From positions 1 through 36,657 of the forward strand of contig CAIXGY010000233.1 in assembly GCA_903919035.1 (NCBI GenBank): a stretch of DNA of 36,657 bases, given 5' to 3'. Positions 1-36,657 of this stretch are shown here, piece after piece (within the stretch, counting starts at the first letter, position 1; every line of letters starts with the position of its first letter). Source of the stretch: an uncultured Planctomycetaceae bacterium (GTDB lineage Bacteria > Planctomycetota > Planctomycetia > Pirellulales > UBA1268). The position numbers and the translations under genes are program-made. The notes beneath the pieces were generated by a model. The model made no database searches and was not told the DNA's origin. It saw nothing but the letters and a program-made list of their open reading frames with translations.

Positions 1-789
1 CGGAGGATCGCCGACCGCTTCGCGATCGGCGCCGTGATCGTCACGCTCGGCGAGCAGGGCATGGTGGTGGTCGCCGAAGGTGACGTCTCTCTGATTCCCA
101 CGCAGGCGCGGCGCGTCTTCGACGTCACGGGCGCCGGCGACACGGCCGTGGCGATGCTCGCCGTGGCCCTCGCGGAGGGGGCCGACCTGCCGCAGGCCTG
201 CTTCCTGGCCAACGTCGCGGCGGGACTCCAGGTCGGCCGCATCGGCACGGCACGGATCGCGCGGGCCGATGTGGCCGAGGCCGTCGAGCGGGAGGAGTCG
301 AAGGCCCGGGGCAAGGTCGTCGCTCTCGAGGCACTGCGGCTGGCCGTGCGGCGGGCGCGGGCGGAGGGCAAGCGGATCGGCTTCACGAACGGCTGCTTCG
401 ACATCCTGCATCATGGTCACGTCACGCTCCTCGACGCCGCCGCCAGCGAGTGCGACGTGCTCGTCGTGGGCGTCAACTCCGACGCGTCGGTGCGGCGGCT
501 CAAGGGGCCGCCGCGGCCGTTCGTGCCGGCGGCGGAGCGGCAGGCCGTCCTCGCGGGCTTGGCGAGCGTGTCGTGGGTCTGCGAGTTCGACGCCGACACC
601 CCCCTCGACCTGATCCGGGCGGTCGAGCCCGACGTGCTCGTGAAGGGGGCCGACTACACGGTCGACCGAGTGGTCGGTGCCGACATCGTGCTGGCCCGAG
701 GCGGCCGCGTGGTGACGCCGCTGTTCGTGCCCGAGGCTTCGACGACGAACATCGTCGACCGGATCCGCGCCTCGGGGCCGCCGGCATGA
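1..789 (+). CDS. hldE: Bifunctional heptose-7-phosphate kinase / heptose-1-phosphate adenylyltransferase (3' part)
   Basis: The gene is open at the left edge of the window, so only the end of the kinase half and the whole nucleotidyltransferase half are present. The first ~95 residues are the C-terminal part of a PfkB/ribokinase fold, with the anion-hole motif GAGDTAVA that carries the catalytic Asp. The second half starts near residue 120 with TNGCFDILHHGHV, the HxGH-type signature of cytidylyltransferase-like adenylyltransferases, and ends with STTNIVDRI, typical of the HldE/RfaE C-terminus. The enzyme makes ADP-D-glycero-D-manno-heptose in the cytoplasm for lipopolysaccharide inner core. 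Its stop codon overlaps the hldD start (ATGA at 786-789), so the next enzyme of the pathway is translationally coupled. Family assignment is secure. The true start lies outside the window. Confidence 0.95.
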   Translation, partial: RRIADRFAIGAVIVTLGEQGMVVVAEGDVSLIPTQARRVFDVTGAGDTAVAMLAVALAEGADLPQACFLANVAAGLQVGRIGTARIARADVAEAVEREESKARGKVVALEALRLAVRRARAEGKRIGFTNGCFDILHHGHVTLLDAAASECDVLVVGVNSDASVRRLKGPPRPFVPAAERQAVLAGLASVSWVCEFDADTPLDLIRAVEPDVLVKGADYTVDRVVGADIVLARGGRVVTPLFVPEASTTNIVDRIRASGPPA

Positions 790-1742
790 TCCTGCTCACC
801 GGCGGCGCCGGCTTCATCGGGTCCAACATCCTCGCGGCCTGCAACGCCCGCGGCCGCGACGACGTGATCGTCGTCGACGACCTCCGCGATGGCGCCAAGT
901 GCGCGAACCTCGCAGGCCGCGTTTTTGCCGACTACCTCGACGTCGACGAACTCCTCGACGGCCTCGACGGGCTCCCGAGGCTCACGGCCGTCATCCACCA
1001 GGGGGCGTGCGTCGACACGACGGCCCGCGACGGCCGCGCGGTGATGCAGGCCAACTACACCTTCTCGAAGCGGATGCTCGCGTTGGCACGACGGCACGGA
1101 TGTCCGCTCGTCTATGCCAGTTCGGCGGCCGTCTACGGAGATGGCGGCGCGGGGTTTCGCGAGGAGCAAGCCTGCGAGCGCGCCCTCACGCCCTATGCCT
1201 TCTCGAAGTGGGCGTTCGACCAGTTCATCCGCCGCGAACTCGTCGCCGGCCGTGCCGGCGACGTGGCGATCGTGGGGCTCCGCTACTTCAACGTCTACGG
1301 TCCCGGCGAGGCCCACAAGGGACGCATGGCGAGCGTCGCCTGGCACGCGTTCCAGGCGGCGCGGCGCGGCGAGCCACCACAGCTCTTCGCCGGCAGCGAC
1401 GGCTTCGTCCGCGACTTCATCGCCGTGGCCGACGTGGCGGCGGTGAATCTCTTCTTCCTCGACGAGGCCGCGGCCGGCCGGAACCACAGCGGCATCTACA
1501 ACGTGGGCACCGGTGCGCCGCGGTCGTTCGGCGACCTCGGCCGGATCGTGGCCGCGGTGACGGGCGGGCCCGCTCCGGTCACGATCCCCTTTCCCGACGA
1601 TCTCCGCGGCCAGTACCAGGCCTACACCTGTGCCGACGTCTCCCGGCTCCGTGCCGCCGGCTGGACGCGGCCCTTCACGTCGCTCGAGGACGGGATCGCC
1701 GCCTACTGGAAGGCGCTCGGCGGTCGGATGACGGGCGGCTGA
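786..1742 (+). CDS. hldD: ADP-glyceromanno-heptose 6-epimerase
   Basis: A 318-residue short-chain dehydrogenase/reductase-type epimerase that converts ADP-D-glycero-manno-heptose to the L-glycero form, the last nucleotide-sugar step in heptose supply. The Rossmann motif LTGGAGFIGSN is at residues 3-13. The catalytic Tyr/Lys pair is seen as YAFSK (Tyr137, Lys141), and RYFNVYGPGE is the usual active-site strand. Length fits the RfaD/HldD family (about 310-330). The ATG at 786 was chosen because it begins the Rossmann fold directly and overlaps the hldE stop by four bases. There is no separate Shine-Dalgarno sequence, consistent with coupling. Its last 40 bases overlap the 3' end of the convergent nuclease gene. 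Confidence 0.95.
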   Translation: MILLTGGAGFIGSNILAACNARGRDDVIVVDDLRDGAKCANLAGRVFADYLDVDELLDGLDGLPRLTAVIHQGACVDTTARDGRAVMQANYTFSKRMLALARRHGCPLVYASSAAVYGDGGAGFREEQACERALTPYAFSKWAFDQFIRRELVAGRAGDVAIVGLRYFNVYGPGEAHKGRMASVAWHAFQAARRGEPPQLFAGSDGFVRDFIAVADVAAVNLFFLDEAAAGRNHSGIYNVGTGAPRSFGDLGRIVAAVTGGPAPVTIPFPDDLRGQYQAYTCADVSRLRAAGWTRPFTSLEDGIAAYWKALGGRMTGG

Positions 1743-2281
1743 ACGTGCGGCGGATGGAGCTGACGCCACTCCGCCGGGGGAATCGGCCGCGGATCGGCCC
1801 ACAGCCCCCGCCGGGACCGGCGGGCTGCCGCCTCGGCGGCCTCGATCTCCTCGTCGGCGCTGAAGCCTCCGAACGACCAGGCGAGCCCCTCGGCGACGAG
1901 TGCACGATTGACGTTCGTGTCGCCCGCCCAGAGCACGCCGAGTAGCCGGCCGTGCTGGTCGCGGGCCTCGCCGGTCACGCGGACGGCCGGGCCGATCTTC
2001 GTGGCGAGCGTTGCACGGGCCACGTCGCCGTAGGGCTGGCCATGCTCCGGCGCGTCGATGCCCACGAGTCGGATCTTGATCGCGCGGCCCTGCGTGTCGA
2101 GGCAGGTGACGGTGTCGCCATCGTGCACGGTTTGCACCCGCCACAAGGGCCGGCCCGCGGCATCGCGGCGCGGGCACATGGGTGCGGCCAGCGTGATCAC
2201 CGCCGATACGACCGCGGCCACGATCACCCAGGTCGTGCGGAAGCGGCGCGGAAGACCCCGGGGGGGCGGCGGGATTTTCAT
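1703..2281 (-). CDS. Membrane-anchored SNase-type (thermonuclease) nuclease
   Basis: A 192-residue protein with one N-terminal hydrophobic segment (about residues 16-34), which is a signal anchor or signal peptide, followed by a staphylococcal-nuclease OB-fold (about 45-160). The calcium and catalytic signature is complete: HDGDT at 53-57, IRLVGIDAPE with Arg71 and Glu79, and Arg112 in DQHGRLLG. These match Arg35, Glu43 and Arg87 of staphylococcal nuclease. An active, secreted or periplasmic-face Ca2+-dependent nuclease is therefore likely. Residues after about 165 are proline-rich and probably disordered. The gene is convergent with hldD, overlapping it by 40 bp, and divergent from serS. Substrate preference (DNA or RNA, nutrient or defence) cannot be told from sequence. 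Confidence 0.88.
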   Translation of the reverse strand: MKIPPPPRGLPRRFRTTWVIVAAVVSAVITLAAPMCPRRDAAGRPLWRVQTVHDGDTVTCLDTQGRAIKIRLVGIDAPEHGQPYGDVARATLATKIGPAVRVTGEARDQHGRLLGVLWAGDTNVNRALVAEGLAWSFGGFSADEEIEAAEAAARRSRRGLWADPRPIPPAEWRQLHPPHVQPPVIRPPSAFQ

Positions 2282-2304
2282 GGGTCGCCGGCCCAGTATA
2301 CGAT
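2275..2304 (+). promoter_or_regulatory. Candidate serS promoter
   Basis: TTTTCA (2275-2280), an 18-nt spacer, then TACGAT (2299-2304). A GGAG Shine-Dalgarno sequence at 2322-2325 stands 6 nt before the GTG start. The -35 match is moderate. The layout agrees with the other TACNNT boxes seen in this window. Confidence 0.45.
2295..2300 (-). promoter_or_regulatory. Candidate -10 box (TATACT) for the SNase gene
   Basis: Read on the minus strand, TATACT lies 13 nt before the nuclease ATG. It overlaps by two bases the plus-strand -10 box of serS, so the two divergent genes appear to share one core promoter segment. No convincing -35 box was found at 16-18 nt. Confidence 0.4.
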
Positions 2305-2331
2305 CGGGCCCGCACCCTCTCGGAGTCAGCC

Positions 2332-3609
2332 GTGCTCGACCGCCGCTTCGTCGCCGACAACGTGGATCTCGTCACCGCCAACTGCCGCCGGCGGGGTTCG
2401 TCCGCCGACGTCGCCCGCTTCGCCGACCTGGATCGTCAGCGGCGTCAGGTGCAGGCCGACATCGACCGACTCAATCAGCAGGCCGGACTGGTGAGCAAGT
2501 CGATCGGCAAGGCGGCCGACGCCGCCGAACGCGAGGCCAGGAAGTCCGAGGGGCGCAGGCTCCGCGAGGAAATTTCCACGCTCGAGGCGCGGGCGGCCGA
2601 GATCGTGGGGGAGTGTGACGTGATCCTCCGCGCGATTCCCAACCTCACGCACCCCGCAGCTCCGGAAGGGGGCGAGGCCGACGCGGTGGAGATCCGTCGC
2701 GGGGCGACCCCCGTGCGGTCGTTCGATTTCAAACCCCTCGACCACGTGGCGCTCGGCGAGAACCTGCGGCTCTTCGACTTCGAGGCGGGCGCGAAGGTGG
2801 CGGGCCACGGCTTTTACTTCCTCACCGGCGACGCGGTGCTCCTGGAGCTGGCGCTGCAGCGCTACGCGGTGGGCCTGCTCGTGGGCGAGGGGTTCACGCC
2901 GATGACCACGCCCGACCTGGCGCGGGACGTGATCCTCGAAGGCACCGGCTTCATGCCCCGTGGGCCGGAGACCCAGATCTACTCGATCGCCGGCACGGAT
3001 CTCTCGCTCGTGGCCACGGCGGAGATCACGCTCGGCGGCGCCTTCCACGAGCGGATCTTCGAGGCCGACGAGTTGCCCCTCACCCTCTGCGGCATCAGCC
3101 ACTGCTTCCGCACCGAGGCCGGCGCCCACGGCAAGGCCACCCGCGGGCTCTACCGCGTCCACCAGTTCACGAAGGTGGAGATGTTCGCGTTCACGAAGCC
3201 CGACGAGAGCGGGGCGATGCACGAGCGGCTGCTCGACCTCGAATGCCGGCTCTTCGACGGCCTCGGCATCCCGTACCGCGTCGTCGACACGGCGGCCGGG
3301 GATCTCGGCGGCCCGGCCTACCGGAAGTACGACCTCGAAGCCTGGATGCCCGGCCGTGGCGAAGGCGGTGAGTGGGGTGAGGTGACGAGCACGTCGAACT
3401 GCACCGACTACCAGTCGCGGCGGCTCGGCCTGCGGTACCGCACGCCCGGCGAAAAGGGGACGCAGTTCGTCCACACGCTCAACGGCACCGCGATCGCGAT
3501 CAGCCGCGCGATCATCGCCGTCCTGGAAAACCACCAGAACGCCGATGGCACAGTGACGGTGCCGGCCGCCCTCGTGCCCTGGATGGGCAAGGACGTGATC
3601 GGCCGCTGA
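2332..3609 (+). CDS. serS: Serine--tRNA ligase
   Basis: A 425-residue class II aminoacyl-tRNA synthetase that charges tRNA-Ser. The N-terminal ~110 residues form the long antiparallel coiled-coil arm that contacts the variable arm of tRNA-Ser. The catalytic core carries TAEI (serine binding), the motif 2 stretch GISHCFRTEAGAHGKATRGL with its arginines, and the motif 3 stretch LNGTAIAISRAIIAVLENHQ. Length is normal for bacterial SerRS. Start: a GTG at 2332 with GGAG 6 nt upstream; the protein then begins MLDRRFVADN, the standard SerRS N-terminus. The gene ends only 6 bp from the end of the convergent S1-domain gene, so the two transcripts must terminate within or past each other. Confidence 0.97.
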   Translation: MLDRRFVADNVDLVTANCRRRGSSADVARFADLDRQRRQVQADIDRLNQQAGLVSKSIGKAADAAEREARKSEGRRLREEISTLEARAAEIVGECDVILRAIPNLTHPAAPEGGEADAVEIRRGATPVRSFDFKPLDHVALGENLRLFDFEAGAKVAGHGFYFLTGDAVLLELALQRYAVGLLVGEGFTPMTTPDLARDVILEGTGFMPRGPETQIYSIAGTDLSLVATAEITLGGAFHERIFEADELPLTLCGISHCFRTEAGAHGKATRGLYRVHQFTKVEMFAFTKPDESGAMHERLLDLECRLFDGLGIPYRVVDTAAGDLGGPAYRKYDLEAWMPGRGEGGEWGEVTSTSNCTDYQSRRLGLRYRTPGEKGTQFVHTLNGTAIAISRAIIAVLENHQNADGTVTVPAALVPWMGKDVIGR

Positions 3610-3615
3610 TGGCCG

Positions 3616-5211
3616 TCACCAGCGGAGGCCGAACCTGGCCCCCGCCGAGTCGCCGCCGAGGCCGCCCTTCAGTGGCGCGGTCCGCTTTCTCGCGGGCGGC
3701 GGAGGCGGCTCGTCCGGGGCGGCTTCCTCCGGCTCCTCGGCCGCGGCCTTCACCGCCGGTGTCGGAGCGAGCGCCTTGATCGACAGCGAGATCCGCTGGG
3801 CCTCGGGGTCACAGGTGAGCACGCGGCACTCCACGTCCTGCCCCTCGCGAACCACGTCGGCCACGCTGCGGACGTGACGCGTGGCGAGTTCCGAGACGTG
3901 AACGAGCCCCTCGACGCCGGGTTCGAGCTTCACGAACGCGCCGAACTGGGCGATCCGGCTCACCACGCCGCGCACGGTGGCGCCGACGTGATACTTCGCC
4001 GCGGCCCGCTTCCACGGGCTCTCCACGAGGTCGCGGGCGGAGAGGCCGATCTTGCCGGTCTGATGGTCGATCTTCTTGACGATCACGCGGATCTTCTGGC
4101 CCGGCTGGAGCACGTCGGCGGGGTTCGCCACGCGATCCCACGAGAGTTCGCTGACGTGGACGAGACCCTCCACGCCGCTGCCGATGTCGACGAAGGCGCC
4201 GAAGTCGCGCACGGTCCGCACCGTGCCGTCGAGTTCCGTGCCGGGCTCGAGTGTCTCGAGCAGCTTCGTCTTGGCTTCCGCGGCCTGCTTTTCGATCACG
4301 GCCCGCCGGGAGAGGACGAGCCGCCGGGCTGCCGGGACGATGTCGGTCACGAGGCTGTCGAGGGTCTGGCCGACCATTTCCTCGAGGTTCTCGACCCGCC
4401 ACACGCTCACGAGACTCGCCGGCATGAAGCCGCGGAGCCCCGCCACGTCGCACTCGAGGCCGCCCTTGTTCGCCCCGATGACCTTGGCGGCCACCACCAT
4501 GCCGGCCTGCAATTGCGACCAGTCCTCGACCGCCACGGCGTGGTGGGCGAGGGCGACGTCGTAGAGGTTGTCGTCGTCGTTTCGACCGCCGACCGTGACC
4601 TCGATCGCCGACCCCACCTCCGGCACATCGAGCCCGGCGGCGACGAGGCTGGCGAGCTTCAACGCGCCTTGACGGCGACCGCCGAGATCGATGAAGGCCG
4701 TGTCGGGACCGATTGCCAGCACCGTGCCGGTGGCGCGGGTTCCCGGCTCGAGCGGCGCCTCCAGACGGCCGGCCGCTGCCGACGCGAGCAGATCATCCAC
4801 CTCGACACCCGCCAATGCCGCGTCGAACTCGGCTGCAAGTTCATCGTCGAGATCGGCCCGGACGTTCGGCACGGCCACACGGTGCGCGGGAGGAGCATTG
4901 TCGGCCCGCGGGCCACGCGGGGCATCGCGGCGGCGGCCCTTCCGTCCCGCGTCGTCCCGCGGGGGCGGCTGCGAGGCGGCGGGCTCAGGTGCCTGGACTG
5001 GCTTCACCGGACCGGCGTCGGCCTCGGCCGCAGGTGGCTCGCCCGCCGAGCCCGCCGGCGTCAGGTAGACGTGTCGCGGCGCGAGCGACGGCGACTTCAC
5101 CCCGGGCCGCTGCGTGCCGATCGCGATGCGACGGGGCGCACCGGATTCGGCGGAAGGCGCACCCACGTCGGGCGCGTCGTCACCGGTTGAGCTGTCGGGC
5201 GTGTTGGTCAT
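3616..5211 (-). CDS. S1-domain RNA-binding protein (ribosomal protein S1-like, four S1 repeats)
   Basis: A 531-residue protein. Residues 1-150 are acidic/proline/alanine-rich and probably disordered. Four S1 OB-fold repeats follow: about 155-225 (degenerate), 236-303, 323-392 (GTVRTVRDFGAFVDIGSGVEGLVHVSELS) split here as TVRDFGAFVDI and GLVHVSELS, and 409-480 (ISRIAQFGAFVKL-like, again GLVHVSEL). The last two are canonical. The C-terminus is a proline-rich linker followed by KGGLGG...FGLRW, a tail seen in planctomycete S1 proteins. By family it binds single-stranded mRNA and acts in translation initiation or RNA turnover; E. coli S1 has six repeats. With four repeats and a long N-terminal extension, equivalence to RpsA is an inference. 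A tRNA-Leu gene lies 26 bp upstream on the same strand. Confidence 0.85.
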   Translation of the reverse strand: MTNTPDSSTGDDAPDVGAPSAESGAPRRIAIGTQRPGVKSPSLAPRHVYLTPAGSAGEPPAAEADAGPVKPVQAPEPAASQPPPRDDAGRKGRRRDAPRGPRADNAPPAHRVAVPNVRADLDDELAAEFDAALAGVEVDDLLASAAAGRLEAPLEPGTRATGTVLAIGPDTAFIDLGGRRQGALKLASLVAAGLDVPEVGSAIEVTVGGRNDDDNLYDVALAHHAVAVEDWSQLQAGMVVAAKVIGANKGGLECDVAGLRGFMPASLVSVWRVENLEEMVGQTLDSLVTDIVPAARRLVLSRRAVIEKQAAEAKTKLLETLEPGTELDGTVRTVRDFGAFVDIGSGVEGLVHVSELSWDRVANPADVLQPGQKIRVIVKKIDHQTGKIGLSARDLVESPWKRAAAKYHVGATVRGVVSRIAQFGAFVKLEPGVEGLVHVSELATRHVRSVADVVREGQDVECRVLTCDPEAQRISLSIKALAPTPAVKAAAEEPEEAAPDEPPPPPARKRTAPLKGGLGGDSAGARFGLRW

Positions 5212-5237
5212 CTGCCGCGACCGACCGGGGCGAGAAG

Positions 5238-5321
5238 TGCGGGAAACAGGACTTGAACCTGCACGGTATTACTACCACCAGGCCCTCAACCTGGCGCGTC
5301 TGCCAATTCCGCCATTCCCGC
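5238..5321 (-). tRNA. tRNA-Leu (anticodon GAG)
   Basis: Read on the minus strand, the 7-bp acceptor stem GCGGGAA/TTCCCGC closes the molecule, with A as discriminator base and no encoded CCA. The anticodon stem CCAGG/CCTGG encloses the loop TTGAGGG, giving anticodon GAG (reads CUC/CUU). GGTTCAAGTCC is the T-arm, and a long variable arm between the anticodon and T arms marks a class II tRNA. Length is 84 nt. It sits between the DUF6580-like gene and the S1 gene, both on the same strand. Confidence 0.95.
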
Positions 5322-5342
5322 GGCGAGTGGAGGCCGGACGGT

Positions 5343-5357
5343 GCGGTTCAAAACCGC
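5343..5357. other. Small inverted repeat between the DUF6580-like gene and tRNA-Leu
   Basis: GCGGTT and AACCGC pair as a 6-bp stem with a 3-nt loop. It lies 41 nt past the stop of the minus-strand membrane-protein gene and just upstream of the tRNA. It could be a weak terminator, but there is no T-tract after it on either strand. Confidence 0.3.
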
Positions 5358-5398
5358 GACGGCCGACTGACTGACTGCATTCTCGATCCGTTCGCGTG

Positions 5399-6034
5399 TC
5401 AGTCAAGCCGCCCCGCGGCCGCGGCGGCTGCCGGCACCGGAACGGCTTCCCGGGCAGCGATCGCCGCTCCGATTCGCTCGGCCACAGCCAGCCCGCCGAA
5501 CACGATCCCGGTCCATGCCAGATCCTCGAGCGGCCGAACGAACGGCAGGCCAGCCGCCAGGCAGGCGACGAACCCTGCGGCCGTCCGAGGGTAGTCGGCG
5601 GTGAGGGCCCAGTGGGCGGCGTTCGTGACGAAGAAGAACACGAGCGAGCCGGCCAGCGCACCCTGCACGACGGCCGGCCAGCGACCGCGGCGAAGAAGAT
5701 CGCCGAAAACGACCGGAAAGGCCGTCGCGGCATAGACCACCGCTGTCATCCACGGGTTGTCGTATCCAGGCAACGCGAGATTGCCGATCGACAGCGCAAC
5801 CAGAGGCACGGCAGCTGCGACCAGTCGGTTGGCGAACAGCGTGCCCGCCGCGAGCGCGACCGCGACGAAGGGAGTGACGTTCCAGAGGCGCACGCCCTGC
5901 CACTCGGGCCGCCACAGCCGACCCACGACCGCCACCGCCACCAGAGCGGCCCAGGCCACGGCGAGTGCCGCCGGAGTCCAGCGGTCAAAACGCCCGCCGA
6001 CGGTCGGCCGGGATTCGGGGTGGTGCATCGGCAT
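5399..6034 (-). CDS. DUF6580-like integral membrane protein
   Basis: A 211-residue very hydrophobic protein with six or seven predicted membrane segments (about 21-39, 53-68, 70-88, 93-112, 122-140, 150-167, 172-190). The NVTPFVAVALAAGTLF stretch and the FFFVTNAAHW motif in the fifth segment fit my memory of the DUF6580 family, small bacterial membrane proteins of unknown role that look like vitamin-transporter S components. No catalytic or binding residue can be named. Start: the ATG at 6034 has a GGAGG box (6045-6049 on the plus strand) 10 nt upstream; a second ATG two codons later is possible. It is divergent from the fadB-like gene. Function unknown. Confidence 0.7.
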   Translation of the reverse strand: MPMHHPESRPTVGGRFDRWTPAALAVAWAALVAVAVVGRLWRPEWQGVRLWNVTPFVAVALAAGTLFANRLVAAAVPLVALSIGNLALPGYDNPWMTAVVYAATAFPVVFGDLLRRGRWPAVVQGALAGSLVFFFVTNAAHWALTADYPRTAAGFVACLAAGLPFVRPLEDLAWTGIVFGGLAVAERIGAAIAAREAVPVPAAAAAAGRLD

Positions 6035-6081
6035 CGGTGACTGGCCTCCGTGCGGGTCGCGAACCGTCGGCCACCGCGGCT

Positions 6082-6111
6082 TTGCCGCCCCGGAAACCGT
6101 GCCGATACACT
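6082..6111 (+). promoter_or_regulatory. Candidate promoter of the fadB-like gene
   Basis: TTGCCG (6082-6087), an 18-nt spacer and TACACT (6106-6111), about 47 nt before the ATG. It would drive the two-gene fadB-fadA-like operon. No fatty-acid-responsive operator could be recognised. Confidence 0.5.
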
Positions 6112-6158
6112 AGCGGTTTTCCGCCCCGGGGCAAGCGAAACCACAGCCAGAACCCCGC

Positions 6159-8342
6159 ATGCCCGCCAGCGCAACGGATTTTGCCACACTCGCGGTCGAG
6201 CGGCACGACGACGGGATCGCGGTGCTGTCGTTCGCCGTGCCGGATCACGGGCTCAACGTGATCACGCCGGCCGTCGTCGCCGATCTGGCGGCCGCGCTCG
6301 ACGAACTCGACCGTGGCCCCGCCCCGGCGGCCCTGTTCGTCCGCTCCGCCAGGGAGGGCTCGTTCTTTGCCGGCGCCGACGTCGCCCGGCTCGGGGGCCT
6401 CCGGAATCTGCCGGCGGGCGAAATCTCGCGGCTGTGCGATGCCGGCCGTGCGCTCTTCGGCCGACTGTCGGCTGCCACGTGGCCGAGCGTGGCGGTGATC
6501 GACGGCGTGTGCCTCGGCGGCGGCCTGGAACTCGCACTGGCCTGTGACCTGCGGGTCGCCACGACCGACCCACGGACGGCCCTCGGCTTTCCGGAGGTCA
6601 AACTCGGCCTCCTGCCCGGCTGGGGCGGCACCGTCCGCCTGCCCCGTCTCATCGGCCCCGGCCCGGCGGTCGAAATGATCGCGTCGGGAGAGAGCGTGGC
6701 CGCTGCCGCAGCGGAGCGCATGGGGCTCGTCGACGCCTGCGTGCCCACCGCGGCGGCACTCGAGACGGCCCGCCGGCTCGTGGAGATGCATCGCGCGACC
6801 GGGTTCATCGGAGCCCGGCGGCGGCGCATGGCCGCGGCTCTGGACGTCGATCCGGCGGAACGTGATTTTCTCGCGGCGACCTCGACGGCCGTGATCCTCG
6901 GCCGCACCGGTGGCCACTATCCGGCTCCGCCCGCGATCCTGCGGTCGATCCTCGCCGGCACCGCCGTCGATGCGGCCGCCGCGGGGCGCGTCGAGTCCGA
7001 CGCCTTCGAGTCGCTGGCGCGAACCGATGTCGCGGCGAACCTGCTGCGGGTCTTCCAGATCGGCGAGCGGAACCGCCGCGACTCGGGCGTGGAGTCGGGA
7101 GCCCCCGCCGCGGTCCGCGCCGCTCCGGCCGTCGTCGGTGCGGGGATCATGGGTGGCGGCATTGCGGCGAGTCATCTGCGGGCGGGCTTTCCTGTGACGC
7201 TCGTCGACATCGACGCCAACGCCCTCGCGGGCAGTGTCTCGGACATCCTCGAGGAGGCGGCCTGGGATCGTGTGACGAAGCGGAGCGACTCCGCTCGGGC
7301 GCTCGGGCTGGCGGGCCGACTCCGCACCTCGACGGCACTGACAACGCTGGCGGGGGCGGATCTCGTCGTGGAGAGCGTCACCGAACGGCCCGACGTGAAG
7401 CAGGCGGTGCTCGCCGACATCGAGCGGATGGTTTCTGCCGACGCGATCATCTGCACGAACACGTCCACCAATCCGATCGCGCGGCTTGCCGAGTCGCTGA
7501 CACGGCCGGAGCGGTTCTGCGGGATGCACTTCTTCAACCCGGTTCGCCGCATGACGCTCGTGGAGATCGTCCGCGGGCCGGCCACGGACGATGCGACGGT
7601 GGCAGCGGCCGTGGCCCACGCCAAGCGGCTGGGCAAATGTCCGATCGTGGTTCGCGACGCGCCCGGATTCTTCGTGAACCGCGTGCTCATGCCCTACCTG
7701 CACGAGGCGACGGAACTGGTGCGCGAGGGCGTCGATCCCGCGCGGATCGACCGCGTGGCGCGGGCCTTCGGGATGCCGATGGGACCCATCGAGCTCTACG
7801 ACATGATCGGTCTCGACACGGCCTTCTACGCCGGCCTCGTGCTCTCGGCGGCGTACGGCGACCGGATCGAGGCCTCGCCCCTCATCCCGGCGCTCGTGAA
7901 GTCGGGGCGACTGGGCCGCAAGACGGGCTCCGGGTTCTATCGCTACTCGGGCGCCGGCCAGAGGGCGCGGATCGTGGGCGTCGACGACGAGGCCCGGGCC
8001 GCGCTCGCGAGATACGCACTGCCGCCTCGGGCCACGAGCGACCGCACCATCGCCGACCGACTGCTGCTGCCGATGCTGCTCGAGGCGCTGCGTGCGCTCG
8101 ACGAGGGCATCGTCCGCGACGGCCGCGACGTGGATCTCGCCGTGATCCATGCCCTGGGGTTCCCCGCGTTTCGCGGCGGACTGCTCGCCTGGGCCGACAC
8201 GCTCGGAGCCGTCGAGGTCGTGCGGCGGCTCGAACCACTGGCCGACCTGGGGCCGCGGATGCTGCCTCCGCCCCGACTCGTCGCCCTGGCGCGGGAGGAG
8301 GGGCGGTTCAGCGAACCCGTCGGGGGAGCCATGCCGCCATGA
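6159..8342 (+). CDS. fadB: Multifunctional enoyl-CoA hydratase / 3-hydroxyacyl-CoA dehydrogenase (FadB/FadJ type)
   Basis: A 727-residue two-domain enzyme that hydrates trans-2-enoyl-CoA and oxidises the L-3-hydroxyacyl-CoA with NAD+. The N-terminal crotonase domain (about 1-300) has the oxyanion loop FFAGADVARLGG and both catalytic glutamates, Glu124 in GGGLELAL and Glu146 in FPEVKLGLLPGWGGT. The dehydrogenase part starts near residue 322 with VVGAGIMGGGIAASH (NAD-binding GxGxxG). It carries GMHFFNPV with the catalytic His457, followed by the C-terminal helical domains (APGFFVNRVLMPYLHE and a second copy to the end). Length matches FadB/FadJ (about 715-730). The stop overlaps the thiolase start (ATGA), so both subunits of a trifunctional-like complex are probably made in coupled fashion. 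FadB versus FadJ cannot be decided here. Confidence 0.93.
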   Translation: MPASATDFATLAVERHDDGIAVLSFAVPDHGLNVITPAVVADLAAALDELDRGPAPAALFVRSAREGSFFAGADVARLGGLRNLPAGEISRLCDAGRALFGRLSAATWPSVAVIDGVCLGGGLELALACDLRVATTDPRTALGFPEVKLGLLPGWGGTVRLPRLIGPGPAVEMIASGESVAAAAAERMGLVDACVPTAAALETARRLVEMHRATGFIGARRRRMAAALDVDPAERDFLAATSTAVILGRTGGHYPAPPAILRSILAGTAVDAAAAGRVESDAFESLARTDVAANLLRVFQIGERNRRDSGVESGAPAAVRAAPAVVGAGIMGGGIAASHLRAGFPVTLVDIDANALAGSVSDILEEAAWDRVTKRSDSARALGLAGRLRTSTALTTLAGADLVVESVTERPDVKQAVLADIERMVSADAIICTNTSTNPIARLAESLTRPERFCGMHFFNPVRRMTLVEIVRGPATDDATVAAAVAHAKRLGKCPIVVRDAPGFFVNRVLMPYLHEATELVREGVDPARIDRVARAFGMPMGPIELYDMIGLDTAFYAGLVLSAAYGDRIEASPLIPALVKSGRLGRKTGSGFYRYSGAGQRARIVGVDDEARAALARYALPPRATSDRTIADRLLLPMLLEALRALDEGIVRDGRDVDLAVIHALGFPAFRGGLLAWADTLGAVEVVRRLEPLADLGPRMLPPPRLVALAREEGRFSEPVGGAMPP

Positions 8343-9532
8343 CCCACCGCGTCACGATGGATCCCGCGACAACGCCGGTGATCGTGGCCTGCTGCCGCAC
8401 CGCGATCGGCCGGGCGCATCCGGAGCGGGGCCTGTTCCGCCACGTTCGCGGCGACGAGTTGGCCGCGGCGGTGATCGCGGCCGCCGTCGAGCGGAGCGGC
8501 GTCGATCCGTCCACGGTGGAGGATGTCGTGTTCGGCGCGACGCAGCAGCGCGGCGAACTCGGCGCCAACGTCGCCCGCACCGCGGCGCTCATGGCGGGCC
8601 TGCCGCTGGCCGCCGCGGGCACGACCGTCAACCGCCTCTGCGGCTCGTCGCTCCAGTCCCTGGCCCAAGCGTGTCATGCCATCGCGGCCGGCGCGGAGAA
8701 CGTGCAGGTGGTCGGGGGTGTCGAGCACATGCACCACCTGCCGATGGACTCCGGCATCGACGTGCATCCGCGGGCGCTCGCCCGCACGAGCCGTGGCATG
8801 CTCTCGATGGGTCTCACGGCCGAGCACCTCGCCGCGCTCCATGGCATCGAGCGGCACCGTCAGGAGGAGTTCGCCCTCGAGAGCCACAGGCGGGCCGCCC
8901 TGGCCGACGACGCGGGCCTCTTCGACGACGAGATCGTGCGAGTGATCGGCCACGACGCGGCCGGCGCCGTCGTCGAGGTGGTCTCCGACCAGTCGATCCG
9001 GCGCGACACGAGCCTCGAGGCCATGGCCGCGCTCGAGCCGGCCTTCCTGCCCAGGCTTGGCAGCATCACGGCCGCGACGAGCGCGCCGGTGAGCGACGGG
9101 GCCGCGGCGCTCGTCGTCATGTCGCAGGCCGAGGCCGACCGGCAGGGGCTCAGGCCACTGGCGCGGGTGATCGGCACGGCGGCCGTGGGCGTGCCGCCCG
9201 CGCTCATGGGCACCGGCCCGGTGGCGGCCACGCGGAAATTGCTCCACCGCGTCGCGGCCCGAGGCATCACCCTCGCCGACGTGGGGCTCGTGGAGCTCAA
9301 CGAGGCTTTTGCGGCCCAGGCGATCCACTGCATCGACGCGCTCCGCCTCGATGCAACGCGGGTGAACGTCCGCGGCGGATCCCTCGCGATCGGTCATCCG
9401 CTCGGGGCGAGCGGCGCGCGGATCGCCACCACGCTACTCCATGCGATGCACGACGGGGGCGTGGACCTGGGCCTGGCCACGATGTGCATCGGCCTCGGCC
9501 AGGGCATCGCCGTGCTGTTCGAGAGCGTTTGA
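8339..9532 (+). CDS. fadA: Acetyl-CoA C-acyltransferase (3-ketoacyl-CoA thiolase)
   Basis: A 397-residue thiolase that cleaves 3-ketoacyl-CoA with CoA to acetyl-CoA and a shortened acyl-CoA, the last step of each beta-oxidation round. All catalytic residues are visible: the acyl-accepting Cys101 in NRLCGSSLQS, His353 in AIGHPLGASGAR, and Cys383 in ATMCIGLGQG. ELNEAFAAQA is also present. Length is standard. The ATG at 8339 overlaps the fadB stop; a GGGGAG run ends about 10 nt upstream. A second possible ATG at 8357 would shorten the protein by six residues. Together with the preceding gene it forms the classical fadBA unit. Confidence 0.93.
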   Translation: MTHRVTMDPATTPVIVACCRTAIGRAHPERGLFRHVRGDELAAAVIAAAVERSGVDPSTVEDVVFGATQQRGELGANVARTAALMAGLPLAAAGTTVNRLCGSSLQSLAQACHAIAAGAENVQVVGGVEHMHHLPMDSGIDVHPRALARTSRGMLSMGLTAEHLAALHGIERHRQEEFALESHRRAALADDAGLFDDEIVRVIGHDAAGAVVEVVSDQSIRRDTSLEAMAALEPAFLPRLGSITAATSAPVSDGAAALVVMSQAEADRQGLRPLARVIGTAAVGVPPALMGTGPVAATRKLLHRVAARGITLADVGLVELNEAFAAQAIHCIDALRLDATRVNVRGGSLAIGHPLGASGARIATTLLHAMHDGGVDLGLATMCIGLGQGIAVLFESV

Positions 9533-9582
9533 TCCGGGCTCCCACGCGATCCTCGGGCGGTCCCGGCAGTCGCCGGTGCCCG

Positions 9583-11562
9583 TCAGTCCGCGGCGTACGC
9601 GGTGTGCATCACGGGCACGGACTGCGCCGCGGCGGTCGGCAGCACGGTGCCATAGACCACCGGATCTTTTTTCCGCCAGCCCGCGACGATCCAGCCGTCG
9701 CCCCGCGACTCGAGTTGGTGCATCGGGAGCGGCCCCGCCTGGGCCAGTTCTCCCTGGAGCGGCAGGTCGGGGATGTCGATCTCCGACTTCAGCAGTTTGT
9801 CGAAGCGACGCTGCAGGATGCGGCGGACCGATGTCTCGGCCGGGGAGAGCTTCTCGCCGGAGCCGGGCTTGAAACCGGGCGGATAGATCTGCACGTCGCC
9901 GTCGCGCACGAGCAGGAAGCCCCGGTCGCCGCGGCCGATGGCGTAGGTGGCCCAGATGTCCATGCCGGGAAAGTCGCGCTCGCCCGAGACGAACTTGTCG
10001 CCGCGCACCATGAACGTGAGCCGGCCATCCGCCACCGACACGCTGATCGGCCGGTGCTTCGCGAACGTGATCGCCCACGGCTGCTGGTCGGCCTCGCTGC
10101 CCAGCGACTCGGGCATCTTCGCCTGGAAGTCGGCGGCGAGTTTCGCGGCATCGTCCTGGGTGAAGATGCGGCCGCCGAACTGCTGCTCGAGCGCGTTGGT
10201 GATCGCCGACTCGTGGATCCGCGCGGTGAGCACGTTGTCCGCCGCGGCCGCCGGGGGGTGACTGGCGGCGGCGAGTTGCACCGCCGTCGCCTTGCGGGCG
10301 GTGGTGACGAGCGCGGAATCGGTGGAGTGGATGTGGATCCACTCCGGATAGAGGCCGCGCGACTCGAGCGGCCGTCGCACGCGGGTCTGAAACTCCGAGC
10401 GGAACTGCGCGATCGCCGGATCGGTCTGGGTGGTGAACTCGCGGCGGATGCGATCGCGGGCCTTGGCCTCGGCGACGGCCTCGGCGCGGGGCTTCGTCTC
10501 CGCGATCTTGCGGCGGGCGATCCGGCCGATGATGCGACGGCCGATGAGTGAGTTCACCTGGATGCCGGTCACCTGGCTGTCGGTGGATGCCGCGGCCGTC
10601 ACCGGGGAGGCCGATACCGTGCGGTCGTCGAGGAAGATCCGGCGGCGGGCGGAGATGTCGGTGAGGCCCTGGCTCCGGACGGTGACCGGCCCCTGCGTGC
10701 CACGGGTGTTCGAGACGTTGCGGGCGGCGAGGACGAGATCGAAGGCGGCCCGATCCATCGACGGCACGAAGTCGACGTGCACGAGCCCCGTCGTGTGGCC
10801 GATGCCGCGGATCCGCGTGCCCAGGATCGACTCGTTGACCGGCTCGACCTCGTCCACGGGACGATCCACAGCCTGTGCGAACAGCCGCTCGTGCACCTCG
10901 AGCATCATGTTGGGCCGGCCGACCGCGTCGCGGACGCCGCGAATCACGTCCGGTGCCTGGCCCGCCTCGCCGAGCCGCTCGAGGAGCGGGCCCGTCGCCG
11001 CGAGGCTCGCGAGCGAGCCCTTGGCGGCCGCCGTCCGGAGCGCGGCTGCGAGTGATTCGAGCCGTTGCGTGGTTCGCTTCGAACCCGCGCCCCGGGCTGC
11101 GTCGGCAGCCTCGGCATACCGCGTCACCGCCTTCCGCACCCGCACGAAGTCGGGCATGTCGAGGCCGGTCTCGGGAGCGTTGAGGCGGCCTTCGAGGTCG
11201 CGCAGCACCGCTGGATCGGCCGCTGCGCCGCCGGCGGCCTGTGCCTCGAGCGCCGGCCAGTCGAGGTAGGTTTTCCAGTCGGCTCCGCTAGCGCTGCGGG
11301 CGAGCAGGGCGGCGAGAGGCCGCAAGGCGTCGTGCAGGCCGCGAGCGGCCGCGTCGAGTGCCGGGCCCTCCACCGGTCGGAAGGCAGTGGCCGCCGCGCT
11401 GGCCTCCGAGGCCAGTCGCTCGAAGCGGTCGGCGGGAACCTCCGCTCGCCCTGGCAACGGCACGACGGCACCCCACGAGGCGATGAGAATCGCGGCGATC
11501 GCTCGTGAAGCTGGGGAAGCCGGCCAAACCTTGCGGGCGACGGAATGGAGCGCGGCTACCAT
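9583..11562 (-). CDS. Secreted or membrane-anchored protein of unknown function inside the beta-oxidation island
   Basis: A 659-residue protein I do not recognise. An N-terminal hydrophobic stretch (about 18-41, ending near GRAEV) looks like a signal peptide. Residues 45-215 are alanine-rich and helical. Residues 230-400 contain alternating beta-like sequence (VHVDFVPSMDRAAFDLVLAA) and then a charged helix rich in Arg/Lys. Residues 480-600 include LTFMVRGDKFVSGERDFPGMDIW and repeated strands. No enzyme signature was seen. It is convergent with fadA and divergent from the synthetase-dehydrogenase fusion, so it breaks the island without sharing an operon. A TACACT box on its strand at 11602-11607 may be its -10. 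By length and style it is probably a conserved planctomycete envelope protein, but that is inference. Confidence 0.65.
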   Translation of the reverse strand: MVAALHSVARKVWPASPASRAIAAILIASWGAVVPLPGRAEVPADRFERLASEASAAATAFRPVEGPALDAAARGLHDALRPLAALLARSASGADWKTYLDWPALEAQAAGGAAADPAVLRDLEGRLNAPETGLDMPDFVRVRKAVTRYAEAADAARGAGSKRTTQRLESLAAALRTAAAKGSLASLAATGPLLERLGEAGQAPDVIRGVRDAVGRPNMMLEVHERLFAQAVDRPVDEVEPVNESILGTRIRGIGHTTGLVHVDFVPSMDRAAFDLVLAARNVSNTRGTQGPVTVRSQGLTDISARRRIFLDDRTVSASPVTAAASTDSQVTGIQVNSLIGRRIIGRIARRKIAETKPRAEAVAEAKARDRIRREFTTQTDPAIAQFRSEFQTRVRRPLESRGLYPEWIHIHSTDSALVTTARKATAVQLAAASHPPAAAADNVLTARIHESAITNALEQQFGGRIFTQDDAAKLAADFQAKMPESLGSEADQQPWAITFAKHRPISVSVADGRLTFMVRGDKFVSGERDFPGMDIWATYAIGRGDRGFLLVRDGDVQIYPPGFKPGSGEKLSPAETSVRRILQRRFDKLLKSEIDIPDLPLQGELAQAGPLPMHQLESRGDGWIVAGWRKKDPVVYGTVLPTAAAQSVPVMHTAYAAD

Positions 11563-11601
11563 TGGATGGAGTTCCTGGGGGTCGAAATCGTCGAGGGCGG
11601 G

Positions 11602-11607
11602 AGTGTA
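11602..11607 (-). promoter_or_regulatory. Possible -10 box (TACACT) for the 659-residue protein
   Basis: TACACT on the minus strand, 39 nt before the ATG at 11562. It is the same hexamer as in the fadB-like and hemY promoters. No clear -35 element was found at 16-18 nt. Confidence 0.3.
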
Positions 11608-11755
11608 AACCGCCGGCGTGATTCCCCTCTAGCCAAGACTCCGGGGATTTCCGGCGGGAACGCGGGCGCGGGCGGGCCCAAGCCGCAAGCGGTTGCAGGA
11701 TCATCACTTCCACCGCGCAATCCAGGCTTCGAACTGGCGTCGCGGTGCTCGCAAC

Positions 11756-11761
11756 TACAAT
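11756..11761 (+). promoter_or_regulatory. Possible -10 box (TACAAT) for the synthetase-dehydrogenase fusion
   Basis: TACAAT lies 40 nt before the ATG at 11802. The -35 region is not recognisable. It is the best AT-rich hexamer in the 239-bp spacer between the two divergent genes. Confidence 0.3.
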
Positions 11762-11801
11762 CCGGCGGCGCGGCGCGGAGTCGCGGCGCGCGGAGGCCCG
11801 C

Positions 11802-14800
11802 ATGAATCCGCTCCTCGTGCCGCCGCCGGTCGCCCCGGTTTCAGGCAGCGTCGCGCCCCCCGCATCGCTCGTCGAACTGCTCGTGCGGCGTCTCGACGAG
11901 AGCCCCGGCGCGGATGCGATCGCCACCGCCGACGGCGACGTGCGCCGTTGGACCTGGGCCGATGTCGCCGCCGCAGCCTCGACGCTGGCCGAGGGACTCT
12001 CGGCCGCCGGCATCGGACGCGGCGCGCGGGTCGCGCACGTGGGGCCGCACGGCCCCGACTGGATCGTCGTCGATCTGGCGTGCCTCCTCGCCGGGGTCGA
12101 GCACGCCGCGCTGCACGCGGATGCCGCGGTCGCCGAACAGGAGTGGTCGCTCGCCTGGCTCGCCCCGCGGGCGGTGATCCGCAGCGGCGGCGCGGCCGCG
12201 TCCGGCGAACCGCACTCGATCGTCATCGAAACCGGCCGTGCGAGCGGACGCGCGGCGGGGCGGTGCGACGGTCTCGAAGGAGCGCGCTGGCGGGCACTCG
12301 CGGCCGACCTGCCCCGCCTCCGGGCATCGCTCGATCGCGCCACGGCCGACTGCGATCCCGATGCCGCCTGCACGGTCCTGCTCTCGTCCGGCACGACGGG
12401 TCATCCGCGCGGGTTCCTGCATTCGCAGCGGGCGCTTGCCGCCAACGCCTGGGCCGCGAGCGAGGTCTTCCTGTCGGAGCCGCGCGACGTGCGGCTGGCA
12501 TGGCTGCCGGCGAGCCACGGCATGGCCCGCGTCGGTGATCTCTACACGGCGCTGGTGCGGGGCGGCTGCCTCAACGTGGTGCGCGAGCGGCCGCGGGTGC
12601 TCGATGCCTGCCGCGTGCTGCCCCCGACCGTGATCCTCGGCGTGCCCGCATTCTTCGAGCGGATCGAGCGCGGCGTGCGATCCGGTCGCATTCCCGACCT
12701 CGCGGCCGCCCTGGGTGGCCGCGTGAGAGTCTGCGTGTCGGGGGGCGCGCCGCTGCGGCGGCGGACGGTCGAATGCTTTGCGGCCGCGGGCGTGCCGCTC
12801 GTCGAGGGGTATGGCCTGGCCGAGGCCGGTCCGGTCGTGGCCGTGTCGAATCCCCGCATTGCGAGGCCCGGAACGGTGGGCCCGCCGCTGCCCGGCGTGG
12901 ACGTGCGGATCGACGACCGGCCAGCGTCGCATGGCCAGGTGCTCGTGCGGACGCCGAGTCGGGCGGTTGCCGTGCTCCACCCTCAGGAATCTGGCGGCGC
13001 GCGGGTCGAGCGGGTCGATGCAGATGCGGCATGGCTCGAGACGGGCGACGTGGGAGAGATCGACGCGGAAGGTCACCTGCGGATCACCGGTCGGCTCCGG
13101 GACACGCTCGTGCTGTCCACCGGCGTGAAACTCCCGCCGGCCGTGGTCGAGCGGGCTCTCGCCGAAGACGAGGCGGTGGCGCAGGTGTGCGTGGTGGGTG
13201 ATGCCGCGGCATGGCCGGTGGCGCTCGTGGTGCCGGAGCCCGACGTCGTGCGGGCGGCCGTGCGGCGGCTGGGGGTGCGGGTGGTGTCGCGGCGAGGGGC
13301 GCTGCGGCATCCGCGGGTGCTTGCGTGGCTCGGACGGCGGTTGGCCCGGCGGCAGGCCGGGCTGCCGCGCGAGTGGCGAGTCCGTCGCGCCTTCCTCGTC
13401 GGTCGGCCGTTCGATGCCGGCCACGGCGAGGCCACCGAGTCGCTCAAGGTGCGTCGCGACCGCGTGGCCGCCAACTTCGCGTTCCAGATCGTCGCAGCGA
13501 CGGAACCGGTGCCGCCCCGGTGGGTGGCGGTACTCCCGGTCCCAGACGCGGCGGTGACGCGGGTGGCGAGCCCCGCCGCGCCCTGGCTGGCGGGGGCCGT
13601 GTGGCGAGGGCACGACGGCGGATTCGAGGTAGCAGCCGAACTGGCCGCACGGCCGTCGCGGGAGGCCGTGACCGGGGGCGTGAACCGGGCGATTGCAGAG
13701 ATCGCGCGCCTTCGCGCCGACGACGCGCTCTACGATCCCGCCCCTGGCCAGCCCGCGCCGGCGGCGCCTCTGGCCGATGCGCCCGCACCGCCGACGGGAA
13801 CATTCTCCGCTGCGGCCGAGGCGGCACTCGCGCGGGCCGGGCTGTGGGGCTTGGCCGTTCCCGAGGCCCATGGAGGGTCGGGCGCCGGCATGCTCGATCT
13901 CGCGCGGGCGATCAGCCGGCTCGCGGCCGACTGCCCGACGGCCGCCGGCATGCTCGCGGTGCACTCGACGATCGGCGCCGTGTCCGCGGTGGCAACATTC
14001 GGCTCGGCGGATCAGCGCGGCCGGCATCTGCCCGGCCTCGCGGCCGGCGCGCCGCTCTCGATCTTCGGCGCGACCGAGCCCGGGGCGGGCTGCGACCTCG
14101 GGGCGATTCGCGCGGTGCTGGAGCGGCAGGACGGCGGGCTCGTTCTGACGGGCACCAAGATGTTTATCACCAACGCCGTTCATGGACGGCTGGTGAAGGT
14201 GCTCGCGCTCCTTGAAGGGAAGCCCGCCGTGGCGCTCGTGCGGCTGCCGTCGGCCGATGGGCCGACGTTCCGACTTCGCCGCTACGCCCTCCACCCGCTC
14301 AAACATGCCCACAATGCCGCGCTCGAGTTCACGCGGTTTCCGGTGGACGAGGCCGATCTGCTCGCGGCGCCGGGCGATGATGCCATGAAAATCGTGTGGC
14401 ACGGCCTCAACCGGGGTCGCGTGACGCTCGCGGCCCAGGCCGCCGGCACGCTGCGGATCCTCCTCGCGCAGGCGCGGAGCCACGCACTCGCCCGCCACAC
14501 CTGGGGGCGGCCGATCGCGGATCGCGAGCTGATCCGCGGCCGACTGGCGCGGATCGCTGCGGCGACCGTCGCCTGCGACGCGGTCGCCGCGTGGGCCGCT
14601 GCAGCGATCGACGCCGGCGGCACGGGTGAACTGGAGGCGATCGTCGCCAAGACCGTGGCCAGCGGTTGCGTGCGCGACGCGGCACTCGACGCGCTGGGCG
14701 TGCATGGTGGTCGGGCATTCCTCGTCGGTCATCCGCTGGGCGACTCACTCCACGATCACCTCGCCGTCGGTGTCTACGAGGGCGAGAGCGACCTGCTGGG

Positions 14801-15263
14801 GCTCGCGCTCTTCAAGGGCCTCGCGAAGACTTACCCACTGGCCGCTCGAGCCAGCGGCGCGGCGATGCAGCGGGCGGCGGCGTGGCTCGCATGGCGGGCG
14901 GCCGGGCTTGCGTGGGGCGAAGTGCCCGACCGGGCCATCCTGGATCGAGGTCTCCGCGATCACGCGCGGGCGGCACGGCGGTTGCTCACCCGCACGGCAG
15001 TGCGGATCGACCGGGCGATCCGCCGCCACGGTCGGTCGCTGGCGGATCGTCACCTGGTCGTCGGCGCGCTCGCGGGCGATGTCCGCGATCTCACCGCGGT
15101 GCTTGCCGTCTGCCATCACGCCGACGCGACGGCCCCCGAGGTCGCGGCGGCCGATTGTTTCTGCCGCGTCACGCTCGCCCGGATCCGCGGCACGCGGCTC
15201 GGCGCGGCCGACCATGCGGCGCTGGCCGCGCTGGGGGCGGCCGTGGCCGGTGGCCTGTCGTGA
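11802..15263 (+). CDS. Fused acyl-CoA synthetase and acyl-CoA dehydrogenase
   Basis: A 1,153-residue protein with two enzyme modules. Residues about 15-555 are an ANL adenylating enzyme. It has LLSSGTTGHPRG near 190 (P-loop-like A3 motif), YGLAEAG near 335 (A5), ETGDVGEIDAEGHLRITGRL around 410-430 (A7/A8), and the catalytic Lys in ESLKVRRDRV near 545 (A10). After an Ala/Pro-rich linker (about 560-665), residues 665-1010 form an acyl-CoA dehydrogenase: GLAVPEAHGG, FGATEPGAGCDLG (FAD contact), GTKMFITNA, and VYEGESD near 990 with the catalytic-base Glu. A helical tail of about 140 residues follows. It would activate a fatty acid with ATP/CoA and carry out the first oxidation. Start: ATG with GGAGG 5 nt upstream (11792-11796). 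Chain-length specificity is unknown. Confidence 0.9.
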   Translation: MNPLLVPPPVAPVSGSVAPPASLVELLVRRLDESPGADAIATADGDVRRWTWADVAAAASTLAEGLSAAGIGRGARVAHVGPHGPDWIVVDLACLLAGVEHAALHADAAVAEQEWSLAWLAPRAVIRSGGAAASGEPHSIVIETGRASGRAAGRCDGLEGARWRALAADLPRLRASLDRATADCDPDAACTVLLSSGTTGHPRGFLHSQRALAANAWAASEVFLSEPRDVRLAWLPASHGMARVGDLYTALVRGGCLNVVRERPRVLDACRVLPPTVILGVPAFFERIERGVRSGRIPDLAAALGGRVRVCVSGGAPLRRRTVECFAAAGVPLVEGYGLAEAGPVVAVSNPRIARPGTVGPPLPGVDVRIDDRPASHGQVLVRTPSRAVAVLHPQESGGARVERVDADAAWLETGDVGEIDAEGHLRITGRLRDTLVLSTGVKLPPAVVERALAEDEAVAQVCVVGDAAAWPVALVVPEPDVVRAAVRRLGVRVVSRRGALRHPRVLAWLGRRLARRQAGLPREWRVRRAFLVGRPFDAGHGEATESLKVRRDRVAANFAFQIVAATEPVPPRWVAVLPVPDAAVTRVASPAAPWLAGAVWRGHDGGFEVAAELAARPSREAVTGGVNRAIAEIARLRADDALYDPAPGQPAPAAPLADAPAPPTGTFSAAAEAALARAGLWGLAVPEAHGGSGAGMLDLARAISRLAADCPTAAGMLAVHSTIGAVSAVATFGSADQRGRHLPGLAAGAPLSIFGATEPGAGCDLGAIRAVLERQDGGLVLTGTKMFITNAVHGRLVKVLALLEGKPAVALVRLPSADGPTFRLRRYALHPLKHAHNAALEFTRFPVDEADLLAAPGDDAMKIVWHGLNRGRVTLAAQAAGTLRILLAQARSHALARHTWGRPIADRELIRGRLARIAAATVACDAVAAWAAAAIDAGGTGELEAIVAKTVASGCVRDAALDALGVHGGRAFLVGHPLGDSLHDHLAVGVYEGESDLLGLALFKGLAKTYPLAARASGAAMQRAAAWLAWRAAGLAWGEVPDRAILDRGLRDHARAARRLLTRTAVRIDRAIRRHGRSLADRHLVVGALAGDVRDLTAVLAVCHHADATAPEVAAADCFCRVTLARIRGTRLGAADHAALAALGAAVAGGLS

Positions 15264-15303
15264 CCTGCAGGACAGCGGCCGATGAAGGCGCTGCCGCCCT
15301 GGC

Positions 15304-15431
15304 CTTGCGGCACGCGGGGCGCAAGTGCGGTAGGATCCGCATCGCACGATGCGATGCGAGTCGATCGTGGCAACCCTTGGCGTTGCCACCGATCGACCGA
15401 GTCGAAAAAGGCTAGGGAGGGCTTTTTCGAC
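15304..15431 (+). terminator. Run of four hairpins between the fusion gene and tRNA-Val
   Basis: Four consecutive inverted repeats occupy the spacer. CTTGCG/CGCAAG is at 15304-15325. GCATCGC/GCGATGC with a 5-nt loop is at 15339-15357. A 14-bp stem with one bulge (TCGATCGTGGCAAC pairing with 15382-15396, 7-nt loop) is at 15361-15396. GTCGAAAAAG/CTTTTTCGAC, 10 bp with an 11-nt loop, is at 15401-15431. The last has a T5 run inside its 3' arm rather than after it. They probably terminate the 3.5-kb gene upstream. They could instead be a structured leader or processing region for the tRNA. Confidence 0.5.
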
Positions 15432-15441
15432 GGTATAGAAA

Positions 15442-15515
15442 GGGCGGCTAGCTCAATTGGTCAGAGCACCTCGTTTACACCGAGGGGGTTGGGGGTTCGA
15501 GTCCCTCGCCGCCCA
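15442..15515 (+). tRNA. tRNA-Val (anticodon TAC)
   Basis: The acceptor stem GGGCGGC/GCCGCCC is perfect, with A as discriminator and no encoded CCA. The anticodon stem CCTCG/CGAGG holds the loop TTTACAC, giving anticodon TAC. GGTTCGAGTCC is the T-arm and AGCTCAATTGGTCAGAGC the D-arm. Length is 74 nt. Confidence 0.96.
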
Positions 15516-15689
15516 CTACAGCGTTTTGCCGCGGGTTGCAGCGACTCGCGGTGCTTCGCACGATCGGGCTTTTTCGGCTGAGTTTCGCAGTTTCGTGCGG
15601 CGTGCTGCGAGACGCGGCGGCTTCTGACTGCACACACATGTGCACCGTCGCCGGCGCCTCCCCGGCCGTGCTTTCAGTGCCCCCCCTGT

Positions 15690-16045
15690 GCGCCGCCGAA
15701 TGTTCAGCCGCCGGAATCGCTCGAAGAACTTCCGCAGGTTCTCGACGGCTGAGTCTCGTCGGCCAACTCGACGGCGCTCTCGAAGCGTTCACGGACCCGG
15801 GCTTGCTCCTGTTGGTACGCTTCCTGATGCAGAGCCATGAGGTAGTTCGGCGGCTCGATGGTCGGGTACGAGACTTCGAGATCGAACAGGCCGTCGAGTG
15901 TGCTGGGGCAGTCGCTGGCGTTGAAGAGCGTACCGAGGCGCCGCTGGGCTTCTGGCTTGATCGTGTCGTACTGCGCGGCGAGTTCCCGGGCTGCTTCTTG
16001 AAGCCTCTCGCGGTAGGTTTCCATCGTGCTGGCGAACGTGCTGAG
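15690..16045 (-). pseudogene. Remnant of a plasmid/phage-style gene (DUF3150-like by memory), frameshifted and truncated
   Basis: Two blocks of protein-like sequence lie on the minus strand in different frames. Block 1 (16045 to about 15761) reads ETYRERLQEAARELA, then QRRLGTLFNASDCPSTLDGL, then EVSYPTIEPPNYL and RVRERFESAVELA. Block 2 (15749-15690) reads AVENLRKFFERFRRLNIR in another frame. The order is that of a single ancestral protein in which a piece between the blocks has been lost. Neither a start codon nor a proper C-terminus is present. The style (LFN/DASDYP, 'VENLREFFERFRxLN') recalls DUF3150-type proteins of unknown function, but I cannot check this. An open frame covers block 1 and runs on upstream to 16549; the upstream part looks non-coding. 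Confidence 0.55.
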
Positions 16046-16298
16046 CGAACTCTGGGGAGCAGCCGAATGCCAGCCTCGGGGAACGGCAGCGTGGCCGTGC
16101 GTCAGTAGCCAGATGCTTCCGAGCGAATCGCGGCCACGGCACGGTAGGCGGGAGCGATCCGGCCGCGAGCACGACTCTGACATGCGGCTGGTGGTGTCGA
16201 TGCGCGGGCCACCAATCGCATCGTGCCGGCGGATCACCCACGGGTTCATCCTCCAGCACGACCCGCCTCCAGCCCACTGACGACCGGCTCTCGCCGCC

Positions 16299-16372
16299 GA
16301 TTCGTCCCAGCCGTCGGCGGATTCATCCCTAGATGTGCTGGATTCGTCCCTGCCTGAGCCCGATTCATCACA
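16299..16372. repeat. 21-bp-period tandem repeat with core GATTCRTC
   Basis: The octamer GATTCGTC or GATTCATC starts at 16299, 16320, 16341 and 16362, exactly 21 bp apart each time (two helical turns). The 13 bases between cores are poorly conserved, apart from a shared C/T start. The strict spacing with degenerate filler suggests bound sites on one face of the DNA, or the relic of a repetitive coding segment (read on the minus strand it gives DES every seven residues). Confidence 0.6.
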
Positions 16373-16497
16373 TTTCGGTTTTTTGGCCTTCACCACAGAA
16401 AAGTCGCTGGTAGCCTCGCGGTCATCAAAAAGCAGCGACGCACCTCCGTGCGTGAACAAGGGCACTGGCTTTTTCCAGGTCAATCGCCGTTCACCGC

Positions 16498-16502
16498 GAA
16501 GG
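16498..16502 (+). promoter_or_regulatory. Ribosome binding site deciding the PEP-CTERM protein start
   Basis: GAAGG ends 5 nt before the ATG at 16508. This supports that start over the in-frame GTG at 16448, which has no such box and would put 20 extra residues before the signal peptide. Confidence 0.55.
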
Positions 16503-16507
16503 TTTTC

Positions 16508-18460
16508 ATGCGTCGCCATTCGTGTGCTCCTGCCGTCCCCGCGTCGCAATTTCGGTGGACCCTCGGGGGGGTGCTCGCCGGGCTGCTTGTCGTTGCGGGC
16601 CTGCCTGCCGATCTTCGCGCTGACACGATTCTCAATAGCGGCACGACGACGGTCAGCAGCGGCACGGACTTCGGCTCGAATCTCTACGTCGGAACGACCG
16701 GTATCGCCACGCTTGAAGTGATCGCTGGCGGATATGCAATAAACACGACCGGCTATCTCGGCTCCAACGCCGGTGGTGTCGGCACGGCCACGGTGTCGAG
16801 TGGCACGTGGGCCAGTAGCGGCTATCTCTTCGTCGGCAACAGCGGCAGCGGCACGCTGACCGTGAACGGCGGCAGTGTCACGAACACGACCGGCTATCTC
16901 GGCTCCAACGCCGGTGGTGTCGGCACGGCCACGGTGTCGAGTGGCACGTGGGCCAACAGCGGCTATCTCTACGTCGGCAACAGTGGCACCGGCACGCTCA
17001 ACGTGACTGGCGGCAGCGTCACCAACTATTTTGGCTATGTCGGCTACGACGCCGGCAGCGTCGGCTCAGCCACGGTGTCGAGCGGCACGTGGGCCAACAA
17101 TAGCAGCAATCTCCACGTAGGCTGGCAGGGCACCGGCACGCTCAATGTGAACGGCGGCAGCGTCACCAACACGGAGGGCTATCTCGGCTTTTTCGGTGGC
17201 AGCGTCGGCACGGCCAACGTGTCGAGCGGAGTGTGGGCCAATGGAAGCGGACTCTACGTCGGCAACAGTGGCACCGGCACGCTCAACGTGACTGGCGGCT
17301 ATGTCGGCAACACGTCTGGCCTTCTCGGCAATTTCTCCGACGGTGTCGGCACCGCCACAGTATCGAGTGGCACGTGGGCCAACAGCTTCTATCTCTACGT
17401 CGCCAACTACGGCAACGGCACGCTGAATGTGAGCGGCGGCAGCGTTACCAACAACACCGGCTATCTCGGCTACAACGACGGCAGTGTCGGCACGGCCACG
17501 GTGTCGAGCGGCACGTGGGCCAACAGTGGCAATCTCACCGTCGGCTCTAGCGGCACCGGCACGCTCGCCATGTCGGGCGGCCTCGTGACCGTTGGCGGCA
17601 CGCTCTCAAGGGGTGGTAACGGCACGATCAATCTGAATTCTGGCGGCACGCTCCAGATCGGCGTCGGTGGTACGACCGGCGTGCTTGGCGTGGACGCTCT
17701 CACGAACAACGGCACGCTCATCTTCAACCGCTCCGATGCGTCGACCTACTCGGGGGTAACCAGCGGCACGGGCGCGGTCACGAAGCAAGGCGCCGGCACC
17801 CTCACGCTCGACGGTGCCAACTCATACACGGGCGTCACCACGATATCCGGCGGGGTGCTGGCCCTTTCTGGATCGGGCTCAATCGGTACCGGCGGCCTGA
17901 ACATCGGCACCACGGCCAGCCCCGGCGTGTTTGACCTCGCCGCCCTCATGTCGGGCACGTATTTCCTGCCCGCGACCGGAGATCTCGCCGGCGTGGGCAC
18001 GCTCTCCGGCGACGGTAAGACGCTCGCCGTGCTCGGTTCGTTCATGCCCGGCAACAGCCCCGGCACGGTGACGGTCGGCACCGGATTCACGCTCGACCTG
18101 GCGAACTCGGGCACGAGCGTGTTCCAAATCACGAGCCCGCTCTATACCCCGGGCACGTTCGACCTCGTGAACGGCGCCGGCAGCGTGGTCTTCGGTGGGA
18201 TTCTCAGCCTCGACTTCAGCGGTGGCTCGTACTCCGCGGGCACGAACGTCCTGCAGCTCTTCGCCAACAGCGGCGGCTTCGCGGGGAATTTTAGTTCCGT
18301 GGCCTGGAGTGGCCTCGCGGACGGCCAGTCAGCGAGTTTTGACGCCAGCACTGGATACATCTCCATCATGGGTGTCCCCGAACCCTCCACCTACGCCATG
18401 GCCCTCGCGGGGATAGCCTGCGGCGGCTACTCGATGTGGCGGAGGCGGAAGCGGTCCTGA
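16508..18460 (+). CDS. PEP-CTERM-sorted surface protein with 47-residue beta repeats
   Basis: A 650-residue exported protein. Residues 1-38 are a signal peptide (Arg-rich start, GGVLAGLLVVAGLPA, cleavage near LRADT). Six repeats of 47-48 residues follow (nt 16751-17600) with the pattern GYLG...GxVGTATVSSGTWANSGxLYVGNSGTGTLNVxGGSVTN, given in parts: VGTATVSSGTWA and GTGTLNV. They predict a right-handed beta-helix. Around residue 420-470 an autotransporter-associated strand repeat is seen (GAVTKQGAGTLTLDGANSYTG). The C-terminus is a classic PEP-CTERM signal: VPEPSTYAM, a hydrophobic stretch, then WRRRKRS. An exosortase encoded elsewhere would cut it and place it at the cell surface or release it. 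Apart from one Cys in each sorting signal the protein is Cys-free. Role unknown; adhesion or matrix is a guess. Confidence 0.88.
   Translation: MRRHSCAPAVPASQFRWTLGGVLAGLLVVAGLPADLRADTILNSGTTTVSSGTDFGSNLYVGTTGIATLEVIAGGYAINTTGYLGSNAGGVGTATVSSGTWASSGYLFVGNSGSGTLTVNGGSVTNTTGYLGSNAGGVGTATVSSGTWANSGYLYVGNSGTGTLNVTGGSVTNYFGYVGYDAGSVGSATVSSGTWANNSSNLHVGWQGTGTLNVNGGSVTNTEGYLGFFGGSVGTANVSSGVWANGSGLYVGNSGTGTLNVTGGYVGNTSGLLGNFSDGVGTATVSSGTWANSFYLYVANYGNGTLNVSGGSVTNNTGYLGYNDGSVGTATVSSGTWANSGNLTVGSSGTGTLAMSGGLVTVGGTLSRGGNGTINLNSGGTLQIGVGGTTGVLGVDALTNNGTLIFNRSDASTYSGVTSGTGAVTKQGAGTLTLDGANSYTGVTTISGGVLALSGSGSIGTGGLNIGTTASPGVFDLAALMSGTYFLPATGDLAGVGTLSGDGKTLAVLGSFMPGNSPGTVTVGTGFTLDLANSGTSVFQITSPLYTPGTFDLVNGAGSVVFGGILSLDFSGGSYSAGTNVLQLFANSGGFAGNFSSVAWSGLADGQSASFDASTGYISIMGVPEPSTYAMALAGIACGGYSMWRRRKRS
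16751..17600 (+). repeat. Six tandem ~141-bp coding repeats
   Basis: Units start at about 16751, 16892, 17033, 17177, 17318 and 17459. Units 1 and 2 are identical over at least the first 64 bases and also share the bases just before them, which points to a recent duplication or gene conversion. The others have diverged. Unit 3 is one codon longer. Confidence 0.85.
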
Positions 18461-18519
18461 CGCGCACCTCGGGCCAACCGCCGGGTCATGGGGCACGAGA
18501 TCGACGAGTGCGGGCACCC

Positions 18520-18936
18520 ATGCATATTCAGCCGTCTGAAAACGCCCCGCTGATTCGCACGGATTTCTCGTGCCCGGAGGCATGGCAGAAAATCGTTGCG
18601 GCCGTGAGCAATCCTGCTGACCCATTTCTCTTCACCATGCAGATCGTTGACGACCGCACGTATGACCGTGCGACCGTCGAGCAGTTGGTGGCCGCGCTCC
18701 CTGGGGGTCACCCGCACGCATGCCTGGTGGTCGCCGACAGCACCTCGATGTCGCTGACGGATCATCCTTTGCTGGTCGTCGATCTAGTGGAAGAGCGTGG
18801 CCGTCGATTTCGTGCCATCGCTGCCGAGATTGCCGCGATCGACAACAATCTTTCGATCGCGAACATGGGGTTTGGCGAGTTTGCGAACGCCGTGGACGAG
18901 AGCGGCGTGTTTCGTGGATTTGACGAACCTCGATAG
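18520..18936 (+). CDS. DUF6924-like small protein
   Basis: A 138-residue soluble acidic protein. It opens with LIRTDFSCPEAWQKIVAAV, has FTMQIVDDRTYD and HACLVVADSTSM, LLVVDL, and ends with NNLSIANMGFGEFANAVDES and GVFRGF. The order and wording match my memory of DUF6924 proteins of actinobacteria and planctomycetes, whose role is unknown; the near-invariant end NNLSIANM...F..FA..VDE.GVFRGF is present. The start at 18520 was chosen because homology begins there; an in-frame ATG at 18436 would add 28 basic, unlike residues. No clear Shine-Dalgarno sequence was seen. It lies 59 bp after the PEP-CTERM gene on the same strand, so co-transcription is possible. Confidence 0.7.
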   Translation: MHIQPSENAPLIRTDFSCPEAWQKIVAAVSNPADPFLFTMQIVDDRTYDRATVEQLVAALPGGHPHACLVVADSTSMSLTDHPLLVVDLVEERGRRFRAIAAEIAAIDNNLSIANMGFGEFANAVDESGVFRGFDEPR

Positions 18937-19207
18937 ACCCACAGCCCGCATGGGGTGGCCCCCACTCGGTTTCTGTACCGGTGCTCATGAGAGAGTTGGG
19001 GAACAGTCCGCGTGGTGTGTCGGAGGGAGGGGCGCAGCCTCGAACGTGAGACAACCGCCCGGCCGCCTGCCCGAGCGCCCGTTGCGTATCGCCGGGTGAC
19101 GCTGTCGCGCGGATTGCGAAAGACCCCTGTTCGGCAAAACTCCCCCGGGGCAGCTGGGCCCCCGCGGAGAGAGGGGTTCCTGGGCGGGTGCCGCGTCGAT
19201 TTTGCGG

Positions 19208-19272
19208 CCGAAACATAGGCAAAAAATTTTTTGTGTCCGGTTTTTGTCCGGAATCTCGCCTATGTCTTTCGG
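19208..19272. promoter_or_regulatory. Compound palindromic element: outer inverted repeat enclosing A6T6 and twin GTCCGG
   Basis: The outer arms ACATAGGC (19213-19220) and GCCTATGT (19258-19265) are perfect complements. They extend outward as CCGAA/TTCGG after a 2-nt bulge, giving 13 pairs. Inside are the palindrome AAAAAATTTTTT (19221-19232) and two GTCCGG copies at 19235 and 19246, 11 bp apart. TCCGG (19236-19240) can also pair with CCGGA (19248-19252). Such layering fits an operator for a dimeric regulator, a REP/MITE-like element, or a folded RNA leader. Confidence 0.6.
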
Positions 19273-19300
19273 AGGGCCTACCCCCAAGGCGTCCGATTCC

Positions 19301-19321
19301 GGGTCGGCTTCGTGCCGACCC
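19301..19321. other. Hairpin upstream of the giant surface-protein gene
   Basis: GGGTCGGC and GCCGACCC pair as an 8-bp stem with a 5-nt loop (TTCGT). It lies 140 bp before the ATG at 19462, downstream of the palindromic element. It has no T-tract, so an attenuator or leader hairpin is as likely as a terminator. Confidence 0.4.
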
Positions 19322-19461
19322 CGGTGCCAGAGGGGGCGGGCCGCCGTTCGTGTGCCGGGCAAACGACACCCAGTCCGGCGCCGAACCAGCGGATCACGTC
19401 ATGGATGAAGAGCGGAAGTCGCGAACGTCATGAGCGTGGCCCTGTGCGTGGAGACCTTTCG

Positions 19462-22400
19462 ATGCATTCAGAACACCTCTTCTCTGGATTGATCCGTCAT
19501 CAGCCCGGAGTGCGCAGCCGGCGGCACGCCCGTCGCGCGGCCTCGCGGCGATCACGTCACGCAGCCAACCGTCTTGCTGCCGCCGAGCGACTCGAGAAGC
19601 GCCGCGTGTTGGCGGTCGTTCTCGATATGGTCGTCGTCGGCGACGCGGGAAACCACGCCGACTCCAGGCTCGTCGGAAACTACGGTGCGGTCGCGGATCG
19701 TTACCTAATCGGAAAGTACGAAGTCACGATCGGGCAGTATGCGGAGTTTCTCAACGCCGTCGCCAAGAGCGATTCATACGGTCTCTATCACCCGAGCATG
19801 GCAACCGACCTCAATAGTGCGGGTATTCAGCGGTCAGGCTCGTCGGGTTCGTACACCTACGCCGTGATGAGCAACGCAGGAAACAGCATCAATCGCCCGA
19901 TCACATATGTGAACTGGTTTGACGTAGCACGGTTTGCCAACTGGATGCACAACGGACAGGGCCTGGGCAGTACCGAGACCGGCGCGTACACACTCGTTGG
20001 CGGGCAGACGAGCGGCATCGCGCCGGCGAAGAACGTCGGCGCACGGTTCTACATCCCCACCCTCAACGAATGGTACAAGGCGGCGTTTTACAAAGGCGGC
20101 GGCACGACCGCCGGGTATTGGACGCATGCCACGCAAAGCGATTCAACCCCAGGCAATGCCATCGGTTCAACGCCCAATCAGGCGAACTTCTACGAGGGCG
20201 ACTATGCGGTGACCCAGTCGCCGGACGTCTTCTCAAACCAGAACTATCTCACCGATGTGGGGGCGTTTACGAGCAGCCCCAGCGCCTACGGCACGTTTGA
20301 TCAGGCAGGCAATGTCTGGGAGTGGAATGATCTCACGGGGGCAGCAGGGTCGGATCGCGGGCTGCACGGCGGCACCTGGAAGTTTCCGGCATCATTCGGG
20401 GATTACAACTCGTTCAGCACCATGAGCGGAGCGGATGTCGGGACTGCCGGTCATCAAGACAACATCGGGTTTCGCCTGGCCGGTGCGGCAGTCGTGCCTG
20501 GGGCTCCCGTGGCCGTCACGGGTGCACCTGGAAACGCCTCGGTGAACCTCTCATGGACCGCCCCGGCGTCGAACGGCGCGGTGCCGATCACCGACTACGT
20601 GGTCGAGTACAAGACCACCGCCGCCGCGACGTGGACGACGCTGAACGACGGCGTTTCGGCAACGCCTGCGGCGGTCGTGACCGGTCTTGTCAACGGGACG
20701 ACCTACATGTTCCGGGTATCGGCAGTCAACATCGTCGGGTCCGGGGCTCCGACGAATGCGACTGCCAACGTGACCCCGCGGACCGTGCCTGGGCAGCCGA
20801 CCTTTGGGTCCGGCACTCCGGGTAACGGGCAGGTGTCGCTCACTTGGACTGCCCCGGCATCGAACGGCGGCGCGGCAATCACCGACTACGTGGTCGAGTA
20901 CAAGGCCAGTTCGGCCACGTCGTGGAGCACATTCGCCGATGGGGTCTCGACGGCCTTGACGGCGATCGTGACGGGCCTGACCAACGGCACAAGTTACGTG
21001 TTCCGGGTGTCGGCCAGGAACGAGGCTGGCGCGGGCGCTCCCACTGCGGCGTCCTCCAGCGTGACGCCGCGAACGGCTCCCGGCCGACCCTGGCTGTTGT
21101 CCGGCTCCCCAGGCGACAGGCAGGTGTCGCTCACCTGGCGAGCCCCCGATTCAAACGGCGGAAGTGCGATCACCGACTACGTGGTGGAATACAAGACGAG
21201 CTCGGCCTCCACATGGTTGACGTTCAACGATGGCGTCTCGACGGCCACGTCGGCGACGGTGACCGGCCTCGTGAATGGCGTGAGTTACGTCTTCCGGGTC
21301 TCTGCAAAAAACATCGCCGGCACCGGCAGTCCCAACGACGCTTCCTCCAGCACCTTCGACAGCTTGACGCCGCGAACGGTGCCTGGAATGCCGAGGATCT
21401 CCTCCGTTACTGCCGGCGACGAGCGGGTGACGCTCTCATGGGCGGCCCCGACGAGCAACGGTGGGGCGGAGATCGACTCCTACGTGGTCGAATACAAGAC
21501 CGTCGCTGCGACTGCGTGGACCACGTTCACCACCTACGCCAGTGCCTTCTCGAGGACGGAGACCGTCACGGGCCTCGACAACGGGGAAAGCTACTCGTTC
21601 CGAGTGTCGGCACGGAATGAGGCTGGCACCGGGTTGCCATTCGAGGCATCGGCCGTAACGCTCGCTGCCGCACTCGACCCGCCGACGGGCGTGGTCGCCA
21701 CGGCACAACGCGGGTACGCGATCGTCTCCTGGACGGCTCCGGCCTCGGATGGCGGCTCGTCGATCAGCTCCTATGTGCTGCAGTCGAGCGTTGATGGCGG
21801 CTCAACCTGGTCGTCGGGCCTCACGACCGCGGGCGGCGTGACATCCGCACGTGTGGACTCGCTCTACGACGGCGCGACGTACCTGTTCCGCGTCAAGGCG
21901 AAGAACTCGCTGGGCACGAGTGTCCCGTCGACGCCATCGGCGGCGGTGACGCTACCCCGGCAGCCCGGCTGGCCGGTGCAGGTCGGCGCCACTGGCGAAG
22001 ACGGCGTTGCGAGCCTGGTGACCGTCGGCGAGACGACGATCGTCACCGGCTCGTTCTCGGGCGCCGTGCAGTTCGGCGGAACGACGCTCACGAGTGCGGG
22101 TGGTTCGGAGGACGTGTTCGTCGCCAAGCTCAACCCCGATGGATCCTACGCGTGGGCCGTGCAGGCGGGCGGCACCGGGTCGGATCGGGGCACGAAGATC
22201 GCGGCGCTGACCGATGGCACGGTGGCCGTCATCGGCTCCTTCACGACCTCGGCCGCGTTCGGCGGCACCACGCTCACGTCGTCCGGAACCGATTCGTTCA
22301 TCGCGAAGATCAGCCTCGCGGACGGCACGTTCGCGTGGGCGCGGCGAACGGGTGATGCCGGCGCGCCGTCGGCCAACGGCATCGACGCGCTCGCCGACGG

Positions 22401-25400
22401 CGCCATGATCGTCGCCGGCGCCTACTCCGGGCTGGCGACGTTCGGCGGGACGACACTCTCCACCACTGGCACGAGCGACGCCTTCGTTGCCAAACTCGAC
22501 GCCGCCGGCTCCTACGTCTGGACGCTGCGTGCAGGGGCGTTGAGTGTGCCCTTCGATCCCCTGAATCCCCCCTCGCCAAACCTGGCCGAAGTCTCGCCCG
22601 GCGGGATCGCAGCTCTCCCCGACGGCTCGGCCTATGTGGCGGGCTGGTTCACAGGCGACGTGACCTTCGGCGACACAACGTTGCAAACCTCCCCGGGGCT
22701 GCCGAATTATCGGTCGATATTCGTTGCGAAGGTCACACAGACCGGAACGTTTGACTGGGCACGGCAGGCGGTTCAATCCTCGTCGTCGTCTTCGACATCG
22801 CGAAACGAGGTGTCGGACGTGGCCGTACTGGGGACTGACGTCCTCGTCGCGGGCACGTTTGAAGGGCAGTTGGACATCGCCGACACGTCCCTGTCGGGTT
22901 CGGGCACGGAAGTGTTTCTCGCCCAATGGTCGGGCGACGGCTCTCCCGTGGGTGCCTTGAGAGTCGGCGGCAGCGGTGACGATTTTGGTGGCAGCATCTC
23001 GGACGGATTCCTGACGGGCGTTTTCGATACGTCTGCGACGGTCCCGACACTGGGGCCATGGGGCCAATACGAGATGACGAATCTTTACGGCTCATCGCAG
23101 CAGGCATTCGTTGCAAAGGTTTTTTCGACCGATCTCGGTGTATTCTCGTGGGCAACGGTGACGCCCGGAAGCCGATTCGGCGGATACGGCTCGCCGCCGG
23201 ATGTCGCGGTGCTCGCGGGAGATCCCGTGATCGCCGGGCAGTTCTCCAGCGCGGCCGTGTTCGGCGCCACGCAACTCTCGACCGCCGGCGGCGGTGACGG
23301 ATTCGTCGCCCGCATGTACTCGGCGCCGTCGAACACAAATTACCCGGCGTGGTCATACGGCGGCTTTGACGCCGTCCCAACCGACGTGAGCGGCGTTCCA
23401 GGTAACGGACAGGTCGGCCTCACATGGCTGGCCACCTCCGGCTCCGCGGACTATCTCGTCGAATACTCGAGCGACGGCGGCCAGACCTGGACCACGTTCA
23501 ACGACGGCGTGTCTTCGGCGTCATCCACTACCGTGACGGGCCTCGCCAACGGCACGGCATACCGATTCCGAGTCTCCGCCATCGATGCGGTCGGCGTCGG
23601 CAGGCCCTCCCAACTCTCGGCAGCCATGACGCCCACGCTCGTCCGGTCGGCGGGCTGGCCGAAGCAGGCGGTCGGGAACTCGATCGACTCGCTCTCCGTC
23701 TTCGGCGACGGCTCGGTGGCGGTGACGGGCTTGTTCACCGGGAGCGGCGTTTTCGGCAGCACGACGGTCACCGGCACGAATCCGCAGGTGAATGGCGGTA
23801 TGTACGCGGCCCGTCTGGCCGCCGATGGAGCGTTCTCGTGGGCGCGGGAAACGCCGGGTGGTATCGCCGCGGCGGCGACGGGCGGTGCCACGCTCGTGGC
23901 GGGCACGAAGCTCATGGAGTATCCGGCCACCTACAACTCCATGTATCAGACCTGGCAGCCCCCCTTCTCCGCCACGCACATGGTCGTGAGGCAAGTGAAG
24001 GCCGACGGCTCCACCGGCTGGCAGTACAGCGAGGGGGCGACGCCGTGGTTCACGGGCATGTATCCGATGCCCGGCTACGGATCCGTGGTTCAGCCGCAAT
24101 CGATGACGACCCTGCCCGACGGCTCCGTCGTCGTGGCGGGCATGCGCAACGACTACTACTCGAATTCGATGAGCATGCAGAACGACCCCATATTCTTCAT
24201 TCAGAAGATCAATGCGGACGGCTCCGCCGGATGGAGGCGGAGCACCACACCGCCCTCCATGTCGTCGGGCTACGGATACTACGACGCGGTCAAGAGTCTG
24301 GCGGCCTTCTCCGACGGCGCCACGCTCCTGGCTGGTACTTTTGGAGACCAACTGCCGTTCGGCTCGAGCCCGCCTTCTCCTTATCCGTCGCCGACATCGG
24401 GCCGCGCGTTCGTGACGAAGCTCGCCGCGGACGGCACCGTGGCCTGGTCGCGGCAACTCGGTGAGTTCGACCCGATGATGCCCTATGGCAACGACGTCGA
24501 CATCGCCGGCATGACCACGCTGCCCGATGGTTCGGCCGTCGTCGTCGGCGGGTTCAGCGGCACGGTGACGTTCGGCGAGACCACCCTGATCGCCGCCGAT
24601 TTCTCGGATGGCTTCATCGCGAAGCTCGCCGCCGACGGGTCGCTGGTCTGGGTGCAGACGCTCCCGTTCAGGGTGTCGGGCATCACCACGCTCACCGACG
24701 GCTCCGTGCTCGCCATCGGCTCGTTCACCGACGAGATCGTGCTCGGCCAGCAGGTTCTCACGAGCGCCGGTGACAGCGACGCATTCTTGTTGAAGATCTC
24801 CCCGAGCGGCGGCTACACCTGGTCCCGCCGGATCGGCGGGACCGGCTCGGATGGGGCCGGTCGCATCGCGGCGCTCCCCGACGGCTCGGCCATCGTGACG
24901 GGTAGCTTCAGCGGCACGGTCGCTTTCGGGTCGGACTCGCTCACGAGCCAGCGCGGCACCGATACGTTCATCGCCAAGATCGGATCAGACGGACAGTTCA
25001 TCACGGGAAACGCCGCGGCGACCGTCGCCACGTCGGGAGCGCTCTCCGCGCTGTCGACCCTTCTCGGCGAGGCCTCCACGGCGGGCACCGTGGCCATCAC
25101 GGGCACGAGCCTCACCGCCCCGATCGTGGCGACGGCGCCGGCCGGCTTCGAGGTGTCGAGCGACGGCACCACCTTCGGCACCACCGCCACCTTCACCCCC
25201 ATCGGCGGCGCCGTCTCCGGCACGCTCTCCGTCCGGATCGCCGCCGCCACCGCCGTCGGCACCTATTCCGGCAGCGTCTCGCTCGCCTCCTCCGGCGCGA
25301 CCACCGCCACCGTCGCCGTGCCCGCGAGCACCGTCACAGATGAGCTCGTCTTCGACGTCGCCTCCGGCCAGAGCGTCACCCATTCGGCCGCCCGCACCGG

Positions 25401-26343
25401 CGCCATCAAGTTCGTCAAGCGCGGCCTCGGCACGCTCGTCCTCGACGCCCTCGGCACCCACACCGGCCTGACCTCCGTCGAGGGGGGCACCCTCGTCGTG
25501 GCCCACGGCCAGGCTCTCGCCGCGAGCGCCGTCCGCGTCAACTCGGGCGCGACGCTCAAGGTGAACTCCGGTGTGACCATGCAGTCACCGAGCGTCACGA
25601 TCGCCGGAGGCACGCTCGACGGCACGGGAGCCACGCTGCTGGTGAACGCCACGACGGGCATCGGCACCTTCGCGATCACGTCGGGCGCCGTCACAGGCTC
25701 TCCGCGGCTCACGGTCAGCGGCAACGGACTCGTCACGCTGCCGACCGACCGGCGGCAGACGGTTGCGCTCACGGCCCTCACGGTCGATCATGCCACCGGC
25801 GGCAAACTCGACGTCGGCAAGGGACGGATCGACGTCGCCGCGGGGGGCATCACGGCGGCGAATCTGCGGGCGGCGCTCGTCGCCGGCCGCACGACCGCCG
25901 GCACGTTCACGGGCACCACCGGGATCATCACCACCGGAGGCAAGGCGTCGGCGTTGATGACGAATCCGGCGGTGGGCTATCGGCTGTTGTCGAGCGGCGC
26001 GGCGATCGTGGCCTGGGCGGCCTACGGCGACACGAATCTCGATGGCCAGGTGAACTTCTCGGACATCTCCCTGATCAACACGGGCACGAAGTACGGGGCG
26101 GGCGCGTCCACTGGCGCGGTGTGGTCGCAGGGCGACTTCAACTACTCGAACGGCGTCAACTTCACCGACATCAATCTGCTCAACACCGCCGCGCTGTACG
26201 GTTCCGGCTCCTACCTGCCGACGACGCCGGGCAGCGTGGTTCAGGCGACGGCGGAGCCGACGTCGAGCTCTTTCGTCATCTCTCAGGACACCTGGATCGC
26301 CCTCGCGATCGAAGCCGAGCATCAGCAAACGCGAAAACGCTGA
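19462..26343 (+). CDS. Giant multidomain secreted protein: FGE-like, six FN3, two beta-propeller-like blocks, dockerin-like C-terminus
   Basis: A 2,293-residue protein. A very basic N-terminus leads to AERLEKRRVLAV (residues ~41-52), a variant of the planctomycete LExRR/LEPR export motif. Residues ~55-343 are a formylglycine-generating-enzyme/SUMF1-type domain (IGKYEVTIGQYAEFLNAV, NVWEWNDL, GGTW, NIGFRLAG). Five FN3 domains span ~346-833 and a sixth ~1300-1393. Two blocks of GSFSGTVTFGxTTL...DxFIAKLxADGSxxW repeats (~834-1293 and ~1394-1850) suggest SBBP-type propellers. An Ig-like stretch (~1850-1960) and an autotransporter strand repeat (~1960-2065) follow. Near 2186-2255 there are two EF-hand loops (DTNLDGQVNFSD, DFNYSNGVNFTD), dockerin type I-like. 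No cysteine occurs anywhere, so the FGE domain cannot be catalytic in the known way. Start: ATG with TGGAG 8 nt upstream. An earlier ATG at 19405 is possible. Confidence 0.85.
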   Translation: MHSEHLFSGLIRHQPGVRSRRHARRAASRRSRHAANRLAAAERLEKRRVLAVVLDMVVVGDAGNHADSRLVGNYGAVADRYLIGKYEVTIGQYAEFLNAVAKSDSYGLYHPSMATDLNSAGIQRSGSSGSYTYAVMSNAGNSINRPITYVNWFDVARFANWMHNGQGLGSTETGAYTLVGGQTSGIAPAKNVGARFYIPTLNEWYKAAFYKGGGTTAGYWTHATQSDSTPGNAIGSTPNQANFYEGDYAVTQSPDVFSNQNYLTDVGAFTSSPSAYGTFDQAGNVWEWNDLTGAAGSDRGLHGGTWKFPASFGDYNSFSTMSGADVGTAGHQDNIGFRLAGAAVVPGAPVAVTGAPGNASVNLSWTAPASNGAVPITDYVVEYKTTAAATWTTLNDGVSATPAAVVTGLVNGTTYMFRVSAVNIVGSGAPTNATANVTPRTVPGQPTFGSGTPGNGQVSLTWTAPASNGGAAITDYVVEYKASSATSWSTFADGVSTALTAIVTGLTNGTSYVFRVSARNEAGAGAPTAASSSVTPRTAPGRPWLLSGSPGDRQVSLTWRAPDSNGGSAITDYVVEYKTSSASTWLTFNDGVSTATSATVTGLVNGVSYVFRVSAKNIAGTGSPNDASSSTFDSLTPRTVPGMPRISSVTAGDERVTLSWAAPTSNGGAEIDSYVVEYKTVAATAWTTFTTYASAFSRTETVTGLDNGESYSFRVSARNEAGTGLPFEASAVTLAAALDPPTGVVATAQRGYAIVSWTAPASDGGSSISSYVLQSSVDGGSTWSSGLTTAGGVTSARVDSLYDGATYLFRVKAKNSLGTSVPSTPSAAVTLPRQPGWPVQVGATGEDGVASLVTVGETTIVTGSFSGAVQFGGTTLTSAGGSEDVFVAKLNPDGSYAWAVQAGGTGSDRGTKIAALTDGTVAVIGSFTTSAAFGGTTLTSSGTDSFIAKISLADGTFAWARRTGDAGAPSANGIDALADGAMIVAGAYSGLATFGGTTLSTTGTSDAFVAKLDAAGSYVWTLRAGALSVPFDPLNPPSPNLAEVSPGGIAALPDGSAYVAGWFTGDVTFGDTTLQTSPGLPNYRSIFVAKVTQTGTFDWARQAVQSSSSSSTSRNEVSDVAVLGTDVLVAGTFEGQLDIADTSLSGSGTEVFLAQWSGDGSPVGALRVGGSGDDFGGSISDGFLTGVFDTSATVPTLGPWGQYEMTNLYGSSQQAFVAKVFSTDLGVFSWATVTPGSRFGGYGSPPDVAVLAGDPVIAGQFSSAAVFGATQLSTAGGGDGFVARMYSAPSNTNYPAWSYGGFDAVPTDVSGVPGNGQVGLTWLATSGSADYLVEYSSDGGQTWTTFNDGVSSASSTTVTGLANGTAYRFRVSAIDAVGVGRPSQLSAAMTPTLVRSAGWPKQAVGNSIDSLSVFGDGSVAVTGLFTGSGVFGSTTVTGTNPQVNGGMYAARLAADGAFSWARETPGGIAAAATGGATLVAGTKLMEYPATYNSMYQTWQPPFSATHMVVRQVKADGSTGWQYSEGATPWFTGMYPMPGYGSVVQPQSMTTLPDGSVVVAGMRNDYYSNSMSMQNDPIFFIQKINADGSAGWRRSTTPPSMSSGYGYYDAVKSLAAFSDGATLLAGTFGDQLPFGSSPPSPYPSPTSGRAFVTKLAADGTVAWSRQLGEFDPMMPYGNDVDIAGMTTLPDGSAVVVGGFSGTVTFGETTLIAADFSDGFIAKLAADGSLVWVQTLPFRVSGITTLTDGSVLAIGSFTDEIVLGQQVLTSAGDSDAFLLKISPSGGYTWSRRIGGTGSDGAGRIAALPDGSAIVTGSFSGTVAFGSDSLTSQRGTDTFIAKIGSDGQFITGNAAATVATSGALSALSTLLGEASTAGTVAITGTSLTAPIVATAPAGFEVSSDGTTFGTTATFTPIGGAVSGTLSVRIAAATAVGTYSGSVSLASSGATTATVAVPASTVTDELVFDVASGQSVTHSAARTGAIKFVKRGLGTLVLDALGTHTGLTSVEGGTLVVAHGQALAASAVRVNSGATLKVNSGVTMQSPSVTIAGGTLDGTGATLLVNATTGIGTFAITSGAVTGSPRLTVSGNGLVTLPTDRRQTVALTALTVDHATGGKLDVGKGRIDVAAGGITAANLRAALVAGRTTAGTFTGTTGIITTGGKASALMTNPAVGYRLLSSGAAIVAWAAYGDTNLDGQVNFSDISLINTGTKYGAGASTGAVWSQGDFNYSNGVNFTDINLLNTAALYGSGSYLPTTPGSVVQATAEPTSSSFVISQDTWIALAIEAEHQQTRKR
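20497..21960 (+). repeat. Five tandem fibronectin type III coding repeats
   Basis: Each unit is about 290-300 bp and reads VSLTWTAPASNGG..ITDYVVEYK, then TVTGLxNGxxYxFRVSA. Units 1-3 are close relatives at both protein and DNA level (for example the ITDYVVEYK codons near 20587, 20878 and 21169), while units 4 and 5 have drifted. A sixth, isolated unit lies at about 23364-23640 between the two propeller-like blocks. Confidence 0.8.
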
Positions 26344-26449
26344 CCTCACCGGGGCGTGTCGCGGCCATCGTGCCGGCCCAGGGGTCGCCTTACCACTCGC
26401 GCCACGTCGCCTGCGACGGGTTCCATCCCGCGTTCGACGTCCCGGCGGG

Positions 26450-27028
26450 TCACATGATCGGCTTGCTCCGCGACGAAGGCAGCGGCGACGGGATGCCGAG
26501 TCGCAGGGCTGCGATCGGGGACGGCTGACGCCATCCCTGGATGCATCCCAGACCGACCGCGATCGCGAGTACGATGACCGCGATCACGGTCGCGATCGCC
26601 ACGCCACCCACATCGTCCCATGCGGCGGTGGAGTCGAAGCTGCGGCGCGCCTCGCTCTCGACCGCGATCTGCTCGGTCGCCAGGTGCCAGGAGGACGCAT
26701 TCACCGGCATGGCCCGCCAATCCGGCACGCGGACACCGGGCGGCGGGGAGTCGCGACGACCCATGGTCGCTGCAGGCATGAAACCGACGCCGTCCTCGAT
26801 CGCCATGGTCTGCCAGGGCGCCGCCGGCTGCGGCATCGGGCACGTGATGTCCGACGACGGTTCCCCCAGAGCCTGGTGTTCAGGTGTGGCGGAGAAGCCG
26901 AGGCCGTCGCCCGGTGGCCACTCCACGGCCAAGGCATGAGGAAGCGCTGCGAGCAGGAGCAGGCATGCAAGGCGACGCGCAACGCTTGCGCAGGGACGGG
27001 CCACGCCCGCGGGCGAGAGGAACTTCAT
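26450..27028 (-). CDS. Small secreted/single-TM protein of unknown function
   Basis: A 192-residue protein I do not recognise. Residues 1-35 form a clear signal peptide (ACLLLLAALPHALA, cleavage before VEWPP). The middle (36-140) is polar and proline-rich with no repeat. Residues ~143-167 (GGVAIATVIAVIVLAIAVGLG) form one membrane helix, and a basic tail of ~25 residues (QGWRQPS ... SSRSKPIM) would face the cytoplasm. So it is predicted as a type I membrane protein. It is convergent with the giant surface-protein gene (106 bp apart). An 18-bp palindrome lies upstream (27065-27082). No Shine-Dalgarno sequence is obvious. Confidence 0.55.
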   Translation of the reverse strand: MKFLSPAGVARPCASVARRLACLLLLAALPHALAVEWPPGDGLGFSATPEHQALGEPSSDITCPMPQPAAPWQTMAIEDGVGFMPAATMGRRDSPPPGVRVPDWRAMPVNASSWHLATEQIAVESEARRSFDSTAAWDDVGGVAIATVIAVIVLAIAVGLGCIQGWRQPSPIAALRLGIPSPLPSSRSKPIM

Positions 27029-27064
27029 GGTAGTACGTCACGGTGGAGCCGGATCGAGGCGGGG

Positions 27065-27082
27065 CTTCGGACGAGTCCGAAG
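27065..27082. promoter_or_regulatory. 18-bp palindrome upstream of the small TM protein
   Basis: CTTCGGAC-GA-GTCCGAAG is a perfect 8-bp inverted repeat with a 2-bp centre, 37-54 bp before the minus-strand ATG at 27028. The size and position suit an operator for a dimeric regulator. The two-base centre makes it a poor RNA hairpin. Confidence 0.4.
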
Positions 27083-27248
27083 AGTGATCCAGCGGATGGG
27101 CAGTCAATCCGGGGGGAGTGTCGCCACCCCGGCTTGGTGTGTCAATGCCGGCGCTCGCTTCTGGCCCGCAGTGTCACGAGGTGAACGACATCTCGGCCGG
27201 GCGACCGGCACTGGTTGGGCCCGGGCCGCACCTGTACTGGGATCACGG

Positions 27249-28289
27249 TCAGCGGCCCGTCGCGACGAGTGCCGGCCACCACGAGCAGAGATACCAGGCG
27301 CGGGGCGTGGTCAGCTCCGCGAAGGTTTCGAGCGACACGCGGCCCGCCGCGCCCGGGTCGCCGCCGAGCGCCTCCTCGAGCAGGCCCTTCGGCTTGGAAT
27401 ACTTCACCACGCGGGCCGTCTCGGGTGTGAGGTCTGCGAGTTCCACCGCGCGGGCCACGGCATCCTCGAGGAAACCGATGCGGTCGACGAGACCGGCCTC
27501 GAGGGCCTGATTGGCCGTGAAGATCTGGCCGGTGGCCGCGGAATCCACGGCCGCCGCGTCGAGTTTCGGACGGCCGCCACGGACGATCTCCTTGAATCGC
27601 ACGAACATGTCGTCGACCAGCGACTGGAGGATCTTGCGCTCGCGTTCGGCGAGTTCGGGGCTGCGTTCCTTGGTGGGGCTCAACATCTCCTTGAGTGGGC
27701 CGCTCGCGATCGAATCGTCCTTCACGTCGAACTTCTTGACGAACTGCGAGAGGTCGAAGTGCGGGATGATCACGCCGATGGATCCGGTGAGCGTGGCCGG
27801 CTCGGCGAAGATCACGTCCTCGCGGCCCCCGTTGGCCATGGCCACGTAGTAGCCGCCGCTGGCCGCGATGCCCCCCATGCTCACGACGACGGGCAGGTCG
27901 CGATCCCGGACGAGTTTCGACAGGCGGTGGTGGATCTCGTCGCTGCCGCTGACCGTGCCGCCGGGTGAGTCGACACGGACGACGATCGCCTTCACGGCGT
28001 CGTCGTCCGCGATCCGGTCGAGTTGGGCCCGGGCGAAGCCGTCGCCGCCCATGATCGCCCCGGTCACGCTCATGATCGCGACCTTGGCAGACGCGCTCTT
28101 GGAGAGGGAATGCCACTTCTCCACCACCCGCGCATCGCGCTGGAAATACTGGGCGAACGCGCCGGCACTCCCGATCGCGGCGAGCATCGAGAGACCTGCG
28201 ACGCTCCACGCGATCCGCGTGCCCCAGCGGCCCCAGGGGCTGGCGTGTTCGAGGATCACCCGGGTGGGCGGCTGGCGGTCGATGTCCAT
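27249..28289 (-). CDS. sppA: Signal peptide peptidase SppA (short, single-domain type)
   Basis: A 346-residue membrane-bound serine protease of family S49 that degrades cleaved signal peptides. One N-terminal membrane segment (about 26-46) precedes the protease domain. The Ser/Lys dyad is visible: Ser144 in MGGIAASGGYY and Lys200 in IASGPLKEML. These match Ser147 and Lys199 of the B. subtilis SppA in place and order; the long two-domain E. coli form is twice this size. RVDSPGGTVSGSDEI is the conserved strand-loop before the nucleophile. The ATG at 28289 gives a natural N-terminus, with no strong Shine-Dalgarno sequence. It is divergent from the sugar-isomerase-like gene. SppA close to several exported proteins is plausible but not evidence of a link. 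Confidence 0.92.
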   Translation of the reverse strand: MDIDRQPPTRVILEHASPWGRWGTRIAWSVAGLSMLAAIGSAGAFAQYFQRDARVVEKWHSLSKSASAKVAIMSVTGAIMGGDGFARAQLDRIADDDAVKAIVVRVDSPGGTVSGSDEIHHRLSKLVRDRDLPVVVSMGGIAASGGYYVAMANGGREDVIFAEPATLTGSIGVIIPHFDLSQFVKKFDVKDDSIASGPLKEMLSPTKERSPELAERERKILQSLVDDMFVRFKEIVRGGRPKLDAAAVDSAATGQIFTANQALEAGLVDRIGFLEDAVARAVELADLTPETARVVKYSKPKGLLEEALGGDPGAAGRVSLETFAELTTPRAWYLCSWWPALVATGR

Positions 28290-28321
28290 GGCATTCTGAT
28301 CCGGAGTGAAGGAGCCCTCTC

Positions 28322-28327
28322 ATTCTA
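28322..28327 (-). promoter_or_regulatory. Candidate -10 box (TAGAAT) for sppA
   Basis: TAGAAT on the minus strand, 32 nt before the sppA ATG. No good -35 is seen at 16-18 nt (a TTGCAG lies at 20 nt). Confidence 0.35.
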
Positions 28328-28355
28328 GGAAACCGCGCCGGCGCCGGCTGCAAAC

Positions 28356-28385
28356 TTGCCAGCTTTCAGCCGGCGGGGCTACGAT
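28356..28385 (+). promoter_or_regulatory. Candidate promoter of the sugar-isomerase-like gene
   Basis: TTGCCA (28356-28361, five of six to TTGACA), an 18-nt spacer and TACGAT (28380-28385). This is the best sigma-70-like match in the window. AGGAG at 28422-28426 lies 10 nt before the GTG start. Confidence 0.55.
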
Positions 28386-28436
28386 CGCGGCTCGTGGCCG
28401 GAATCTCCGGCCGCCCAGGCCAGGAGTTTCGATCGC

Positions 28437-29183
28437 GTGTTCGTCTGCGTCAGCACGGAATGCTTTCCCGAGATGCCGCTCGCGGCGGCGATGGAGCGTC
28501 TGGCCGAGTTGGAATTCATGGCCGTGGAACTGGACGTCCACGAGGGAGGCGGCCACCTCCAGCCGGCCCAGGTCACGGCTGATCCCGAGTCCGCCGTGGC
28601 CCAGTGCAGCGACCTGCAGCGGCTGCGCCCGGTCGCCATTTCATTCGCGGCGGCGGAGAGCCCGACCGTCTACGACCAATTCTCGGCCTGCTGCCGGCTC
28701 GCCAAGTCGCTCGGCGTGGTGACCATGGTCGTGGAAGCCTCGGAACTCGGCACGCCCTTCAACGGTGAGATCGAGCGGCTGCGGAAACTCGTCGCCATCG
28801 CGTCGGGGCTCGGCGCCGTGGTCGGCGTCAAGACGACGTCCGGGCGGATGACGCAGGACGCCGAGACGACGGCCTCGCTGTGTCGCAACGTGCCGGGGCT
28901 CGGCGTGACGCTCGACCCCAGTCACTTCATCCACGGCCACAAGAAGCCGGCATCCTGGGAAGCCATCCTGAAGTACGTCGTCCACGTCCACCTCCGCGAC
29001 ACGCGGCCCGACGCCGCGCAGGTGCGGATCGGCCAGGGCGACGTCGAGTACGGCAAACTCAAGAGCCAACTCGACCGTGTCGGCTACAAGCGGGCCTTGT
29101 GCGCCCACATGCCGCCGCTCGAGGGCGTGGACCAGGTGGCCGAGCTCCGGAAGATGCGGCTGTTGCTCGAGAGCCTGTTGTGA
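28437..29183 (+). CDS. Sugar phosphate isomerase/epimerase-like TIM-barrel protein
   Basis: A 248-residue AP-endonuclease-2/xylose-isomerase-like TIM barrel. Typical metal-site segments are present: ELDVHEGGGH on the second strand, MVVEASELG, GVTLDPSHFIHGH, HVHLRDT and QVRIGQGDVEYGKL, the last being the usual closing motif. A divalent-metal-dependent isomerase or epimerase acting on a small sugar or polyol is likely, but the substrate cannot be named. Start: a GTG at 28437 with AGGAG 10 nt upstream is preferred. An in-frame ATG at 28356 overlaps the promoter and would add 27 residues unlike the family. It is tail-to-tail with the TPR-like protein gene, 10 bp apart. Confidence 0.83.
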   Translation: MFVCVSTECFPEMPLAAAMERLAELEFMAVELDVHEGGGHLQPAQVTADPESAVAQCSDLQRLRPVAISFAAAESPTVYDQFSACCRLAKSLGVVTMVVEASELGTPFNGEIERLRKLVAIASGLGAVVGVKTTSGRMTQDAETTASLCRNVPGLGVTLDPSHFIHGHKKPASWEAILKYVVHVHLRDTRPDAAQVRIGQGDVEYGKLKSQLDRVGYKRALCAHMPPLEGVDQVAELRKMRLLLESLL

Positions 29184-29193
29184 GCCGCCAGGC

Positions 29194-31401
29194 TCACCGC
29201 AGCCTGTTGCCGGTCGCCTCGGCGCGGCTGGCCATCTCGGCGTAGTTCCGCGACTGCGACTCATCGCCCTGCTCGGCGTACATCGTCGACAGGTTGCCGT
29301 AGGCCACCGCGAGGGCCCGCTCGTCGAGCTGCTTGCGATCGACGGCCGCCACCATGAGCTCGACGCCGCGCCGATTGAGGGCCAGGGCGTCGTCGCGGCG
29401 ATCGACCTGCCAGTAGGAGATCGCCATGCTCACGTACGACTCCCCCACGCGGCCCACGTCGGCGTTCCGGGCGACGGCATCGTTGTCGTCCCACAGCGGC
29501 AGCACCTGGTCGAACCAGGTCACGGCCGTCGAGTGGTCGCCACGCTGGAGGCTGTACATGATCCCGATGCGGAACATCAGTTCGCCAAGTTCACGGCGTT
29601 CGTTGGCGGTCAGTTCCCGCTGCTCCGCGCCGCGCTCGAGATAGGCGGCCGTCAGCGTGGCGTTGTCGAGCATGTCATCCGCGTCGCCACGCTTCTGAGC
29701 CGCGGCGAGGGCGTCGTCGAGGCCCTGGCCCACCTCCCAGTCGACCTGGCGGCGCCGCCAGGGGTCGGCGATGGCCTCGCTCATGCGGTCGCGGAGTCCG
29801 AGCAGCCGCTTCACCCAGGGCATCGGATCGGTCGCCTCCGCCGACGCGGCCGCGGCCGCCAAGGCCCCCCGGCACAGCTGCAGTTCCAGGATCATCCGTT
29901 CGGCGTCGGCGCCCTGGAAATCGGTGACGATGGCCTCGGCCCGCGACAGCCACTTCGGGATCACGCGGCCCTTCTGCTGCCACGTGCCATCGGCGATCGC
30001 CTTGGCCGTGCCGAGGTGGGCGTCGAGCAGCACCTCGCAGGCCGCGGGCTGCGCCGCCGACGACTTCTTGGCCACGATCGGGGCGGCCCGGCGGATGGCC
30101 TCTGCGAAATGATCCACCGCGGCCTGGTGATTGGGCGCCGTACCGGCCAGGGCGGCCCGGCCCAGGAGCCGCTGCACCTGGGCGGTGACCAGCGGCGAAT
30201 TGGACTCGCGGGCCAGCACGGCCTCGAGCGCGACGCGGGCCTCCTCGGGTCGGTCGAGCGCGATCAGGACGCCAGCCCGCTTGATCTGCGTCCACGGATC
30301 AGTCGAGTCGAGTTGCACCGCCCGATCCGCGAGCGTGAGCGCCTGCGTCCACTTGCCTTGGGCGCTGGTCATCGCCAGCAGCAACCGATGGGCGCGGACG
30401 TGCTGCGGATCGATCTGCACGGCGTAGAGCAGGTCCGCCAGGGCGCTGGCCGACGACGCCTCGAACGACCGCTCGGCGCGAAGCACGAACGACTCGGCGT
30501 CGAGGGGCTCGATGAGGATCGCAGAGGCGGTCTTCGTGTCGGGCACGAGGCTCAGGATCACGCCCCGCTCGGGGTAGACCTCGCCCAGGGGCTTTCCCTT
30601 GTCGTCGACCACGGAGACGGTGCGGATGTCGGCGATCTCGAGCTGCCGCGCGAGGTCGGCGACGGCCACGGGCTCCGCGAGTTTGATGCGGATCGAAGCC
30701 ACCGACTCGCCGTCGAACGAGACCTCGACCCGCTCGAAGGGCTCGATCGCCCAGGCGAATCCCTGCGTGCCGTCGTCGCGGGTGAAGGACTCGCCGGCAC
30801 CCCAGGCCGAGATCACCTCCTCGCGGGTCGTCTTGCCGGGCAACACCCCTCGGAAGCTCGCCGGATCGATCGACAGCGTCGGCATCTCGTCGGGATTCGC
30901 GGCCACGGGCGCCGTCATGGCGGCCGACTCGTCGCCGCCCGGCTCCAGACGCGGTGCGGGCTCGGCGGTTCCGTTCGAACTGTCCTTGGTCGGCGGCACG
31001 AGCATGGCCGGCTTCGGCAGCGTCGACATGCGATCCGAGAGCCAGCGTTTCAGGCTCGAGCCGTCGCCCGACACGGCCGGTTTTTCGCCGCCGGCGGAAT
31101 CGGCCTGCGGCTTCGCGCCAGGCAACATGTCGGTCCAGGCCGCCGTCCGCTTCACGGTGGGCGACGATGCGTCGGTCGAGTTGCCCGACGTGGCGCGGGC
31201 CGCCTGCGCGGACCCTGGCTCCGACAGCGGTGCCGTGATCCGTGCGATCCACCGCGGCGCTCGGAGCGAACCGCGGGCGTCGTCCGCCGACACGTCGGGG
31301 CCGGCGCCGCGGGCCACGCCGACCGTGGCCAACAGGCCGCAGGCCGCGAACGGCAGGAACATGGGCAGGGGACGCGAAGACTGCTCCCGGGGCGTGGGCA
31401 C
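29194..31401 (-). CDS. Secreted helical-repeat (TPR-like) protein of unknown function
   Basis: A 735-residue protein. Residues ~13-33 (MFLPFAACGLLATVGVARGA) form a signal peptide. Residues 35-160 are low-complexity and Pro/Ser/Ala-rich. Residues ~165-300 include FRGVLPGKTTREEVISAWG, a SmpA/OmlA-like or 'G-K-x-T-xx-EV' small domain, and ERVEVSFDGESVASIRIKL. From ~300 on, helical pairs of TPR type appear (LLYAVQIDPQHVRAHRLLLA, ALTLADRAVQLDSTDPWTQI, ALAVAYGNLSTMYAEQGDES). Start: a GTG at 31401 with AAGGAG 8 nt upstream (31410-31415). A more downstream ATG would cut into the signal peptide; longer extensions would overlap hemY antisense and are not coding-like. It is probably a periplasmic scaffold. 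Confidence 0.7.
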   Translation of the reverse strand: MPTPREQSSRPLPMFLPFAACGLLATVGVARGAGPDVSADDARGSLRAPRWIARITAPLSEPGSAQAARATSGNSTDASSPTVKRTAAWTDMLPGAKPQADSAGGEKPAVSGDGSSLKRWLSDRMSTLPKPAMLVPPTKDSSNGTAEPAPRLEPGGDESAAMTAPVAANPDEMPTLSIDPASFRGVLPGKTTREEVISAWGAGESFTRDDGTQGFAWAIEPFERVEVSFDGESVASIRIKLAEPVAVADLARQLEIADIRTVSVVDDKGKPLGEVYPERGVILSLVPDTKTASAILIEPLDAESFVLRAERSFEASSASALADLLYAVQIDPQHVRAHRLLLAMTSAQGKWTQALTLADRAVQLDSTDPWTQIKRAGVLIALDRPEEARVALEAVLARESNSPLVTAQVQRLLGRAALAGTAPNHQAAVDHFAEAIRRAAPIVAKKSSAAQPAACEVLLDAHLGTAKAIADGTWQQKGRVIPKWLSRAEAIVTDFQGADAERMILELQLCRGALAAAAASAEATDPMPWVKRLLGLRDRMSEAIADPWRRRQVDWEVGQGLDDALAAAQKRGDADDMLDNATLTAAYLERGAEQRELTANERRELGELMFRIGIMYSLQRGDHSTAVTWFDQVLPLWDDNDAVARNADVGRVGESYVSMAISYWQVDRRDDALALNRRGVELMVAAVDRKQLDERALAVAYGNLSTMYAEQGDESQSRNYAEMASRAEATGNRLR

Positions 31402-31409
31402 GACAGTTT

Positions 31410-31415
31410 CTCCTT
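31410..31415 (-). promoter_or_regulatory. Ribosome binding site deciding the GTG start of the TPR-like protein
   Basis: AAGGAG on the minus strand, 8 nt before GTG at 31401. It is the strongest Shine-Dalgarno sequence upstream of this frame and rules out the much longer open frame that extends to 32217. Confidence 0.65.
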
Positions 31416-31529
31416 GAACGACCCGTCCGAATGCGACCGCTGGAAGCGATGATTCGACAGGCGCGGGGAGGGTAGGAGGGCCGCGGCGGGCAGTCCAGTC
31501 CAGAGTGGCCGTCCGCCCAGAGGCCCCAG

Positions 31530-31557
31530 TTTCCCGGTTTCCGGGGCGGACTACACT
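31530..31557 (+). promoter_or_regulatory. Candidate hemY promoter with -10 box 7 nt before the ATG
   Basis: TTTCCC (31530-31535), a 16-nt spacer and TACACT (31552-31557). The ATG at 31565 follows after 7 nt, so transcription would start at or next to the start codon. No Shine-Dalgarno sequence exists. This is the arrangement expected of a leaderless mRNA. Confidence 0.45.
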
Positions 31558-31564
31558 CCCAGGC

Positions 31565-32989
31565 ATGGTTTCCGACGGCGCACATGTGGCGGTGATCGGT
31601 GCGGGCATGGCAGGGCTCGCCGCCGCCGAGGTGCTGGTCGGGGGAGGCGCGCGGGTCACGGTGATCGAGCCCGCGGGCCGCTGCGGCGGCGTGCTGGAGA
31701 CGATGTGCCGCGACGATTGGCTCGTGGAGCGGTCGGCCGACTGCTTTCTCGCAGCCCGGCCCGAGGCGGTGGCGCTGGCCGAGCGGCTCGGGCTCGGGGA
31801 CGAACTGCTGCCCGTGGCCCCGGCCGTGCGGCGGGCGCTGGTCTGGCACGACGGTCGCGGGGTGCCGGCTCCCGATGGATTTCGGCTGCTCGCGGCCGGG
31901 TCGCGCGGCGGCATCCTGCGGACTCCCCTGCTCTCGCCACGCGGTCGGCTCCGCCTGCTCCTCGAGCCCTGGGTGCCGGCTCGGCGACCGGCCGCCGGCG
32001 ACGCCGACGAGTCGCTCGAGTCGTTCGCCGTGCGGCGCCTGGGCCGTGAGGCCTTCGAGCGACTCGTGCAGCCGCTGGCGGCGGGAGTGTGGACGGCCGA
32101 CCCCGCCCGCCTGAGCATGGCGGCCGCATGCCCGGACTTCCTGGCGATGGAACGCAACGCCGGCAGCCTGTGGGCCGGTGAGCGGCGGCGACTGCGGCAG
32201 GCCCACGAAGCGGGCACGGCCGGCGCCCGCTACGGGCAGTTTCTCACGCTCGCATCCGGCATGGAGACGCTGCCGCGCCGCTTGGCGGCGCATCTGACCG
32301 CGCGTGGCGTGACCATCGTGACGGCGGCCGCGACGGGAGTGAATCGCGACGGAACCGGGGGCTGGACGGTGGCGACGGCGGACGGCGCATCGCTCGCCGC
32401 CGAGGCCGTCGTCGTGGCGACGCCCGCGCCGGTCGCCGCGCGTCTGTTGGCCGCGACCGATGCCAGCCTGGCAACGAGCCTCGGCAGCATCGACTACGCA
32501 GGTTCCGCGATCGTGTCGCTCGGCTACCGCCGCGACCACGTGGCTCATCCGCTCGATGCGGCGGGCATGGTGGTGCCGCGTGGCTCGGGCCGCCGGGCGC
32601 TGGCCGTGAGCTTTTCGAGCGCGAAGTTTCCCGGCCGCACGCCGCCCGGACACGTGCTCCTCCGCGTGTTCGTCGGGGGAGCGCTCGATCCGGCCGTCCT
32701 CGACCTCGACGACGCGGCCCTCGAGGCGCTCGGTCGCGACGAAGCGGCGGCGCTCGTGGGGGCCCGCGGCCGCCCGGCCCTCGCCCGCGTCGACCGGTGG
32801 CACGGCTCGATGCCGCAGTATCACGTCGGTCACCTCGACCGTGTGGCACGGATCGAAGCCGCGGTCGCGGCCCATTCGGGCCTCGCCCTCGCCGGTGCAG
32901 CCTACCGAGGCGTGGGCATCCCGCAGGTCATCGCCTCGGGTCAGGAGGCCGCCCGCCGCATCCTGGCGACGACGACGGCACGACCCTGA
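31565..32989 (+). CDS. hemY: Protoporphyrinogen/coproporphyrinogen oxidase (HemY/HemG-type flavoprotein)
   Basis: A 474-residue FAD-dependent amine-oxidase-fold enzyme that aromatises the porphyrinogen late in haem synthesis. The dinucleotide-binding motif VIGAGMAGLAAAEVL holds Gly12, Gly14 and Gly17, followed by the Glu of VIEPAGRCGG. FERLVQPLAAGVWTADPARLS is the usual central segment (family form PLxxGVYAGDPxxLS), and the C-terminal LALAGAAYRGVGIPQVIASG is the characteristic closing FAD motif. Length fits bacterial HemY/PPOX (about 450-480). Whether it uses protoporphyrinogen or coproporphyrinogen III cannot be decided. The ATG at 31565 begins the FAD fold and follows the -10 box by 7 nt. 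Confidence 0.93.
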   Translation: MVSDGAHVAVIGAGMAGLAAAEVLVGGGARVTVIEPAGRCGGVLETMCRDDWLVERSADCFLAARPEAVALAERLGLGDELLPVAPAVRRALVWHDGRGVPAPDGFRLLAAGSRGGILRTPLLSPRGRLRLLLEPWVPARRPAAGDADESLESFAVRRLGREAFERLVQPLAAGVWTADPARLSMAAACPDFLAMERNAGSLWAGERRRLRQAHEAGTAGARYGQFLTLASGMETLPRRLAAHLTARGVTIVTAAATGVNRDGTGGWTVATADGASLAAEAVVVATPAPVAARLLAATDASLATSLGSIDYAGSAIVSLGYRRDHVAHPLDAAGMVVPRGSGRRALAVSFSSAKFPGRTPPGHVLLRVFVGGALDPAVLDLDDAALEALGRDEAAALVGARGRPALARVDRWHGSMPQYHVGHLDRVARIEAAVAAHSGLALAGAAYRGVGIPQVIASGQEAARRILATTTARP

Positions 32990-33041
32990 GGGGGCTTCGC
33001 TCGCTCGGAGACGGCTGCGGTCCGGCGTCGTGACTGCGCCG

Positions 33042-33066
33042 ACCGATCCGCCGGCGGCGGATCGGT
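33042..33066 (+). terminator. Strong hairpin downstream of hemY
   Basis: ACCGATCCGCC and GGCGGATCGGT pair as a perfect 11-bp stem with a 3-nt loop, 53 nt after the hemY stop. No T-tract follows. Its place between convergent genes suggests termination or protection of the 3' end. Confidence 0.5.
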
Positions 33067-33134
33067 GCTCGGTCTACGCCATATCGAGGGGATGGGCAGA
33101 TCCGATCCTGGCTCGCTTCCGTGGGGCGAGGCTT

Positions 33135-33154
33135 GGGGATGCACGGGCATCCCC
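33135..33154 (-). terminator. Hairpin downstream of the small basic protein gene
   Basis: GGGGATGC and GCATCCCC form an 8-bp stem with a tetraloop, 49-68 nt past the stop on the minus strand. It is the mirror counterpart of the hairpin at 33042-33066 for the convergent hemY transcript. No U-tract. Confidence 0.45.
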
Positions 33155-33202
33155 GACGCCGGGACAGGCTCAGTGACGCGCGAGGATCACGTGCGAGCCG
33201 TA

Positions 33203-33445
33203 TTACTTCTTCTTCCCGCCTGCGGCCGGCTTCGCGGCAGCCGCGCCTTCGGCGCCCTCTTCCTTCTTCACCTTTTTCTTCTTCATCGCCATCTTCTGGA
33301 CCCGCACCTTCGGAAGACCGAGAGGGCTGCGGCCCTCCTGCCAGTGGTCCTGCTCCTTGAGCTTGGTGATCCGCTCGGCCCGGGTGAGGACACCGCGGGC
33401 ACTGGTGGCACCCTTCCGCACCCGCAGGCTCTTGTCCATCGTCAT
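33203..33445 (-). CDS. Planctomycete/Verrucomicrobia/Chlamydia-type small basic protein
   Basis: An 80-residue, strongly basic protein: MTMDKSLRVRKG, then VLTRAERITKLKEQDHW, GLPKVRVQKM and a lysine-rich tail (MKKKKVKKEE ... GGKKK). The wording MxxDKSLxxxxxxxxxRxVLTRAERIxxLxxxxxW, in parts as above, matches the small basic protein family I recall as TIGR04137, found in the PVC group; its function is not established, and a nucleic-acid or ribosome link is only suggested by charge. Start: ATG at 33445 with GAGGAG 9 nt upstream (33455-33460); MDKS two codons later is an alternative. It has its own promoter in the 101-bp gap after the kinase gene, so high independent expression is likely. Confidence 0.85.
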   Translation of the reverse strand: MTMDKSLRVRKGATSARGVLTRAERITKLKEQDHWQEGRSPLGLPKVRVQKMAMKKKKVKKEEGAEGAAAAKPAAGGKKK

Positions 33446-33497
33446 GGCGATTCGCTCCTCGGTCTCGACCTGTCGGTTCTCCTCGAACCCGAAGAGG

Positions 33498-33526
33498 AGC
33501 GTAAGACCCACGCCCCCGCGGATCAA
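33498..33526 (-). promoter_or_regulatory. Candidate promoter of the small basic protein gene
   Basis: On the minus strand, TTGATC (33526-33521), a 17-nt spacer and TACGCT (33503-33498), about 53 nt before the ATG. It lies in the gap after the kinase gene, which allows expression separate from the kinase. Confidence 0.5.
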
Positions 33527-33546
33527 GGCCCGAACCCCGCCGGCCG

Positions 33547-34398
33547 TCAGAACCTGACCGCGGCGATCTGGGCGAGAAAGGCCTCCAGCGATTCGGGCCG
33601 TCGGGCGGGATCGGCCTCCAGGCACGACATGATGGCCTTGGCCAGCGGCTCAGGAATGTCGGGCCAGCGGTCGCGGATGTCGACCGGTGGCGAGTCGTGG
33701 GCCAAGGCCGCCGCCCCGCTCGATCCGCGGGGCCAGGGTGAATCGAGCGTGCAGATCTCGTAGGCGGTGATGCCGAAGGAAAAGACGTCGAGCCGCTTGT
33801 CGGCTTGGCGGCGGCGAACCACCTCCGGGGCCATGTAGTTGGGGGTGCCGATGCGGTTGCCCGGCTGGAGAAACACGGGCTTGTCGGGCACCGTGAGCCC
33901 GAAGTCGAAGAGCACGAGCCGGCCATCCGGTCGAAGCATGAAGTTTCGCGGGCAGACGTCGCGATGCACGAAGCCGGCCTTGTGGACGGTGGCGATCGCC
34001 TCCGCTGCCTGCCGGACAAGATCGAGCCGTTGGGCCGGGGGCAGCGGCTTCTTTCCGCTCAGCACCGCGTGCAGAAGCGAGCCCTCGATGAACTCCTGCA
34101 CGATGAAGGGATCACCGTCCGTGGAGACCCCCGACTCGATCGTGCGGCCGATGTTGGGCCCTGTGATCCGCAGGCCGATCTCCCCCTCGTCGGGCTTGCC
34201 GAGCCCCTTGTAGCGGCCCTCGACCGGGGCGGACTTGGCCCGGTCGATCACCTTGAGGCCGCGAATCTCACCGGTCTTCGTGTCGCGCACCTTGTAGAAG
34301 GTCGACATCGTGCCGGAGTTGCTCTCCCGCAGCCGTTCGAAACGCTTCCAGAGATCGACGCGGCCCGCACCGCCGAACAGCCCCGAGAGAAAGCCCAT
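33547..34398 (-). CDS. Eukaryotic-like protein kinase, soluble, with a tyrosine-kinase-like catalytic loop
   Basis: A 283-residue kinase domain with no membrane segment and almost no extension. Lys49 in GLKVI is the likely ATP-anchoring lysine. The catalytic loop is HRDVCPRN (145-152): Asp147 and Asn152 are kept, but the Lys expected two after Asp is Cys149 and an Arg is at 151, as in the HRDLAARN loop of tyrosine kinases. DFG is at 165-167, GTPNYMAPEV at 184-193 and DVFSFG at 204-209. The glycine-rich loop is poor (NSGTMSTFYKV). It is probably active, but its residue preference is open. It is preceded on the same strand by a 4-TM protein gene and a coiled-coil gene, and followed by the small basic protein gene. 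Confidence 0.88.
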   Translation of the reverse strand: MGFLSGLFGGAGRVDLWKRFERLRESNSGTMSTFYKVRDTKTGEIRGLKVIDRAKSAPVEGRYKGLGKPDEGEIGLRITGPNIGRTIESGVSTDGDPFIVQEFIEGSLLHAVLSGKKPLPPAQRLDLVRQAAEAIATVHKAGFVHRDVCPRNFMLRPDGRLVLFDFGLTVPDKPVFLQPGNRIGTPNYMAPEVVRRRQADKRLDVFSFGITAYEICTLDSPWPRGSSGAAALAHDSPPVDIRDRWPDIPEPLAKAIMSCLEADPARRPESLEAFLAQIAAVRF

Positions 34399-34453
34399 GA
34401 TGCCCGCCGATGATGCCTGCCGTGCCCGTACGAAGGTGCGTCGAGTCGGCTCG

Positions 34454-34624
34454 TCAGCCCTTCTTGAGTGTCACGAGTTCGGCATGGGCCGCGGCGAGTT
34501 CCTTCTCGAGCCGGGGCACCTCGGCCGGGTCGTCGGGCTGCTTCTTGGCCCCGGCCAGAAGCTGTTGGAGCTTCGCGATCTTCTGCTGCAGCACCTCGAG
34601 CCGCTTCTTGTCCTTCTTGTCCAT
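34454..34624 (-). CDS. 56-residue coiled-coil protein
   Basis: A short charged peptide: MDKKDKKRLEVLQQKIAKLQ, then QLLAGAKKQPDDPAEV, then a second helix (LEKELAAAHAELVTLKKG). Heptad-spaced leucines on both sides of a Pro-Asp turn predict a helical hairpin or dimeric coiled coil. It lies 8 bp after the 4-TM protein gene and 55 bp before the kinase gene on the same strand, so it is probably in one operon. Small proteins of this style are common in planctomycete genomes. No function is known to me. The ATG at 34624 is the only sensible start. Confidence 0.6.
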   Translation of the reverse strand: MDKKDKKRLEVLQQKIAKLQQLLAGAKKQPDDPAEVPRLEKELAAAHAELVTLKKG

Positions 34625-34632
34625 CGTGGACC

Positions 34633-35223
34633 TCAGTTGACGTCTTCGTCGGCGCCCGCAGCCATCGCGGTGCCACGATCCGGATCGTAGGCCGGGCCCG
34701 TGTGCAATTGCCGCATCCAGCCCGAGAGGATCACGACGGCGACGGTCAGTCCAAGCGTCACGGTGAGCCACTTGGCTCGGTCGTTCCGCACCCACTGCGT
34801 GCCGGCACCGCGGCCGACCAGGGCACTCGCGAAATAGAAGGCGACCATGGCGAGCAGGAACTTGACCCCGAACAGGGCGTGGTAGTTGGTGGCCCGCATC
34901 CAGCGGCCGTCGTCCCAGCCCTCGGCGGTCACGCCCGGCGCGATGGCGGCGACGAACGCCGTCAGGCCGCTCTCGCGCGGCGGGCTGACCCGCACCTGGA
35001 AGATCAGGAAATTCAGCAGCCCGCTCACCAGCAGCACGGTGATCGCCCCGATCACCCAGGGCAGCCAGCGCCGGCGCACACCCTCGTGGATGCGGTCGCG
35101 CGTGGCCTCGTCGACATCCGACAGGGTCGGCACGAGGGCGAAGCGGGCGAACACGAGTCCACCCATCGCAACGATGGCGGCGAGCACGTGGGCCCAACGC
35201 AGCACGAGCGTGACGGGATCCAT
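34633..35223 (-). CDS. Four-TM membrane protein (CopD/DUF2269-like)
   Basis: A 196-residue integral membrane protein with four predicted helices (about 5-29, 54-76, 114-136, 152-170). Helix 1 carries [17 protein letters not shown] with His12, and helix 3 begins [13 protein letters not shown] with His115. Paired histidines near helix ends and the overall plan resemble the CopD/DUF2269 group, some of which may bind haem or copper; this is a loose likeness. The acidic tail is disordered. Start: ATG at 35223 with GGAG 7 nt upstream and a promoter (TTGGGA-17-TAGAGT) at 35266-35294. It appears to head the minus-strand set that includes the coiled-coil and kinase genes. Confidence 0.65.
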
Positions 35224-35265
35224 GGGCGGTCTCCGGCGGTGGGGCGGGGGTCTACGGACGTCCAG

Positions 35266-35294
35266 ACTCTACCCGACGGTCGCATCGTTCCCAA
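35266..35294 (-). promoter_or_regulatory. Candidate promoter of the membrane protein / coiled coil / kinase set
   Basis: On the minus strand, TTGGGA (35294-35289), a 17-nt spacer and TAGAGT (35271-35266), about 43 nt before the ATG at 35223. It is divergent from the tadA promoter. Confidence 0.45.
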
Positions 35295-35350
35295 GCGGTC
35301 CAGCCGGTGCCGCCGCCGCATGGGCCGCATCGATCGGCTGCCGGGTCTGC

Positions 35351-35356
35351 TACGCT
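35351..35356 (+). promoter_or_regulatory. tadA -10 box (TACGCT) 7 nt before the ATG
   Basis: TACGCT is followed by exactly 7 nt and the ATG at 35364. The spacing equals that at hemY. No Shine-Dalgarno sequence and no clear -35 were seen. It points to a leaderless transcript. Confidence 0.4.
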
Positions 35357-35363
35357 CCGGTGC

Positions 35364-35867
35364 ATGGACCTGCCCGCACACGACGACGACGGAATCTTCC
35401 TGCCGGGTGGATCGCCGCATGACCGGTGGATGCGGCTGGCGCTCGACGAGGCCCGGGCCGCGGCCGCGGAAGACGAGGTCCCGGTGGGGGCGATCGTGGT
35501 GGTCGGCGGCCGGGTGATCGCCAGCGCCCACAACCAGCGTGAGCAACTCGCCGATCCGACGGCCCACGCCGAGATGATCGCGCTCACGCAGGCGGCCGCC
35601 GCCACGGGCTCCTGGCGGCTCGAGGACTGCACGCTCTACGTCACGCTCGAGCCCTGCCCGATGTGCGCCGGTGCCATCCTCCAGGCGCGGGTGCCGCGGG
35701 TGGTGTGGGGCGCGGCCGACCCCAAGGCCGGCGCGGTCGAGTCGCTCTACCGCCTCTTCGAGGACACCCGACTGAATCACCGCGTCGAGCACGTCGGCCG
35801 CGTGCTCGCCGACGAGTGCGGCCGCATTCTCTCCGACTTCTTCCGCGGCAAGCGGACGTCGCGCTGA
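35364..35867 (+). CDS. tadA: tRNA-specific adenosine deaminase
   Basis: A 167-residue zinc deaminase that converts A34 of tRNA-Arg(ACG) to inosine. The zinc-site and catalytic motifs are complete: HAE at 68-70 (His68 ligand, Glu70 proton shuttle) and PCPMC at 97-101 (Cys98, Cys101). [26 protein letters not shown] and [16 protein letters not shown] mark TadA rather than cytidine or guanine deaminases. Length is usual. The ATG at 35364 was chosen over an in-frame ATG at 35307 because the latter would precede the -10 box and adds residues of no family likeness. The gene is convergent with citrate synthase; their stops are 4 bp apart. Confidence 0.93.
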
Positions 35868-35871
35868 AGCC

Positions 35872-36657
35872 CTACCGCCTGGTGATCGGCGTGAAGTCGC
35901 GAAGGGTGTGACCCGTGTAGATCTGTCGCGGGCGGCAGATCTTCTTGGTGGGGCTCTTGTGCATCTCGATCCAGTGGGCGATCCAGCCCGGCAGGCGGCC
36001 CATGGCGAAGAGCACCGTGAACATCTGCACCGGGATGCCCATCGCCCGGTAGATGACGCCCGAGTAGAAGTCGACGTTCGGATACAGTTTCCGCTCGATG
36101 AAATACTCGTCGGCCAGGGCCGCCGATTCGAGTTCTTGGGCCACGTCGAAGATCGGATCGTGGCGGGCGATCTTGGCGAGGAGCTTGTCGCAGGTCGCCT
36201 TGATGAGCCGGGCCCGAGGGTCGTAGTTCTTGTAAACCCGGTGGCCGAAGCCCATGAGGCGGAAGCCGGAGTCCTTCTTCTTCGCGAGATCGACGTACTT
36301 CCGGACATTGCCCCCGTCGGCGACGATCTTTTCCAGCATCTCCACGCAGGCCTGGTTGGCCCCGCCGTGGAGCGGGCCCCAGAGGGCCGATATGCCGGCC
36401 GAGACGCTCGCGAAGAGATTGGCGTCGCTCGATCCCACCATCCGCACGGTCGACGTCGAGCAGTTCTGCTCGTGGTCGGCGTGGACGATGAGGAGCATGT
36501 CGAGCGCATCGGCGAAGTCGGGGTCGACGTGGTAGGGCTCGCACGGCACCGCGAACATCATGTGGAGGAAGTTCTCGCAGTAGGCGAGATCGTTCCGCGG
36601 ATACATGAGCGGCTGACCGATCGACTTCTTGTGGCTGTAGGCCGCGATGGTGGGCAG
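35872..36657 (-). CDS. gltA: Citrate synthase (3' part)
   Basis: The gene is cut by the right edge of the window; about 261 C-terminal residues are present. They contain the catalytic residues of the type I/II enzyme: the His in [16 protein letters not shown], the His in [15 protein letters not shown] (oxaloacetate/CoA site) and the Asp in [31 protein letters not shown] is the normal C-terminus. The enzyme condenses acetyl-CoA with oxaloacetate at the entry of the TCA cycle, the direct outlet for acetyl-CoA made by the beta-oxidation island in this window, although the two are about 20 kb apart. Since the N-terminus is missing, citrate versus 2-methylcitrate synthase cannot be fully excluded. 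Confidence 0.93.

Follow-up and report, generated by a model that had tools for sequence, protein, structure and literature searches.

The giant gene and the symmetries upstream of it

The window (the whole 36,657-nucleotide stretch analysed here, contig CAIXGY010000233.1 of an uncultured Planctomycetaceae bacterium) contains on its plus strand, at 19462–26343, a giant gene for a surface protein with an FGE/SUMF1 domain, six fn3 repeats, a PATR repeat, and a dockerin-like C-terminal region. Its likely start is the ATG at 19462, with GGAG 8 nt upstream. No PEP-CTERM tail was found on the protein, which ends in ...ALAIEAEHQQTRKR and gives no match to PF07589. About 18 other places in the genome (L253–L271) encode the same dockerin-like region, several of them in open frames of 1000–3400 aa and two in tandem on contig C156; together with the giant gene, these loci make up a large family of giant surface proteins. 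The gene upstream, encoding a DUF6924 protein (PF21962; 18436–18936, plus strand), ends 271 bp before the element considered here. Elsewhere in the window, two adjacent hairpins of 15 and 13 pairs (15360–15434) stand just 5' of a tRNA gene (15442–15515) and are possibly terminators of the preceding gene.

The element is delimited by an outer inverted repeat at 19208–19272, present in one copy and without assigned strand, in which the left arm CCGAAACATAGGC (19208–19220) is complementary to GCCTATGT-CT-TTCGG (19258–19272), giving 13 Watson-Crick pairs arranged as 8+5 around a 2-nt bulge. The arms enclose an A6T6 tract (AAAAAATTTTTT, 19221–19232) and two GTCCGG copies starting at 19235 and 19246, spaced 11 bp, which are able to pair with each other through TCCGG/CCGGA. 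The arms, the A6T6 tract, and the paired GTCCGG copies named in the initial annotation are thus all present in the sequence, although its tally of four kinds of symmetry is itself post hoc.

Taken singly, the outer repeat stands out only weakly. In a 73.7-kb sample of the genome's intergenic DNA, delimited by calling genes from codon usage, inverted repeats with 13 or more pairs have a frequency of 4.3 per 10 kb, whereas dinucleotide shuffles give 0.7 per 10 kb; the repeat at 19208–19272 ranks in the weakest listed class of them. Within the 694 kb examined, A6T6 occurs here only and GTCCGG-N5-GTCCGG occurs twice, once on each strand. The 60-nt GC minimum at the element is 38%, placing it fifth in AT-richness among 182 intergenic regions. 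We conclude from this rank, and from the commonness of repeats of at least 13 pairs, that the site is a marked AT-rich island, whereas the palindrome alone is unexceptional.

A diverged block shared with a second giant gene

On contig C156 (locus L212), a second copy, of the form GCGGCCGAAA-N12/13-AAATTTTTTGYGTYCGGTTTT, precedes a further giant gene, and both downstream genes encode giants with FGE and fn3 domains. It was overlooked by BLAST and came to light in a listing of AT-rich islands, where the C156 upstream region reads TGCGGCCGAAATACGCATGTCGAAATTTTTTGCGTTCGGTTTTCGGTCCGATTCCGCC, resembling TGCGGCCGAAACATAGGCAAAAAATTTTTTGTGTCCGGTTTTTGTCCGGAATCTCGCC in the window. The common block covers 19180–19265 (plus strand) at an identity of 0.70–0.78 in 40-column windows, dropping to about 0.45–0.62 in the flanks. 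Across 19199–19260, 50 of 62 bases (81%) are identical to the C156 core (L212:8801–8867, minus strand), compared to 66% DNA identity between the paralogous FGE coding segments; the upstream core is therefore the better-kept part. Local alignment of the two upstream regions scored 48 under strict and 112 under permissive scoring, where the best of 2000 shuffles reached 43 and 88, respectively; these values overstate the rarity of a resemblance picked out by eye among 182 intergenic islands.

Conservation is highest at 19224–19251 (plus strand), comprising AAATTTTTTGYGTYCGGTTTT and the second GTCC(GG), that is, an A/T tract and GTYCGG direct repeats for which a contact role can be suggested. The parts kept between the copies are GCGGCCGAAA, AAATTTTTTG, GTYCGGTTTT, and the second GTCC half-site, with the GTYCGG half-sites 11 bp apart in the window and 12 bp apart in C156. 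The right-hand part, including a candidate -10 hexamer discussed below, aligns poorly. In the outer stem, 6 of the 13 pairs are mispaired in C156 and a further 3 fall in a gap, with none compensated. Because the stem has been lost without compensatory change, the 13-pair palindrome probably lies outside the conserved design as a chance by-product, and the element illustrates that even conspicuous symmetry need not belong to the conserved core it surrounds. With two copies only, conservation by function is not cleanly separable from shared ancestry or gene conversion.

Searches for further relatives covered the genome itself, a draft assembly of 338 contigs, and other genomes at one per species. 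The exact element was found once in its own genome (by BLAST and pattern search) and nowhere else among 297 genomes sampled from the order, in which the arm pattern ACATAGGC-N28-46-GCCTATGT likewise had no second place. Over the same 297 genomes, TGTCCGGTTTTTGTCCGG matched exactly in the window only, and at up to 2 mismatches its count was near that of the control. The direct-repeat pattern at up to 3 mismatches gave 645 matches, compared to 565 for the reversed control, which is no useful enrichment. BLAST with 301-bp and 71-bp queries against its own genome and 60 others returned matches at chance level only; since the C156 block, used as a query, fails to recover the window copy, absence by BLAST is weak evidence and a profile search is the better test, and it is mainly on the latter that absence elsewhere rests.

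A sequence-only profile built from the two copies found just two places in the genome, the window and C156, and gave nothing above chance in 39 relatives and no further place at other FGE or C-terminal-family loci of the genus. Weak matches in two genomes (G037, E 0.027 per genome; G048, E 0.14) correspond to the chance expectation for 40 genomes, and a match at the end of contig C194 was also rejected as chance. Among all sequence fetched, AAATTTTTTGYGTYCGGTTTT with 0 mismatches occurs only at the window and C156 places. The upstream regions of FGE homologues in relatives have no common element. A search for DUF6924 homologues gave none in the 21 other congeners covered and only one positive genome among the rest; with this neighbour missing from the congeners, no orthologous intergenic region could be aligned. 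The initial annotation had regarded a single occurrence without conservation in sister genomes as fatal to its proposal; the palindrome does behave in this way, whereas the core recurs once, in a paralogous copy.

A putative promoter region and competing explanations

We suggest, with a probability of roughly 0.6, that the element is the AT-rich core of a promoter or upstream-activating region of the giant gene starting at 19462, inherited by duplication together with its C156 sister. The gene duplication would have carried the block of ~85 bp (19180–19265) into both loci. An activator and RNA polymerase may bind here, through the A/T tract and through the pair of GTYCGG half-sites spaced by roughly a helical turn, immediately 5' of a possible -10 hexamer; one candidate for the latter, TATGTC (19261–19266, plus strand), fits the TANNN[TC] form found at a fixed place in putative promoters of PEP-CTERM genes of the genus (see below). 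Transcription from there would yield a leader of ~190 nt, and within this presumed leader lies a hairpin, GGGTCGGC-TTCGT-GCCGACCC (19301–19321, plus strand), which has no T-run and hence is not a canonical terminator.

Consistent with a promoter, the element occupies an AT-rich island 5' of a gene and shares conserved sequence with the upstream region of a homologue. AT-richness is expected of promoter DNA in a GC-rich genome. A scan for the sigma-70 -35/-10 consensus, which is blind to other promoter types, found no site in 18900–19500, and its absence is not decisive for planctomycetes. A regulatory target, as proposed earlier, is still the most plausible interpretation, since the core is common to the region upstream of the only other giant FGE-fn3 gene found; the outer palindrome has not been kept there.

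The entire 65-bp palindrome could instead be bound specifically by a regulator, dimeric or tetrameric, that serves the giant gene alone. Its perfect 8+5-bp arms around an AT-rich core in intergenic DNA would suit such an operator, and other AT-rich islands of the genome also hold palindromes. One of these, the near-perfect TTTTGGCGAAAT-T-ATTTCGCCAAAA (L222, near 13935–13960; G000:C77), lies in AT-rich DNA between divergent genes and is a good candidate operator. For the element itself we regard this as unlikely: the arms are lost in the paralogous C156 block and have no other copy across the 297 genomes, and the genome's intergenic DNA commonly contains inverted repeats this long.

It is similarly doubtful, in our judgement, that the element has no function and is AT-rich intergenic DNA with a coincidental inverted repeat, its likeness to C156 being residual ancestry of duplicated genes. 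The palindrome does exist in one copy, the related blocks number just two, and sister species have no such element; against this, the core is more alike than both the adjoining upstream DNA and the paralogous FGE coding segment.

It is considerably less probable that the long stem forms a structured RNA, be it an attenuator in the sense leader or an antisense transcript. The antisense fold is stable (z -4.6; none of 200 shuffles equally stable; about the top 1% of intergenic windows), a property that the promoter account leaves unexplained. The sense-strand fold, however, is ordinary (z -1.9), the C156 paralog has a different fold shape with an unremarkable antisense strand (z -0.75), and there is no antisense gene or terminator able to carry such a transcript. 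Between the two copies, the outer stem shows no covariation, a test of limited power with just two sequences, and an Rfam search matched two tRNAs only in the window and nothing at the element. The broken stem, the antisense fold not kept in C156, and the negative Rfam result argue for a promoter block acting at the DNA level and against a conserved RNA; a folded RNA was among the initial suggestions.

A dispersed or mobile element (REP, MITE, IS end, or integron attC site) can practically be dismissed in spite of the palindromic outline and intergenic position, since the genome holds no second palindromic copy and no plasmid matched the element. REP/BIME or MITE families, another suggestion made initially, are likewise imperfect palindromes in intergenic DNA, but they occur in multiple copies, whereas here there is one palindrome and a single diverged core copy before a paralogous gene. 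The arm pattern was matched in 85 viral contigs, but neither GTCCGG nor A6T6 lies between the arms in any of them. No direct repeat immediately flanks 19208–19272 (seed 6, minimum length 8, so that a shorter target-site duplication would escape). Integron-like attC sites do exist elsewhere in the genome: in the first ~6100 positions of L207 (G000:C19:1–20000), attC-like inverted repeats (AAC...CGATCAGCGGCTCGCGACC ... TCGCGAGTCCGCTGCATCGCG..GTT) follow one another at intervals of several hundred bp and probably represent an array of integron gene cassettes in a planctomycete genome. The arms of the element lack the AAC...GTT ends of these sites, and the right arm GCCTATGTCTTTC has no GTT.

Repeat arrays upstream of PEP-CTERM genes

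While comparing the regions upstream of FGE genes, we noticed arrays of 2–5 direct repeats of GATTCGTCCC with a 21-bp period. One lies in the window itself, at 16299–16371 (plus strand), upstream of a PATR/PEP-CTERM gene (16571–18460); further ones were found in the same genome (L210, L211, L213, L355–L358) and in congeners (L325–L353). The pattern of paired GATTCGTCCC repeats is present in 11 of 22 genomes of the genus (its own included) and in none of the 18 sampled from other genera, and its reversed control has 0 occurrences. Nine arrays were found in 868 kb of the genome, a figure that is not a density estimate as these 868 kb include stretches fetched for holding arrays; shuffled patterns gave 0 in 19 of 20 trials. 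Seven of the nine, the one in the window among them, directly precede genes with PEP-CTERM tails. Since PEP-CTERM matches number 48 in the genome, these arrays account for only a fraction of them.

Across 30 distinct arrays of the genus, the spacing is exactly 21 bp in 60 of 76 cases, and 18 arrays stand before PEP-CTERM genes, with 6 of the 30 truncated where a contig or locus ends. In 13 of the 30, a TANNN[TC] hexamer starts exactly 49 bases past the first base of the last repeat, compared to at most 2 at any other offset. On these sequence patterns, the arrays look like activator sites on one face of the DNA, belonging to a PEP-CTERM regulon specific to the genus. Together with the -10-like hexamer at its fixed distance, they offer a clear and testable regulatory architecture for planctomycete PEP-CTERM proteins, a more interesting result than the element at 19208–19272, which by itself is most likely an ordinary promoter region.

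The element, like these arrays, places short, helically phased direct repeats ahead of genes encoding FGE or other surface proteins. It differs in period (11–12 bp compared to 21 bp), in half-site (GTYCGG compared to GATTCGTCCC), and in preceding giant genes without a PEP-CTERM tail, whereas the arrays precede PEP-CTERM genes. The giant gene has no array of its own: the best approximation to GATTCGTCCC in 18940–19460 is a lone word with 2 mismatches. A broad regulon of SUMF1/PEP-CTERM-type genes served by the element, as once envisaged, can be rejected, with just two core copies found, and its role appears to be filled by the GATTCGTCCC arrays. More speculatively, and with rather low confidence, a dedicated regulator might read the block GCGGCCGAAA...AAATTTTTTGYGTYCGGTTTTNG(G)TCCG and jointly control both giant FGE-fn3 proteins, apart from the genus-wide control of PEP-CTERM genes through GATTCGTCCC; if so, the bacterium would run two parallel surface-protein programmes.

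In the literature searched, Proteobacteria are the only group for which PEP-CTERM genes are described as sharing upstream control. The cis-regulatory site reported there, and in Proteobacteria only, combines motif 1 with a sigma-54 motif 2 and involves PrsK/PrsR (Haft et al. 2006, PMC1569441). The element is comparable in that it too would act as a regulatory sequence for one surface-protein gene from a long intergenic stretch, but it occurs only twice and stands before a giant gene without a PEP-CTERM tail. In two congeners, the upstream regions at L087 and L088 carry another kind of repeat, a palindromic GGGGCGAATCGCTCCA-like motif repeated before FGE genes.
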